DNA of 64,000 nucleotides, from the NCBI RefSeq assembly GCF_023277115.1, contig NZ_JALQCS010000001.1, forward strand, positions 1,420,001 to 1,484,000, in the 5' to 3' direction. Below the pieces are notes generated by a model. It was not told where the DNA came from, made no database searches, and worked only from the letters and a program-made list of their open reading frames with translations. Positions 1-64,000 of the stretch are shown here, one piece after another. Source of the DNA: Acidithiobacillus acidisediminis. Its GTDB lineage: Bacteria; Pseudomonadota; Gammaproteobacteria; Acidithiobacillales; Acidithiobacillaceae. The first letter of the stretch is position 1. The number at the start of each line of letters is the position of its first letter. The translations under genes were made by a program, and so were the position numbers.

Positions 1-1
1 G

Positions 2-418
2 TTTCATCGTCATCGGGTAGAGAAGGAATATGCTCGGCTATACGACTACATGGGCTTGGGGCTGACTACTTGGAGTCCTCTCGCCTCGGGGCTGCTGACG
101 GGTAAATATATTGACGGCGTACCCGAAGGTAGTCGGGCTGCCTTACAGTCCATGGCATTTCTACGCGGTGGACTACTGGATAGCGGTAAGAATCAGGCAG
201 TAAAAGAATTACAGGAAATTGCTGTGTCGATGGAGTGTAGTGTGGCGCAGCTTGCCCTGGCTTGGGTGGCACACAATCCACACGTTAGCACAGTCATTTT
301 GGGAGCGTCTCGAGCAGAACAGCTGCGGGAAAATTTGGCCGCACTCGATGTTTTGAATGTTCTGACGCCAGAGCGGGTCGAGCAAATTCAAGCAGTAACG
401 GAGAAATATGCCCATTGA
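2..418 (+). CDS. Aldo/keto reductase, C-terminal part (cut by window start)
   Basis: The reading frame is open from base 2, so the gene begins outside the window; 138 residues are visible. The run 'HRVEKEYARLYDYMGLGLT' followed by 'WSPLASGLLTGKY' is typical of the Kv-beta/YghZ-like branch of NAD(P)H-dependent aldo/keto reductases, and the later 'SVAQLALAWVAHNP..STVILGASR..QLRENLAAL' is the cofactor-binding end of the barrel. Members reduce aldehydes and ketones in the cytoplasm; the substrate cannot be told from sequence. The gene ends about 80 bases before the duplicated tRNA-Thr fragment, so it marks the chromosomal flank of the integrated element. The catalytic Asp/Tyr/Lys region lies upstream and cannot be checked. 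Confidence 0.9.
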   Translation, partial: FHRHRVEKEYARLYDYMGLGLTTWSPLASGLLTGKYIDGVPEGSRAALQSMAFLRGGLLDSGKNQAVKELQEIAVSMECSVAQLALAWVAHNPHVSTVILGASRAEQLRENLAALDVLNVLTPERVEQIQAVTEKYAH

Positions 419-499
419 TGTATGCGATCGGCCTGCGCTCCAGCCTCTCGCTCTTATTCTGAATCGCTCCCGGCCTATGGGGCTAGAGAATTCCTTAGG

Positions 500-553
500 T
501 TATTGGTGCCGTTGAGGGGAATCGAACCTCTGACCTAGTGATTACGAATCAGT
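500..553 (-). repeat. Direct repeat of the tRNA-Thr 3' end (distal att site)
   Basis: These 54 bases repeat 4919-4972, the 3' part of the intact tRNA-Thr(CGT) gene, with one mismatch (538 against 4957, tRNA position 42). The copy runs from just beyond the CCA end through the T arm, variable loop and anticodon loop, and stops in the anticodon stem. This is the arrangement left by integrases that insert at tRNA 3' ends: an intact tRNA at one side and a partial copy at the other. The D arm and 5' acceptor half are missing, so it cannot be a working tRNA. Confidence 0.85.
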
Positions 554-563
554 CTATGGTTGA

Positions 564-890
564 TCATTCTTCAAAAGCTATCGGCTATCTTTTCTAGCTA
601 ATGGTGCAGGAGTACTGGTTCTCCTGACAATTGCAGAACATATAATGGCTCTGAAGAAAATTGGAGATGTTTCCGTTGGAGAGTATTGGGCAGCGTTTTG
701 CTTCCTGTTATTTGGTGTTATTTCTTCTGTCCTAGCTGCCGCGTTTTCCTACTATACACAGTATGAAATATTCAGGCATGACCGAGGTGGTTGGTTCTTC
801 TCCGTAGCCAAATGGTCTGCGATAATGAGTGTTATCATGTTTATTGCTGGATCAATATCGGGAGCCATATTCATAGGCCAGTTCATGTAG
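564..890 (+). pseudogene. Truncated small membrane protein
   Basis: The frame is open from 564, just after an in-frame stop at 561-563, and ends at 890. Without a good start it reads 'FLANGAGVLVLLTIAEHI' then 'MALKKIGDVSVGEYW'. Two strongly hydrophobic segments follow, with 'AAAFSYYTQYEIF' between them. The ATG at 645 would give 81 residues, but it falls inside a hydrophobic stretch that continues upstream, so the gene looks 5'-truncated. The break lies within about 10 bases of the duplicated tRNA-Thr end, which suggests the start was lost when the element integrated or decayed. The base composition looks more AT-rich than the flanking housekeeping genes. Family not identified. Confidence 0.5.
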
Positions 891-940
891 AAGCTGCTGC
901 AGGAGTCTACATTGTTGTGACACCAATGTTGGAGGCCGTT

Positions 941-1054
941 ATGACCCCGAAACATCACATCTATCATCTCCAGGTAGTGCTGGAAGGTATCGATCCCGGA
1001 TCTGGGGTGGCATCTGGATCTGATGAGGTGCTTTTCGCTCCCCCGGAGGAGTAG
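941..1054 (+). pseudogene. Remnant of a pRiA4b ORF-3-like plasmid-type gene
   Basis: An ATG at 941 follows a strong ribosome binding site (GGAGG at 931-935, five-base gap). It opens a 37-codon frame starting 'MTPKHHIYHLQVVLEGI'. The 'IYHLQVVLEGI' stretch resembles the start of pRiA4b ORF-3-like proteins, which begin with an 'iyqLkitL..i.PPIWRR' pattern. The expected 'PPIWRR' is absent in this frame, but another frame just downstream reads 'SRIWGGIWI' and then stops, so a frameshift followed by loss of the rest is likely. The family is common on plasmids and integrative elements; its function is unclear. The match is short and rests on memory of the family, so confidence is low. Confidence 0.3.
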
Positions 1055-1075
1055 AGGGATAGTATGCAACGTGAA

Positions 1076-1104
1076 TTGCCTTTTCTACTTTCTGTCCATA
1101 CAAT
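1076..1104 (+). promoter_or_regulatory. Promoter of brnTA, probably leaderless
   Basis: TTGCCT at 1076-1081 and TACAAT at 1099-1104 are separated by 17 bases. The brnT ATG begins at 1110, five bases after the -10 box, and no Shine-Dalgarno motif lies upstream of it. Transcription would start at or next to the ATG, giving a leaderless or nearly leaderless mRNA. Confidence 0.5.
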
Positions 1105-1109
1105 AAATT

Positions 1110-1379
1110 ATGCAGATTACTTTTGACCCGGCAAAAGATCAGCGTAACACCAACAAGCATGGGTTAAGCCTGAGTCTCGCTAGCCGGTTGGAATGGGATC
1201 TGCTTCTGGCCACAGTGGACGACCGAAAGGCATATGGAGAGCTTCGTATGATCGGCTATGCCCCTATCGGCACCCGGGTCTACTGCGTAGTGTTCACGGA
1301 CCGGGGCGAGGAACGACGGATCATCAGCCTGCGCAAGGCGAACAGTCGAGAGGTGAAACAGTATGCAAGTCAAATCTAA
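1110..1379 (+). CDS. brnT: BrnT family toxin (DUF497)
   Basis: This 89-residue protein has the BrnT plan: an N-terminal 'ITFDPAKDQRNTNKHGLSL' segment (the family's 'fdwd..K...N..KHGvsf' pattern), a central strand with 'RMIGYAPIGTRVYCVVFTDRGEERRIIS', and a C-terminal 'RKANSREVKQY' ending. BrnT is a ribonuclease toxin with a RelE-like fold that blocks translation until neutralised by BrnA. The gene overlaps brnA by 17 bases, as usual for this pair, so both come from one mRNA. BrnTA operons are normally repressed by the BrnA-BrnT complex. The pair lies just upstream of an hsdR remnant; toxin-antitoxin pairs are often found inside type I restriction loci. Confidence 0.9.
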   Translation: MQITFDPAKDQRNTNKHGLSLSLASRLEWDLLLATVDDRKAYGELRMIGYAPIGTRVYCVVFTDRGEERRIISLRKANSREVKQYASQI

Positions 1380-1653
1380 ATCGGGGCGGAGTTTTGATCT
1401 TCCCAGCCCAGAAGAGGACGAGGCCATCCAGCGGGGTATCGAAGCAGACCCGGACACCCAGGAACTGAGTCCTATGCAGTTCCGTCAGCTCAAGCTCAAA
1501 GGGCGCCCCCCAGCGGCGGTCACCAAGGAAAAAATCAGTATCCGCCTATCCCCCCACGTCGTGGAGCGTTTTCGGGCCTCTGGTCCGGGCTGGCAGGGGC
1601 GGATGGATGCCGCTTTGCAGGAATGGCTGGCTACCCACGGAGATCCCAAATAA
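1363..1653 (+). CDS. brnA: BrnA family antitoxin
   Basis: This 96-residue protein overlaps the end of brnT. Its C-terminal half carries the BrnA signature 'KISIRLSPHVVERFRASGPGWQGRMDAALQEWL', a ribbon-helix-helix DNA-binding domain that dimerises and binds the operon's own promoter. The N-terminal part is rich in charged residues and should wrap the toxin. It starts with ATG at 1363 inside brnT, so translation is probably coupled. Both partners are intact by length and motif, so this may be the only functional module left in the element besides the secreted repeat protein. Confidence 0.9.
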   Translation: MQVKSKSGRSFDLPSPEEDEAIQRGIEADPDTQELSPMQFRQLKLKGRPPAAVTKEKISIRLSPHVVERFRASGPGWQGRMDAALQEWLATHGDPK

Positions 1654-1702
1654 AGCTCGTAGCCCCATCCACGAAACCGTCATAGCCTATAGGTTTCCCT
1701 TC

Positions 1703-1892
1703 ATGGCCATCCATAACGAAATTGTCCACGAAGCCGAAATCTGCAGCGACTTGGCTTCCCAAGGCTGGCTCTACACACCACCTCAAGGCAGTACCATCAG
1801 CCCAGATGATCATCGCTATGACCGAGAGCGAGCCCTCTTCCCGCCGGATCTGCTGGACTGGATCCAAGAGACCAAACCCCAAAGCTGGGAGC
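1703..1892 (+). pseudogene. hsdR: Type I restriction enzyme R subunit, N-terminal fragment
   Basis: An ATG at 1703 opens 'MAIHNEIVHEAEICSDLASQ', followed by 'GWLY...HRYDRERALFPPDLLDWIQETKPQSWE', which matches the N-terminus of one large HsdR family ('aicahLa..GWLY....YDraRALFPeD...W.q'). After about 63 codons the sequence passes into the truncated IS3 element. The nuclease and helicase motor regions that should follow are absent from the window. HsdR is the endonuclease/translocase subunit of type I systems; this fragment cannot work. It lies 50 bases after brnA on the same strand. Confidence 0.75.
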
Positions 1893-2437
1893 GCCTGCTC
1901 CAGTGCGTCCAGCACGAAGTCCGTCGTCATGCTTCGACTCACTCGCCAGCCAACGATGCGCCGGGCGAACACGTTGATCACGAAGGCCACATACAACCAG
2001 CCCTGCCAGGTCGAAACATAGGTGAAATCCGAGACCCAGAGCTGGTTCGGCCGATCCGCCTTGAACTGGCGATTCACCCGATCCAGCGGGCACGGTTGTT
2101 TGGAGTCGGGTACCGTCGTGCGCACGCTTTTACCCCGCACCGCGCCACGCAATCCTAGGCGGTTCATCAGGCGCTCCACGGTGCAGCGCGCGACCTCAGT
2201 GCCTTCGCGCTTCATCTGCCGCCAGACCTTGTCCGCGCCGTAGACTTGAAGATTGGCCTGCCAGACGCGCTCGATCTTGGGTATCAATACTTCGTCGCGT
2301 TGCGCACGCGCACAACGCAGCGCGGGATTGCGCTGGCGTGTGGCATGAAGCCGGTAGCCCGACGGGGCGATCTTCAAGACACGGCAGATCGGCTCGACCC
2401 CAAAAGCATCGCGATACGTATCGACGAAGGTATTCAT
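1890..2437 (-). pseudogene. IS3-family transposase OrfB, C-terminally truncated
   Basis: The ATG at 2437 overlaps the orfA stop (ATGA). The protein shows the IS3 OrfB helix-turn-helix part ('VYGADKVWRQMKREG...CTVERLMNRLGLRG') and the first catalytic Asp in 'QLWVSDFTYV'. Normal sequence continues to 'TTDFVLDALEQAL'. After that the frame runs as antisense of hsdR and brnA down to 1631, giving a 268-codon chimeric frame with no transposase sequence. The second Asp ('HSDRGSQY') and the Glu of the DDE triad are missing, so it cannot catalyse transposition. Confidence 0.8.
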
Positions 2438-2766
2438 GACTTCAGACGGCGGTCGAGCTCCGCCTGGGCAAAAAACGTACTTGCCAGCTTCAGGATTTCA
2501 TTGGCACGGCGCAATTCCTTGACCTCACGCTCCAGCGCCTTGATACGTTCACACTCTTCGCTGGTGACGCCGTCGCGCAATCCGGTATCGACTTCATGCC
2601 GTTTAACCCATTCATGCAAGGTATGAGGCGAACAGCCGATCTTAGGAGCAATAGACTCCACCGCCGCCCAGGGCGAGGAATACTCGCCGCGGTGTTCCTG
2701 CACCATGCGCACCGCGCGTTCGCGAACTTCAGGGGAATATTTGGGTGCTTTAGCTTTGTTCATCAT
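2434..2766 (-). CDS. IS3-family transposase OrfA
   Basis: This 110-residue OrfA has the N-terminal helix-turn-helix ('[20 protein letters not shown]...[18 protein letters not shown]') and a leucine-zipper tail ('[24 protein letters not shown]') that links it to OrfB. I chose the ATG at 2766, giving '[11 protein letters not shown]'; the open frame extends into the terminal inverted repeat, but that part is not expected to be translated. It appears intact, yet without a full OrfB it can only bind DNA, at most repressing related elements. Confidence 0.8.
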
Positions 2767-2815
2767 GGCTCCATTCTCTTGGAAAAAGGAGCCTCCACGA
2801 AACCCGGGGCGGTTC

Positions 2816-3760
2816 AAAGAGATCCTCAAAGCCTTCCGTACCTACTACGAGACAGCGGAGCTCGAGAATGTCACGGACCCCAACCTGATCTTTGATCTAC
2901 GAGTGAAGCTGGACACCCAGGACTGGTACACGGAAGACGATGTGAATGCCGTGGCCCGTCTGGTCCACGAGGGGGGCAAGCAGTCTGCCTTGGATAAGAT
3001 CCTGGTGCCCATTGCCAGCAATATCCTGAGCAGGTATCGCGAGGCCAAGCGTCGCTTTCAAGAGGCCGAGGCCAGCAGTGCCAGCCAGGCAGCGGCCAAG
3101 GATGAGATGGAAAGCCTGCAGCTCTTCAAGAAAGACATGGGCAGCTACGTCCGTCTCTACGGCTTCCTGAGCCAGATTTTTCCCTATGGCAACACGGCCT
3201 TGGAGAAACGGGCCTTGCTCTACCGTCTACTGGAGCGTCTACTCACCTTTGATCGAGAGATAGAGAGCGTGGACCTCTCGGCTTTGGAGTTGACCCACCA
3301 TACCCTGAAAAGCCTGCAGCCCCCCAAGATGAGTTTGGGCTATGGTGCTCCCCTCAAGCCGAGTGGCCCGGGAGAGGGCATGGTACGAGATCGTCACAAG
3401 GAAACCCTGGAAGCCATCCTACGGGCCATCAACGAGGTCTTTGCCGGGGAGATCGACCCCAAGGATCAACTGGTCTATGTGAATGACGTCATCAAGGGCA
3501 AGCTGCTGGACTGTGAGATCCTGGTGCAGCAGGCCATTGCCAACACCAAGGAACAATTTGCTGCCTCCCCCGACCTGGACCGGCTCCTCAAGGATGCCAT
3601 TCTGGATGCTCTATCGAGCTTTACCGACATGAGCAAGCAGGCCTTGGAGTCTGCCCAGGTCTTTGAGGACCTCAAAAGCGTATTGCTGGGACCCGCGAGC
3701 CTGTATGAGGCACTGCGGGGCAGGGCGGAACAACAGACCGGTGGTGACGTAGAAGGATAA
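2816..3760 (+). pseudogene. hsdR: Type I restriction enzyme R subunit, C-terminal fragment
   Basis: Downstream of the IS left end the frame resumes as '[20 protein letters not shown]' and continues for about 314 residues of HsdR C-terminal region. Markers include 'VRLYGFLSQIFPYGNTALEKRALLYRLL', 'LTHHTLKSL', 'LVYVNDVIKGKLLDCEILVQQAIANTKEQFAASPDL' and 'ILDALSSFTDMSKQAL'. This helical domain assembles HsdR onto the methyltransferase core. A full HsdR of this type has about 1000 or more residues; only about 63 N-terminal and 314 C-terminal residues remain, so most of the protein was deleted with the IS right end. No hsdM or hsdS remains in the window. The frame is otherwise clean, which suggests a recent loss. 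Confidence 0.8.
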
Positions 3761-3773
3761 TGATAAACACCAG

Positions 3774-3804
3774 AAAAGGCCGTTGACGATACTTCGCAAC
3801 GGCC
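3774..3804 (-). terminator. Rho-independent terminator of the secreted repeat protein gene
   Basis: GGCCGTTG (3778-3785) pairs with CAACGGCC (3797-3804) around an 11-base loop. Read on the minus strand, the stem is followed by a TTTT run, so it ends transcription of the gene at 3829-4563. It also separates this gene from the convergent hsdR fragment. Confidence 0.7.
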
Positions 3805-3828
3805 AGGTTCAGGAAAAATTATTTTCCG

Positions 3829-4563
3829 TTAGGGGTGTGGTGGCCCGCCATGGGGACCGCCAGGCCCTCCAGGGCCGCCATGATGAGGACCGTGGAAGCC
3901 TCCGGGGCCACCAGGATGAGGTCCATGGGGACCACCAGGCCCTCCAGGGCCACCGGGATGAGGGCCATGGAAGCCACCGGGGCCGCCATGATGAGGACCG
4001 TGGAAGCCACCAGGGCCCCCAGGGCCACCTGGATGAGGACCATGGAAACCACGAGGACCACCTGGACCACCAGGGTGAGGGCCATAGAAAGCTGCCCCTT
4101 GGTCTCGCGGACCTCGGTATTGCGGCCCTCTAAATCGCGCAGCCCACAGCCATCTCCCAGGTGCAGCTCGGATTTGGCCTGGTGGTGGCGGTGGGGGTGG
4201 TGCCATACCCAAAACTCGGTAATAAGCCCCTGGTGGCGGCGGTGGTGGTGCTCCAGGTGGAGGCGGCAATGGTGGCGGTGCACCATAGGGTGGAGGCGGA
4301 GGTGGAGCAGAGTAATATTCGTAGTAAATCTGTGGGTAGTATTGCCACATAACATACTGGGAATACAGGGTTGGTGTGTAGTAGGGCTCATAATAGGAGG
4401 GTGGGGCCAGATAGGTGTACTGGGGGACATTGGAGAAACCAATGTCATAGCCTGGCCCTCCCAGATTGAGGCTAAAGTCAAGCTGAGCGAGTGCTGGTGT
4501 TGCTACGCCAAAGGCGGACAGCGCTGCGGCTATGATCCACATCTTTTTGGTCAGACGTTTCAT
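3829..4563 (-). CDS. Secreted Pro/Gly/His/Tyr-rich low-complexity protein
   Basis: The ATG at 4563 follows AAGGAG and gives 244 residues; in-frame codons upstream lack a ribosome site. 'MKRLTKKMWIIAAALSAFGV' plus 'ATPALAQ' is a Sec signal peptide with an Ala-X-Ala cleavage site. The mature part has three zones: a Tyr-rich part ('PSYYEPYYTPTLYSQY', 'YYPQIYYEYY'), poly-proline runs ('APPPPPPYGAPPP'), and a tail of repeats built on 'HGPHPGGPGGPGGF' with His at regular spacing. There is no catalytic domain. Such proteins are usually exported and act structurally or bind metals or surfaces, but no function can be assigned. The gene is alone, with its own terminator, inside the tRNA-Thr element. 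The name of a known family is not evident to me. Confidence 0.7.
   Translation of the reverse strand: MKRLTKKMWIIAAALSAFGVATPALAQLDFSLNLGGPGYDIGFSNVPQYTYLAPPSYYEPYYTPTLYSQYVMWQYYPQIYYEYYSAPPPPPPYGAPPPLPPPPGAPPPPPPGAYYRVLGMAPPPPPPPGQIRAAPGRWLWAARFRGPQYRGPRDQGAAFYGPHPGGPGGPRGFHGPHPGGPGGPGGFHGPHHGGPGGFHGPHPGGPGGPGGPHGPHPGGPGGFHGPHHGGPGGPGGPHGGPPHP
3835..4075 (-). repeat. Tandem degenerate repeats coding Gly/Pro/His units
   Basis: The 3' third of the secreted protein gene consists of imperfect units coding variants of HGPHPGGPGGPGGF and HGPHHGGPGGF, visible on the + strand as recurring ccaccagg, catggggacc and gatgaggacc blocks. Unit length varies by short in-frame insertions, typical of slippage or unequal crossing over. 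Copy number is likely to vary between strains. Confidence 0.7.
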
Positions 4564-4922
4564 CTTGTCGACTCCTTGACCGTTATCGTGTGACAGGGGA
4601 GTTGCGCCCTGCAATAAAAAATAAGCAGCATCTGTGCCACCCAACCAAATCATGTAGTTCACTCTGCCGGGGCGGCCAGAGCTGTAGAGTTTTGGCTACA
4701 CACAAACAGATACAGCTGACTTGTGATCTGCAATCTCCCGAAATCCCAGGATAACGCTAATGGAGTCAGGTCGTGGGAGAACGACATGGTGGGAGGGTGG
4801 TTGCTGGTGAGCCAGTATCTTGTCTTGCACACCGATAGACCGAGTTGGACGCCAAGCGTCTACTATATGTCTACTGGGTAGAAAAATGGCCTAGACGCAA
4901 TTATCGAACATATTGTTTTTAT
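4564..4922. other. Intergenic stretch between the repeat protein gene and tRNA-Thr
   Basis: These 359 bases hold the AAGGAG ribosome site of the repeat protein gene next to its start, and presumably that gene's promoter on the minus strand, for which I see no convincing hexamer pair. No further gene, clear hairpin or repeat stands out. The last few bases before 4923 form part of the shared repeat flank of the tRNA. Confidence 0.5.
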
Positions 4923-4998
<76 letters not shown>

Positions 4999-5017
4999 GG
5001 GGAATGAAGCAGCGCTG

Positions 5018-5047
5018 ATAGTAGCGATTCGGCGCGGGGATTGTCAA
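5018..5047 (-). promoter_or_regulatory. Sigma70 promoter of tRNA-Thr
   Basis: On the minus strand TTGACA (5047-5042) and TACTAT (5023-5018) are separated by 18 bases, about 20 bases before the tRNA 5' end. The -35 box overlaps the stop codon of rlmI (5044-5046). Confidence 0.65.
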
Positions 5048-6294
5048 AATCTCCGCTCACAGCGTACTTCGTGCGCGGCCTCGCCGCTCTCATCGCCTTC
5101 CTCTCCACAATCTGTCCGCTGCAGCAGGAATGCCTTGAGATATCGACTCTCCGGCACCGCTGGAACAACGGGATGATCCATGTCCTGATTGCCCTCGGCG
5201 ACGATGACGCTGGGACTGCGCAGTGTCGCCTGACGGATTTCCTGCAGGAGCATTTCGCGTTGCATATGGAAAGAGCAGGAGGCAGAGAACAATAGGCCAC
5301 CTGGCCGCAGCAGCCGCAGGGCGAGGTCGTTGAGGCGACGATACGCCTGAATGCCGTCCTTGAGATCTTTGCGGCTTTTGATCAGGGCAGGCGGATCCAG
5401 GACGATCAGGTCAAAGCTTTCCCCGCGATCGCGCAGTAGTCGCAGGCTTTCTAGGGCATCACTCTGTTGCGTCTGAATTTGTGTCAGTCCATTCAATACG
5501 GCATTGCGCTGCAACAGCTCGAGGGCACTCTTCGAAGAGTCTACCGCCAGTACCTCTGCCGCGCCCGCTTGGGCGAGGGGTAGGGCAAAGGCGCCACTGT
5601 AACTGAACAGATCCAGCACCCGCCTTCCAGCGGCAAAGCGTTGTAAAAGCTGGCGATTGGCCCGGTGGTCGTAAAACCACCCTGTCTTTTGGCCAGCGTA
5701 GGGATCGATCCAAAAACGGCAGCCATTTTCTTCGATCTGGATCTCGGCGGGCACATCGCCTGTTAGCAACTCCACGCGCTCCGCCAGGCCCTCTAGCTTG
5801 CGCGGTGTGCCCGTTGCCTTGAGGAGGATGCCAGTATGCGGGATTTCCGCCCGGATGGCGTCGACAATCAGGGGAAGGTCGCGCTCCATACCCTGACTAC
5901 CGATCTGCACTACCAACGATTCCCCGTGGCGGTCGATGATCAAACCCGGCAGGCCGTCACCTTCGCCGTGCACGAGGCGATGAAATGGCGTATCCAGGAG
6001 GCGTTCGCGCAGTACGCGCGCGCCGGCAAGGCGGCGGCGATAAAAATGCCGGTCGATGCTTTCCGTTACGTCCCGAGACAGCAGGCGTCCACAGAGTAAG
6101 GAGTGGGGACTAACGTGCGCCAGGCCAATGGCATGCCCCTGATGATCCTCCACCCGCACGACAGTGCCGGGCTCCATATCAGCCAGAGGCGTCCGCGCGA
6201 TATCGACCTCGTTGCTGTACAACCAGAGGTGTCCTGCACGCAGGCGGCGTTCTTCATTACGGCGTAGGCGTAGCGGGGGATAGTTGGAGGTCAT
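5044..6294 (-). CDS. rlmI: 23S rRNA (cytosine(1962)-C5)-methyltransferase RlmI family
   Basis: This 416-residue SAM-dependent methyltransferase begins at ATG 6294 ('MTSNYPPLRLRRNEERRLRA'). The N-terminal part is the PUA-type RNA-binding domain ('GHLWLYSNEVD...PGTVVRVED'). It is followed by the RlmI linker ('GLPGLIIDRHG') and a Rossmann methyltransferase with 'VLDLFSYSGAFALPLAQAGA', 'VLDPPALIKSRKDL', and 'GLLFSASCSFHM', in which the SCS Cys is the conserved catalytic position for RNA m5C transfer. The family methylates 23S rRNA; E. coli RlmI acts at C1962. An extra polar tail of about 20 residues (ending 'EVRCERRF') follows the usual end. It is divergent from mtnA. Confidence 0.88.
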   Translation of the reverse strand: MTSNYPPLRLRRNEERRLRAGHLWLYSNEVDIARTPLADMEPGTVVRVEDHQGHAIGLAHVSPHSLLCGRLLSRDVTESIDRHFYRRRLAGARVLRERLLDTPFHRLVHGEGDGLPGLIIDRHGESLVVQIGSQGMERDLPLIVDAIRAEIPHTGILLKATGTPRKLEGLAERVELLTGDVPAEIQIEENGCRFWIDPYAGQKTGWFYDHRANRQLLQRFAAGRRVLDLFSYSGAFALPLAQAGAAEVLAVDSSKSALELLQRNAVLNGLTQIQTQQSDALESLRLLRDRGESFDLIVLDPPALIKSRKDLKDGIQAYRRLNDLALRLLRPGGLLFSASCSFHMQREMLLQEIRQATLRSPSVIVAEGNQDMDHPVVPAVPESRYLKAFLLQRTDCGEEGDESGEAAHEVRCERRF

Positions 6295-6327
6295 GAAAGT
6301 TTCCGAATCGTTGTTGTCAGTGGGAAT

Positions 6328-6356
6328 TTTACAGCCTCCCCGCCGCTTCGTATATT
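6328..6356 (+). promoter_or_regulatory. Sigma70 promoter of mtnA
   Basis: TTTACA (6328-6333) and TATATT (6351-6356) have a 17-base spacer and lie 31 bases before the mtnA ATG. Each box differs from consensus at one base. Confidence 0.6.
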
Positions 6357-6387
6357 GGCGCGTCTTTATCGCCCCAGGAGAACGCCC

Positions 6388-7419
6388 ATGAGCGCCCCGA
6401 TTCGCCCCATTCACTGGCAAGATAACACTCTGTATTTATTGGATCAGCGGCGTTTACCGGCGGAGGAGAACACCCTCGCGCTGCGCGATTATCGTGCCGT
6501 AGGCCAGGCGATCACGGATATGGTGGTGCGCGGTGCGCCAGCTATTGGGATCACCGCCGCCTATGCCATGGTGCTGGCCCTGGATAGGGTCCTTGCCGAG
6601 GCGAATTGGCAGACTGCTCTCGTGGCAGCAGCGGAAGAATTGCGGGCGGCACGGCCGACGGCGGTGAATCTGGCCTGGGCCATTGATCGCCAGCTCGGCC
6701 TCGCACAGAGCAAGGCGAGTGCCGAGGACGCCCGCGCTGCCCTGCTTGCGGCGGCGGAAGCCCTCCTGCAGCAGGATATTGCCGACAATCAGCGGATGGG
6801 ACGTTATGGTGTAGAGGCCCTGCCGGAACGCGGCGGTATCCTGACCCATTGCAACACGGGTAGTCTGGCTACTGGCGGGTACGGTACGGCACTCGGCGTG
6901 ATCCGGGCCGGGATCGCCGCCGGTCGCGATTGGCAGATCTATGCGGATGAGACGCGACCTTGGTTGCAGGGTGCGCGTTTGACGGCCTGGGAGCTGCAGA
7001 AAGAGGGTATTCCTTTCTTCTTGAATGTGGATGCCGCTGCCGGGCATTTGATGGCAACGGGAAAGATCCACGCGGTGATCGTTGGTGCGGACCGTATCGC
7101 CGCCAATGGCGACACCGCCAACAAGATCGGTACGTATAGCCTTGCCGTGCTGGCGCACTATCATCACATCCCATTTTTTGTTGCCGCCCCTCTCAGCACC
7201 GTGGATTTCGCAATGCCCGACGGCAGCCAGATCGTCATTGAAGAGCGCGCCGCTGACGAAGTCAGGCGTTGCGCGGGGCAGGAGATGGCGCCGGCAGGGG
7301 TTGCCGTGCGCAATCCCGCCTTCGACGTCACACCTTCCAGCTTGATTGCCGGTATTATCACCGAGCGCGGGGTAGCGCGGGCACCTTTCCTGGACGCGCT
7401 GGCCAAGCTGAATGCATGA
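6388..7419 (+). CDS. mtnA: Methylthioribose-1-phosphate isomerase
   Basis: MtnA converts 5-methylthioribose 1-phosphate to methylthioribulose 1-phosphate in the methionine salvage pathway. The 343-residue protein has the family marks 'VVRGAPAIGITAAYAM', 'GGILTHCNTGSLATGGYGTALGV' (active-site Cys), 'DETRPWLQGARLTAWEL', 'VIVGADRIAANGDTANKIGTYSLA' (active-site Asp) and 'FDVTPSSLIAGIITE'. The ATG at 6388 follows AGGAG. No other salvage gene lies nearby. An mtnA gene directly upstream of gyrA is also the Pseudomonas arrangement. Confidence 0.95.
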   Translation: MSAPIRPIHWQDNTLYLLDQRRLPAEENTLALRDYRAVGQAITDMVVRGAPAIGITAAYAMVLALDRVLAEANWQTALVAAAEELRAARPTAVNLAWAIDRQLGLAQSKASAEDARAALLAAAEALLQQDIADNQRMGRYGVEALPERGGILTHCNTGSLATGGYGTALGVIRAGIAAGRDWQIYADETRPWLQGARLTAWELQKEGIPFFLNVDAAAGHLMATGKIHAVIVGADRIAANGDTANKIGTYSLAVLAHYHHIPFFVAAPLSTVDFAMPDGSQIVIEERAADEVRRCAGQEMAPAGVAVRNPAFDVTPSSLIAGIITERGVARAPFLDALAKLNA

Positions 7420-7443
7420 GCGAGTGCGCGGTAGCGCGAATGC

Positions 7444-7452
7444 TGGCATAAT
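7444..7452 (+). promoter_or_regulatory. Candidate extended -10 promoter of gyrA
   Basis: TGG followed by CATAAT (7447-7452) forms a TGn-extended -10 element 34 bases before the gyrA ATG. No good -35 box lies 17 bases upstream, as is common for extended -10 promoters. Confidence 0.35.
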
Positions 7453-7485
7453 CCCGCGATGTTTTAGCCGTTGGATGAGCGCTAC

Positions 7486-10028
<2,543 letters not shown>

Positions 10029-10029
<1 letters not shown>

Positions 10030-11114
10030 TGAAGAGCGAGATCTATAACTTCAGTGCGGGCCCAGCAGTATTGCCCAAAGCAGTTTTGGCGCAGGTCCAG
10101 GAAGAACTCCCTGACTGGCACGGCAGTGGCATGTCGGTGATGGAGATGAGTCATCGCGGCCCCGAGTACAGCGGCATTATCGCCGAGGCGGAGGCGGATC
10201 TGCGCCAGCTCCTCGCGATCCCGGAAAATTATCGGGTGCTCTTTCTGCAAGGGGGCGCGAGTCAGCAGTTTGCCATGGTGCCCATGAATCTGTTGGCTGG
10301 AGGCCGAGCCGCTTATGTCGAAACCGGCATCTGGTCGCGCAAGGCGAGTGCCGAGGCACGGCGTTTCGGCGCGGTCGATGTGGTGGCGACGAATACCGGC
10401 AGCCTGGACCATGCTGTGCCGCGGAAGGAGACTTGGACGGTCCAGCCGGAGCATCGCTATTGCCATATTGCCGATAATGAGACCGTTGACGGCATCGAGT
10501 TCGATTTTGTGCCCGATTTAGGTTCCGTTCCCCTGGTCAGTGATGCCTCCTCCAATATCCTGTCCAAGCCGCTGGATGTCCGTCGTTTCGGCCTCATCTA
10601 TGCGGGCGCCCAGAAGAATATTGGGCCGGCCGGTCTCACTCTGGTCATTGTGCGGGAGGATCTCCTCGGCCAGGCTGGGGCTGCCGTGCCCACTATGCTC
10701 GATTACGCGGTGCATGCACGCGAGCATTCCATGTACAACACCCCGCCCACCTTCGCCATCTATGTCGCCGGTTTGGTCTTTCGCTGGTTGCAGCAGCAGG
10801 GTGGTCTGGTTGCTATGGCAAAACAGAACGCGCGCAAGGCGGCCCTGCTCTATGATGCGATTGATCAGTCCGCTGGCTTTTATCGTAACGATGTTGCCCG
10901 AGCGAACCGCTCGCGCATGAATGTGCCGTTTTTTCTGCAGGACGATCGCCTCGATGCCGTATTCCTTCGGGAAGCGGCGGAGCGGGGACTGCTGCAGCTC
11001 AAGGGACATCGTCTGCTCGGTGGCATGCGCGCCTCGATCTACAACGCCATGCCCGAGGTAGGAGTGCGTGTCCTGGTCGATTTTCTGGCGGATTTCGCCC
11101 GTCGCCATGGCTGA
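10029..11114 (+). CDS. serC: Phosphoserine aminotransferase
   Basis: SerC is a PLP enzyme that makes 3-phosphoserine from 3-phosphohydroxypyruvate; it also serves pyridoxine synthesis in many bacteria. The 361-residue protein starts 'MKSEIYNFSAGPAVLP' and has 'LFLQGGASQQFAMVPMNLL', and 'YAGAQKNIGPAGLTLVI' with the PLP Lys at about 196. The ATG at 10029 shares its first base with the gyrA stop; a GTG one codon earlier is possible. Its last 8 bases overlap pheA, so translation is coupled along the run. Confidence 0.96.
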
Positions 11115-12192
11115 ACTAGAAAAGGATCGCCTCCTGACCTTGCGTCAGGAAATCGACCGGATCGATACCGAGATTCTCCGTCTGCTGTCCGAGCGCGGTC
11201 GCTTGACCCAGGCCGTTGCGGAGTGCAAGGAGGCGGCGGGTAGCACGCAGTTCTATCATCCCGACCGGGAGGCGGAGATTCTGCGGCGCGTCATGGCGGA
11301 AAATCCCGGCCCCTTTTCTGCCGCCCACGTAGGCATGATCTTTCGCGAAATCATTTCGGCGGGGCTGGCCTTGGAGCAGCCGTTACAGGTAGCCTATCTC
11401 GGCCCAGCCGGCACGTTCTCGCAACTCGCCGCCGAAAAACATTTCGGGCATGCCGCCTGTTTTCAGCCAACGAGCAATATCGCAGAGATTTTTCGCCAGA
11501 CCGATAGTGGAGCGACCCAATTTGGTGTCGTGCCGGTGGAGAACAGTACCGAGGGGGCCGTCAATCAGACCCTCGATTTGATGCTTGATTATCCGCTGCA
11601 GATCTGCGGCGAGGTCGAATTGCGGATCGTACACAATCTGGTGGCCAGCATCCCACGCAGCGCCATTCGCCGCGTGCATGTGCATTACCAGACCCGTGCC
11701 CAGTGTCGTCAGTGGTTGGCACAAAATCTTCCGACCGTCGAGCTCTGTGATGCCCCGAGCAACGCTGAGGCGGCGCAGCGGGCAGCGGCAGACCCGGAGG
11801 GCGCAGCCATATCGACATTAGCGGCGGCGGCACACGCCGGTCTGCAGGTGTTGGTCAAAGGGATTGAAGATAACCCCGAAAATAGCACGCGTTTCTGGGT
11901 AATTGGGAAGATTTCGACGCGCAGCACCGGGGCGGACAAGACCAGCATCGTGGTTGGCGGTGCCCATCGCGCTGGTAGCTTGCACGCCTTGCTGGCACCC
12001 TTTGCCGCAGCGGGCATCAGCCTAACGCGCATAGAATCGCGACCGGCGCGCAGTGCCCGTTGGCAATATGTGTTCTACCTGGATTTCCTGGGCCATCAGC
12101 AGGATTCTGGTGTGCAGGATGCCCTACAGATCCTGCAAGAACAGGCAGCGTTCCTGCGTGTTCTCGGCAGCTATCCCAAGGCGGTGTATTGA
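11107..12192 (+). CDS. pheA: Bifunctional chorismate mutase / prephenate dehydratase
   Basis: This P-protein of 361 residues converts chorismate to prephenate and then to phenylpyruvate, committing carbon to phenylalanine. Residues 1-95 form an AroQ-type mutase ('LRQEIDRIDTEILRLLSERGRLTQ...FYHPDREAEILRRV'). The dehydratase follows ('VAYLGPAGTFSQLAAEKHFG', 'FGVVPVENSTEGAVNQTLDLM', 'NSTRFWVIG'). The ACT domain at the end has 'TRIESRPARSARWQYVFYLD', the ESRP motif for feedback inhibition by Phe. The start at 11107 overlaps serC by 8 bases. Confidence 0.95.
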   Translation: MAELEKDRLLTLRQEIDRIDTEILRLLSERGRLTQAVAECKEAAGSTQFYHPDREAEILRRVMAENPGPFSAAHVGMIFREIISAGLALEQPLQVAYLGPAGTFSQLAAEKHFGHAACFQPTSNIAEIFRQTDSGATQFGVVPVENSTEGAVNQTLDLMLDYPLQICGEVELRIVHNLVASIPRSAIRRVHVHYQTRAQCRQWLAQNLPTVELCDAPSNAEAAQRAAADPEGAAISTLAAAAHAGLQVLVKGIEDNPENSTRFWVIGKISTRSTGADKTSIVVGGAHRAGSLHALLAPFAAAGISLTRIESRPARSARWQYVFYLDFLGHQQDSGVQDALQILQEQAAFLRVLGSYPKAVY

Positions 12193-13283
12193 TGTCCTTC
12201 TCCGTGCAGACGATGCCCTGGATCCAGGGCTTGCAGCCCTATCAACCCGGTAAGCCCCTCGCCGCTTTGGAGCGTGAGCTGGGCATTCGTGATGCCATTA
12301 AACTCGCCTCCAATGAAAATCCCCTCGGCACGAGTGCGGCGGTGCAGGCTGCCATCCGCGCCGCGAGCGGCGATCTCGGGCGCTATCCCGAGGGGGCTGC
12401 AGCGGAGCTGCGTTCCGCCCTTGCGCGACAGCTTGAGGTTGATGAAGCGCAGATCCTGTTCGGCAATGGTTCCGACGAGATCATCACCCTGCTGTGCCGC
12501 GGTTTTGTCGGGCCGGGTAAGGAGGTGATCGTTTCGCAATATGCCTTTGCTGCCTATGGCATTGCTGCACGCTCGGTAGGCGCTGAGCTCGCAGTGGTTC
12601 CAGCAAAGGACTATGGCCATGACCTGGATGCCATGCTGGCCCGGGTCACGCCAGCAACGCGCTTGATCTTTCTGGCGAATCCCAACAACCCGACGGGTAC
12701 CTATTTTTCTGCGGCGACCCTGGATGCCTTTCTGGCACGGGTGCCGGCGCAAGTTTTGGTGGTCCTCGACGAGGCCTATGCGGAGCTGATGTCGGCTGGC
12801 GAGTATCCGAATGGTTTGCACCGACTGGGCCGTTATCCAAATTTGTTCGTCACCCGGACTTTCAGCAAGGCTTACGGGCTTGCTGGTTTGCGTTGTGGCT
12901 ATGGCATTGGCCATCCGGACCTGGTTGCCCTCCTCGAACGCCTGCGACTGCCTTTTAATATCAATAGTCTGGCGCAGGTCGCGGCGCGTGCTGCCCTGGC
13001 GGATGCTGCGCATCTGCAGGCCACGCTGGACAACAATCGTGTGGGTCTCACTGCGCTGCACGAGGGCTTGCAGGCGTTAGGATTGACAACGCTGCCGGCC
13101 GCGGGCAACTTTATCACCTTTTTTACCCCAGGTGCGGCGCAGCCGATCTATGAGGCTTTGCTGCAGCGTGGGGTGATCGTCCGACCGTTGGCACCGTATG
13201 GCTTGTTCTCCCAGCTCCGGGTGAGCGTCGGCAAGCCAGAGGAAAACCAGCGCTTTTTACAGACTTTGGGTGAGGTACTCTGA
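12192..13283 (+). CDS. hisC: Histidinol-phosphate / aromatic aminotransferase
   Basis: This 363-residue class I/II PLP aminotransferase of the HisC family has 'KLASNENPLGTS', 'LFGNGSDEIITLLCRGF', 'LANPNNPTGTY', 'LDEAYAEL', and 'TRTFSKAYGLAGLRCGYGIG' with the PLP Lys at about 226. In this position (pheA-hisC-tyrA-aroA, as in Pseudomonas hisC2) the enzyme is expected to transaminate phenylpyruvate, 4-hydroxyphenylpyruvate or prephenate as well as, or instead of, imidazole-acetol phosphate. The ATG at 12192 overlaps the pheA stop by one base. Confidence 0.93.
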   Translation: MSFSVQTMPWIQGLQPYQPGKPLAALERELGIRDAIKLASNENPLGTSAAVQAAIRAASGDLGRYPEGAAAELRSALARQLEVDEAQILFGNGSDEIITLLCRGFVGPGKEVIVSQYAFAAYGIAARSVGAELAVVPAKDYGHDLDAMLARVTPATRLIFLANPNNPTGTYFSAATLDAFLARVPAQVLVVLDEAYAELMSAGEYPNGLHRLGRYPNLFVTRTFSKAYGLAGLRCGYGIGHPDLVALLERLRLPFNINSLAQVAARAALADAAHLQATLDNNRVGLTALHEGLQALGLTTLPAAGNFITFFTPGAAQPIYEALLQRGVIVRPLAPYGLFSQLRVSVGKPEENQRFLQTLGEVL

Positions 13284-13286
13284 ATC

Positions 13287-14303
13287 ATGATCGTCATCGT
13301 CAAACCCCAGGCAACTGAGGAGCAACGGGAACAGTTGTTGCGGCGCATCCGCGAGTTGGGTCTGCAGCCCATGGTGAGCAACGGGTCGGAACGTACCGTG
13401 GTAGGTCTCATCGGTGACGAGCGCTTGATTGCCGAAGGGATGTTGGAGTCCTTGCCCGCCGTGGAACAGGTCATGCCCATACTTAAACCCTACAAACTCG
13501 TCAGCCGCGAATTCAAGGCCACCGACAGCATCGTCGAGGTGCGTGGTATTCCTTTCGGCGGCCAACAGATCCAGATCATTGCCGGGCCCTGCTCGGTGGA
13601 GACGCCCGAGCAGATGCGCCAGGCCGCCGCCGCCGTGCGTGCCGCGGGCTGTCGTCTGATGCGCGGCGGTGCCTTCAAACCGCGTACCAGTCCCTATACC
13701 TTCCAAGGCGTCGGAGACGAGGGGCTCGATTATTTCCGTGATGCCGCCGACGCCTATGATCTGCCTATCGTCACCGAGCTGATGGATGTGCGCAAGATCG
13801 ACCTGTTTCTCGAAAAAGGCGTGGACGTCATTCAGATCGGCACCCGCAACATGCAGAACTTCGACCTGCTCAAGGAAGTCGGGCGTCTGCAGGTGCCGGT
13901 CATCCTCAAGCGCGGCATGAGTGCGACAGTGAAGGAATGGCTGATGGCGGCAGAATACATCGCTGCGCATGGCAACCATCGCATCATCTTTGCCGAGCGT
14001 GGGATACGCAGCTTCGAAACCAGTTATCGCAATATCCTGGACGTCACAGCGATTCCTTTCCTCAAAAAGGAGACGCATCTGCCCGTCATCGTTGATCCCA
14101 GCCATGCCGGTGGCAAAACCTGGCTGGTACCCGCCTTGGCTAAGGCAGCGATTGCCGCCGGCGCCGATGGCCTGCTGATCGAGTCTCATCCTTGCCCGGA
14201 AGAGGCCTGGTGCGATGCCGACCAGGCCTTGAGCCCCGAGCAATTGCAGACGTTGATGGGGGATTTGCGCAAACTTGCCGAGGCCGTCGGGCGCAGTCTC
14301 TGA
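13287..14303 (+). CDS. aroF: 3-deoxy-7-phosphoheptulonate (DAHP) synthase, type I-beta
   Basis: DAHP synthase joins phosphoenolpyruvate and erythrose 4-phosphate, the entry step of the shikimate pathway. The first 85 or so residues are the small ferredoxin/ACT-like regulatory domain found in Thermotoga-type enzymes ('MIVIVKPQATEEQREQLLRR', 'VVGLIGDE'). The TIM-barrel follows with 'IIAGPCSVETPEQM', 'LMRGGAFKPRTSPY', 'IQIGTRNMQNFDLL', 'VILKRGMSATVKEW', 'ERGIRSFETSYRN' and 'VIVDPSHAGGKTWLV'. It is 338 residues long, and no chorismate mutase is fused. The gene lies between hisC and tyrA; the Pseudomonas block lacks it there. Confidence 0.93.
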   Translation: MIVIVKPQATEEQREQLLRRIRELGLQPMVSNGSERTVVGLIGDERLIAEGMLESLPAVEQVMPILKPYKLVSREFKATDSIVEVRGIPFGGQQIQIIAGPCSVETPEQMRQAAAAVRAAGCRLMRGGAFKPRTSPYTFQGVGDEGLDYFRDAADAYDLPIVTELMDVRKIDLFLEKGVDVIQIGTRNMQNFDLLKEVGRLQVPVILKRGMSATVKEWLMAAEYIAAHGNHRIIFAERGIRSFETSYRNILDVTAIPFLKKETHLPVIVDPSHAGGKTWLVPALAKAAIAAGADGLLIESHPCPEEAWCDADQALSPEQLQTLMGDLRKLAEAVGRSL

Positions 14304-14304
14304 C

Positions 14305-15183
14305 ATGAGTCGGTTTCCCTTCCAGCGCATTGCCATCATCGGTTTGGGCTTGATGGGAGGGAGTCTCGCCCTGGCCTTGCGCCAGAGCGGCTTTGACGGG
14401 TCTCTGTTCGGTGCCGACCAGTCCGCCGCAAATCTGGCCTTGGCGGATTCTGCGCAAACTTCCGCGTCGCCCGTGTTTGACGCGCTGGTTGCGGACGCGG
14501 CGGCATTGCCTTGGTCAGAAATCGACCTGCTCGTTCTCGCCGTTCCCCCGGCCGCTTTGCCTTCCTACTATGCCCTGGCAGCGGGGCAACTCTCCGCCGC
14601 GGCCATCGTCACGGACCTTGCGAGTGTCAAAGGCGAGCATGTGGCTCAGGCAGAGGCACTGCTGGGATCTCGCTTTTTTTCTTCGCACCCCCTGATCGGC
14701 GCTGAGCGGCAGGGTTTTGCTGCCGCACGCGCGGAGCTCTACACCGATTATCGCTGTGTGCTCTGCCCAGGTACCGAGAGCGATGGTGCTGTGGAAGAGG
14801 CATTGCGACAATTTTGGCAGGCCCTGGGCGCACAGGTCATCGTCCTGAGCAGCACAGATCACGATCAAGCCCTGGCGGCCACCAGTCACCTTCCGCACCT
14901 TCTCGCCTCGACTTATCTCGCTCTGCTTGCCGATGACGCGTCCTTGGGAGAACTCGCCGGCAGCGGTTTGCGCGATTTCAGTCGCATCGCCGCCAGCGAT
15001 CCACCACTTTGGGCAGAGATCCTGGGCCAGAATCGCGTTGCGGTATTGCACTGGTTGCGCCGCCTGCAGGGGCAGTTGGCCTTGGTCGAGGCAGAACTGG
15101 CCAAGAATGATCAGGCGGCGCTCCGCTCGACCTTGGCGCGCGGCCAGGCGGCACGAGCACGCTTTCATTTTCCTGCGGGATGA
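14305..15183 (+). CDS. tyrA: Prephenate (or arogenate) dehydrogenase
   Basis: TyrA oxidatively decarboxylates prephenate to 4-hydroxyphenylpyruvate (or arogenate to tyrosine). The 292-residue protein opens with a nucleotide-binding Rossmann motif 'IAIIGLGLMGGSLALALRQ' and has 'SHPLIGAERQGF', 'VIVLSSTDHDQALAATSHLPHLLA' (catalytic His region) and 'SGLRDFSRIAASDPPLWAEI'. NAD or NADP preference cannot be settled by eye. There is no ACT domain. I use the ATG at 14305, one base after the aroF stop. It overlaps aroA (or abuts its likely start) and is not fused to it, unlike Pseudomonas. Confidence 0.93.
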   Translation: MSRFPFQRIAIIGLGLMGGSLALALRQSGFDGSLFGADQSAANLALADSAQTSASPVFDALVADAAALPWSEIDLLVLAVPPAALPSYYALAAGQLSAAAIVTDLASVKGEHVAQAEALLGSRFFSSHPLIGAERQGFAAARAELYTDYRCVLCPGTESDGAVEEALRQFWQALGAQVIVLSSTDHDQALAATSHLPHLLASTYLALLADDASLGELAGSGLRDFSRIAASDPPLWAEILGQNRVAVLHWLRRLQGQLALVEAELAKNDQAALRSTLARGQAARARFHFPAG

Positions 15184-15191
15184 GGGAATCC

Positions 15192-16487
15192 ATGCATTAT
15201 CTTGTTCAAGCCGGAGGTTTGTTGCGTGGACGCGTGCGCGTCCCAGGCGATAAATCCATTTCCCATCGCGCGGTGATCCTGGGCGCCCTGAGCGACGGCC
15301 AGACCGAGGTCACGGGCCTGCTGGAGGGTGCTGATGTCCTCGCCACCATCGCGGCCTTTCGCTCCATGGGGGTGCGTATCCACGGGCCTGAAGCGGGGCA
15401 ACTGCGTATCGAGGGGGTAGGGCTGCATGGTCTGCAGGCCCCTACGGCGCCTCTGGATTGCGGTAATTCTGGCACGGCGATGCGGCTCCTGGCGGGCGTT
15501 CTGGCAGGCCAGAAATTTTCCAGCACCTTGGTCGGGGATACGAGCCTACAACGGCGTCCGATGGGGCGAGTGATGACGCCTCTGGCGGCCATGGGTGCGA
15601 GGATCCAGGCCGAGGAAGGGAGGGCGCCGCTGCATCTGCAAGGGACGAACCTGCACGGCATCGACTACACCCTGCCCATGGCCAGTGCACAAGTGAAGTC
15701 GGCGATTCTCCTCGCCGGTCTGTATGCCGAGGGGCGTACCTGCGTGCGGGAACCTGCACCCACCCGCGACCACAGCGAACGCATGCTGCGCGGTTTCGGC
15801 TATGCAGTAGAGCAGGAACCCTTGCGTGCCTGTATGATGGGCGGCGGGCGTCTGCAGGGGCAGATCATTGACGTGCCGGGCGATATCTCCTCGGCGACCT
15901 TCTTCCTGCTCGGCGCCAGCATCGCGCCGGACTCCGACCTGACGCTGGAAAATGTTGGAATCAACCCTACCCGCACTGGCGTGATCGAAATCCTCACGCG
16001 CATGGGCGCACGCATCGACCTCATCAACTTACGCAGCGTGGGTGGTGAGCCGGTGGCGGATGTTCGTGTGCGTTCCGCGACCCTGCGCGGCATCGACATC
16101 CCTCCGCGCCTGGTGCCGCTGGCGATTGATGAATTCCCCGCCATTTTTGTTGCCGCTGCCTGTGCCGAGGGGCGGACGCGCATCCGCGAGGCGGAAGAGT
16201 TACGGGTCAAGGAAAGCGACCGGATTGCCGTCGCTGCCGCGGGTTTGCGCCAGCTTGGCATTGCTGTGGAAGAGAGCAGTGATGGAGCGCTCATCGAAGG
16301 CGGCACGCTACAGGGTGGCGAGATTGAGAGTCACGGTGATCATCGCATCGCCATGGCCTTTGCGATGGCAGCCCTGCGTGCCGAAGGCCCCATTCATATT
16401 CTGGATTGTGCCAATGTCGCCACTTCCTTCCCCAATTTTCCAGAACTTGCGCAATCCGCTGGGCTGCAACTCCAGGTGATGGAATGA
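15192..16487 (+). CDS. aroA: 3-phosphoshikimate 1-carboxyvinyltransferase (EPSP synthase), class II motifs
   Basis: AroA adds enolpyruvate from PEP to shikimate 3-phosphate. The protein of about 431 residues has the two-domain fold marks 'RVPGDKSISHRAVILGAL', 'LDCGNSGTAMRLLAGVL', 'GDTSLQRRPMGRV', 'ASAQVKSAILLAGL', 'TRDHSERMLRGFG', 'GINPTRTGVIEIL', 'EELRVKESDRI' and 'SHGDHRIAMAFA'. Four short motifs (GDKS, SAQVK, NPTR, RDHSE) fit the published class II, glyphosate-insensitive pattern; E. coli-type enzymes have GSK. I prefer the ATG at 15192, preceded by GAGGGA; an ATG at 15180 overlapping the tyrA stop would add four residues. It overlaps cmk by four bases. Confidence 0.95.
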   Translation: MHYLVQAGGLLRGRVRVPGDKSISHRAVILGALSDGQTEVTGLLEGADVLATIAAFRSMGVRIHGPEAGQLRIEGVGLHGLQAPTAPLDCGNSGTAMRLLAGVLAGQKFSSTLVGDTSLQRRPMGRVMTPLAAMGARIQAEEGRAPLHLQGTNLHGIDYTLPMASAQVKSAILLAGLYAEGRTCVREPAPTRDHSERMLRGFGYAVEQEPLRACMMGGGRLQGQIIDVPGDISSATFFLLGASIAPDSDLTLENVGINPTRTGVIEILTRMGARIDLINLRSVGGEPVADVRVRSATLRGIDIPPRLVPLAIDEFPAIFVAAACAEGRTRIREAEELRVKESDRIAVAAAGLRQLGIAVEESSDGALIEGGTLQGGEIESHGDHRIAMAFAMAALRAEGPIHILDCANVATSFPNFPELAQSAGLQLQVME

Positions 16488-17191
16488 CCGCCATCCCGGT
16501 CATTACCATCGATGGCCCGGGAGGGGTCGGCAAGGGCACCCTGAGTCGCCTCCTGGCTGTGCGCTTGGGTTGGCACTTGCTCGATAGTGGCGCGATCTAC
16601 CGCGCCTTGGGGCTGGCAGCGGACCGTGCGGGTCTGTTTGCGGAGAACGGCGAGCTGCGTGATCCTGGGGCACTGACGGAGCTGGCCCGCAGCTTACCGC
16701 TGCGCTTTGCGGAGCAGGGGAGAGAGACCCGAGCCTTCTTGGCAGAGCAAGATGTTACGGTGCTTCTGCGCAGCGCCGAAGCCGGTCGCTTTGCTTCCTT
16801 GGTGGCGGTAGTTCCGCCCGTGCGGAGCGCACTTCTGCAACGTCAGCGTGACTTTCGCCAAGCCCCTGGTCTGGTAGCCGATGGGCGAGATATGGGCACG
16901 GTGGTGTTTCCGGATGCGCCGCTGAAGATCTTTCTGACGGCGAGTGTCGAAGAACGATCCAAGAGGCGGCTAAAACAGTTGCTGGAACAGGGGGATAGTG
17001 TTAGTCTCTCGCGAATCCAAGCGGAGATCGAGGAACGAGATCGCCGCGATCGCGAGCGTAGTGTGGCACCTCTGCAGCCAGCTCCGGACGCAAGGTTGCT
17101 CGACAACAGCGGTCAGGATATTGAAGAGACTTTTCGGGTCCTCGAGGGGTGGGTACAGGACACCTCCGGGGAGTTTTTTTGTCGCCATTGA
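16484..17191 (+). CDS. cmk: Cytidylate kinase
   Basis: Cmk phosphorylates CMP and dCMP for nucleotide recycling. The 235-residue protein has the P-loop 'IDGPGGVGKGTLSRLLA', the substrate-site 'LLDSGAIYRALGLAA', 'VADGRDMGTVVFPDAPLKIFL', and the LID Arg cluster 'EIEERDRRDRERSVAPL'. The ATG at 16484 overlaps the aroA stop (ATGA). cmk directly before rpsA is a conserved arrangement in gamma- and betaproteobacteria. Confidence 0.96.
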   Translation: MTAIPVITIDGPGGVGKGTLSRLLAVRLGWHLLDSGAIYRALGLAADRAGLFAENGELRDPGALTELARSLPLRFAEQGRETRAFLAEQDVTVLLRSAEAGRFASLVAVVPPVRSALLQRQRDFRQAPGLVADGRDMGTVVFPDAPLKIFLTASVEERSKRRLKQLLEQGDSVSLSRIQAEIEERDRRDRERSVAPLQPAPDARLLDNSGQDIEETFRVLEGWVQDTSGEFFCRH

Positions 17192-17250
17192 ATGGCATAT
17201 GCAGATGGTTGAAGCGCAATTCCGCTTCATGACGAGGTTTAGCAAATTTT
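17192..17250 (+). promoter_or_regulatory. rpsA leader with hairpin and weak ribosome site
   Basis: The 59-base gap contains a small hairpin (GAAGCG at 17212-17217 pairing with CGCTTC at 17224-17229). The only Shine-Dalgarno-like bases (GAGG) lie about 15 bases before the ATG, followed by an A/T-rich stretch. A poor ribosome site with leader hairpins is the known setting for S1 autogenous control in E. coli; here that is inference. Confidence 0.35.
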
Positions 17251-18963
17251 ATGACCACCCCACACAGTGAAATCCATTCTGAGCCCAGTTTTGCCGAACT
17301 CTTTGCCGAAAGCGAAAGCTCTCAGGGTCTAAAGCCCGGAGATCTGCTCGTTGGTACGGTAACACGTGTCGATAATGACTTCGTCATGGTTGATGTCGGA
17401 CTCAAATCCGAGGGACCCATCCCGGCCGAGCAATTCCGTAATGCCGAAGGCGCCCTCGAAGTTCAGGTGGGTGACCAGGTAGAAGTCTGTCTGGAGTCCG
17501 TGGAAGACGGCATGGGGGAGACCAAACTCTCCCGTGAGAAGGCGCGGCGCGCCAAGACTTGGGAAGAATTGGAAGCGGCATTTGCCGATAATGCCGTGGT
17601 TCGCGGATTCCTTACGGGGAAGGTCAAGGGCGGCTTTACGGTCAGCATTGATGGTGTGCGTGCCTTCCTGCCCGGCTCTTTGGTCGACGTGCGGCCGGTA
17701 CGTGATGTGGCATATCTCGAGGGCAAGGAACTCGAGATGAAGATCATCAAGCTCGATCGCAAACGCAACAACGTTGTTGTATCGCGACGCGCCGTCGTCG
17801 AGCAGGAGCAGAGTGCCGAGCGCGGCCAGCTACTGGAAAGCATTCAGGAAGGCGCAGTGCTGCAGGGTGTGGTCAAGAACCTCACCGATTATGGCGCCTT
17901 TATCGACCTCGGTGGAATCGATGGCTTGCTGCACATCACCGACATGGGTTGGCGTCGCGTCAAGCATCCCAGCGAGGTCGTCAATGCGGGTGACGAGGTT
18001 CGCGTGATGGTGCTCAAATTCGACCGTGAACGCGGGCGGATTTCCCTCGGCATGAAGCAGCTGGGTGCGGATCCCTGGCAGGATATTGCACGGCGCTATC
18101 CGGAACATACGCGCATCTTTGGCAAGGTCACCAATATTACCGATTATGGTGCCTTTGTGGAGATCGAGGACGGTGTTGAAGGGCTCGTGCATGTGTCGGA
18201 GGTCGATTGGACCAATAAGAATGTCAATCCTGCCAAAGCCTTGCATTTGGGTCAGGAAGTGGAAGTGATGGTGCTCGATATTGATGAAGAGCGACGCCGC
18301 ATCTCCCTGGGCATCAAGCAGTGTCTCCCCAATCCTTGGGAAGATTTCTCCGACAATTTCCAGAAGGGTGATCGGGTATCCGGGCAGATCAAGAGCATCA
18401 CCGACTTTGGCGTGTTCATCGGACTTGATGGTGGCATCGATGGCTTGATTCATCTCTCCGACCTGTCTTGGGATCGTCCCGGCGAGGAAGCGGTCCGTGA
18501 CTTCAAGAAGGGCGACTCTGTTGATGCCGTGGTACTCAGTATCGATCCAGAACGGGAGCGGATCAGTCTGGGCATCAAGCAGCTCGAGAATGACCCGTTC
18601 TTGCATTTTGTCGCGGCCAACGACAAGGGCGAGCTGATCGATGGCGAAGTGCTATCTGTGGATGGTAAAGGCGCTGTCGTGCGCTTGGCCGAGGGTGTCG
18701 AAGGTTTTCTCCCGAGCCGAGAGATTGCCAAGGGCGCAATCCTGGAGGAGGGCAGCGCGGTGCGGGTTGCAATCGCCATGGTGGATCGGAAAAACCGCAG
18801 CCTGACTCTGGGCAGTAAAGCGCGCGAGGCGGCCCACAGCGCGTCCGCCGAGGATCAGGCTGTCCTCACGCAGCAGTATTCGCGCAGTGCGGCCACGGGC
18901 ACGACCAGCCTCGGCGATCTGATCAAGGAGCAGCTCAAGCGTAAGCAGGAAGAAGAGGGCTGA
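17251..18963 (+). CDS. rpsA: 30S ribosomal protein S1
   Basis: The 570-residue protein has six S1 RNA-binding repeats, the full number for proteobacteria. Repeats 1 and 2 ('[20 protein letters not shown]', '[17 protein letters not shown]') bind the ribosome; repeats 3-6 ('[20 protein letters not shown]', '[21 protein letters not shown]', '[21 protein letters not shown]', '[20 protein letters not shown]') bind mRNA. S1 unwinds and docks mRNA on the 30S subunit. The gene ends at a clear terminator and closes the gyrA-to-rpsA run. Confidence 0.97.
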
Positions 18964-18975
18964 GCACCTCCTCGT

Positions 18976-19015
18976 GCGGCCATCCAGCGCCTGACGTTGG
19001 GTGGCCGCTATTTTT
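18976..19015 (+). terminator. Rho-independent terminator after rpsA
   Basis: GCGGCCATCCA and TGGGTGGCCGC pair to form a GC-rich stem (18976 to 19008) followed by TATTTTT. It lies 12 bases after the rpsA stop and just before ihfB. Confidence 0.75.
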
Positions 19016-19039
19016 CCTGCAATTGGAAGGGTGAATTCA

Positions 19040-19336
19040 ATGACCAAGTCTGAATTGATTAAATATATCTGTGCACAACACCCCCTATTGCCGCCACGTG
19101 ATATCGAGAATGCCACGCGTCATATATTGGATTATTTGAGCGATGCGCTACAGCAAGACGAACGGATTGAAATTCGTGGCTTTGGCAGTTTTTCGCTACA
19201 TATCCGTCCCGAGAAAATGGGGCGAAATCCCCGTACAGGCGAATCAGTCATGGTTCCGGAAAAGCGCGTTCCCCATTTCAAGGCGGGAAAAGAGCTGCGC
19301 GAGCAAGTGGATTACCGTTCTGAGTCGGTAAATTAG
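19040..19336 (+). CDS. ihfB: Integration host factor subunit beta
   Basis: IHF-beta pairs with IHF-alpha to bend DNA sharply at specific sites, affecting transcription, replication and recombination. The 98-residue protein has the HU/IHF fold: 'MTKSELIKYICAQ', the dimer helices, and the DNA-intercalating arm 'EIRGFGSFSLHIRPEKMGRNPRTGESV' with the conserved Pro. It has the usual rpsA-ihfB order but sits behind the rpsA terminator, so it may have its own promoter. Confidence 0.95.
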   Translation: MTKSELIKYICAQHPLLPPRDIENATRHILDYLSDALQQDERIEIRGFGSFSLHIRPEKMGRNPRTGESVMVPEKRVPHFKAGKELREQVDYRSESVN

Positions 19337-19352
19337 GGGCAATATCGCTACC

Positions 19353-20489
19353 ATGGGCTATCTCAGTGCGGCCCTGGTTCTGCTCGCATTTTTCGGCGGT
19401 TGGCTGGCCTCCGCACTTTTTCGCCGGCGTCGTGCGTATGTGCCGATTCCGCGCATATATGTGCAGGGCCTGGGCCATCTCCTCGGTGAGCGTAATGATG
19501 AGGCAGTGCAAGCGTTTCTGGACGCGCTGCGACAATACCCGGAGAGTGCTGAGCTGTTGCTGGCCTTGGGGCGCCTCTTTCGTCGGCGCGGTGAGCTCGA
19601 GCGTGCCCTGAGCATCCACCAACACCTGTTGGAGCAGCAGGAACTCGACTTGTCCGGTAAGCAGGAAGTCTTGCTGGAGATTGCGCGGGATTATCTCAAG
19701 GCCGGCATTCTGAATCGCGCAGAGTCCATTTTGCAGGATCTGTTGCATAGAGATCCCGGCTCCATGAGTGGTCGAGAACTCTTGGCGGAACTGTACGAAT
19801 TGGGTGCTGATTGGCGGCAGGCCATTCGTGTGCGGCAAGAACTGCGGGAGCGGGGAAGGGCGGGACAGGAGGCAGTAATCGCGCTCCTGTTCTGCCAGCT
19901 TGCGGAAGAAAGCCTGCGACATGGCGACGCATTGGAGGCGCAAAAATGTTTGCTGCAGGCAGAACGCGCCGATAGGGCATCGTTGCGTCTTGCCTTGCTG
20001 CGAGGTCGCCTGGCGTATCAGCAACAGGATTGGGAAGGCGCAGCGCGATCCTGGTCAGCGTTACTGGCCATCGACCATGCGGCGATTCTTGCCCAGGTCT
20101 TCGAGGAATTTCTGGAGAGCTTGGCTCGGTGCAAGCACCCCGATTGCTCTGCCTGGTATGCCCAACTGTTGGCGCATGGTACCAGCCCGGCATTGCTGCC
20201 TCGCCTGGTGGCCGCGATCGGCAAGGTAGAGGGAGACGCGGTTGCCGTTCGCTATTTGCAGGGGCGGATACAGCAAAGCGCGGATCTGCAATTGCTGCAA
20301 TTATACCTGCGCGCGGGGGGTGATCCCGTGCAGGTACTGACGGAGATACAGCGTGCAGTGGCGGAACTGCCCCTGTCGGAAATTGCCTTTCAGTGTCATC
20401 ATTGTGGGTATCAGACCGCGGAATTTTATTGGCGCTGTCCCAGTTGTCGCCATTGGGGCAGCTTTCGCAGTGGAGGACTGGCCGTTTGA
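19353..20489 (+). CDS. lapB: LPS assembly protein LapB (YciM), TPR and rubredoxin-like zinc domain
   Basis: LapB is an inner-membrane protein that controls lipopolysaccharide synthesis by guiding LpxC to FtsH in E. coli. The 378-residue protein has an N-terminal membrane anchor (residues 2-23) ending '[20 protein letters not shown]', a set of TPR helices ('[16 protein letters not shown]', '[21 protein letters not shown]'), and a C-terminal rubredoxin-like metal site '[19 protein letters not shown]'. It is followed by pyrF with a four-base overlap, as in E. coli. The partner lapA, usually just upstream, is absent here. Confidence 0.93.
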
Positions 20490-21187
20490 CTCCCCTTATC
20501 GTAGCACTGGACTTCCCGCGCGCGGAATTGGCGTTGGCTATGGCTGCACGCCTCGACCCGCAGCAGTGTCGCCTGAAGGTCGGTAAGGAATTGTTCACCA
20601 GTGCTGGACCGGCATTGGTGGAGGCTTTGCAGAAGCGCGGCTTCCAGGTGTTTCTGGATCTGAAATTCCATGATATCCCGGCGACCGTGGCGGGTGCCTG
20701 TCGCGCTGCGGCGTCGCTGGGGGTGTGGATGCTCAACGTGCATGCGAGTGGTGGGCGGGCGATGTTGGAAGCAGCGCGAGCGGCGGTTGATCAGAGCCCT
20801 GGGCCGAAACCGCTGCTCATTGCCGTGACCGTGCTGACCAGTCTTGCCAGCCAGGATTTGCGCGAGATCGGTTGCAACGCCGATCCTGCCGCACAGGTGA
20901 TGCGGCTGGCCTCCCTCGCTGCGGAAGCAGGGCTGGATGGCGTTGTCTGTTCGGCGCAAGAAGCTGGAGCCTTGCGTCAGAAGTGGCCGGACTTGCTGCG
21001 CATCACGCCAGGGATCCGCCCGGCAGGGGCGAGTCTTGACGATCAGCGTCGCGTTCTGACTCCCACTGCAGCTTTGGCCGAGGGCGCAGACTATCTGGTC
21101 GTGGGACGTCCGGTTACCGCCGCCCCGGATCCTGCCACAGCATTGGCTGGACTGATCGCCGAAATCGAATCTGTCCACCCGTATTGA
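20486..21187 (+). CDS. pyrF: Orotidine 5'-phosphate decarboxylase
   Basis: PyrF forms UMP, the last step of de novo pyrimidine synthesis. The protein of 233 residues begins at a TTG (20486) that overlaps the lapB stop (TTGA) and lies nine bases after GGAGG; no ATG occurs early enough. Marks are '[17 protein letters not shown]', '[15 protein letters not shown]', the catalytic '[13 protein letters not shown]', '[16 protein letters not shown]', '[11 protein letters not shown]' and '[14 protein letters not shown]'. Confidence 0.95.
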
Positions 21188-21215
21188 TATCTACGCAAAT
21201 CTGGAGAATCGGATC

Positions 21216-21821
21216 ATGTCGACGGTAATGCTCAGTGCAGACCAAGTCGTTCATTTGTACGAGGAGGACGGGGCCCTGCTGCATGGGCACTTCCTGCTTT
21301 CCTCTGGTCTACACAGCGATACCTATCTGCAATCAGCCAAGGTATTGCAATATCCCCAGCATGCCGCACAGATCGCGGCGGCAATGGTGGCGGGGATTCC
21401 CCCGGCGCTGCGGGGAAAAATCACCGCCGTGGTTGGCCCAGCGATGGGTGCTGTGATCGTGTCACATGAATGCGGACGGGCCCTTGGGGTACGCGCATTT
21501 TTTACCGAGCGCGAGAATGGGCAGATGACCTTGCGGCGCGGCTTCCGTTTGGATCCCGACGACGTGGTGCTGGTCGTCGAGGACATCACGACTACGGGTG
21601 GTTCCACCCGCGAGTGCATTGCGGTCGTGCAGGCGAGCGGTGCGACGGTGGCGGTGGTATCGGCAATCATTGACCGCAGTAGTGCGGGCATTTCCGATTT
21701 CGACGGAGTGCCGTATCATCCCCTTCTTCGTCTGCCGGTACAAACCTGGGAGGCCAGTTCCTGCCCTCTTTGTGCCGCAGGCTCGCAGGCCATCAAACCT
21801 GGTAGCCGTGGCTTGCGTTGA
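21216..21821 (+). CDS. pyrE: Orotate phosphoribosyltransferase
   Basis: PyrE joins orotate with PRPP to give OMP, the substrate of the neighbouring PyrF. The 201-residue protein has 'LLHGHFLLSSGLHSDTYLQ', 'ITAVVGPAMGAVIVSHECGR' and the PRPP-binding loop 'DVVLVVEDITTTGGSTRECI'. It starts at ATG 21216 after GGAGAA. The length and late Cys pair ('SSCPLCAAGSQAIKPGSRG') fit the longer OPRT subgroup rather than the E. coli form. Confidence 0.95.
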   Translation: MSTVMLSADQVVHLYEEDGALLHGHFLLSSGLHSDTYLQSAKVLQYPQHAAQIAAAMVAGIPPALRGKITAVVGPAMGAVIVSHECGRALGVRAFFTERENGQMTLRRGFRLDPDDVVLVVEDITTTGGSTRECIAVVQASGATVAVVSAIIDRSSAGISDFDGVPYHPLLRLPVQTWEASSCPLCAAGSQAIKPGSRGLR

Positions 21822-21895
21822 GCTTGAGCAAATGGGGTCGAGGTCTTAGGATGACCTCATGACCGTGTCAAAATGTATAGATTAAGGAATCCGTC

Positions 21896-23176
21896 ATGGA
21901 GTTGAATATTCCCGCCGAAGCGCCGCTGGAGCGGCATATGCGCTTTACTGTGCCCGCAGCCGATGTTGAGACCCACTATCGTGCGTCTCTTCGGCACAAA
22001 GCCAAGCACGCTCGCCTGCCCGGCTTTCGCCCGGGAAAGGTGCCGATGCAGGTGGTCGAGCGACAGTTTGGTCGTGATGCCTTGCTCGAAACCTTCGACG
22101 AATTGATCAATGAGCAATACGCTAGTGCCCTGCGCAGCAATGATCTGCGTCCGGTGGCGCGGCCTGAGGTCAACATCGAGCAGGGTGTGCCGGGACAGGA
22201 TCTGGTCTTCACCGCAGTCGTCGAGGTCTATCCCGAGTTCACTCCCCAGGTGCCCAGCACGACGCTTACGCGCAAGCGCGTAGAGATCACGGACGAGGAT
22301 GTAGATCGCACCTTGACAGTGATGCGGCAGCAGCGGCAGGACTATGTCACCGTAGCGCGCGCCGCCCAGTCTGGGGATCGTGTGGTCCTGAATTTTCAGG
22401 GCAAGATCGATGGCGAGCCCTTCGCCGGTGGTAGCATGGACGACTATCCCGTGCTTGTGGGCGCCGGGCGCCTGCTGCCGGAAATGGAGAATGCCCTCAT
22501 TGGCATGCTCGCCGGCGAGGAAAAGCAGGTCGCTGTGCCCTTTCCGCAGGACTATCCTGTAGCGGAGCTGGCGGGCAAGACGGCGGATTTTCTGGTGCAC
22601 ATGAAGGAAGTAGCGGAGCCCAGGTTGCCCGAGTTGGATAGCGCATTTGCCCACTCTTTGGGCATCGAGGATGGCGATGTTGCAACCCTGCGTGAGGAGG
22701 TGCGTGCTAATCTCGAACGGGAGGCGGAGCGCCTCAGTCGTCAACACATCAAGGCGGACCTGATGCGGGAAATACTGGCTGCGAATCCGCTCGAGCTGCC
22801 CAAGGCACTCCTGCAGCAGGAGGAAGAGCGGCAGAAGCAGGGGCGAGAAGGGAGCGTTAGTGGCGAGCAGAAGGAGGAGTCAGAAAGGCGCGTACGCTTG
22901 GGCTTGATTCTTTCGGAAATTGCTCGCCAGCAGCAGCTCCGTGCTGCCCCTGCACAGATGGAGCTGGCCTTGCAGGAAATGGCCGAGCAGTACGAAGATC
23001 CGCGGGAATTCATCGGTTGGTACCGTAAGGATCGCGAGCGCATGGAGACCTTGGAGTCGATGGTTCTGGAAGATGCAGTAGTGGATTGGTTGCTGGAGCG
23101 TGTTACAGTGGAGGAGCAGCGAATCGGCTTTCAGGATCTGATTGCTGGCCGTGTTGCGGCTGGTACTGAGGACTGA
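21896..23176 (+). CDS. tig: Trigger factor, ribosome-associated chaperone
   Basis: Trigger factor binds the ribosome exit tunnel and folds nascent chains. The 426-residue protein has the N-terminal ribosome-binding domain with '[19 protein letters not shown]' (the signature loop 'GFRxGKxP'), a central FKBP-type prolyl isomerase domain ('[21 protein letters not shown]'), and a long helical C-terminal chaperone domain. The order tig-clpP-clpX-lon is the conserved proteostasis block of gammaproteobacteria. ATG at 21896 follows AAGGAA. Confidence 0.97.
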
Positions 23177-23207
23177 ACCGAAAACATTTAGAGAAAGGAT
23201 GGTGGTG

Positions 23208-23852
23208 ATGAACTGGGATACGCAGGACGAACGGTTACAAGAAACGCGTGCTTTGGGTTATGTGCCCATGGTCATCGAACAGACCGGGCGTGGCGAGCGG
23301 GCCTTCGATATCTATTCCCGCCTTCTGAAAGAGCGGGTCATCTTTCTCGTGGGGCCGGTCGAAGACATGATGGCCAACCTCGTCGTTGCCCAGCTGCTCT
23401 TTTTGGAGGCGGAAAATCCGGAGAAAGATATCGCGCTCTACATCAATAGCCCCGGCGGTTCGGTCACGGCAGGTTTGGCGATCTACGACACCATGCAGTT
23501 CATCCGTCCGGCAGTGAGCACGGTCTGTATCGGTCAGGCAGCCAGCATGGGTGCAGTACTTTTGGCTGCCGGTGCGGAAGGGAAACGCTATGCGCTACCC
23601 AACGCCCGCATCATGCTGCATCAGCCCTCAGGAGGGTTCCAAGGGGTTGCTCATGATATCGATATTCACGCCAAGGAAATTCTGCGTATTCGCGAACGCT
23701 TGAACGAGATTCTGGTGCATCATACCGGCCAGGAAAAGGATCGGATCGAGCGCGATCTGGACCGGGATTTCTTCATGTCTTCCAGCGAAGCAAAGGATTA
23801 TCGTTTGGTTGATGCCGTCATCACCCATCGTGGTGATGACGAAAGCGCCTGA
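23208..23852 (+). CDS. clpP: ATP-dependent Clp protease proteolytic subunit
   Basis: ClpP forms the 14-mer proteolytic barrel served by ClpX. The 214-residue protein has the Ser-His-Asp triad at about Ser113 ('[11 protein letters not shown]'), His138 ('[11 protein letters not shown]') and Asp187 ('DRDFFM'), with the same spacing as E. coli. I choose ATG 23208 ('[11 protein letters not shown]'), eight bases after AAAGGA; an ATG at 23199 is too close to that site. The N-terminal segment before '[20 protein letters not shown]' is probably a short propeptide. Confidence 0.96.
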
Positions 23853-23872
23853 GCGCAGGCAGGAGTGTAGCT

Positions 23873-25147
23873 ATGTCTGGTAAAAATGAGAGCGGTGGTG
23901 ACAAGAACCTCTGTTGTTCCTTTTGTGGCAAAACGCAACACGAAGTGCGCAAGCTGATTGCCGGCCCAAATGTCTTTATCTGCGACGAATGTATCGAGTT
24001 GTGTAACGATATCGTCAAAGACGAATCTTTGGACGAAAATGCCGGTACTCAGGAGCACAAGCTGCCCAAGCCCATGGAGATTCGTCAGATTCTCGACGAT
24101 TATGTGATTGGTCAGGAAATCGCGAAAAAGGTCCTCTCGGTAGCCGTCTACAACCACTACAAGCGCTTGGAGCATGGTGGGGCGGGAGCTGATGTAGAAC
24201 TCGACAAGAGTAATATCCTGCTCATTGGTCCCACGGGTTCCGGCAAAACCTTGCTCGCCCAGACCTTGGCGCGCCTGCTCAATGTCCCCTTTGCCATGGC
24301 CGATGCCACGACCCTGACCGAGGCGGGATATGTCGGTGAGGATGTCGAGAACATCATCCAGAAGCTACTGCAGAAGTGCGATTATGACGTAGAAAAGGCG
24401 CAGACCGGCATTGTCTACATCGATGAAATCGACAAGATCTCGCGCAAGTCCGAGAATCCGTCGATTACCCGCGATGTCTCTGGCGAGGGGGTGCAGCAGG
24501 CACTGCTCAAATTGATCGAAGGCACGGTTGCCTCCGTTCCGCCTCAGGGTGGTCGTAAGCATCCACAGCAGGAGTTTCTGCAGGTGGATACGCGCAATAT
24601 CCTCTTCATCTGTGGGGGTGCCTTTGCTGGTCTGGAAAAGGCCGTGGCCAGCCGTCTCGAGAAGGGCGGCATTGGTTTCGGTGCCAAGATCAAAAAGGGA
24701 AAAGAGAGCCTGGCTACGGCAACGATGATGGAAAACCTCGAGCCCGAGGACCTCGTTCGCTATGGGTTGATCCCAGAGTTTGTCGGCCGCTTGCCCATTC
24801 TCGCCCTCTTGGAAGAGCTGGATGAAGACGCCCTGGTAACGATCCTGACCGAGCCAAAGAATGCCTTGGTCAAGCAATATCAGAAGCTCTTTGCCCTGGA
24901 GGGTATCCAGCTCGAGATCCGACCCGAGGCCTTGCGGGCGATTGCCAAGAAGGCGCTCACCCGCAAGACTGGCGCGCGTGGTCTGCGCTCCATCCTTGAG
25001 CAGATCCTTCTGGATACCATGTATGAGTTACCCTCCATGACCGGGATCAAGAAAGTGGTGGTCGATACGGGGGTAGTCGAAAATGCCAACAAACCGCTGC
25101 TGGTGTATGACGAGGCGGTCAAGGCGGACGTCTCCCATCCGGCCTGA
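23873..25147 (+). CDS. clpX: ATP-dependent Clp protease ATP-binding subunit ClpX
   Basis: ClpX is the AAA+ unfoldase that feeds tagged proteins to ClpP. The 424-residue protein begins with the C4 zinc-binding domain ('[16 protein letters not shown]...[10 protein letters not shown]') that binds adaptors. It then has Walker A '[17 protein letters not shown]' (from about residue 117), pore loop '[11 protein letters not shown]', Walker B '[13 protein letters not shown]', the RKH loop '[10 protein letters not shown]', and sensor 2 '[12 protein letters not shown]'. It lies 20 bases after clpP. Confidence 0.97.
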
Positions 25148-25167
25148 AGTTCTTCCCGTCCGACGTC

Positions 25168-25196
25168 GTTGAAAAAAGCGGCGTCGGTCCCCATTT
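25168..25196 (+). promoter_or_regulatory. Sigma32 (heat-shock) promoter candidate of lon
   Basis: GTTGAAA (25168-25174) and CCCATTT (25190-25196), part of CCCCATTT, are 15 bases apart. This fits the sigma32 consensus CTTGAAA-N11..16-CCCATNT with one mismatch. A hairpin (CCGACGTCG with CGGCGTCGG, one G-U pair) overlaps the spacer. lon starts 51 bases further on. Confidence 0.6.
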
Positions 25197-25247
25197 CCTC
25201 CTCACAGGGGAGAGATTCTTTTCCCCCCGTTACCCGTGGAGTGAAGC

Positions 25248-27683
25248 GTGGCTGAATCCAAACCGAGTTCTCTCATGAGCGAAGAATCTATCATCGTCCC
25301 CGTCCTGCCGCTGCGCGACGTGGTCGTTTTTCCTTTCATGGTCATTCCCCTCTTTGTTGGGCGACCGAAGTCTATCCGTGCCTTGGAAGATGCAATGGCC
25401 GGCGACAAGCAGATCCTACTCGTCGCCCAGCGCAACGCGGCGGATGACGACCCCGAGCCGGAGCGCATCTTCCGTATCGGGACCGTGGCGACCATCCTGC
25501 AGCTTCTGAAATTGCCAGACGGTACGGTCAAGGTTCTGGTCGAAGGCACCGACCGTGCCCGCATCCAGACCTTTTTGCCGGTAGATGAGGCGCTCCGGGC
25601 ACAGATTGTCTTGGTGCGTTCGGGTACCGAGAGTGACCGCGAACTGGAGGCTCTGTTGCGCTCCGTGCAGGCGCAATTTGAGGCATACGTCAAGCTCAAC
25701 AAAAAGATCCCGCCAGAGATTCTGCAAACCTTGGCCAGCATCGACGATCCAGCACGCCTGGCGGATACGGTCGCGGCGCATCTCAATCTCAAGCTGGAAG
25801 AAAAGCAGGAGATTCTGGAAAAGGCGGATACCCGGGCCCGCCTCGAACACTTGCTGGGCATGATGGAATCGGAGATTGACCTGCTGCAGGTAGAGAAACG
25901 CATCCGGGGTCGAGTGAAACGGCAGATGGAGAAAAGCCAGCGCGAGTACTACCTGAATGAGCAGATGAAGGCCATCCAGAAAGAGCTCGGGGACCTCTCG
26001 GAAGAGGGGGGCAGTGAGACGGATGAGCTGGCGCGCAAGATTCAAAAGGCGGGCATGCCCAAGGACGTACGTGCCAAGGCTGAGGCGGAGCTGAAGAAGC
26101 TGCGGATGATGAGCCCGATGTCGGCAGAGGCCACCGTCGTGCGCAATTACATCGATTGGCTAGTGGCCGTTCCTTGGAAGAAGCGCAGCAAAATTACCCA
26201 GGATCTGGTGCGGGCAAAGGAAATCCTGGATGCCGACCACTATGGTCTGGAAGATGTGAAAGAACGCATTCTCGAGTACCTAGCGGTACAGCAGCGGGTC
26301 GGCAACAGTCATGGGCCGATCCTCTGTCTGGTTGGGCCGCCGGGTGTAGGAAAGACCAGTCTGGGCCGCTCCATTGCGCAGGCGACGGGACGGAAGTTCG
26401 TGCGCATGTCCCTGGGTGGGGTAAGGGATGAGGCAGAAATCCGTGGGCATCGGCGCACTTACATCGGCGCTTTGCCCGGCAAGATCGTGCAAAGCCTATC
26501 CAAGGTGGCAACGCGCAACCCACTCATGTTGCTCGACGAAGTCGACAAGATGGCGATGGATTTTCGTGGCGATCCGGCCTCTGCTCTGCTCGAAGTCCTG
26601 GATCCTGAGCAGAACAATACCTTCAACGACCACTACCTAGAGGTGGATTTCAACCTCTCCGAGGTGATGTTCGTGACGACGGCGAATACCCTGAATATTC
26701 CAGCGCCGTTGATGGACCGTATGGAGGTCATCCGTATCTCGGGCTATACCGAGGACGAGAAGATCCATATTGCCAATCAGTACCTGTTACCCAAGCAAAT
26801 GGAAAAGGCAGGGTTGCGCAAGGAGGAGATCAGCATCTCGACGGCGGTCGTTCGCGACATTATTCGGCATTATACTCGGGAGGCTGGGGTAAGAAATCTG
26901 GAACGCGAACTTGCCCGTCTCTGTCGTAAGGTGGTGAAGGAACTCCTGCTCGATAAAAAGCGACAAAAAGTTCAGATCAGCGAGCGTAATCTCGATAAAT
27001 ATCTCGGGGTGCAGCGCTTCGATTTCGGCAAGGCAGAAAAGGAAAATCGCGTTGGTGAAGTTACCGGATTGGCTTGGACGGAAGTCGGCGGAGAGTTGCT
27101 CAGTATCGAGGCCGTCGTTGTTCCGGGTCGCGGCAAGTTGTTGATTACCGGGAAATTGGGTGATGTGATGCAGGAGTCGATCCAGGCTGCAATGAGTGTG
27201 GTCCGGGCACGTTCCAGCATTTTGGGTATTGCCGCCGATTTCTATCAGACCAAGGATGTGCATATCCATGTGCCGGAAGGGGCGACGCCCAAAGATGGTC
27301 CCAGCGCGGGCATTGGTATGGTGACAGCTCTGGTATCGGCGCTCACCGGTATTCCCGTGCATGCCAGCGTGGCCATGACAGGCGAAATCACCTTGCGTGG
27401 CGAGGTTCTGCCCATCGGTGGCTTGAAAGAAAAACTGCTGGCCGCACATCGCGGTGGAATCAGTACGGTATTGATTCCGGCGGAGAATGAAAAAGACTTG
27501 CAGGATATCCCCAAAAACGTGCGTGATGCCCTTACCATCAAGCCGGTGCGTTGGATTGACGAGGTCTTTGCCATCGCTCTGGAACGGTTGCCAGAGCCAC
27601 GGTCGGACAGCGAAGAAAGCGCCGTTGCGCCAACTGCTGTCACGGCCGAGGAGAGCCCCGGCAAACGAGGGGCGGCACATTAA
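25248..27683 (+). CDS. lon: ATP-dependent protease Lon
   Basis: Lon is a hexameric AAA+ serine protease that degrades misfolded and regulatory proteins. The 811-residue protein has the N-terminal substrate domain ('[20 protein letters not shown]'), a coiled-coil middle, Walker A '[17 protein letters not shown]' (about residue 365), Walker B '[11 protein letters not shown]', and the C-terminal protease with Ser in '[11 protein letters not shown]' (about 685) and Lys in '[14 protein letters not shown]' (about 727). I use the GTG at 25248, with GGAG a few bases upstream; an ATG at 25275 would remove nine residues. The last 30 residues are a loose, variable tail. Confidence 0.96.
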
Positions 27684-27692
27684 GTAAAATCC

Positions 27693-27725
27693 TGGCCTCG
27701 AAAAGGTATTTCGAGGCCATTTTTT
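27693..27725 (+). terminator. Rho-independent terminator after lon
   Basis: TGGCCTCGAAA (27693-27703) pairs perfectly with TTTCGAGGCCA (27709-27719) around a five-base loop, followed by six T residues. It lies 9 bases after the lon stop. Confidence 0.9.
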
Positions 27726-27738
27726 GGTAAAACCGTCC

Positions 27739-27768
27739 TTGACAGTACTTTTTTTGTCCTGCTATAAA
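27739..27768 (+). promoter_or_regulatory. Strong sigma70 promoter of hupB
   Basis: A perfect TTGACA (27739-27744) and TATAAA (27763-27768) with an 18-base, T-rich spacer. It lies between the lon terminator and hupB. Confidence 0.75.
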
Positions 27769-27823
27769 ACTCGGGCCTTGGCAGTACTCTGGTATACCGC
27801 ACACACTCAGGAGATAAGGAATC

Positions 27824-28096
27824 ATGAACAAGTCTGAATTGATCGAAAAAATTGCAGAAGAAGCCGATGTCTCGCGCGCGGCGGCTGGTCGCACCCTGGA
27901 TGCCGCGATCAAGGTCGTTACCGAGGCGCTACAGGCTGGCGATCAGGTGACCTTGGTAGGTTTTGGCTCCTTTGTGGTTGCGGAACGTGAAGCGCGGAAG
28001 GGCCGGAATCCTGCCACCGGTGCGGAAATCATGATTCCCGCCAGTCGTTCGCCCAAGTTCAAGGCTGGCAAAGCGCTGCGGGATGCAGTAAACTAA
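27824..28096 (+). CDS. hupB: DNA-binding protein HU
   Basis: HU is the small histone-like protein that compacts and bends DNA without strict sequence preference. The 90-residue protein has '[20 protein letters not shown]', the dimer core '[25 protein letters not shown]' and the arm ending '[12 protein letters not shown]'. It differs from IHF by its shorter, basic arm tips. The ATG follows AAGGAA. Its stop is 11 bases before tRNA-Val with no terminator between. lon-hupB-ppiD is the usual gammaproteobacterial order. Confidence 0.96.
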
Positions 28097-28107
28097 GTCT
28101 TCTGGTC

Positions 28108-28183
28108 GGGCGGTTAGCTCAGTTGGTAGAGCGTCGGCTTTACACGCCGAATGTCGGGGGTTCGAGCCCCTCACCGCCCACCA
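28108..28183 (+). tRNA. tRNA-Val (anticodon TAC)
   Basis: A complete 76-base cloverleaf: acceptor GGGCGGT/ACCGCCC, anticodon stem TCGGC/GCCGA around TTTACAC (anticodon TAC), T arm GGGGG/CCCCT region, and an encoded CCA. It reads GTA and other GTN codons. Confidence 0.95.
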
Positions 28184-28193
28184 TAGCCCTAGC

Positions 28194-28270
28194 GGGGTGG
28201 TAGTTCAGTTGGTCAGAATGCCGGCCTGTCACGCCGGAGGTCGCGGGTTCGAGCCCCGTCCACCCCGCCA
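28194..28270 (+). tRNA. tRNA-Asp (anticodon GTC)
   Basis: A complete 77-base cloverleaf with acceptor GGGGTGG/CCACCCC, anticodon stem CCGGC/GCCGG around CTGTCAC (anticodon GTC), discriminator G and encoded CCA. It lies 10 bases after tRNA-Val in one transcript. Confidence 0.95.
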
Positions 28271-28278
28271 TCATCGCA

Positions 28279-28306
28279 GGCGACCCCGCTGGGGTCGCCT
28301 TTTTTA
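28279..28306 (+). terminator. Rho-independent terminator after tRNA-Asp
   Basis: GGCGACCCC (28279-28287) pairs with GGGGTCGCC (28291-28299), followed by seven T residues. It closes the hupB-tRNA transcript. Confidence 0.9.
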
Positions 28307-28353
28307 TTTTTCGCCGGGTTGTAGTCTTTGCCCCGTAAACTTGAGGTTCCTGA

Positions 28354-29859
28354 ATGCTTGACGTGTTTCGTGGTCTCGCCCAATCGTGGGTAGCGAAAAT
28401 TGGCATGCTCCTGATTGGGCTCTCTTTTGTACTTTGGGGTGTGAGTGGCTATCTATTTGATCAGGGAGATTCGTCCCAGATTGTCGCCAAAGTGGATGGT
28501 GAGAAGATCAGTGGCAGCGTCTTCCAACATCGACTGCAGCAGGCCACAGAGCAATACACCCATGTCTTTGGTAGCGAGGCGGCAAGCAAGATCACGAAAA
28601 CTCCTGCCTTTGCGCAGCAGGTGCTCGACGGCATGATCGACGATCTCTTGCTTGCCCATGAGGCGAACCGGTTGCACCTGCAGGTTCCTGATACCGCCCT
28701 GCGCGCCAAGATCGTAGCGATGCCAGTATTCGCTGAAAACGGAAAATTTTCGCGAGCTCGCTACAATCAGCTCCTGCATGAAAATGGGCTGACGCCGGCA
28801 CAATTTGAGGCGCAATTGCGGCAGGGTATGCTGCTCGAGCAATTGCAGTCCCTACCTCAGATTCTTGCCAGTGCTTCGCCGCAAGAGGCGCAAGCGGTTT
28901 GGCAGTGGTCTCAGGAATATCGCAATGTCTATGTCCTGACGCTGGACAATAGCCAGTTTCTGCCCCAGGCCCATCCAAGCCCGGCAGAGATTCGCGCCTA
29001 TTACCAGTCACATCAGGGACAGTTTCAGTTGCCGGCCGAGATACAAGTGCAGTATGTCGTTTTTGGCAAGCAGGATTTTGCCAGTGCCTCCTCTGCCAGC
29101 GGAAGTTCTCCCGAGCTGCAGTTCGAGGCGCAGGTAGATAATTTCAAGAATGTCTTATTCAGTAGTGCAAATTTGGACGCCGTGGCCAAGCAGTACCACC
29201 TGCAGGTGCAAAAAAGCACCAGCTTGCGGCAGGGTAAAACGGGAACGGGTGTTTTCGCCGATCCCAAAGCCGTTGCCTTGGCCTTCAGTGCGGCAGTGCG
29301 GGCAGGGAAAAACAGTAGCGCCCTGCGCCTTGCCAATGGCGATCTGCTAGCGGTCCATCTCGTGCACTATCAGCCCGCGCGCGCCCAAGATTTGTCGGCG
29401 GTGGAGGATCAGGTTCGTGGGATTTTGGCGCAGCAACAGGCGGAGCAGTTGCGGCAAAAGGCAGCCGCGCAACTGTTGCAGGCCGTGCAGAGGCAGCAGA
29501 GCATACAGTCCTGGCAAGCCCAGGATGCTGCGTATCTGGTGCATTATCCTGAGCTCTCCCGCCGCGCAGCGAACGGTCTGCCCTCGGCGTTGCTTGAGAA
29601 GATCTTTTTTGCCCCCGCTCCGGCGAGGGGGAAAATCAGTTCCGGATCGGTGGAAGACGCGACCGGCAGCACCCTGTATGCGGTTACCGGGGTGGTGTTA
29701 CCGAGCCCAGACTTGCTGAATCCCTCGGTTCGCAGCGAGATTCAGCGATCCCTTGCCGAGCAACGCGTACGCTTGCTGAGCAGCGCCTATTTGCAAGCCT
29801 TGCGGGAGCATGCCAAGGTCAAAATTTATCAGGGGAATCTGCGCCGGGCGAGCGCCTGA
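28354..29859 (+). CDS. ppiD: PpiD-like periplasmic chaperone lacking the parvulin domain
   Basis: PpiD is anchored in the inner membrane at the Sec translocon and helps fold exported proteins. The 501-residue protein starts with the PpiD pattern 'MLDVFRGLAQSWVAKIGMLL', then a membrane helix and a SurA-type N-terminal chaperone region ('KVDGEKISGSVFQHRLQQ', 'VLDGMIDDLLLAHEANRL', 'NGKFSRARYNQLLHENGLT'). In E. coli PpiD (623 residues) a parvulin domain follows the 'YY..HQ..F' helix. Here 'AYYQSHQGQFQLP' leads almost at once into the C-terminal region ('LDAVAKQYHLQVQKS', 'VHYQPARAQDLSAVEDQV'), and no parvulin marks occur. The gene follows the tRNA terminator. Confidence 0.82.
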   Translation: MLDVFRGLAQSWVAKIGMLLIGLSFVLWGVSGYLFDQGDSSQIVAKVDGEKISGSVFQHRLQQATEQYTHVFGSEAASKITKTPAFAQQVLDGMIDDLLLAHEANRLHLQVPDTALRAKIVAMPVFAENGKFSRARYNQLLHENGLTPAQFEAQLRQGMLLEQLQSLPQILASASPQEAQAVWQWSQEYRNVYVLTLDNSQFLPQAHPSPAEIRAYYQSHQGQFQLPAEIQVQYVVFGKQDFASASSASGSSPELQFEAQVDNFKNVLFSSANLDAVAKQYHLQVQKSTSLRQGKTGTGVFADPKAVALAFSAAVRAGKNSSALRLANGDLLAVHLVHYQPARAQDLSAVEDQVRGILAQQQAEQLRQKAAAQLLQAVQRQQSIQSWQAQDAAYLVHYPELSRRAANGLPSALLEKIFFAPAPARGKISSGSVEDATGSTLYAVTGVVLPSPDLLNPSVRSEIQRSLAEQRVRLLSSAYLQALREHAKVKIYQGNLRRASA

Positions 29860-29905
29860 GCAAGGCGCAGCCATTGAGGAACGAGCACGCCTCTTTGGCT
29901 GAGGT

Positions 29906-29935
29906 TTGGCAGACAGCTGGCGGCTGCACTATAAT
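29906..29935 (+). promoter_or_regulatory. Sigma70 promoter of the alcohol dehydrogenase gene
   Basis: TTGGCA (29906-29911) and a perfect TATAAT (29930-29935) with an 18-base spacer, about 35 bases before the GTG start. Confidence 0.65.
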
Positions 29936-29969
29936 GAACCGACTGGTTGGTATTTATAAGGAGGTGTCC

Positions 29970-31019
29970 GTGAGTTCCGTCAAAGCCTATGCCGCACAAG
30001 CCGCCGATGTACCTTTGGCGCCCTTTCACATCGATCGCCGCGAGCCGCGCCCGGACGATGTGCAGATCGATATCCTGTACTGCGGGGTGTGCCACTCTGA
30101 CCTGCATACCGCGCGGAATGAATGGCATAACACCCTATATCCTGCTGTACCCGGACATGAGATTGTTGGACGAGTGACTGCAGTGGGTAGCGCGGTAACG
30201 AAATTCCAGGTGGGAGATCTTGCTGGCGTTGGTTGTATGGTCGATAGCTGTGGGCATTGTTCTTCCTGCCACGAGGGGGAAGAGCAATACTGCGAGAACG
30301 GCTTCACCGGTACCTACAACGGCCCGGTTTTTGGCGGTGAGAATACTTTTGGTGGGTACTCGCAACAGATTGTGGTCAAGGAGTCTTTTGTCCTAAAGAT
30401 CACCCATGGGGAAAAAGATCTGGCCCGCGTTGCGCCGCTGCTCTGCGCTGGAATTACCACTTACTCCCCACTACGACATTGGCGCGTAGGGCCGGGCATG
30501 ACCGTTGGTATTGTGGGGCTCGGCGGTTTGGGACATATGGGGGTAAAACTGGCCCATGCCATGGGGGCGCACGTGGTGCTGTTCACGACGTCGCCAGGCA
30601 AGGCGGAGGATGGCAAGCGTCTCGGCGCAGATGAGGTCTGCATCTCCAAGGATCCGCAGCAGATGGCCAAGCAGGTCGGTCGTTTTGATTTCATTCTGAA
30701 TACCGTGGCCGCTCCCCACGACATCAATGCCCTCCTGCAATTATTGAAGCGGGATGGAACGATGACTTTGGTTGGAGCGCCGGAAACACCGCATCCCTCT
30801 CCAGAGGTGTTCAGCTTGATCTTCAAGCGTCGCAGCTTGGCCGGTTCCCTGATCGGCGGCATTGCAGAAACGCAGGAAATGCTCGATTTTTGTGCCCAAC
30901 ATGGTATCGGCTCAGATATTGAAATCATCCCCATGGATTACATCAATACCGCGTACGAGCGGATGTTGAAGAGCGATGTGAAGTATCGTTTCGTTATCGA
31001 CATGGCGACCCTGAAGTAA
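29970..31019 (+). CDS. Zinc-dependent alcohol dehydrogenase (YahK/cinnamyl-alcohol type)
   Basis: This 349-residue medium-chain dehydrogenase reduces aldehydes to alcohols, probably with NADPH as in E. coli YahK. Catalytic zinc ligands are in 'CGVCHSDLHTARNEW' and 'PGHEIVGRV'; the structural zinc site is 'SCGHCSSCHEGEEQYC'; the cofactor fold has 'VGIVGLGGLGHMGVKLAHAMG'. I start at the GTG at 29970, five bases after a perfect AAGGAGGT; upstream in-frame codons cross the promoter. It is a single gene with its own promoter. The physiological aldehyde is unknown. Confidence 0.92.
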   Translation: MSSVKAYAAQAADVPLAPFHIDRREPRPDDVQIDILYCGVCHSDLHTARNEWHNTLYPAVPGHEIVGRVTAVGSAVTKFQVGDLAGVGCMVDSCGHCSSCHEGEEQYCENGFTGTYNGPVFGGENTFGGYSQQIVVKESFVLKITHGEKDLARVAPLLCAGITTYSPLRHWRVGPGMTVGIVGLGGLGHMGVKLAHAMGAHVVLFTTSPGKAEDGKRLGADEVCISKDPQQMAKQVGRFDFILNTVAAPHDINALLQLLKRDGTMTLVGAPETPHPSPEVFSLIFKRRSLAGSLIGGIAETQEMLDFCAQHGIGSDIEIIPMDYINTAYERMLKSDVKYRFVIDMATLK

Positions 31020-31075
31020 GGTGCCCGATACCACCCCCGCTCGCTCGTAGGGCGGGGATGGCGTCTCGCTAGAGT

Positions 31076-31504
31076 TTAGCGGCAGGCGCCTTGGTAGGTT
31101 CCTGTCAGGGTTTCTTGTATCGGAACCGTTTCCCCCGCGACCTGCATCGTGCCGTGCAGGGTTCCCTGATAGCTGCGGCCATCTGACCCGATGTGGAGGG
31201 TGATCTCGGCCTGCAGGTGATAGGGATCAGTCGTGCCTGTACAGATCTCCTGCAGACGGATGGAGTTGGGGCCCGTGTGCTCCAGGGCCGTACGCCGGCA
31301 TACCGAGCCGGGGCGCGCATGGAGGAATTGTGCAAAGGGATCGGAGCGGTGTAGGCAGAACTGGAGTTGGTCGTGCATTCCGCCGTCCATGAGCACGTTT
31401 TCCTGCCACTGGCCAGGTAACAACTGGGTAGCGGCAAAACTTGGGGCGGCGCACAGGGTCGCTGCCATGGCAAGCAGTATGCAAAGAGCAGATGGTTTGT
31501 GCAT
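31076..31504 (-). CDS. DUF3617 family periplasmic protein
   Basis: The ATG at 31504 follows GGAGGG and gives 142 residues with a Sec signal peptide ('MHKPSALCILLAMAATLCAA', cleaved after 'SFA'). The mature part has the DUF3617 layout: 'LLPGQWQENVLMDGG' at the start, then 'LQFCLHRSDPFAQF', two further Cys ('GSVCRRTA', 'LQEICTGT'), and the ending 'GETVPIQETLTGTYQGACR'. The four Cys probably form two disulfides. Function is unknown. It is convergent with the alcohol dehydrogenase gene and divergent from pyrG. Confidence 0.75.
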   Translation of the reverse strand: MHKPSALCILLAMAATLCAAPSFAATQLLPGQWQENVLMDGGMHDQLQFCLHRSDPFAQFLHARPGSVCRRTALEHTGPNSIRLQEICTGTTDPYHLQAEITLHIGSDGRSYQGTLHGTMQVAGETVPIQETLTGTYQGACR

Positions 31505-31575
31505 TTTCCCTCCTTCATAGGGTTTCTTTCTGACGCAGCATAAAGCAGCGGAGGGTCTGGCTGCTACTACCTCCA

Positions 31576-35397
<3,822 letters not shown>

Positions 35398-35439
35398 TAC
35401 TGTCTAACAGCATTTCAAGGTTATTCGGATAGAAATTCT

Positions 35440-35796
35440 ATGGCGGTTGTGTGGGACAACTCTTTGTACTCTGCGCGCGCTGCGGTGTCCCGCATCGCCG
35501 GGTTGAGTCGCGCAGATCTTGTCCTGCTCGCCGCCTTGATTGCGCTGCAATATTTTCTCTGGTTCGGGGCGGGAAGTTGGTGGACGGTGGCACAGTTGCA
35601 TGCGCAGGTGGAGCATCGGAACACTACCGTGCAGGGCCTGCAGAAGCGTAATGATAAACTCGCAGCCGAAGTCTTGAGTCTGCAGAGGGATTCTGGTGCC
35701 GTGGCTGGTCTGGCGCGGCGCAACTTGGGGCTGATCGGTAAAAACGAGATTTTTGTTTGGGTGATCCCGAAATCGACTCCCAGTAACGCCTCCTGA
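35440..35796 (+). CDS. ftsB: Cell division protein FtsB (septum formation initiator)
   Basis: FtsB joins FtsL and FtsQ in the divisome. The 118-residue protein has one membrane helix ('LVLLAALIALQYFLWFG', residues 26-45), then a coiled coil ('VAQLHAQVEHRNTTVQGLQK' and on), then the conserved 'ARRNLGLIGKNEIFVWVIP' end ('aR.eLGmi..gE.fy.v'). The position after eno matches the E. coli neighbourhood. An N-terminal cytoplasmic stretch of about 25 residues is longer than in E. coli. Confidence 0.88.
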   Translation: MAVVWDNSLYSARAAVSRIAGLSRADLVLLAALIALQYFLWFGAGSWWTVAQLHAQVEHRNTTVQGLQKRNDKLAAEVLSLQRDSGAVAGLARRNLGLIGKNEIFVWVIPKSTPSNAS

Positions 35797-35823
35797 AGCT
35801 TGTTCTCGTCGTGCCAGATCATA

Positions 35824-35848
35824 AAGCCCGCTCGTGGCGGGCTTCTTT
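35824..35848. terminator. Terminator between ftsB and efp, possibly bidirectional
   Basis: AAGCCCGC (35824-35831) pairs with GCGGGCTT (35837-35844) around TCGTG. A CTTT follows on the + strand and TTTAT on the minus strand, so it may serve both convergent genes. Confidence 0.65.
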
Positions 35849-35869
35849 GGAAAGCGGAAGGCGCTGCCG

Positions 35870-36430
35870 CTAGGCGCGATCGATGTAGCTACCATCCACG
35901 GTGTTGACGCGAATTTTTTCGCCATTATTGACGAACTGGGGAACCTGCACCGTAATCCCGGTCTCCATGCGCGCGGGCTTGTAGGAACCAGTCGCGGTTT
36001 GTCCCTTGATCGATGGTTCGGCTTCCACGACTTCGAGGATGACCACAGGGGGCAGTTCGACGCCGATCGGGCGATCATTATGCAGATTGACCTGGATTTC
36101 GGTATTCGGTAACAAATAGCCCGTTTGCCCTTCCAGCAGATCCTCACCCAAGGTCAATTGCTCAAAATTCTCGTTGTCCATGAAGATGTAGCCGGTACCG
36201 TCGTTGTAGAGGAACTGCATCTTGCGCGGCTCCACCACTGCCTTTTCCATTTTCTCTTCCGAGCGGAAGCGCTGGTTGGTCTTGGTTCCGGTCTCGATGT
36301 TCTTCATTTCCACCTGCATGAAGGCGCCGCCCTTACCCGGTTTGACAAAATCGGTTTTGAGTACGCGCCAAAGGCCCTTCTCATATTCCAGAATGTTGCC
36401 GGGCCGAATATCGAAAGCGGAGATTTTCAT
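35870..36430 (-). CDS. efp: Elongation factor P
   Basis: EF-P rescues ribosomes stalled at proline runs. The 186-residue protein has the KOW-like N-domain ('SAFDIRPGNILEYEKGLWRV'), the loop 'FVKPGKGGAFMQVEMKNIETG' and two OB domains ending 'GEKIRVNTVDGSYIDRA'. The residue at the loop tip is Lys, the type modified by beta-lysylation through EpmA/EpmB in E. coli; no epm genes lie in the window. A proline-run protein such as the one at 3829-4563 would be a natural client. Confidence 0.96.
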   Translation of the reverse strand: MKISAFDIRPGNILEYEKGLWRVLKTDFVKPGKGGAFMQVEMKNIETGTKTNQRFRSEEKMEKAVVEPRKMQFLYNDGTGYIFMDNENFEQLTLGEDLLEGQTGYLLPNTEIQVNLHNDRPIGVELPPVVILEVVEAEPSIKGQTATGSYKPARMETGITVQVPQFVNNGEKIRVNTVDGSYIDRA

Positions 36431-36468
36431 GTGCAGTCCTGTAGAAGCATTCCCTTTGCTGGGCGCGG

Positions 36469-36497
36469 ATTGTACCCTAGAGCCCTTACCCTGACCA
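36469..36497 (-). promoter_or_regulatory. Candidate promoter of efp
   Basis: On the minus strand TGGTCA (36497-36492) and TACAAT (36474-36469) have a 17-base spacer, 39 bases before the efp start. It lies in the 80-base divergent gap with the DUF971 gene. Confidence 0.45.
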
Positions 36498-36510
36498 GCG
36501 AGGCGAAAGG

Positions 36511-36819
36511 ATGTCAGCACGGAACCAACCGATGGAGATACGTCCTCTCATGCTCAGTAAGGTGCTGGAAGTTGAGTGGGGGGATGGGCATACCAGTCGC
36601 CTGACCTTCGAACACCTGCGGGTGGAATGTCCTTGCGCGGAATGCAAAGGGCACACGCCGGATCAGGCGCAGACCATTATCGGCAAGGAGGAGGTGCAGC
36701 TGGTGGACATCCAACCCGTCGGTAATTATGCAGTACAGCTACACTTCAGTGATGGACATGGAACAGGCATCTACACTTGGGATTACCTGCGTCGCCTCGA
36801 TGACCTCCAAGCCGGTTGA
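36511..36819 (+). CDS. DUF971 family protein
   Basis: The 102-residue protein has the compact DUF971 fold (gamma-butyrobetaine hydroxylase-like N-terminal domain): 'KVLEVEWGDGHTSRLTFEHLR', a zinc-type 'CPCAECKGH' motif, 'DIQPVGNYAVQLHFSDGHGTGIYTWDYLRRL'. Stand-alone members are linked to iron-sulfur or cofactor metabolism in some bacteria, but the role is unsettled. Its last 20 bases overlap uvrC, so the two are translated from one mRNA. I start at the ATG at 36511; a later ATG at 36532 is possible. Confidence 0.8.
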   Translation: MSARNQPMEIRPLMLSKVLEVEWGDGHTSRLTFEHLRVECPCAECKGHTPDQAQTIIGKEEVQLVDIQPVGNYAVQLHFSDGHGTGIYTWDYLRRLDDLQAG

Positions 36820-38677
36820 GGCGCCGCTGCAGGAAGTTTTGCCGGAGTCGGAGCAGGTCTTCGTCCTTGCGGATTTTTTGCGTCAGCTGAGTGTGGGGCC
36901 CGGTGTTTACCAGATGTTTGCCGCTGCCGGGCAGATTCTGTACGTTGGCAAGGCCCGCAACCTCAAGCGCCGGGTAAGCTCGTACTTTCACAAGAACCGC
37001 CACAGCCCGAAGACACTCGCCATGTTGCAACAAGTGCAGCGGGTGGAGGTGATTCATACCCATACCGAAACCGAGGCCCTGGTGTTGGAGGCGCAGCTCA
37101 TCAAGCGTCATCATCCCCCATACAACATCCTGCTTCGGGATGATAAGAGCTACCCCTACCTGTTCATCGAAACCAGTAGTACTTTCCCCCGTATGAGTTT
37201 TCACCGCGGTGCGCAACGACGCAAAGGGCAATACTTTGGCCCGTATCCAGCGGTCACCTCGTTGCGCGAGAGCATGGTGTTATTGCAAAAGGCCTTTCGC
37301 TTGCGTACCTGCGAAGACAGCGTGTTTCGCAATCGGAGTCGCGCCTGTTTGCATTATCAGATTCGCCGCTGTAGCGGTCCTTGCGTGGGGCACATCAGCG
37401 CGCAGGACTACGCTGCTGACGTCAAATCCACCATACAGTTTCTCCAGGGGCGCAGTGATGAGGTACTCCAGGATCTGCAAGAACGGATGCAGAGCGCGGC
37501 AGAAAATCTGGCTTTTGAAGAAGCGGCGCGCCTACGTGACCAAGTGGCGGCCTTGTCCAAGATTCAGGAGCGCCAATATGTTGCGCAGTCGGGCGGCGGT
37601 GATTTCGATGTGCTGGCGGCGGTGGAGGAGGAAGGGCAATGGTGCGTCTATCTGAGTCTTCTGCGTCACGGTCGTCAGCTTGGCGGTCGGGCGATTTTCC
37701 CGCGCCATAGCGAGGGCGTGCGCGGGGCCGAGATGATGGCCGCGTTTCTCAGTCAGTTTTATGCCGATCGGGAAATTCCCGGGAACCTCCTGGTCAACGT
37801 CCTCCCTCGTGCCGCCGCTACTCTGCAAGCAGCGTTGACGGATCTGTCAGGGCATAAGGTGTTGCTGGATCAAGCGCAGCGTGGTCCGCGCCGGCGCTGG
37901 ATGCAGTTGGCGGAAACCAATGCCCGCATGGCCCTGCGCACACGCCAGCAGGGCGCCAGCCAGTCGCGGCGACGCATGCAAAGGTTACAGGAGCTATTCG
38001 ACCTGGACGAGTTGCCCCAACGCATGGAGTGTTTCGACATCAGCCATACCCAGGGTGAAGCCGCGACGGCCTCCTGCGTGGTCTTCGACGCCGATGGTGC
38101 GCGCAAGGAGGCCTATCGGCGCTTCAATATGCGCGACATCACGCCGGGAGATGACTATGCCGCCATGGAACAGGCTGTTTTGCGCCGCTATGCGCGCCTG
38201 CAGGACGAAGGTCAGGCACTACCAGAAATTGTGTTTATTGACGGTGGAGCGGCCCAACTGGCGCGTGCAGCTGCCGCTCTGCGCAGCTTGGGCATTGACG
38301 GTATCCAGCTCTGCGGGGTAGCCAAAGGGAGTAGCCGGCGTCCCGGCCTGGAATGGCTACATGCGCCGCAATGGTCCAGCCCGCGACAGCTGGCGGCGGA
38401 CGATCCCGCCTTGCTGATCATTCAGGAAATTCGTGATGAAGCCCATCGCTTTGCCATTACCGGCCACCGGGCACGGCGACAGAAGGCACGGCAGGAGTCG
38501 GATCTCGATGCCATCTCCGGTATCGGTCCCAAACGTCGCAGTGCGCTATTGCGCCGCTTTGGTGGCTTGCGCGGGGTGCGCGATGCGGGGGTCGATGACC
38601 TGCAACGAGTAGAGGGCATACGCCGTGAGCTGGCGCAGCGGATCTATGATTACTTTCATTCCGGAGCCCGAACATGA
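36800..38677 (+). CDS. uvrC: Excinuclease ABC subunit C
   Basis: UvrC makes the two incisions around a DNA lesion handed over by UvrA-UvrB. The 625-residue protein has the GIY-YIG nuclease at the start ('GPGVYQMFAAAGQILYVGKARNLKRRVSSYF'), a UvrB-contact motif ('AENLAFEEAARLRDQVAAL'), the RNase H-like second nuclease ('RMECFDISHTQGE', 'IVFIDGGAAQLARAA', 'DEAHRFAITGHR') and a helix-hairpin-helix pair at the end ('ISGIGPKRRSALLRRFGG'). Start ATG 36800 lies inside the DUF971 gene. The stop overlaps pgsA by four bases. Confidence 0.95.
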   Translation: MTSKPVEAPLQEVLPESEQVFVLADFLRQLSVGPGVYQMFAAAGQILYVGKARNLKRRVSSYFHKNRHSPKTLAMLQQVQRVEVIHTHTETEALVLEAQLIKRHHPPYNILLRDDKSYPYLFIETSSTFPRMSFHRGAQRRKGQYFGPYPAVTSLRESMVLLQKAFRLRTCEDSVFRNRSRACLHYQIRRCSGPCVGHISAQDYAADVKSTIQFLQGRSDEVLQDLQERMQSAAENLAFEEAARLRDQVAALSKIQERQYVAQSGGGDFDVLAAVEEEGQWCVYLSLLRHGRQLGGRAIFPRHSEGVRGAEMMAAFLSQFYADREIPGNLLVNVLPRAAATLQAALTDLSGHKVLLDQAQRGPRRRWMQLAETNARMALRTRQQGASQSRRRMQRLQELFDLDELPQRMECFDISHTQGEAATASCVVFDADGARKEAYRRFNMRDITPGDDYAAMEQAVLRRYARLQDEGQALPEIVFIDGGAAQLARAAAALRSLGIDGIQLCGVAKGSSRRPGLEWLHAPQWSSPRQLAADDPALLIIQEIRDEAHRFAITGHRARRQKARQESDLDAISGIGPKRRSALLRRFGGLRGVRDAGVDDLQRVEGIRRELAQRIYDYFHSGART

Positions 38678-39255
38678 TGGCGCGTCTTCCTAATTTTCTG
38701 ACGATGCTGCGCATTCTATTGATTCCGGTATTCGTGTTGCTGTTTTTCCTTGGTGGCGTGGAGAGGAGTTATGGGGCAACGGCCATTTTTGCCCTGGCTG
38801 CCCTGACCGATTGGGCCGATGGATATCTGGCCCGACGCTACAACGGGGTTTCTCCCTTCGGGACCTTTCTGGATCCGGTGGCCGATAAGCTCATGGTGGC
38901 TACTGCGCTGGTGCTGATTTGCGCGACGGGAGAGATGCCAGCCGTTCTCGCCGGGATTCTGACCAGCATCATCGTCGGACGGGAGATTACCGTTTCGGCA
39001 CTGCGGGAGTGGATGGCAGAGATCGGAGAGCGCAAAAAAGTCTCCGTCTCTTGGTTGGGCAAGATCAAGGCTACCTTGCAGATGTTGGCCATTCTTTTTC
39101 TGGTTTATTCCGGTCCCTTGGCTGGCGGCATTGCCGCCCGTGATATCGGCATTGTTCTGCTGCTGTTGGCGGCGGCCATGACCCTGTGGAGCATGGTCGA
39201 TTATTTGCGCGCCGCCTGGCCGAGCCTGATGGGTAGACAGGCCCCTGGACACTGA
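38674..39255 (+). CDS. pgsA: CDP-diacylglycerol-glycerol-3-phosphate 3-phosphatidyltransferase
   Basis: PgsA makes phosphatidylglycerophosphate, the precursor of phosphatidylglycerol and cardiolipin. The 193-residue inner-membrane protein has the CDP-alcohol transferase motif with all Asp residues ('DWADGYLARRYN' then 'GTFLDPVADK') and about five hydrophobic helices. uvrC-pgsA is the usual gammaproteobacterial order. The start (ATG 38674) overlaps the uvrC stop. Confidence 0.95.
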   Translation: MMARLPNFLTMLRILLIPVFVLLFFLGGVERSYGATAIFALAALTDWADGYLARRYNGVSPFGTFLDPVADKLMVATALVLICATGEMPAVLAGILTSIIVGREITVSALREWMAEIGERKKVSVSWLGKIKATLQMLAILFLVYSGPLAGGIAARDIGIVLLLLAAAMTLWSMVDYLRAAWPSLMGRQAPGH

Positions 39256-39256
39256 G

Positions 39257-42200
39257 ATGGCGGCGGGCGGACTGACCCTGGTGCACAGTCAACGGGCTGA
39301 GGATCTGCGCGAGCTTCTCCTGCGCCACTGCATCCAGCATCCGCTGCCGCTCCTGCGTAAGGAAACCATTCTGGTGCAGAGCAATGGTGTGGCGGAATGG
39401 TTGAAAATCGGTTTTGCCGAAAAAGGCATTGCAGCGGGTCTGGAATTTCTCCTTCCGGCGCAATTTTTGTGGCGCGCGTATCGAGGGGTTCTCGGGCGGA
39501 GCGCGGTACCGGAGAGCTCACCCCTCGATAAGGAGCGTCTGCGCTGGCACCTCTTTCGTCTGTTGGAACATCTGCCCGGTGCAGTCTATGCGCCGTTGCG
39601 GCAATTTTTGCGCGAGGATCCGCAGGGGCGACGACGCTTTCAGTTGGCTGAACGCATTGCCGATCTCTATGACCAGTATCAGGTCTATCGTGCGGATTGG
39701 CTGCTGGCCTGGGAAGAGGGGCGTGACACCCTACCCGGTTTGGATGGGCGAGAGGGCAGATTGCTACCGGTCGAACAACGCTGGCAAGCGCAGCTCTGGA
39801 GAACGGTACGTGCGGATTTGCGAGAGCTTGAGCCTTACGGAAGCTCGCGTGCCGAAATTCATCGCCAATTTCTCGATGCATTGCGCGGCGGCGCTTTCCC
39901 GCAAGTCTTACCGCCTCGTCTTCTGGTCTTTGGCATCTCGTCCTTACCGCAGCAGACCTTGATGGCATTGGCGGAACTCGCAAAACATCTACCAGTCCTC
40001 ATCCTGGTGCAGGATCCCTCTTCTTACTATTGGGGGGACATTGTCAGTGGCTACGATCTGTTGCGCACCGAGGCGCGCGGACGAAAGCAGGCGCGACCGC
40101 AAGGGGATCCCACCGCCTTGCCGGAGCATGGTCATCCCTTGCTCGCCGCTTGGGGCAGGACGGGTCGGGATTATCTTGCCGCCTTGGAGAGTGCTGCAAC
40201 AGAGAGGGATCAGGCGTATGCGTCACAACGTATTGAGCTGTTTACCCCTGGGGAGACGCGCACCTTGCTGCAGCAATTGCAGGACGACATCCTGCACCTG
40301 CGTCCCAGCAGCGAGAGTCGGGAAATTTGGCCAGCCGTGGATCTGGCGCGGGATTACTCCTTGCGCTTTCACGTGGCCCATGGCCCATTGCGGGAGTTAG
40401 AGATTCTGCAGGATCAGATTTTGGAGGCGTTGCGTCTCGACGAGAATCTCCGTCCCCGCGACATCCTGATCATGCTGCCTACCCTGGAAGGCTACGCAGC
40501 CCATATCGACGCAGTCTTCGGACGCTATCCGACGTCTGACCCGCGCTCGCTATCCTACCGGTTGGTAGATGCCCCAGTGCTGCAGGAAAATCCTTTGCTA
40601 CGCGCCCTGGACGTGCTCCTGGCATTGCCGCAATCCCGCTTCCCGGCGAGTATGCTCTGGGATCTCCTCGATATTCCGGCGCTGCGGCGACGCTTCGGTA
40701 TCCGCGCTGAAGACTTGCCGCTCTTGCAATCTTGGCTGCAGCAGGCTGGCGCCCGTTGGGGCCTGAGCAGCGGGCAGCGCCAGGAGCTTGGCCTGGTACG
40801 GGAAGAGTCTGCCTCCCACACCTGGGTTTTTGCCCTACAACGCCTGCTGCTCGGCTACGCCGTCGGCAATGGCGCTGCGTCCTGGGAGATCGAGCCCAGT
40901 TATTTGCCGCTGGATGGCGGGGTGCGACTGATGCCCTTCATCCAGTTGTTGCAATTCCTCGCCCAATGGCAAAAACGTTTGCGCGGGGTCAGGTCCGCAG
41001 CGGCCTGGAGAGGACTGTTGGGGCAACTGCTTGAAGATTTTTTCCTAACCCAGGATGACGGAGAGGAAGCGATCGTTCTGATGCTGCGCGAGGCTCTGCA
41101 ACAATGGTCGGAAGAATGCGAAGCTGCAACACCGAGGGAAGCATTATCCCTGGATATTGTGGCGCAAGCCTGGCGGGGGGCGATCGAAATACAGACGCGG
41201 CAAAGTGCGGCGTTTTTTTCTGGCGGGCTCACCTTTGCCACCCTGATGCCGATGCGTGCGATTCCCTTCCGGCATATCTACCTGCTGGGGTTGAACGAGA
41301 AGGATTATCCCCGGCGGCAGATCGCACCAGAGTTTGATCTGCTGCGATCCGACTATCGTCCTGGCGACCGCTCACGGCGGGAGGATGATCGTTATCTCTT
41401 CCTTGAGGCTCTGCTTTCCGCGCGGGACTCCCTACAGATTTTCTGGAGTGGGCGCAGCCCACGGGATGACAGCGAGGAGCCACCCTCGGTTCTGGTGGCG
41501 CAGTTGCGCGATCATCTCAGCCGCGTGTGGGGTGGCGAGCAGGACGGTAGAGTTCTGCGCGGAGAGGCATTTCTTGCCGCATTGACAACAAATTATCCCC
41601 TTCAGGCGTTCAGTCGCCAATACGCCGCCGCTGGGGGCGCACACTTTACCTACGCGCGGGAGTGGTGGAGCAGGAGTACCGATGCGGCGCTACCCCTGGA
41701 GGAGGCTGCCATTTCTGCCGCGGATCCGCCCGTCCTGAGCCTGCTGGACCTGGCCAATTTTGGCAAGAATCCGGCGCGCTACTTTCTCCAGCAAGGGCTG
41801 GATATCCACTTTCCCAAGAGAGAACAGGTACTGGCAGAAGATCTGGAGCCCTTTGCCCTGGATGGTCTGCAAAGCTGGCGCCTGGGGGACGAACGTATTG
41901 CGGCGGCGCAGAGCGAGATATCCGCCGATCCCGAGCTTGCTCTACAGGCGCAGGCTCAGTGCCAGTTGCGCCGTGGGGAATTCCCGGCCGGTGACTGGGG
42001 ACAACTCCTGTCCGAGGAATTGCAAGCAGGGCTAGAGCAACCTTTGGCGCAAATGCTGCTCCTGCGCCAACAGTATCCGGAAGAAATGACGCTTCTCGCC
42101 TTGGACCTTTCCTGGAAGGAAGGGCAGCTTTGGGGAGAAATCGGTGGCTTGCGACGCAACGCAGCAGGAGAGCACGCCTTGCTGCACTGGTCCGCCAGCA

Positions 42201-42646
42201 AGCTCGGTTCGAGTAAGGATCCGCGCCTGGAAATGATCTGGCCCTATTGGATCGAACACCTGGCCGTGCAGGCGCTGGGCTATCCCGCTCGCAGCTACCT
42301 GCTGGGCCGCGATCATTTGCACATTCTGGGAGGGCTGGAGAAGGAGGCAGCGGAGGCGTATCTGCGTTCCCTGTGCAATACGGCTTGGGCTGGGCGCCAG
42401 GTGCCCATCCCTTTACTCCTGTCCCCCCTCGCGGTTTGGCAGGAGGACGAGGAGACCGAGAATGGAGAAGGGCTTCACAAGACCTACGGGAAGCTCCAGG
42501 ACAAGGACCTGTACCTGCAGCGGGTGTGGCCGGACTTTGCGACCCTGCTCGCCGAGCGTCGCGGTGAAATGCGCGCCCTGCGGGAGGATTTCGTTCTGCC
42601 CTTGCAGGATGCCTTACGGCGCGGCCAGGAGGGCGGCCAGTCATGA
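39257..42646 (+). CDS. recC: Exodeoxyribonuclease V subunit gamma (RecC)
   Basis: RecC splits the duplex and scans for Chi in the RecBCD enzyme, which processes double-strand breaks. The 1129-residue protein begins 'LTLVHSQRAEDLRELLLRHC', has 'LVQSNGVAEWLKIGFAEKGIAAGLEFLLPAQFLW', 'LLVFGISSLPQQTLMAL' and the later 'TFATLMPMRAIPFRHIYLLGLNEKDYPR'. Like other RecC proteins it keeps a helicase-like fold but lacks a Walker A motif. It overlaps recB by four bases. Confidence 0.93.
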   Translation: MAAGGLTLVHSQRAEDLRELLLRHCIQHPLPLLRKETILVQSNGVAEWLKIGFAEKGIAAGLEFLLPAQFLWRAYRGVLGRSAVPESSPLDKERLRWHLFRLLEHLPGAVYAPLRQFLREDPQGRRRFQLAERIADLYDQYQVYRADWLLAWEEGRDTLPGLDGREGRLLPVEQRWQAQLWRTVRADLRELEPYGSSRAEIHRQFLDALRGGAFPQVLPPRLLVFGISSLPQQTLMALAELAKHLPVLILVQDPSSYYWGDIVSGYDLLRTEARGRKQARPQGDPTALPEHGHPLLAAWGRTGRDYLAALESAATERDQAYASQRIELFTPGETRTLLQQLQDDILHLRPSSESREIWPAVDLARDYSLRFHVAHGPLRELEILQDQILEALRLDENLRPRDILIMLPTLEGYAAHIDAVFGRYPTSDPRSLSYRLVDAPVLQENPLLRALDVLLALPQSRFPASMLWDLLDIPALRRRFGIRAEDLPLLQSWLQQAGARWGLSSGQRQELGLVREESASHTWVFALQRLLLGYAVGNGAASWEIEPSYLPLDGGVRLMPFIQLLQFLAQWQKRLRGVRSAAAWRGLLGQLLEDFFLTQDDGEEAIVLMLREALQQWSEECEAATPREALSLDIVAQAWRGAIEIQTRQSAAFFSGGLTFATLMPMRAIPFRHIYLLGLNEKDYPRRQIAPEFDLLRSDYRPGDRSRREDDRYLFLEALLSARDSLQIFWSGRSPRDDSEEPPSVLVAQLRDHLSRVWGGEQDGRVLRGEAFLAALTTNYPLQAFSRQYAAAGGAHFTYAREWWSRSTDAALPLEEAAISAADPPVLSLLDLANFGKNPARYFLQQGLDIHFPKREQVLAEDLEPFALDGLQSWRLGDERIAAAQSEISADPELALQAQAQCQLRRGEFPAGDWGQLLSEELQAGLEQPLAQMLLLRQQYPEEMTLLALDLSWKEGQLWGEIGGLRRNAAGEHALLHWSASKLGSSKDPRLEMIWPYWIEHLAVQALGYPARSYLLGRDHLHILGGLEKEAAEAYLRSLCNTAWAGRQVPIPLLLSPLAVWQEDEETENGEGLHKTYGKLQDKDLYLQRVWPDFATLLAERRGEMRALREDFVLPLQDALRRGQEGGQS

Positions 42647-45600
42647 CGATTTCGGCAACTGGCCTGGACATCCTGCGTTTTCCTCTGAGCCCAGGGCGAC
42701 GCCTGATCGAGGCTAGCGCTGGTACGGGCAAGACCTACACCATTGCCGCCCTGTATCTCCGCCTGGTCCTCGGACATGGCGGTGATCGACCCTATCTACC
42801 GGAAGAAATCCTGGTCATGACCTTTACCAACGCCGCCACCATGGAGCTGCGCTCGCGCATTCGCCAGCGTCTGCAGGAGGCGGCAGCGTTTTTTGCACAG
42901 CACGACAACAGCTGCGAACCCTTTCTGCAGGATCTACGCGCTGCGTATCCCGAAACCGATTGGCTGCGGCTGGCGCGGCGCCTGGACTGGGCGGCCGCAG
43001 GTATGGATCAGGCGGCGATCTATACCATCCATGCCTGGGCACAGCGGGTGTTACAGGAGTATGCCTTTGCTGCGGGTGCGGATCTCGATCTGCAGCTCTT
43101 GCCCGATACCCAAGTAGCGGAGAGCGAGTGGGTGCACGATTATCTGCGTCTGCATCTCCATACCCTGCCCCGATCCGCACTGCTGGAGTTGCGGCGTTGG
43201 GGCGCGGATCTTCTCCTTCCCGAGCAGCTCCTGCGCGAAGTCCGTAGTTATGCCGACGAGGCTGGGAAGCTCGCCAAGAGCGAAGCGCCCGCGCAAATCC
43301 TCGCTGTGCTGCTGGAAAATGTCGCGGAGTCCCTGGCGCAGCGGCGCAGCGCCCTCGCGGCGCAAGTCGATTCCTTGCAGGATTGGCTGACCGGCCTATT
43401 GCAGCGGAAATTGATGCAGGGAAAAAAATTACAGGAGCGATGGGTTCGGTCCTGGTTGCAGAGCCTGCGCGAATGGGCGGACGGGGAGGATTTGCGGGGT
43501 CCAGACTGGACGAACGCTGCTTGGCACCGATTGAGCCTTGTCGGCATGGCAGAGGCGAGCCGCGCTGGGGAAGCGCTCTCCCATCCGGCATTGTTGTTGA
43601 TTGAGGAGTTGCGGACCTACCTGGAGCAGGTACAGGAACAGCGTGAACATGCCCGCGCCGCGCTGCTCCAGCATGCCTTGCTTGACTTCAGTGCGCGCAA
43701 ACAGAAACAGCGCGAGGAACGGGGAGAGTATGATTTTGCCGGTGTGCTGCGGCAACTGCAGGAAGTCCTCAAGAACGATTCGTCTGGTAACTTGGCAGCG
43801 CGACTGGCGGCCCAGTACCCTTTGGCCTTGGTCGATGAGTTTCAGGATACCGATCCAGTGCAGTATGCCATTCTCGAGGCAGTCTATGGAGGAGGGCAGG
43901 CGGGAACGGGCCTCCTCCTCATTGGGGATCCGAAGCAGGCCATTTATGCGTTCCGCGGCGCGGACCTGCCGACTTATCTACGGGCACAGCAGGATTGCGC
44001 CGGGGAAATCTATCGCCTCAGCCATAATTACCGCTCCAGCCGTGCCCTGATGCGGGCACTGAACCGATTCTTCGCTAGCATCGAGATGCAACGCCCCGCG
44101 GGCGTTTTCGGGCTGCGGACTCACGATCAGGATCCCATGCCCTATGTGCCGGTGGAGTCCGCAGGGCCGGAGGAGGAATTCTGTGTCGACAATGTGCCCC
44201 AGAAACCCCTGCACTTTGCCATACTGCCCGAGACGCATTGTGCGGGAAGCAAGGAGGAGTTCACCCGCGCCCTTGCCGATGCCTGCGCCGAACGTATTGT
44301 CGCACTCTTGCGCGGCGGAAGGGCCGGGAGCGTCGGCTTTTGCCGGAATGAGCAATTCCGTGCGGTCTCCTCGCGGGATATTGCGGTTTTGGTGAATAAT
44401 GCCGAGGAAGCGAGAGTTTTGCGCGCTGCCCTCGGGCGCCGCGGGGTGGCCAGCACCTACCTGTCGGAGCGCCAGTCCGTCTACCAGACAGCAGAGGCGG
44501 CAGATCTGGAATTCTTGCTCCGCGCCTGCCTCAGCCCAGAAGATATGCAGGTTCTCGGCGCCGCTCTCGCAACGTCCCTGTTGCGATTGGATTGGGAGGA
44601 GCTCGCCGCCTTGCGCAGGGAAGAGCGCATCCGTGAACTGCGCCTCGAGCAATTTCAACAATACGGCCGAATCTGGCGCGAGCGCGGTGTCCTACCCATG
44701 CTCTTGCGGCTTGCCCAGGATTTTTCTTTGCCTGCGCGGCTGTTACAAGGCGATTTGCTGGGTGGTGAACGGATCCTGACCAATTTTCTACACCTGGCGG
44801 AATTGTTGCAAAAGGCCAGTCAAGCCTTGGAGGGCGAACATGCCTTGCTGCGCTATCTCGCGGAACAGCGTGAGATGGACGGTGAGACGAGCGATGAGCT
44901 GTTATTACGCCTGGAAAGTGACGCCGATCTAGTGCGCGTGGTGACCATCCACAAATCCAAGGGGCTGCAGTACCCCGTTGTCTTCCTCCCCTTTCTTCTC
45001 CATGCCCGCCTCCACAAAGGAACGGGTTTGCGCTTGGTGGAAGACGGAGATCGGCGTGCACTCCGGCCTGCCAGTTCGGAAAGCCAGGTCCAAGCGGAAA
45101 GAGAACGTTTGCAGGAGGATGTCCGGAAACTCTATGTCGCCCTGACGCGGGCCCAGTTTGCAGTCTGGGTAGGGGTCGGCAAACGCAAGGGCGCGGCGCA
45201 ATCGGCCCTGGGTCATCTACTCTGCGCAGATCCGGTTGAGGCGGGTGATCTGCCCGCGGCCTTGCAGGAGAACTATGGCGCGGCCGCGGACATCACGTTG
45301 GAGCTCGTGGCGCTGCCGGCCAGAGCAACACTGCTGCCGTCGCAGACAGATCAGCGGGCGGCGCCGTTGTTGTGTCAGGCCCGAGCGCAGGAGAATGACT
45401 GGTGGATTGCCAGTTATTCTGCTCTCCACCGTGTTCATCAGGCCCTGGAAAGACTGGCAGAATCTGCGGATGACGCGGCAGTGCCGGAAGAAGGCCGCGC
45501 TGCCCAATATCTTGCCTTTGCGCCGGGGGCAGCTACCGGCATTTTGCTCCATGACCTGCTGCGCTGGATGGCGGAGTACGGTTTCGCTGATCTCGCCGCA

Positions 45601-46227
45601 GACCCGCAGCCATTGGCGCAGGAGCTGGAGCGTCGGAGCGGCGGTCAAATCTGGGCGGAACACCGCAGCGTCCTGCTGGACTGGTTGCTGGGCTGTATCT
45701 CCCTGCCGATGGCGTTACCCAATGGCGAGACCTGCCGCCTCCAGGATTTGCGAGACTATCTCGCCGAGTTCGAGTTTTGGCTGCCGGTACAGCAGGTGGA
45801 GAGCCAAGAGCTGGACCAGATCATCCAGACACATTTCTTCCCCGACCAGCCTCGGCCAGCCCTCGATCCACGGCATCTGGGAGGCATGCTGAAGGGGTTT
45901 ATTGACCTCGTTTTCTTTTGGCGAGGGCGCTATTACCTGCTGGATTACAAGTCGAATTTTCTGGGGCACGGATTGTCTGCCTATGCCCCCGAGGCGCTAC
46001 AGCATACGCTTCTGGCGCAACGCTATGACCTCCAGCTTGGTCTCTATCTGGTCGCGCTGCGCCGCTGGCTGCAGAGCCGCGCCGTGCAAGACGAGCCCGG
46101 CGGTGCTGTGGCGGTCTTTCTGCGTGGGATAGAGCAGGGTGCTTCTGCCGGTCTCCCAATGCAGCCAACCGCAGAATTTTATGCGGCCTGCGAGTCCATT
46201 TTTTGCCCAGCGGCGCCTACCCCATGA
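42643..46227 (+). CDS. recB: Exodeoxyribonuclease V subunit beta (RecB)
   Basis: RecB is the 3'-5' helicase, nuclease and RecA-loading subunit of RecBCD. The 1194-residue protein has Walker A 'LIEASAGTGKTYTIAALYLRL' (about residues 22-42), motif Ia 'ILVMTFTNAATMELRSRI', Walker B 'PLALVDEFQDTDPVQYAIL', motif III 'LLIGDPKQAIYAFRGADL', motif V/VI 'VVTIHKSKGLQYPVVFLP' and 'LYVALTRAQFAVWVG', and the C-terminal nuclease with 'GMLKGFIDLVFFW' and 'YYLLDYKSNFLG' (catalytic Asp-Lys near residue 1102). All motifs look intact. It overlaps recD by four bases. Confidence 0.95.
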   Translation: MTISATGLDILRFPLSPGRRLIEASAGTGKTYTIAALYLRLVLGHGGDRPYLPEEILVMTFTNAATMELRSRIRQRLQEAAAFFAQHDNSCEPFLQDLRAAYPETDWLRLARRLDWAAAGMDQAAIYTIHAWAQRVLQEYAFAAGADLDLQLLPDTQVAESEWVHDYLRLHLHTLPRSALLELRRWGADLLLPEQLLREVRSYADEAGKLAKSEAPAQILAVLLENVAESLAQRRSALAAQVDSLQDWLTGLLQRKLMQGKKLQERWVRSWLQSLREWADGEDLRGPDWTNAAWHRLSLVGMAEASRAGEALSHPALLLIEELRTYLEQVQEQREHARAALLQHALLDFSARKQKQREERGEYDFAGVLRQLQEVLKNDSSGNLAARLAAQYPLALVDEFQDTDPVQYAILEAVYGGGQAGTGLLLIGDPKQAIYAFRGADLPTYLRAQQDCAGEIYRLSHNYRSSRALMRALNRFFASIEMQRPAGVFGLRTHDQDPMPYVPVESAGPEEEFCVDNVPQKPLHFAILPETHCAGSKEEFTRALADACAERIVALLRGGRAGSVGFCRNEQFRAVSSRDIAVLVNNAEEARVLRAALGRRGVASTYLSERQSVYQTAEAADLEFLLRACLSPEDMQVLGAALATSLLRLDWEELAALRREERIRELRLEQFQQYGRIWRERGVLPMLLRLAQDFSLPARLLQGDLLGGERILTNFLHLAELLQKASQALEGEHALLRYLAEQREMDGETSDELLLRLESDADLVRVVTIHKSKGLQYPVVFLPFLLHARLHKGTGLRLVEDGDRRALRPASSESQVQAERERLQEDVRKLYVALTRAQFAVWVGVGKRKGAAQSALGHLLCADPVEAGDLPAALQENYGAAADITLELVALPARATLLPSQTDQRAAPLLCQARAQENDWWIASYSALHRVHQALERLAESADDAAVPEEGRAAQYLAFAPGAATGILLHDLLRWMAEYGFADLAADPQPLAQELERRSGGQIWAEHRSVLLDWLLGCISLPMALPNGETCRLQDLRDYLAEFEFWLPVQQVESQELDQIIQTHFFPDQPRPALDPRHLGGMLKGFIDLVFFWRGRYYLLDYKSNFLGHGLSAYAPEALQHTLLAQRYDLQLGLYLVALRRWLQSRAVQDEPGGAVAVFLRGIEQGASAGLPMQPTAEFYAACESIFCPAAPTP

Positions 46228-48188
46228 GACTCGGTCTCGACTGCAAGAACCCCAACACATTGCATGATGAGCTCACGCGCGCACTGTGCCGCGGAGTGGA
46301 GCGCGGCCTGCTGCGCCCCTGGGACGCACAACTCGCCCTGTTCTTCGCTCAACAGGCACCGGCCGCGCCTTGGGCGTCGCTCCTGGCAGCTGCTATGTGC
46401 AGCCAGGAGGCCGCGCGCGGGCAGGTCTACCTCGATCTTGACACCCTCGCGGAGTGCGATGATCCGTTGCTGGCGGAGTGGTCACGGCATTTTGCCCATT
46501 GGCACGCCTGGCCGCAGCAAGCGCCGGATCTCTTTGGCATAGGGGAAGGTGCCACGCCCCTGGTGGTGGCGGATGGCTGTCTCTATCTGCGCCGTTTTTG
46601 GCGCGATGAGCGATGCATCGCCGAGGGCATCGCGGCGCGCCTGACGCTGCTGCCCTTGCCGGCGGCGGATAAGGTCAGAGAACTGCTGGACCAGCTTTTC
46701 CCCGTTCGCCAGATTGCCCCGGACTGGCAGCGCATCGCCTGCACCTTGATGCTGCCACGTCGCTTTGGGGTGATCAGTGGTGGACCCGGAACCGGCAAGA
46801 CCACCACTGTGCTGCGCCTCTTGCTCTTGCTGCAGGGCCTGGCCATGCAAGACGCCATTCCCGGGCAATGTGGCCCCCTGCGGGTCCGGCTCGCCGCTCC
46901 CACCGGCAAGGCCGCAGCACGGCTTGGTCAGAGCCTGCACCAGGCGCTGCAGCGGGAGGAAGCAAAAAAACTCTTGCCGAAGGAAGCGCTTCGCCAGATC
47001 CCGTCGGAGGTGGAAACCGTGCATCGACTGCTGGGCTTGCGCGACGATGGGAAAGCACGCTACCACCGCGCACGTCCGCTGGCGGTGGATGTCCTGGTCA
47101 TCGATGAAGCCTCCATGCTCAGTCAGGAACTCATGGCGCGGGTCCTCGACGCCTTGCCACCAGCGGCGCGTCTGATCCTTCTGGGAGACAAGGACCAGCT
47201 TGCTTCGGTAGAGGCTGGCGCGGTCCTCGCCGAGCTCTGCGTGCAGGCAGAGGCAGCGCGCTACCGCGACGAGACACGAGCATGGATTGCCGCGACCTGC
47301 GCTTATGAGTTGCCGGCACCCGCTACGGTCGGTAGCGAGCGAGAGCAGTGCCTAGCCTTGTTGCGTCACAGTTATCGTTTTGGGGCTGAGAGCGGCATTG
47401 GTCGCCTGGCAGAAAAGATTCGTCAAGGCGACAGCGAAGGGTTGCCCGCGTTGTTCTCCGCAGCCGAGTCGGACCTCCGGAATTTTTCTCTGGAGGACCA
47501 GGAACGGCTCGATCAACTGCTCTTGCATGGCTGGCCGGGTGACCCCGAGGCACCAGGATACCTTTTCTATCTGCAGCAGTTGCGTGCCGGGCTGCGGCAA
47601 GGGCTCGATGCGGATCTCCTGGCACAGCAATCCCTGAGCGCCTTCGGCAACTTTCAGTTGCTTTGTGCCCGGCGTGAGGGGCCCTTGGGGGTGCAGGGGA
47701 TGAATGAGCGAATCGTACGTTTGTTGCAGGCAAAAGCTGGCGTGCCGCGCGGACGAGAATGGTTTGCCGGACGGCCGGTCATGGTTACGCGCAACCTCTA
47801 TTCATTGCAGCTCATGAACGGCGAGGTGGGCATGACACTACCGGTACGATTCCCAGATGGCCGGCTGGAATTACGAGTGGCCTTCAGCGGCTCCCGTGGC
47901 GAAGTCCGCTGGTTTTCACCCGCCCGCTTGCGCGACATCGAGACCGTCTTTGCCCTGACCGTGCATAAATCCCAGGGCTCCGAATATCAACATTGTGCCT
48001 TTCTGGCTGCTGCGGACGAAGCTGAAGTCTTGTATCGAGAATTACTCTACACTGCGGTAACCCGGGCGCGTTCACGTCTCAGTCTGATTGTCTCCGGAGA
48101 ACTTACCCTCCTGGACGAGATGATTCGCCGGCCCTTGCGCCGCCAGCAGCGCATTTTCACCGAAGTGGAGGAGAAACGTCATGGATGA
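46224..48188 (+). CDS. recD: Exodeoxyribonuclease V subunit alpha (RecD)
   Basis: RecD is the 5'-3' helicase of RecBCD. The 654-residue protein has Walker A 'VISGGPGTGKTTTVLRLLLL' (about residues 184-204), 'RLAAPTGKAAARLGQSL', Walker B 'VDVLVIDEASMLSQELM', motif III 'LILLGDKDQLASVEAGAVLAE', and the SF1 C-terminal motifs 'FALTVHKSQGSEY' and 'ELLYTAVTRARSRL'. The ATG at 46224 overlaps the recB stop. Order recC-recB-recD without ptrA between recC and recB differs from E. coli. Confidence 0.95.
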   Translation: MRLGLDCKNPNTLHDELTRALCRGVERGLLRPWDAQLALFFAQQAPAAPWASLLAAAMCSQEAARGQVYLDLDTLAECDDPLLAEWSRHFAHWHAWPQQAPDLFGIGEGATPLVVADGCLYLRRFWRDERCIAEGIAARLTLLPLPAADKVRELLDQLFPVRQIAPDWQRIACTLMLPRRFGVISGGPGTGKTTTVLRLLLLLQGLAMQDAIPGQCGPLRVRLAAPTGKAAARLGQSLHQALQREEAKKLLPKEALRQIPSEVETVHRLLGLRDDGKARYHRARPLAVDVLVIDEASMLSQELMARVLDALPPAARLILLGDKDQLASVEAGAVLAELCVQAEAARYRDETRAWIAATCAYELPAPATVGSEREQCLALLRHSYRFGAESGIGRLAEKIRQGDSEGLPALFSAAESDLRNFSLEDQERLDQLLLHGWPGDPEAPGYLFYLQQLRAGLRQGLDADLLAQQSLSAFGNFQLLCARREGPLGVQGMNERIVRLLQAKAGVPRGREWFAGRPVMVTRNLYSLQLMNGEVGMTLPVRFPDGRLELRVAFSGSRGEVRWFSPARLRDIETVFALTVHKSQGSEYQHCAFLAAADEAEVLYRELLYTAVTRARSRLSLIVSGELTLLDEMIRRPLRRQQRIFTEVEEKRHG

Positions 48189-48636
48189 ACGAAATAGTAG
48201 TATGCGTTTGGCGCAGATTTTGGGTGCTGCGGGCTTGCTTCCGCTGATTCTTGCCGATATCGGAGCCGTCCAGGGCTACGGGGTGCTCGCGGTCAGTCTT
48301 GGTAACATCTACGCAGCGATCATTCTCGGCTTTCTCGGAGCTATTCACTGGGGGCTGGCCCTGGATCGTGTCGATCATCCTGATCAGGCTGGTCCCATGT
48401 TACTCTGGAGTGTTATCCCGGCACTGTGGGGCTTTTTTGCACTCTGGTGGTCACCGTTTCTCGCCACCCTGTTGCTGATGCTGGGTTTCATCGGCCAATG
48501 GTTGGCGGATTTTCGCCTGCAGCGTCGCGGTATTTCCTGGCCGCGCTGGTTTTTTCCTCTGCGCGGTGCCCTGACTGCCGGTATCCTCATTTTGCTCGGA
48601 GTCTTGGCGGCGGAGATTTGGTTCGTCTTGGCTTAA
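48181..48636 (+). CDS. DUF3429 family membrane protein
   Basis: The 151-residue protein has five hydrophobic segments and the DUF3429 marks 'GAAGLLPLILADIG', 'LGNIYAAIILGFLGAIHWGLAL' and 'GQWLADFRLQRRGISWPRWFFPLR'. It is an inner-membrane protein of unknown function. It overlaps recD by 8 bases, so it is probably expressed with recBCD, though that need not mean a shared job. Confidence 0.75.
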   Translation: MDERNSSMRLAQILGAAGLLPLILADIGAVQGYGVLAVSLGNIYAAIILGFLGAIHWGLALDRVDHPDQAGPMLLWSVIPALWGFFALWWSPFLATLLLMLGFIGQWLADFRLQRRGISWPRWFFPLRGALTAGILILLGVLAAEIWFVLA

Positions 48637-48753
48637 GATCTGTCGCCCTATGGCGACAATGGCTATTCAGAGAGGGTCTCGTAACGCGCTGATTTGAATC
48701 ATTGCAAGCATCTTATCTGGTGTTTGTCTGAGACTTTTTCGCACGTCTATCAG

Positions 48754-48788
48754 AAATTCGTCGAATTTAACGAAAATTCGCCGAGTTT
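48754..48788. promoter_or_regulatory. Two operator-like palindromes upstream of opgG
   Basis: A perfect 15-base palindrome (48754-48768, AAATTCG-T-CGAATTT) is followed by a second copy (48774-48788, AAATTCG-C-CGAGTTT) with one mismatch. Their starts are 20 bases apart, about two helical turns. They lie about 100 bases before opgG in the only sizeable gap of this region. The layout is that of a paired binding site for a dimeric regulator; the regulator is unknown. Confidence 0.5.
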
Positions 48789-48883
48789 GTCGGGAGATGG
48801 CGACGCATCCCCGCCTGCGTTTTGAGAGATATCAATTTAAACAATGCGTTATATGTTGGCATGCCCCTTGCTTTGTATGGAGC

Positions 48884-50410
48884 ATGAGTACATTGTCCTT
48901 TTTTGTATCCCGCCAAGTTCTTTTTGGCTTAGCTTTGCTTGTCTTCGGTACTGCAGTTGCGCAGGCCGATGGCTTCGGCTTTGCGCAGGTGGAAGCCCGT
49001 GCACGTAGTCTTGCGCATGCGCCCTACGACGCCACGCCGCCGGCACTGCCTTCCTTTTTGAAAGACCTGGATCCAGCGCAGTATGCGCAGATTCAGGATA
49101 TCCATCCGTATTGGTCCGACAGTGACAGTCCGTTCCAGGTGCAATTTTATGTGCCCGGTTCCTATTTCCCTCGGCCGGAAAAAATTTCCGTGGCAGATCA
49201 GGGCGCGGTGGCAGCCATTCCGTTCCAGTTACAGGACTTCAGCTTTGGTACTCTGCATCCGCAGGATTTGCCGCGCGATTTGGGTTACGCGGGCTTTCGC
49301 CTGTTGTACCCGTTGAATACCCCGCCCAATGACAACGAATTCATCTCCTTCCTGGGGGCGACGTATTTTCGTGCGGTGGGCAAGGATGCAATTTATGGCA
49401 CCTCGGCACGGGGCATTGGCATCGATACCGCGCAGCCTTCGGGCGAGATCTTTCCGTATTACCGTCACATCTGGTTGGTAAAGCCAGCCCCCGGTGCAAC
49501 CGACATGACCGTCTATGCCCTGATGGACAGTTCGGTGGTTACCGGTGCTTACCGCTTCATTATTCATCCTGGAACTGATTGCGTGGTGGATGTTCAGGCC
49601 ACGATCTATTTGCGTAAGCCAGTTCAGGTCCTCGAGCTTGCACCCCTGACCAGCATGTTCTGGCATGGGCACGGGCGGGGAGTGCGGGCAGGGGATTGGC
49701 ATCCGGCACAGCATGACTCCAGCGAGCTGGTTCTGGCCAATGGCAATGGCGAGTGGATCAGCCGCCCCCTGGACAATCCGCTGCAGATCCAGACCACCAG
49801 TTACGAGATGCAGCAACCGCAGGGCTTTGGTCTGATCCAGCAGCCGCGTGATTTTGCCGCTTATCAAGGAATCGAAACGCAGTATCAGCGCCGCCCTAGT
49901 GTGTGGGTGAGCCCGGTGGGAGACTGGGGCAAAGGACAGGTACGTCTGGTGGAGCTGCCCACCAATAATCCCGATATGGATAACATCGACGTGTTCTGGG
50001 TGCCAGCGACCCAGCCCCAACCCGGAACCGCCTACCATTACGCATATCAGGTGCGCTTTTTTAACCAGCAGCACGGCCTGATCCCTTTGGCACATCCCAC
50101 CGCGACCTACCTCGGTTACGACGAAAAAGATCCGAAATGGCAACACGTAGTCGTTGATTTTTCGGGTGGGGCGCTCACCCGTCTGCCCGGAACTATGACT
50201 TTGCAGGCGCATTTTAGTGCAGCGGATGGAGCGCAAGTGCGCGATCAACACCTGGAATATTCCCAGGATGGGCATTTCTGGCGCCTGCTCGCTGAAGTTC
50301 AGACGGCACCCAATGTGCCGAGCAATTTGCGTGCTTTCCTTACCCTCAATGACCAGGTGATGACCGACACTTGGACTTTTCTCTTGCAACCCACCCAAGG
50401 AGGTCACTGA
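48884..50410 (+). CDS. opgG: Periplasmic glucan biosynthesis protein OpgG/MdoG
   Basis: OpgG acts in the periplasm on the backbone of osmoregulated glucans made by OpgH. The protein of about 508 residues has a Sec signal peptide ('MSTLSFFVSRQVLFGLALLV', cleaved after 'AQA') and family marks 'AQVEARARSLAHAPYDA', 'FQVQFYVPGSYFPRPEKI', 'LNTPPNDNEFISFLGATYFRA', 'YGTSARGIGIDTAQPSGE', 'SMFWHGHG', and 'YYRHIWLVKP'. The ATG at 48884 has a poor ribosome site; an in-frame ATG at 48797 would add 29 residues before the signal peptide and is less likely. No twin-Arg motif, so OpgG is preferred to OpgD. Confidence 0.9.
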   Translation: MSTLSFFVSRQVLFGLALLVFGTAVAQADGFGFAQVEARARSLAHAPYDATPPALPSFLKDLDPAQYAQIQDIHPYWSDSDSPFQVQFYVPGSYFPRPEKISVADQGAVAAIPFQLQDFSFGTLHPQDLPRDLGYAGFRLLYPLNTPPNDNEFISFLGATYFRAVGKDAIYGTSARGIGIDTAQPSGEIFPYYRHIWLVKPAPGATDMTVYALMDSSVVTGAYRFIIHPGTDCVVDVQATIYLRKPVQVLELAPLTSMFWHGHGRGVRAGDWHPAQHDSSELVLANGNGEWISRPLDNPLQIQTTSYEMQQPQGFGLIQQPRDFAAYQGIETQYQRRPSVWVSPVGDWGKGQVRLVELPTNNPDMDNIDVFWVPATQPQPGTAYHYAYQVRFFNQQHGLIPLAHPTATYLGYDEKDPKWQHVVVDFSGGALTRLPGTMTLQAHFSAADGAQVRDQHLEYSQDGHFWRLLAEVQTAPNVPSNLRAFLTLNDQVMTDTWTFLLQPTQGGH

Positions 50411-50411
50411 T

Positions 50412-50906
50412 ATGTACGTTGATCAATGGCAATCAGGTCCCGCCGTGGATTTTTCATCCACACCCGCGATCGATCCCATGGAGTCTGGGGATGTAGCCCT
50501 GCTGTCGCGCATGGACGCTTATCTCGCGCGGCTGCCCTTCGATGATGCGCAGCGGCTCTGGCTGCGCGCAGAGCTCGCGTTGCAGTTGCGCCAGTTACCG
50601 ATGGACGACTCTGCCAACCGTAGTGCACGCGCTTTCGCTACCTTGCAGAACCGCATTGCGACGCTACATCGCGGCGACGAGTGGGAGGCGCGTTTGGCGT
50701 TGGTCATGCGTCCAATCCTACCGCTGGAGACGGAACAACCCAGTCGTTGGCTGCGTACCCAGCAGCTGCAGCCGCGCCGCAAAAGCATGGGTTCGGCGCC
50801 TATGCAACGATCATTGGGTGCCTTTCTGCAGCGGCAGACGCTGGCGCTGCGGAGCCTCTGGAACCGGGGATTGCGCCTCGTACCTTTTCTTGGGAATGCG
50901 CGATGA
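50412..50906 (+). CDS. Small cytoplasmic protein between opgG and opgH, perhaps the detached OpgH N-terminus
   Basis: This frame of 164 residues starts one base after the opgG stop, near AAGGAGG, and overlaps the opgH start by four bases (ATGA). It has no signal peptide or membrane helix. It is rich in Leu/Arg ('LLSRMDAYLARLPFDDAQRL', 'AELALQLRQLPMDD') and ends with 'RRKSMGSAPMQRSLGAFLQR' and 'SLWNRGLRLVPFLGNAR'. The ending loosely resembles the E. coli OpgH region just before its first membrane helix ('[20 protein letters not shown]'). The following opgH lacks exactly that N-terminal part. I infer a split gene; a frameshift in the assembly is an alternative. No family is recognised with certainty. 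Confidence 0.6.
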   Translation: MYVDQWQSGPAVDFSSTPAIDPMESGDVALLSRMDAYLARLPFDDAQRLWLRAELALQLRQLPMDDSANRSARAFATLQNRIATLHRGDEWEARLALVMRPILPLETEQPSRWLRTQQLQPRRKSMGSAPMQRSLGAFLQRQTLALRSLWNRGLRLVPFLGNAR

Positions 50907-52948
50907 AAAGATATCCTCAGCGGACCTGGGAATTTCTCAGCCAAGGGCGTCGCCGCTGGTTAACCACGCTGATCGCCATTCCCGCAGCCGCATTGGGTAT
51001 TCTGCTGCAGCATGAACTGTCCCTGTCGCAACCCATCTGGTTGGAAGTCCTGACGCTGGGCATTTTTGTTCTCCTCTTTGCGTGGATTTCCGCGGGATTC
51101 TGGACGGCATTGGTCGGCTTTCTGGTGTTGCTGCGCGGACGTGCTGGGGCCGCAAGCTTCGCGCCGGAGCATGCGCGGCAATTGCCCCGTCCCGAGGCGC
51201 GGGTCGCCATCATCATGCCCATCTACAACGAAGATGCCGCGCGCACCATTGCTGGCTTGCAGGCTTGCTATCGGTCGCTGCAACGGATCGGTAAACTGGA
51301 GCATTTTGATTTCTTTTTGCTCAGTGATAGCCGTAACCCGCAGTCCTGGGTCACCGAGGAGTTGGCTTGGGCCAGTCTTTGTGAGGAACTGAATGCCTTT
51401 GGGCGCATTCACTATCGCCGTCGTCCGATCAATAACCATGCAAAGAGTGGTAATGTTGCCGACTTTTGCCGGCGCTGGGGGCAACATTATGAGTATATGG
51501 TGGTGCTCGATGCCGACAGTGTGATGACGGGTGACACGCTCTATTCTCTCTTGGAGATCATGGAAGGAAACCCCCAGGTGGGTATCCTGCAAACACAGCC
51601 GATAGCGGTGAATCGCTCTACGCTGTACGCCCGCATCCAGCAATTTTCCCAACGTCTCTACGGTCCTCTTTTTAGCGCCGGATTGCGTTTCTGGCAGTTG
51701 GGTGATGGGCATTTCATCGGTCACAATGCCATGATTCGAATTGCACCTTTCACCGAACACTGCGCCCTGCCGATCTTGCCGGGTCGTGCGCCCTTGGGGG
51801 GGCAGTTTCTGAGTCATGATTTTGTCGAAGCGGCGCTGATGGCGCGTGCCGGATGGGAGGTTTGGTTTCTTCCGGAGCTGGGAGGTAGCTGGGAGGAATC
51901 GCCGCCCACATTGATTGATGATCTCAAGCGTGATCGGCGCTGGGCGCTGGGCAATCTGCAACACCTGCGCCTGTTGGCAGCGGATGGTCTGCGTTCCGCC
52001 CATCGCTTCCTATTCATCAACGGCGCGATGTCCTTTCTCGCCGCACCCCTCTGGGGCATCTTTCTCATCCTTGGAGCAATATCTGGCCTCTTGTTCTGGG
52101 AGGATGGCGGTTCCAGTAGCTCAGAGAGTCTGTTCCATTATGGTATGGACAATCCACTACCGATCTGGCTTTTTCTGGTCACCCTGACCTTTTTGTTGGG
52201 GCCAAAGTTGCTAGCAGTGCTCTGGGTGCATTGGTCGCGGCAGGCAAAATACTATGGTGGCACAATCGCTCTCTTGCTCGGGGTGTTTCTCGAAAGCATT
52301 GTAGCAATCATCCTTGCCCCCGTGCGTATGGTGTTCCATAGTCTATTCGTGATTCAGACGCTGGCGGGTCGGGGGGTGAAATGGGGGGCGCAAGTGCGTG
52401 CAGACCAAGAGACCCCCTGGTCGGTCGCAGTGCGGAATTTTGGCCTGTTGAGTGCCGTTGGCTTACTGTTTTTGTTTGGCGCGCAGTCGGTCCTGGGTTT
52501 CTGGCATTTTGCCTGGCTGATTCCGATTTTTCTGGGCCTAGCTCTGTCGGTGCCCATTGCGGTGTTCAGCAGTCGCAGCTCCTGGGGCTTGTGGGCCAGA
52601 CGTCATCGTCTCTTTCTCATCCCGGAAGAGATACAAGTGCCGCGTGAACTGCGCGAGCTTAGCCCGGAGTATGTCGATTTTCTGCCGCAGTTGCAGGGGG
52701 ATGCGTTTGTTGCGACGGTTGTTGATCCCCGCTTCAATGCCGTTCACGCTGCCTTACAGCGCGATCGTAGCGGTCTATGGGGGGTAACCGCGGCACTTTG
52801 CAACAAGGCGCTGACTCTTGGGCCGAGCGAACTCAATCAGCGTGAGAGGAATATCCTGCTCAGTGATCGGCAGGCGATGTTGACCTTGCACCGTGCGGTT
52901 TGGTCGCAGCATGAGCCAGAGAAGTTGGCGGCCTGGGGTTTGCTCTAG
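50903..52948 (+). CDS. opgH: Glucan glucosyltransferase OpgH/MdoH, short N-terminus
   Basis: OpgH is the inner-membrane glucosyltransferase that makes the linear beta-glucan backbone from UDP-glucose. The 681-residue protein has family 2 transferase marks 'VAIIMPIYNEDAARTIAGL', 'FFLLSDSRNPQSW', 'RRPINNHAKSGNVADFCRRWG', 'MVVLDADSVMTGDTL', 'LRFWQLGDGHFIGHNAMIR', 'LSHDFVEAALMARAGWEVW' and 'DLKRDRRWALGNLQH', with about eight membrane helices. It begins at 'MKRYPQRTWEFLSQGRRRW', just before the first helix, and so lacks the roughly 130-residue cytoplasmic region of E. coli OpgH (847 residues). The small gene upstream may supply it. Confidence 0.93.
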   Translation: MKRYPQRTWEFLSQGRRRWLTTLIAIPAAALGILLQHELSLSQPIWLEVLTLGIFVLLFAWISAGFWTALVGFLVLLRGRAGAASFAPEHARQLPRPEARVAIIMPIYNEDAARTIAGLQACYRSLQRIGKLEHFDFFLLSDSRNPQSWVTEELAWASLCEELNAFGRIHYRRRPINNHAKSGNVADFCRRWGQHYEYMVVLDADSVMTGDTLYSLLEIMEGNPQVGILQTQPIAVNRSTLYARIQQFSQRLYGPLFSAGLRFWQLGDGHFIGHNAMIRIAPFTEHCALPILPGRAPLGGQFLSHDFVEAALMARAGWEVWFLPELGGSWEESPPTLIDDLKRDRRWALGNLQHLRLLAADGLRSAHRFLFINGAMSFLAAPLWGIFLILGAISGLLFWEDGGSSSSESLFHYGMDNPLPIWLFLVTLTFLLGPKLLAVLWVHWSRQAKYYGGTIALLLGVFLESIVAIILAPVRMVFHSLFVIQTLAGRGVKWGAQVRADQETPWSVAVRNFGLLSAVGLLFLFGAQSVLGFWHFAWLIPIFLGLALSVPIAVFSSRSSWGLWARRHRLFLIPEEIQVPRELRELSPEYVDFLPQLQGDAFVATVVDPRFNAVHAALQRDRSGLWGVTAALCNKALTLGPSELNQRERNILLSDRQAMLTLHRAVWSQHEPEKLAAWGLL

Positions 52949-52960
52949 TATCTTTGTTCC

Positions 52961-53362
52961 ATGGCAGACGATCATGTGGATTTGATGGCGATGGCGGGCT
53001 TGCGTGACGAGATGGAGTCGTTGCGCAAGTCGGCGCAGGATGGCGATCCCGTAGCGCAGTTCAATATGGGAGTGCGCTATACCCAGGGGCAGGGCGTGCC
53101 GCAGGATTTCCTCGAAGCCGCCCGCTGGTATAGCGCAGCCGCGGATCAGGGGGATGCCCCGGCGCAATTCAATCTCGGCTTGCTGTTTTATCAGGGGCAG
53201 GGAGTGGAGCGAAACCTGACCTATGCCTATGAATTGTTCCGCCTTGCTGCCCTGCAAGGGGATGCTCGCGCCCATGCCGGCCTCAATGCGGTAATCCTGG
53301 AACTGGACGAAGAAACGCGAGGGCGCTTGCTACAAGAGTTTCCTCTGCCCGCCGCGCACTGA
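52961..53362 (+). CDS. Sel1-like repeat protein
   Basis: This 133-residue protein has two or three Sel1-like (TPR-type) repeats: 'DPVAQFNMGVRYTQGQGVPQDFLEAARWYSAAADQGD', 'APAQFNLGLLFYQGQGVERNLTYAYELFRLAALQGD', then a partial one. Such repeats bind proteins and act as scaffolds. There is no signal peptide, so it is probably cytoplasmic. It starts 12 bases after opgH and may be the last gene of that operon; a link to glucan synthesis is not shown. Confidence 0.85.
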   Translation: MADDHVDLMAMAGLRDEMESLRKSAQDGDPVAQFNMGVRYTQGQGVPQDFLEAARWYSAAADQGDAPAQFNLGLLFYQGQGVERNLTYAYELFRLAALQGDARAHAGLNAVILELDEETRGRLLQEFPLPAAH

Positions 53363-53385
53363 CGCAGGGGAAATAGTGACTACCC

Positions 53386-54432
53386 CTATCTTGCGGTAGG
53401 ACGACGTTTGCGTACGTCGGATAACTGCCCTGCGCGCCCGCCGCCAATGTAATCCGGCACGATACTCTCCACGGCTGTTGCCTCGATACCAAAGGCATGC
53501 AGCAGGTCATTCTGTTGACAAACATTGTCAACCGAAAGCGACAGGAGGTTATCGCGGGTGATGATCTTTCCCGGCAGCCGCTCAAAAACCATCGCCTGAA
53601 TCGTCGCGAGCAAGTCACAAAGGGGAATGATCGCCTGATGCTTGCCGATCAGGCTCTGGGTATAGCGCAAAATCTCTGCCAAGGTGTAGACCTTGGGTCC
53701 GCAAAGATCGTAAGACTTGCCGTAGGTCTTGGGATCATCCATGGCTTGTACAAAGGCGCTGACCACATCTTCTACCCAAACCGGCTGCAGTTTGGCTTGC
53801 GCCTTTGCCAGAGGAATGAAAAAGGGAACAGAGCGCAGCAGCTGAGCAAACTGGTTGAAGAAACTGTCTCCATCACCAAAGATTACCGAGGGCCGGAAGC
53901 TGGTCACGTGTAAACCACGTCCCCAGAGCAGCTTGGGCCCATTGAGATAGGTGAAGTACCCAAGTGCGGCACTGTTTTCTCCAGATTGGCGGACGATTTC
54001 TTCGCCAATACCCTTCGAACGCAAATAGGCGCTGGGGGCAACAGGATTCGCACCCAGAGCACTCATGTGCAGAAGCCGCGGTACGCCGACCCGAGCACAG
54101 GTGTTGGCGACCAAGCGCGGTAGTTCGATGTGATTCTTTTCGAAATCTCCGTGTCGTTCTGGCGGAAGGTCATTCCGCCCCGGACGGCGTTCGTGCAGAA
54201 TCCCGACCAAATTGATGACGACATCCTGATTTTTGAGTTGGCGTTCCAGCTCGATCGGATCGTGCACGTTTGTCTGCACCAATTCCAATCCTGGCAGCAC
54301 CAGCAGCTTTTCCCGATGACGCTCGCGATTGCGGGTCAGGATTCGGACTTGTTGCCCCTCTTTGCAGAGACGCTCTGCCAGATGTCTGCCGACAAAACCC
54401 GATCCACCCAGGATGACAATGCGTTTGGACAT
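53386..54432 (-). CDS. NAD(P)-binding epimerase-like protein (complex I NDUFA9-like)
   Basis: The 348-residue protein is an atypical short-chain reductase with 'IVILGGSGFVGRHLAERLCK' (nucleotide-binding Gly motif), 'DVVINLVGILHE', 'LLHMSALGANPVAPSAYLRSKGIGEEIVR' (Tyr-x3-Lys-like site shifted to YLRSK), 'SFRPSVIFGDGDSFFNQFAQLL', and 'YDLCGPKVYTLAEI'. It matches proteins annotated as NDUFA9-like or ubiquinone-related epimerases. A structural or quinone-associated role is possible; the substrate is unknown. ATG 54432 follows AGGAG. It is divergent from the DUF423 gene. Confidence 0.82.
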   Translation of the reverse strand: MSKRIVILGGSGFVGRHLAERLCKEGQQVRILTRNRERHREKLLVLPGLELVQTNVHDPIELERQLKNQDVVINLVGILHERRPGRNDLPPERHGDFEKNHIELPRLVANTCARVGVPRLLHMSALGANPVAPSAYLRSKGIGEEIVRQSGENSAALGYFTYLNGPKLLWGRGLHVTSFRPSVIFGDGDSFFNQFAQLLRSVPFFIPLAKAQAKLQPVWVEDVVSAFVQAMDDPKTYGKSYDLCGPKVYTLAEILRYTQSLIGKHQAIIPLCDLLATIQAMVFERLPGKIITRDNLLSLSVDNVCQQNDLLHAFGIEATAVESIVPDYIGGGRAGQLSDVRKRRPTAR

Positions 54433-54455
54433 AAAGACGCTCCTGCATTCAAAAT

Positions 54456-54469
54456 TTCTCAACTGAGAA
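54456..54469. promoter_or_regulatory. Small palindrome in the epimerase/DUF423 divergent gap
   Basis: TTCTCA-AC-TGAGAA is a 14-base inverted repeat midway in the 98-base gap between divergent genes. It could be an operator for either gene, but nothing else supports this. Confidence 0.25.
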
Positions 54470-54530
54470 TAGCATGAACCTTCGATGCCGTATTATCGTA
54501 GCTATTTATGCGCGGATTAGGAGAAAGTCG

Positions 54531-54935
54531 ATGCGGGATACCGAAACGAGGAAGGGACACGGGACGCTGTGGGCGGCGATCGGTGCGATCCTTTGTTCCT
54601 TGACCGTAGTTCTGGCGGCGGCTGGTGATCATCTGGTAGCAGGTGATGTCGGTCATCGCGCCATGCGGGTATATGACATTGCCAACCGCTTTCAGTTTTA
54701 TCAGGGGATTGGTCTGATCTTGCTGGGGCTGGCCATTGCTCAGTGGGGACAGCGACGCAGTTGGACCTGGGCGGGTATCCTGATGCTGCTCGGGGTCTTT
54801 TGTTTCAGTGGTGGCTTGTATCTGGTGGCCCTGCTCGGTCAGACCTGGACCTTTCTGGCACCCATCGGCGGTATGGCGATGATTTTTTCCTGGCTGGTTT
54901 TCGCTTTTGGTTTTTGGCGGCGTAACTCAGGCTAA
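54531..54935 (+). CDS. DUF423 family membrane protein (YgdD-like)
   Basis: The 134-residue protein has four hydrophobic helices and the DUF423 marks 'GAILCSLTVVLAAAGDHLV', 'IANRFQFYQGIGLILLGLA', 'GVFCFSGGLYLVAL' and 'APIGGMAMIFSWLVFAFGF'. It is a small inner-membrane protein of unknown function. The ATG at 54531 follows AGGAGA; an open frame further upstream lacks a ribosome site. Its last nine bases overlap the end of the convergent sohB gene. Confidence 0.85.
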   Translation: MRDTETRKGHGTLWAAIGAILCSLTVVLAAAGDHLVAGDVGHRAMRVYDIANRFQFYQGIGLILLGLAIAQWGQRRSWTWAGILMLLGVFCFSGGLYLVALLGQTWTFLAPIGGMAMIFSWLVFAFGFWRRNSG

Positions 54936-55907
54936 GGGCGGGGTCCAGATGCCATCCCAGACCTGTTGTGCCTTGAGACCCAGGCGTTGCGCTAGACCAG
55001 TGCGAGTACTGAACTGCAGGGCCAGCACCTTTTGCGTTTCCGCCGCACGCTGAATCCAGGCATCGCTGGTCGCCAGCTCATCCACTAGCCCGAGTTCCAG
55101 AGCACGCTCCCCGAGCCATGCCTCTCCCGTGGCAACCGTTTCCACATCCAACTGTGGGCGATAGCGGCCGATCAGGTCGCGAAATTGTGCATGAATCTCG
55201 CCCAGTTCCTCGCGGAGTTTGTTCCGTCCCGCATCGGTATTCTCGCCAAAGAGGGTGACGGTACGCTTGTATTTCCCAGCTGTGAATTGCTCGAAGTCGA
55301 CGTTGTGTTCCTGAAGCCAGCGATGAAAATTGGGTACCTGGGCGATTACGCCAATGGATCCAACTAAGGCAAAGGGGCTGGCGACGATATGCTCCGCAAC
55401 GGCGGCCATCATGTAGCCGCCACTGGCCGCGACACTGTCGACCAATACCGTCAATTTCATGCCCGCCTCGCGCAGGCGCAGCAACTGAGCGGCGGCTAGT
55501 CCGTAAGTGTTGACCATCCCACCACCACTCTCCAAGCGCACGCAGACCTGATCCTTTTCCTGTCGTGCCGCGAGCAGGACATCGATCTCCTGGCGCAAGG
55601 TCTCCACGGCTGATGCACGCAAATCGCCTTTGAAGTCGATGACGTAGAGACAACCCTGCTGGTCTTCCTTGTCGCGCTGCTGGCGGGCCTTTTGGCGCTG
55701 CTTGCACAGTGCCTTGGCCTGCTTTTTCGGTAAGCGCTGACGTAATAACTGTACCGCTCGCTCTTCTAATCGTTGCCCGAGATCGATGATTTGCAGGCTA
55801 GGCCCTTTACCGCGTTTCCGACCCCACGGTGACCAGGCGAGGAACAAGAGGCTGGCAACAACGATTGTCGCGGTTTCGGCGAGAAAGAGGAGGTAGGCGA
55901 GGAGCAT
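54927..55907 (-). CDS. sohB: SohB-type inner-membrane serine protease (peptidase S49)
   Basis: The 326-residue protein has an N-terminal membrane helix (residues 4-24), a basic charged linker, and an S49 (signal peptide peptidase A-like) domain with 'CLYVIDFKGDLRASAVETLR', 'VCVRLESGGGMVNTYGLAAAQ', the nucleophile Ser in 'VLVDSVAASGGYMMAAVAEH', 'SIGVIAQVPNFHRWLQEH' and the catalytic-Lys region 'FTAGKYKRTVTLFG'. SohB cleans up membrane or periplasmic peptides. It is divergent from moaD. Confidence 0.9.
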   Translation of the reverse strand: MLLAYLLFLAETATIVVASLLFLAWSPWGRKRGKGPSLQIIDLGQRLEERAVQLLRQRLPKKQAKALCKQRQKARQQRDKEDQQGCLYVIDFKGDLRASAVETLRQEIDVLLAARQEKDQVCVRLESGGGMVNTYGLAAAQLLRLREAGMKLTVLVDSVAASGGYMMAAVAEHIVASPFALVGSIGVIAQVPNFHRWLQEHNVDFEQFTAGKYKRTVTLFGENTDAGRNKLREELGEIHAQFRDLIGRYRPQLDVETVATGEAWLGERALELGLVDELATSDAWIQRAAETQKVLALQFSTRTGLAQRLGLKAQQVWDGIWTPPLA

Positions 55908-55921
55908 GCGCAGGTTCCATC

Positions 55922-55950
55922 TTGCAAGGCTTAGGGGCAGCGTCTACCAT
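55922..55950 (+). promoter_or_regulatory. Candidate promoter of the moaD-to-DUF58 run
   Basis: TTGCAA (55922-55927) and TACCAT (55945-55950), with a 17-base spacer, lie 32 bases before moaD. No other good site was seen before the run of ten packed genes. Confidence 0.4.
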
Positions 55951-55982
55951 CAATCGATGGATTGCAAAGGGTGCGCGCCGCG

Positions 55983-56225
55983 ATGATTCACGTCAAGTTC
56001 TTTGCCAGTGTGCGAGAGCGCCTGGGACGCTCGAGCATGGAGATCGATCCGCCTGCGCATCCTTGCAGTGTTGCAGATATTCTTGCGCGCGTTGAGGAAA
56101 CTGCTGAAGTGTCCCTTGCCGGTACGCACCTGTTGGCTGCCCGTAATCAGAGCCATGTTCCCTTGGGTGAGACGGTGCGGGATGGTGACGAAATCGCTTT
56201 TTTCCCGCCGGTAACGGGGGGCTGA
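55983..56225 (+). CDS. moaD: Molybdopterin synthase small subunit MoaD
   Basis: MoaD carries the sulfur used to make molybdopterin. The 80-residue ubiquitin-like protein starts 'MIHVKFFASVRERLG' and ends in 'EIAFFPPVTGG', with the free Gly-Gly tail that is thiocarboxylated. It abuts moaE. Other molybdenum cofactor genes are outside the window. Confidence 0.93.
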   Translation: MIHVKFFASVRERLGRSSMEIDPPAHPCSVADILARVEETAEVSLAGTHLLAARNQSHVPLGETVRDGDEIAFFPPVTGG

Positions 56226-56696
56226 GTGCGCGTCCAGGTGCAGCAGGAGGCATTTGATCAGGGGGCGGAGATTGCTGCGCAGTCCCATCCTGAGGCTGGG
56301 GCTGTGGTAAGTTTTCTGGGCACGGTGCGTGACTACAGCGATGCTGCGGATATCCTGGCGATGGAGATTGAGCATTACCCGGGGATGACCGAGCGCGAAC
56401 TGGAGCGCGTGGCGCAAGAGGCGCATCGACGCTTCTCTATTCTCGACAGCCTGATCATTCATCGCTATGGGCGCCTCGTTCCGCAGGATCCGATTGTCCT
56501 CGTGGTGGTCTGGTCTCTGCATCGCGCTGCGGCGTTTGATGCCTGCCGCTATTTGATTGACGTGCTCAAGACTTCAGCACCATTCTGGAAGAAGGAAATT
56601 ACCCCGGCGGGTGCACGCTGGGTAACGGATTGTCCCGGATGTCGGGCCGGTACCCAGCATGGTCACGTACATCCCGATGTCCTAGAGGAGCTCTGA
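56226..56696 (+). CDS. moaE: Molybdopterin synthase large subunit MoaE
   Basis: MoaE uses the MoaD thiocarboxylate to put the dithiolene sulfurs on cyclic pyranopterin. The 156-residue protein has '[15 protein letters not shown]', '[20 protein letters not shown]', '[24 protein letters not shown]', and the catalytic Lys pair in '[20 protein letters not shown]'. It starts at a GTG immediately after the moaD stop. A Cys-x2-Cys-type ending ('[17 protein letters not shown]') is present. Confidence 0.93.
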
Positions 56697-56697
56697 T

Positions 56698-57183
56698 TTG
56701 CCGAGTTTTGATGTAGTCTCAGAAATTGATTTGCAGGAAGTCGACAATGCCTTGCATACCACGAGCAAGGAGATCGGTAACCGCTATGACTTCAAAGGCA
56801 GCAAGGCGAGTATCGAACGGAAGGATCATGAGTTGGTGCTGCTGGCGGAAGACGAGTACAAGCTTGGACAGATGATGGATTTGCTTTCCCAGCGTCTGGT
56901 CAAGCGTGGGGTGGATCTCAAGGCGCTGGAACTCGGTAAGGTGAATGACGCAGCCGGCGGTATGCAGCGCCAAGTCTGTACGCTCAAGGCTGGGATCAGC
57001 GCTGACCTGGGGAAAAAGATGATCAAGATCTTCAAGGACGGAAAACTCAAGGTGCAAGCCAGTATGCAGGGCGAACAGCTGCGCGTGACGGGAAAGAGTC
57101 GCGATGAATTACAGACGGCAATCGCGGCCCTGCGTGCGGGAGAATTTGACCTGCCGCTGCAATTCAATAATTTTCGAGACTGA
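56698..57183 (+). CDS. yajQ: YajQ family nucleotide-binding protein
   Basis: The 161-residue protein has '[20 protein letters not shown]', '[19 protein letters not shown]', '[20 protein letters not shown]' and '[24 protein letters not shown]', the full YajQ pattern. In Xanthomonas a member binds cyclic di-GMP; the general role is unsettled. It starts with TTG at 56698, two bases after the moaE stop and behind GGAGCTC; 'PSFDVVSE' directly after the start supports it. Confidence 0.92.
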
Positions 57184-57187
57184 GGGC

Positions 57188-57901
57188 ATGGACGGCAACG
57201 CCTCGTCCTTGCGGTCCTTTGTACGCGCGCACTACCAGGGGGCGATCGCGGTCCTGGCGCCGGATGGTATGCCCTACAGCGCGGTGGTCCACTACGCATG
57301 TGATCACTCCGGCGTGCCCTATTTTCTCTTTTCCAATCTTGCGGTGCATCAGCAGTATCTGCATCGAGATCCTCGTGCGTCGCTGTTGATCTGGGAGCCT
57401 GGCGATGACCTCATGGCCTTGTCGCGTCTCGCCTTGCAGGGAGAGATCCGACGTGTGCATCCGGACCCGGCACTCGAGGGGCGTCTGCTTTGTCTGCTGC
57501 CCGGAGCCGATGGCTATCGTGATATGCCGGATTTCCACTTTTATCGCTTGGAAATCCAGAAAATCCGCTGGATCGCCGGTTTTGGCAGCATGGGATGGAC
57601 GGAGGGCGAAGGAGAATTTTGCCTGTCGGGTGATCTTCGTCCGTTGGAGCTCGATGAAGCGGCGGCAGTGGCACACATGAATGCCGATCATGGCGGAAAT
57701 CTGCGTGACTACTGGCGCCATTTTGGCGGCGAGGAGCCGATGGAGCACGTACGTATGCTGGCCCTCGATGCCGAGGGTATGGATCTGCAATCGGGCAGCA
57801 AGCGCCTGCGCGTAGCCTTCCCGGAAACGATTGCGGAAGCACGGGGATGGAGAAAAATGCTGGTGGAGATGGCGCAGCGTGCGCGTGAGGGAGAAGGGTG
57901 A
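57188..57901 (+). CDS. HugZ-like haem/flavin-fold protein (PPOX plus DUF2470)
   Basis: The 237-residue protein has an N-terminal split-barrel of the pyridoxamine-phosphate-oxidase type ('AIAVLAPDGMPYSAVVHYAC', 'FLFSNLAVHQQYLHRDPRASLLI') and a C-terminal DUF2470 domain ('VAHMNADHGGNLRDYWRHFG'). The combination is that of HugZ haem-degrading enzymes and related proteins. Whether it opens haem cannot be decided from sequence. It overlaps gcvT by four bases (GTGA). Confidence 0.8.
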   Translation: MDGNASSLRSFVRAHYQGAIAVLAPDGMPYSAVVHYACDHSGVPYFLFSNLAVHQQYLHRDPRASLLIWEPGDDLMALSRLALQGEIRRVHPDPALEGRLLCLLPGADGYRDMPDFHFYRLEIQKIRWIAGFGSMGWTEGEGEFCLSGDLRPLELDEAAAVAHMNADHGGNLRDYWRHFGGEEPMEHVRMLALDAEGMDLQSGSKRLRVAFPETIAEARGWRKMLVEMAQRAREGEG

Positions 57902-59028
57902 ACGCAGACCTACAACACACGGCATTGCATACCTGGCACCTGGCCCACGGCGCGAAGATGTCCCCTTTTGCCGGCTGGGACATGCCCCTGCACTATGGCT
58001 CGCAGCTGCGGGAGCATGAGGCGGTACGCACAGCCGCTGGGCTTTTTGATGTCTCACACATGCGCCCGCTGGACCTGCAGGGTCCAGATGCCCGTGCCCT
58101 GTTGCGTTTGGCCTTAGCCAACGATGTGGCGCGCCTCGACCGCGAGCCCGGCCGGGCACTTTATTCCTGCATGTTGCGCGGCGATGGCGGGATCCTCGAC
58201 GACCTCATCGTCTATTTTCTTGGTGACGATCGCTACCGCATCGTCCTCAACGCCGCGGGGGTGCAGGCGGACCGCGCGTATTTACAGGATCTGGCAGCTA
58301 CCCACGGGTTGACGGTGACCTTCCAGCCGCGCGACGACTGGGGCATTCTTGCCTGTCAGGGACCGGAGGCCGTGGCCAAGGTCGCCCGGGTTCTGGCACT
58401 GCCAGAGCTGCCGGCCTTGAAGGGGTTTCGTTCGTTGGCGGTAAATGCCGATCTCTTCGTCGCCCGAACCGGCTACACCGGCGAGGATGGGGTAGAGATT
58501 CTGGCCGCCAACGGGGAGCTCGCCGCCATTGCCGACGCTTTATTGGACGTGGGTGTCGTACCCGCCGGTTTGGCTGCACGGGACAGTCTGCGCCTGGAGG
58601 CTGGACTCAATCTCTATGGGCAGGATATGACGGTCGCGGATAGCCCAGACCGCAGTCATTTGGGCTGGACGGTCGATCTACGGGATCCCGAGCGCCAATT
58701 CGTGGGTCGGCCGGCGATCGAGAGCGAGAGAGCAGGGGGCCCGGTACAGCAACTCTGGGGCCTGTTACTGCCGCGCGAAGCCATTCCCCGTTCCGGGTAC
58801 ACTGTCACCCTGGCGAACGGGCAATCGGTTGGCGTTGTGACCAGTGGTTCCTTTTCCCCCAGTTTGGGCTTGGGTATCGCTCTGGCCCGTCTGGATGCTG
58901 ATATCCTTCCAGCCAACGCAGTATTTTTGCAGGTGCGCCAACGTGCGGTCCCGGCGCGTCTGGTTGAGCCCCCATTCTGGCGTCATGGTCACGCCGTCCA
59001 TTCCGTAGAGGAGATCCTTCCCCAATGA
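57898..59028 (+). CDS. gcvT: Glycine cleavage system T protein (aminomethyltransferase)
   Basis: GcvT moves the methylene group from the aminomethyl-lipoyl H protein to tetrahydrofolate. The 376-residue protein has 'KMSPFAGWDMPLHYGSQL', 'AGLFDVSHMRPLDLQG', 'GGILDDLIVYFLGDDRYRIVLNA', 'VARTGYTGEDGVEIL', 'AARDSLRLEAGLNLYGQDM' and 'VTSGSFSPSLGLGIALARLD'. It starts with GTG 57898 overlapping the upstream stop. It heads the gcvT-H-PA-PB set; no glycine riboswitch fits upstream. Confidence 0.96.
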   Translation: MNADLQHTALHTWHLAHGAKMSPFAGWDMPLHYGSQLREHEAVRTAAGLFDVSHMRPLDLQGPDARALLRLALANDVARLDREPGRALYSCMLRGDGGILDDLIVYFLGDDRYRIVLNAAGVQADRAYLQDLAATHGLTVTFQPRDDWGILACQGPEAVAKVARVLALPELPALKGFRSLAVNADLFVARTGYTGEDGVEILAANGELAAIADALLDVGVVPAGLAARDSLRLEAGLNLYGQDMTVADSPDRSHLGWTVDLRDPERQFVGRPAIESERAGGPVQQLWGLLLPREAIPRSGYTVTLANGQSVGVVTSGSFSPSLGLGIALARLDADILPANAVFLQVRQRAVPARLVEPPFWRHGHAVHSVEEILPQ

Positions 59029-59408
59029 GTCATGTTCCCGCCCAACTTCGCTACAGCCACACCCACGAGTGGGTTGCGCAAATCGCTCCTGGGCATTTTC
59101 GCATTGGCATTACTGATCACGCGCAGGAGTTGCTGGGCGATGTGGTCTTCGTGGAGCTGCCAATGCTGGAGCAAGAGGTCCAGGCCGATGCAGCCTGCGG
59201 TGTTATTGAGTCGGTCAAGGCGGCGTCAGACCTCTATACCCCGCTAACGGGGAAGATCCTCGCCAGCAATGCGGAACTTGTCGACAACCCCCAATGGCTG
59301 AATGAAGATCCCTACGAGAAAGGCTGGATCTTCGAGATTCAGGCGGCCGACGCCGACTTTACTCAGCTCATGGATGCTTCTGCCTATCAGCACAGTCTAG
59401 GGGACTGA
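59025..59408 (+). CDS. gcvH: Glycine cleavage system H protein
   Basis: The H protein carries the lipoyl arm between P, T and L proteins. The 127-residue protein has 'LRYSHTHEWVAQ', 'GITDHAQELLGDVVFVELP', the lipoylation site 'GVIESVKAASDLYTPLTG' (Lys at about 65) and 'NPQWLNEDPYEKGWIFEI'. ATG 59025 overlaps the gcvT stop. The L protein (lipoamide dehydrogenase) gene is not in the window. Confidence 0.97.
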   Translation: MSHVPAQLRYSHTHEWVAQIAPGHFRIGITDHAQELLGDVVFVELPMLEQEVQADAACGVIESVKAASDLYTPLTGKILASNAELVDNPQWLNEDPYEKGWIFEIQAADADFTQLMDASAYQHSLGD

Positions 59409-59410
59409 GC

Positions 59411-60760
59411 ATGCCCTATATCCCTCATGATGCCGCTGAGACTGCGGCCATGCTGGAGGCGATTGGCGTTCAGCAACTGGCAGATCTCTTTGACGAAATC
59501 CCTGAGTCGTTACAAAACGAAACCGTCGCCCTGCCCGAAGGATGCAGTGAGGCCAGTCTGCGGCGGCTTCTGGAGGGGCGTGCGGCGGAGCAGGGCCCGC
59601 TGCGTTGCTTTGCCGGCGCTGGGGTCTATGCCCAGCACATCCCGTCCATTGTCTGGGAGATCGCCCGGCGCGGGGAATTTTACTCGGCCTATACGCCCTA
59701 TCAGGCGGAGGCGAGTCAAGGTACCCTGCAACTGCTCTACGAGTTCCAGAGTTTCATGACCCGCTTGACCGCCATGGCGGTCAGCAACGCCTCTTTGTAC
59801 GATGGGGCCACTGCCCTGGCCGAGGCCTGTCTCATGGCCTTGCGTTTGCGCCCCCAAGCACGCGAAATCGTCGTTCCCGAGGGGCTCTGGCCACACTGGC
59901 GTGCGGTACTTGAATCATTGTTACCCCTGCAGGGAATTCGCTTGCATACCCTGCCGCAAGATCCACAAACCGGTCAGCTCCTCTTGCCGGAAGAGGGATT
60001 CCCGCATGCGGCGGCCTTGATTATCCCGCAGATCAATCGCTACGGACTGCTCGAGGAAGTCGACACCCTGGCGCGTTGGGCAGAGGCACGCGGGTTATTA
60101 CGCATTGCCGTCGTCAACCCTCTCGCCCTGGCCTTGCTCAAGGCACCAGGCGACTGGGGCGAGGAGGGGGCCGACATTGCCGTGGGTGAAGGTCAGCCTC
60201 TGGGCGTCCCCCTCTCCGCCGGTGGCCCGTATTTCGGTTTTTTGACCTGCAAGCGCGACACCGTTCGCCAGCTGCCGGGCCGCCTGGTGGCCAAGACCGT
60301 CGATGCCGAGGGGAAGGTGGCCTACTGTCTGACCCTGCAGGCGCGGGAACAGCATATACGACGCGCGGGCGCGACCAGTAACATTTGCACTAATCAAGGC
60401 TTGCTGGTCACCGCCGCGACGATCCACCTGGCCACCCTCGGCGCTGCCGGCTTGCGTGCGGCAGCAGCGCGTTCCCATCAGCAGGCGCAGCGCTTGCGCG
60501 CGCTCCTGCAGGGCATCCCCGGGGTTGTGCTGCCCTATTCCGGAGCGGTATTCAACGAATTCGTCGTGCGCTTACCGTGCCCCGCTGCAGGGCTGCGCGA
60601 TGCCCTTTTGGATCAAGGCATTCTCGCCGGGGTTCCCCTCGTTGAATTGGAACCTGGCGCCAACCCGCATGACTTGCTGGTGGCGACGACGGAATTGAGT
60701 GAAGACGAAGACCTGGCTGCCTACGCTACCGCCCTTGCCCGCCTGTTGGGGGAGATCTGA
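59411..60760 (+). CDS. gcvPA: Glycine dehydrogenase (decarboxylating) subunit 1
   Basis: This is the N-terminal half of the P protein, made as a separate subunit in many bacteria. The 449-residue protein has 'MPYIPHDAAETAAMLEAIG', 'RCFAGAGVYAQHIPSIVWEI', 'GEFYSAYTPYQAEASQGTLQ', 'NASLYDGATALAEACLMALR' and 'QHIRRAGATSNICTNQGLL'. It has the PLP-enzyme fold without the PLP Lys, which is on subunit 2. It abuts gcvH and overlaps gcvPB by one base. Confidence 0.96.
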   Translation: MPYIPHDAAETAAMLEAIGVQQLADLFDEIPESLQNETVALPEGCSEASLRRLLEGRAAEQGPLRCFAGAGVYAQHIPSIVWEIARRGEFYSAYTPYQAEASQGTLQLLYEFQSFMTRLTAMAVSNASLYDGATALAEACLMALRLRPQAREIVVPEGLWPHWRAVLESLLPLQGIRLHTLPQDPQTGQLLLPEEGFPHAAALIIPQINRYGLLEEVDTLARWAEARGLLRIAVVNPLALALLKAPGDWGEEGADIAVGEGQPLGVPLSAGGPYFGFLTCKRDTVRQLPGRLVAKTVDAEGKVAYCLTLQAREQHIRRAGATSNICTNQGLLVTAATIHLATLGAAGLRAAAARSHQQAQRLRALLQGIPGVVLPYSGAVFNEFVVRLPCPAAGLRDALLDQGILAGVPLVELEPGANPHDLLVATTELSEDEDLAAYATALARLLGEI

Positions 60761-62178
60761 TGGAAGAGACCATTTTTGCGTGCCAGCACGAGCGAGAAGA
60801 GCTGCTGCCGGAGCTGGCGATCCCTGGGCATTTGTTGCGTGCGGACCTGCCCCTGCCCAATCCCTCCGAACTCGAGGTGGTACGCCATTATACCCGCCTC
60901 AGTCAGAAAAATTTTTCCATCGACACGCAATTTTATCCCCTCGGTTCCTGCACCATGAAATATAACCCGCGTATCGCCCATGAACTGGCGACGCTGCCTG
61001 GGTTCAGCCGCTTGCATCCGGCCACACCGGCCAGGGCGGCGCAGGGATTGTTGCGTACCCTGGCGGAGTTACAGGATTGGCTGGCAGAGCTGACGGGGAT
61101 GGCGGCGGTCAGCTTGAGCCCGGCGGCGGGTGCGCAGGGAGAACTGGCGGGCGTGGCGATGATCCGGGCTTATCATCTGGCCCGTGGCGATCGGGAGCGA
61201 CAGCGGATGCTCATTCCCCAGGCAGCCCATGGCACCAATCCGGCCAGTGCACGGATGGCCGGCTTTACCGTGACGGAGCTGCCCAATCGTGCCGATGGCG
61301 ATCTCGATCTCGACGTCCTGCGTAGCGCCTTGGGGCCGGACGTGGCCGGCATCATGCTAACCAATCCGTCCACCTTGGGCGTCTTCGAGCGGCAGATCGA
61401 GGACGTCGCGGCCATGGTCCATGCTGCTGGTGCGCTCCTCTACTATGATGGGGCCAACCTCAATGCCATCCTAGGGCGCGTCAAACCCGGTAGCATGGGT
61501 TTTGACGTCATGCACCTGAATCTACACAAGACCTTCGCCACACCGCATGGTGGTGGTGGACCCGGTTCCGGGGCCGTAGCCGTTGCGGCACGCCTGGCGC
61601 CTTATCTGCCTGTGCCGCGAGTAGTCGCGCAAGAAGGCGTCTACCGCTGGGAAACCTGGGCCGAGCGCCCAGAGAGTATCGGCCCCTTGAGCGCTTATGG
61701 TGGCAACATCGCTGTGCTGCTGCGCGCCCATGCCTATATCCGTCGCCTGGGGAGCGCTGGTCTCCAGAGGGTCTCTGCCTATGCCGCGTTGAATGCCAAT
61801 TATCTGCAGCAGGGGCTGCAGCGCCTGGGCTACACCCTGGCCTTCCCCGAGCGGCGCGCCAGCCATGAGTTCATCATTTCGGTGCAGGATCTCTACAAGG
61901 CGACCGGTGTGCGTGCCCTGGATGTCGCCAAGCGCTTACTCGACTTTGGTATTCACGCACCGACCATCTATTTTCCGCAACTGGTCCCGGAGTGCCTGCT
62001 CATCGAACCCACAGAGACCGAGACTCGGGCGACCCTGGATCGTTTTCTGGAGGTCATGGCGCAGATCCGTCGCGAGGCGCTGGAGGAACCCGATCTGCTG
62101 AAAAATGCACCGCAGAACTTACCCGTGCGACGGGTGGACGAGACGCTGGCAGCCCGACGGCTGCAGGTAGCGGAGTGA
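60760..62178 (+). CDS. gcvPB: Glycine dehydrogenase (decarboxylating) subunit 2
   Basis: The 472-residue subunit holds the PLP Lys (about 257, in 'MHLNLHKTFATPHGGGGPGS'). Other marks are 'YPLGSCTMKYNPRIAHELA', 'LSPAAGAQGELAGVAMIRAY', 'IPQAAHGTNPASARMAGF', 'GIMLTNPSTLGVFERQIEDV' and 'ERRASHEFIISVQDL'. With subunit 1 it decarboxylates glycine and passes the aminomethyl group to GcvH. The stop overlaps the moxR start (GTGA). Confidence 0.96.
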   Translation: MEETIFACQHEREELLPELAIPGHLLRADLPLPNPSELEVVRHYTRLSQKNFSIDTQFYPLGSCTMKYNPRIAHELATLPGFSRLHPATPARAAQGLLRTLAELQDWLAELTGMAAVSLSPAAGAQGELAGVAMIRAYHLARGDRERQRMLIPQAAHGTNPASARMAGFTVTELPNRADGDLDLDVLRSALGPDVAGIMLTNPSTLGVFERQIEDVAAMVHAAGALLYYDGANLNAILGRVKPGSMGFDVMHLNLHKTFATPHGGGGPGSGAVAVAARLAPYLPVPRVVAQEGVYRWETWAERPESIGPLSAYGGNIAVLLRAHAYIRRLGSAGLQRVSAYAALNANYLQQGLQRLGYTLAFPERRASHEFIISVQDLYKATGVRALDVAKRLLDFGIHAPTIYFPQLVPECLLIEPTETETRATLDRFLEVMAQIRREALEEPDLLKNAPQNLPVRRVDETLAARRLQVAE

Positions 62179-63098
62179 GGGAGAGCAGCAGTAAGGGGAA
62201 CCCTGCTGCCCTGCTCGGACAGCTCGCCTCCATTCTTCTGGACAAGGAAGCGCAGATCCGCCTGGTACTCACGGCGTTGATTGCTGGAGGACATGTCCTG
62301 CTCGAAGATCTCCCGGGTCTGGGCAAGACCACCCTCGCATTGGGTCTGGCGCGCTCCCTGGACCTACCTTTCGCGCGTTTACAAATGACGGCGGATATTT
62401 TGCCGGGAGATATTCTTGGCAGTAATTTCTATGACCCTGCGCAGCGCAGCTTTGTTTTTCGTGCCGGCCCGATCTTTCACTCTCTGCTCCTGGTCGATGA
62501 AATCAACCGCGCGCCGCCGCGAGCCCAATCGGCGCTCATGGAAGCCATGGCGGAGGGGCAGGTCTCTTTGGAGGGGGCCTGTTATCCACTTCCCCACCCC
62601 TTCTTTGTCATTGCGACGCAAAACCCGGAAGAATTCGATGGCGTATTTCCCTTGCCGGAAAATCAGCTCGACCGTTTTCTTCTCTCCCTGTCTCTCGGCT
62701 ATCCGAGTCGAGAAGCAGAAATGCGTCTGCTCCGTGGCGAAGCCGTGGCTCCCGAACAGGTAGAGCCGCAGGCGGATGCCAACGTCCTGCTGGAATGGCA
62801 GGCAGCGGCGCGTAGCGTCTTCCTGAGCCCTGAAATCCGCGGTCTACTTCTGGATCTTGCGGAGCACAGTCGACGCGACCCCGCCCTGCGTTTTGGTATT
62901 TCCCCCCGGGCACTGCTGGCCTTGCAGGCCGCGGCGCGCGCCTCGGCCTTTCTTGCAGGCCGTGAATTTGTCACGCCAGATGACTTGCGTGCCGTGACCG
63001 TTGCGGTTCTGGCGCATCGCCTGCGTTGGCGCGATCCAGGCGACTCCCAGGGTCAGCTGCAGACTCTGCTGCGACGATGCTGGGGTTTCGGCGTGTAA
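62175..63098 (+). CDS. MoxR family AAA+ ATPase
   Basis: The 307-residue ATPase has Walker A 'HVLLEDLPGLGKTTLALGLA', 'RLQMTADILPGDILGSNFYD', Walker B 'SLLLVDEINRAPPRAQSALMEAM', sensor 1 'FFVIATQNPEEFDGVFPLPENQLDRFL' and sensor 2 'FGISPRALLALQAAARA'. MoxR ATPases act with DUF58 proteins as chaperones for enzyme maturation or envelope functions. The GTG at 62175 overlaps the gcvPB stop; no internal Met is early enough. It overlaps the DUF58 gene by 22 bases, the usual partner. Confidence 0.92.
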   Translation: MRESSSKGNPAALLGQLASILLDKEAQIRLVLTALIAGGHVLLEDLPGLGKTTLALGLARSLDLPFARLQMTADILPGDILGSNFYDPAQRSFVFRAGPIFHSLLLVDEINRAPPRAQSALMEAMAEGQVSLEGACYPLPHPFFVIATQNPEEFDGVFPLPENQLDRFLLSLSLGYPSREAEMRLLRGEAVAPEQVEPQADANVLLEWQAAARSVFLSPEIRGLLLDLAEHSRRDPALRFGISPRALLALQAAARASAFLAGREFVTPDDLRAVTVAVLAHRLRWRDPGDSQGQLQTLLRRCWGFGV

Positions 63099-64000
63099 AG
63101 CGGCGGGAGGTCAAACTCTCCCGCGCGGGCAAGCTATTTGTGGCCTTTACCTTGGCCGTTGGCTTCGCAGCCGTGAATACTGGCAACAACATGCTCTTCC
63201 TGCTGGTGTCGATGATGCTGGGCTTGATGATCCTGTCGGGACTCGCGGCACTCGTCAATCTGCAGTCCCTGCAGGTGGAACTCCTGCCGCAACAGCTGCT
63301 TACAGTTGGTACATTGGGCCATCTCCAATTCCGCATCCGCAACCCCCGCCCCTGGGCGGTGTGGTTGTTGCAACTACGTCTGCCTGGGTCGCAGGTACAG
63401 CTTGCGCGCCTGCCAGGCCGAGGGAGTGCAGAGCTTGGACTGCCCTATTGTCCACAACAGCGGGGCCCACTTCCGCTGCCGGATCTTCTCCTCGGCTCAT
63501 CCTTCCCTTTTGCCTTTGTCTGGCGGGGCCAGCGCGTGCAAGTGTCGGCAGAGGAACTTCCTTGGGTCGCACCAAGCCACGAAGAAACGTCTGCCATGGC
63601 TGGCGCCGAACCAGTGACCATGGATGCACTTCAAGTTCGGGCAAGAAGCGAAGGATCAGCCGATGTGCTGGGCCTGCGGCCGCGCCTGCCCAACGAAAGT
63701 TTGCATCGGGTGCTCTGGCGGCGCAGTGATTGGCGCCATGGTTGGGATGCCACTCCACTGTTGCCGGTGCTGGAGCGGGAGCTACCTGAGCAGGAGGAGG
63801 TCGCTCTTTGCTATGACGCCGAAGCATTGACAGACTTGGATCATGAACAGCGTCTCGTGGTACTCCGGTCCTGCCTGGATGCAGTGACGGACGCAGGGGC
63901 TGGCTGGCGCCTGTGTTTGCCCAGTGGGGAGTGGATCGGTCGAGGTCGCAATGGCTATCGATCGGGCCTCTGGGCTTTGGCCCGTCAAATCCCGTTCCCA
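63077..64000 (+). CDS. DUF58 family membrane protein, 3' end beyond window
   Basis: An ATG at 63077, inside the end of moxR, opens a frame that runs without a stop to the window end (308 codons). It reads 'MLGFRRVKRREVKLSRAGKL', then two hydrophobic segments containing 'NTGNNMLFLLVSMMLGLMIL', the typical start of proteobacterial DUF58 proteins. A beta-rich part follows ('LQFRIRNPRPWAVWLLQLRL'), then 'RSDWRHGWDATPLLPV'. The canonical DUF58 core 'GD..R.I.W...AR' is only loosely visible around 63700. DUF58 proteins pair with MoxR, often next to a transglutaminase-like gene that may follow outside the window. Confidence 0.8.
   Translation, partial: MLGFRRVKRREVKLSRAGKLFVAFTLAVGFAAVNTGNNMLFLLVSMMLGLMILSGLAALVNLQSLQVELLPQQLLTVGTLGHLQFRIRNPRPWAVWLLQLRLPGSQVQLARLPGRGSAELGLPYCPQQRGPLPLPDLLLGSSFPFAFVWRGQRVQVSAEELPWVAPSHEETSAMAGAEPVTMDALQVRARSEGSADVLGLRPRLPNESLHRVLWRRSDWRHGWDATPLLPVLERELPEQEEVALCYDAEALTDLDHEQRLVVLRSCLDAVTDAGAGWRLCLPSGEWIGRGRNGYRSGLWALARQIPFP

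Follow-up and report, generated by a model that had tools for sequence, protein, structure and literature searches.

In the PP-alpha arrangement, known from pancreatic polypeptide and the PPalpha miniprotein, a polyproline helix packs against the aromatic side of an alpha helix. In Acidithiobacillus, the orphan core families I-V are lineage-restricted and without clear function, according to the accessible part of PMC5186765, and for the second ICE of A. ferrooxidans ATCC 23270, the available portion of PMC6416229 lists a GAF-PAS-GGDEF-EAL-type protein encoded close to trb-type genes. The gene studied here lies in a 64,000-nucleotide window (the whole stretch of DNA analysed) from Acidithiobacillus acidisediminis, and is probably, judging from its sequence, a subfamily-A member of an unnamed family of exported proteins whose members, in this analysis, came only from Acidithiobacillaceae. 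In its product, an export-type start precedes the aromatic motif LYxQYxxWxYYPxxYYxYY, and a poly-Pro stretch with GAPPPP and then a Gly/Pro tail follow.

This Tyr/Pro-rich gene is real and its bounds are correct. The coding sequence occupies 3829..4563 on the minus strand (735 bases, 244 aa plus the stop), with the ATG at 4563-4561 and the stop codon at 3831-3829, as established from the ORF list and translation, the homologues and the third-position bias; these coordinates are those of the initial annotation, which gave no strand. The annotation also described a real gene with its own ribosome site and terminator, and both signals were located on the minus strand: a ribosome binding site, AAGGAG, at 4572..4577, 8 nt 5′ of the ATG, and a terminator-like hairpin followed by UUUUCU at 3778..3804, 3′ of the stop. 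The folding of this hairpin stands out against shuffles (z -3.64; equal stability in 1 of 200), and it is missing from the output of a simpler terminator scan. Other long ORFs in the ORF list overlap the gene on both strands, but relatives vary mostly at the third codon positions of the gene's frame (168/121/608 at positions 1/2/3 in 10 chosen pairs).

The protein begins with a candidate Sec signal peptide at residues 1-26 (4486..4563, minus strand, as are all segments below), whose cleavage site was read by eye between MKRLTKKMWIIAAALSAFGVATPALA and Q and whose residues 4-18 form a helix in the predicted model; inspection thus agrees with the export-type start noted before. The mature chain of 218 residues contains 61 Pro, 52 Gly, 20 Tyr and 15 His. 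In the alignments, its N-terminal segment, QLDFSLNLGGPGYDIGFSNVPQ (4420..4485), resembles subfamily B and leads into a conserved aromatic module at residues 49-84 (YTYLAPP...LYSQYVMWQYYPQIYYEYY; 4312..4419), in which helices are predicted over residues 64-75 and 77-83, as they are in a model of the core. The translation and alignment then give a poly-Pro stretch with GAPPPP spacers at residues 85-129 (4177..4311). A linker with GRWLWA and RGPxxRGP at residues 130-160 (4084..4176) is peculiar to subfamily A, as compared among the window copy and those of genomes G007, G025 and G026. The HGPHPGG repeat tail fills residues 161-244 (3832..4083) and holds five HGPH units. Its regularity, remarked on earlier, is visible in a tandem-repeat scan, where a degenerate repeat with a 75-bp unit (2.9 copies, 82% matches) covers part of the tail.

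The description of the chain as almost wholly low in complexity was dropped, since about 36 residues form the conserved aromatic module. Copies of the family yielded 29 distinct translations, 24 of which were taken into the comparison. In the 23 of these that entered the motif count (L060, which does not fit, was dropped beforehand), the aromatic motif has 13 invariant positions out of 23, nine of them Tyr. In AlphaFold2 models, each from five sequences, the full-length protein reaches a mean pLDDT of 48.9 and the core a mean pLDDT of 61.0 with a pTM of 0.56, rising to 70-80 over mature residues 21-80; short helices are placed within the aromatic module in both. The PDB gave no convincing match: one weak sequence match was found (E 0.25), one structure search returned none, and the search with the core model gave one row at E 7.4.

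A search for the layout in related genomes had been suggested, and it recovered a family. A protein search with the single sequence found relatives in six of the eight genomes of the genus, its own included. A profile of the core (A1), of which the window sequence is itself one row although it was independently recovered by the single-sequence search, gave 38 rows, spread over 18 of 29 Acidithiobacillaceae genomes; two of these rows are the halves of one broken copy. The same profile had no match in the other 11 and none in two genomes from another family of the same order. The family is patchy across Acidithiobacillaceae, and often multicopy. Beyond the family, A1 matched two of 369 genomes in a sample of the class, both of them Acidithiobacillaceae, and a wider profile (A6) matched two of 398 in a sample of the phylum, the class and phylum samples overlapping to an unspecified extent. 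The two phylum matches were the genome studied here and G600, whose lipoprotein-like ORF has neither the LYxQYxxW motif nor poly-Pro and was judged a chance match. A scan of named genomes gave at least four loci and, among the matches listed, all were Acidithiobacillus records. Models of Pfam, NCBIfam and PHROG, the PXPV repeat included, did not match the window protein, nor did Pfam match six relatives or NCBIfam five, in keeping with the earlier impression of a possibly undescribed family. The family is likewise not described in the titles and abstract openings searched, among the matches listed, which is not proof of absence. A phage or plasmid gene as such was set aside for now, as no match occurred in plasmids, phages or IMG/VR, comparisons of which the plasmid and phage parts may leave out records very near the window's genome.

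The 24 sequences share a short N-terminal segment, the aromatic module and poly-Pro with GAPPPP spacers. Their tails diverge into GGPPP arrays, QGP or GFGP types and, in subfamily A, RGP/HGP; the Gly/Pro tails evolve fast. Some members have a lipoprotein-like beginning, as judged by eye, and the genome studied here also carries a tandem pair of family copies (L049:8050-9750), in which a copy that starts in the Sec manner stands beside one with a lipoprotein-type start. In the tree, the window copy is grouped with those of G007, G025 and G026 with support of 98/90. Of 16 chosen pairs, 10 have a finite dS, and their dN/dS is 0.03-0.11; for the aromatic part alone it is 0.004-0.14 in 10 of 13 pairs. 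These values indicate purifying selection on the core of the relatives. The remaining six of the 16 pairs are saturated and include all four with the window copy, so that for this copy the support comes from its third-position bias: differences from three relatives at codon positions 1/2/3 are 24/19/75, 36/27/84 and 37/33/91.

The initial annotation placed the gene within an element, and exact 38-bp direct repeats found by the repeat search do flank it. One att-like copy (4919..4956, minus) overlaps the 3′ end of a tRNA-Thr (CGT) gene (4923..4998, minus; tRNA detection), the presumed integration target in view of relatives at the same site, and the distal copy (500..537, minus) marks the other end. 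In 100 shuffles, no match arose to a 27-bp core of the repeat when up to three mismatches were allowed. Between the repeats lie genes for a BrnT toxin (1110..1379, plus; PF04365, E 1.1e-20) and a BrnA antitoxin (1363..1653, plus; PF14384, E 7.5e-18), followed by a two-frame transposase with an ALIL pseudoknot (1631..2829, minus; Pfam rve, HTH_21 and HTH_Tnp_1), whose assignment to the IS3 type is our own reading. The stretch at 2830..3760 (plus) probably encodes a C-terminal piece of the R subunit of a type I restriction enzyme, with 48-50% identity to five listed matches, one of which is annotated as a type I restriction endonuclease; Pfam, NCBIfam, PADLOC and the PDB gave no match for it. 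An 81-aa membrane-like ORF at 645-890, recognized by eye, also lies inside, and renders doubtful the statement that the Tyr/Pro gene is the only non-defence cargo. No integrase or transfer gene was noticed among the ORFs, which were read by eye and in some cases scanned, and the element is a 4.4-kb remnant.

The alignment of the stretch from gyrA to the tRNA gene with G001, G004 and G005, at about 78.5%, breaks at the tRNA (gene names by eye). An aldo/keto-reductase gene to the left of the element is matched weakly (32%) in G001, whereas six further relatives gave no match. G001 has two occurrences of a 23-base core of the repeat, G004 has one on each of two contigs, and G005 has three, one of them with two mismatches; G025 has none. 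In G001, the repeats enclose 110 kb (G001:C1:1686005-1796217) with a subfamily-B copy and genes for TrbI and a coupling protein inside. The 3′ end of tRNA-Thr (CGT) resembles an integration hot spot, with 4.4 kb flanked here, 110 kb in G001 and the extra repeat copies in G004 and G005.

Around the family copies as a whole, a modest link to conjugation genes was observed. Markers of T4SS lie within 25 kb of four of 18 mapped copies (random mean 0.90, P 0.009), within 5 kb of two (P 0.015) and within 40 kb of five (P 0.009). These counts cover seven genomes with long chromosomes, one of the 18 copies being broken and the copies being partly non-independent. A gene for an outer-membrane-barrel-like protein of 224 aa ending in Phe also accompanies copies: a family copy (in one case a broken one) is situated within 0.6 kb at 10 of the 18 strongest loci of this gene, and the gene lies within 2 kb of six of the 18 copies, against a random mean of 0.03 in the seven genomes. 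The window copy is not beside such a gene, and the intact barrel gene of its own genome adjoins the broken copy at about 591 kb. This conserved barrel-like family (A4 rows, e.g. L051:7405-8079) has profile matches, many of them weak, in 22 of 29 Acidithiobacillaceae genomes at E<=0.001, and the one member scanned had no Pfam or NCBIfam match. In addition, several envelope genes recur near some copies (L015:458-5217, L064 and L049), namely MdoG (L015, L064), cytochrome b561 with VTT/DedA (L015, L049) and an outer-membrane efflux gene (L015). More exported-looking Tyr-rich or Tyr/Pro-rich proteins without a Pfam match are also encoded near copies (L016:7745-8608 and L051:11616-11942).

Several readings of the gene can be weighed against these observations. 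That it is a decaying hitch-hiker, a non-functional relic within a degraded island, appears unlikely. The element lacks a noticed integrase or transfer gene and holds a restriction-gene fragment and an IS, and the record of frame loss among close relatives, which the annotation had named as a check, is mixed. The copy of G007, one of the three other subfamily members, contains an in-frame TAG, the family copy at about 591 kb in the own genome (L050, G000:C1:591391-592367) is broken, and the frame is apparently lost in the repeat tail of L005 (G005) and in the Pro-rich stretch just before the tail of L029 (G010), where repeat slippage or assembly error are both possible. Most other copies read are open frames. 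In the window, moreover, the frame is open across 244 codons between its ribosome site and hairpin, and the third-position bias holds against all three relatives compared. A function for the mobile element itself, in which the variable tail would lend specificity to surface or entry exclusion, to mating-pair contact or to a change in receptor exposure, we regard as similarly improbable. It would suit the positions of this copy and the G001 copy between att-like repeats, and also the location of copies in G014, G010 and G018 a short way behind genes for a coupling protein (1-1.5 kb from the match) and a transglycosylase. The next gene downstream of the G014 copy (L059) encodes GAF, PAS, GGDEF and EAL domains, as does the gene in the second ICE of ATCC 23270 in the excerpt of PMC6416229. 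However, 14 of the 18 mapped copies have no T4SS marker within 25 kb, G005 carries two copies yet has no match to either T4SS family, and no gene of GGDEF-EAL size lies in the 5.5 kb downstream of the G018 copy. The gene table of ICEAfe1, as far as it is given in the consulted part of PMC6370655, names no such protein either, though that is a different element.

A metal-binding tail, as the annotation had suggested, is disfavoured, and the reading that the His/Gly/Pro tail binds or stores metal is decidedly unlikely. The His residues of the mature chain are many in the three full-length subfamily members (15 in the window copy with its HGPH units, 12 in L058 and 7 in L040), and genes resembling P-type ATPases or cation efflux proteins were seen by eye near two copies, L058 and L060. 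Across the family, however, His is not kept: counts are 0-1 in all nine members of subfamily B, 0-6 in seven of subfamily C and 1-8 in four lipoprotein-like members. With 0-1 His in 14 sequences (including a fragment) out of the 24, metal ligation is not a family trait. Furthermore, the mature chain of the window copy contains no Cys, and imidazole, with a pKa of about 6, should be protonated at pH 1-3, a range taken from the accessible parts of PMC8886135 and PMC2621215. Counted from sequence, the window copy would have a charge of about +23 at pH 2 (15 His, 8 Arg), so chelation by His would be unlikely and an electrostatic role possible. Charge is not a family trait either, since subfamily B carries 0 to +5 and the lipoprotein-like members +18 to +26, mainly from Arg. 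Cross-linking of the Tyr-rich protein through dityrosine into an extracellular matrix or coat is very unlikely: the 20 Tyr among 218 residues, and the nine invariant ones of the motif, would provide the substrate, but no oxidase was noticed by eye as a constant neighbour, and the invariant spacing equally suits a fold.

The reading that we prefer, tentatively and at somewhat less than an even chance, is that of a structural protein of the envelope, whose aromatic module would dock or self-assemble while the tail projects outward. After Sec export, the aromatic module would fold into a small unit of helix plus polyproline and dock to an outer-membrane partner or to itself; at several subfamily-B and a few subfamily-C loci, this partner may be the adjoining barrel-like protein. 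The poly-Pro stretch would serve as a stiff spacer, and the Gly/Pro tail, at the cell surface, as a projecting, disordered brush. The tail of the window copy could behave at pH 1-3 not as a metal chelator but as a polycation (about +23 for the whole copy) that retains anionic surface polymers or minerals. An extracellular or surface polymer formed by the protein, raised as an option earlier, is possible. Copies may sometimes be carried by ICE-like elements as envelope-modifying cargo.

A bolder extension, which we consider doubtful, would be a modular surface coat of extreme acidophiles. In such a coat, an invariant aromatic/polyproline dock, often with its own outer-membrane barrel, would show fast-changing tails (Pro-rich, Gln/Gly-rich or protonated His-rich) that are swapped between strains by conjugative elements and thereby re-dress the host surface. 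A multicopy envelope family in bioleaching acidophiles would gain an anatomy open to testing and a tie to their mobile elements, and the case would show that apparent low-complexity filler can conceal a deeply conserved module.

Compared with known systems, the likenesses of the family are partial. The product of L051:11616-11942, encoded about 3 kb from a family copy, presumably resembles the PXPV-type exported Tyr/Pro-rich low-complexity proteins of proteobacteria. It shares with the family a signal-like start, a short segment and then a Y/P-rich stretch, but is devoid of the LYxQYxxWxYYP motif, and neither has a Pfam match. With the PP-alpha arrangement, the family may have in common an aromatic helix followed by a polyproline stretch, as predicted at middling model confidence, although no structural match was found in the PDB. 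The orphan families I-V resemble this family in being lineage-restricted and without clear function, but they are core, whereas this family is patchy and often multicopy, and the accessible text of PMC5186765 on them contains neither 'proline' nor 'tyrosine'. As for ICE cargo of Acidithiobacillus, the 4.4-kb remnant of the window, with no transfer or integrase gene noticed, differs from such elements, while copy L059, adjoining T4SS genes and the GAF-PAS-GGDEF-EAL gene, is similar to the second ICE of ATCC 23270 as presented in the available portion of PMC6416229.
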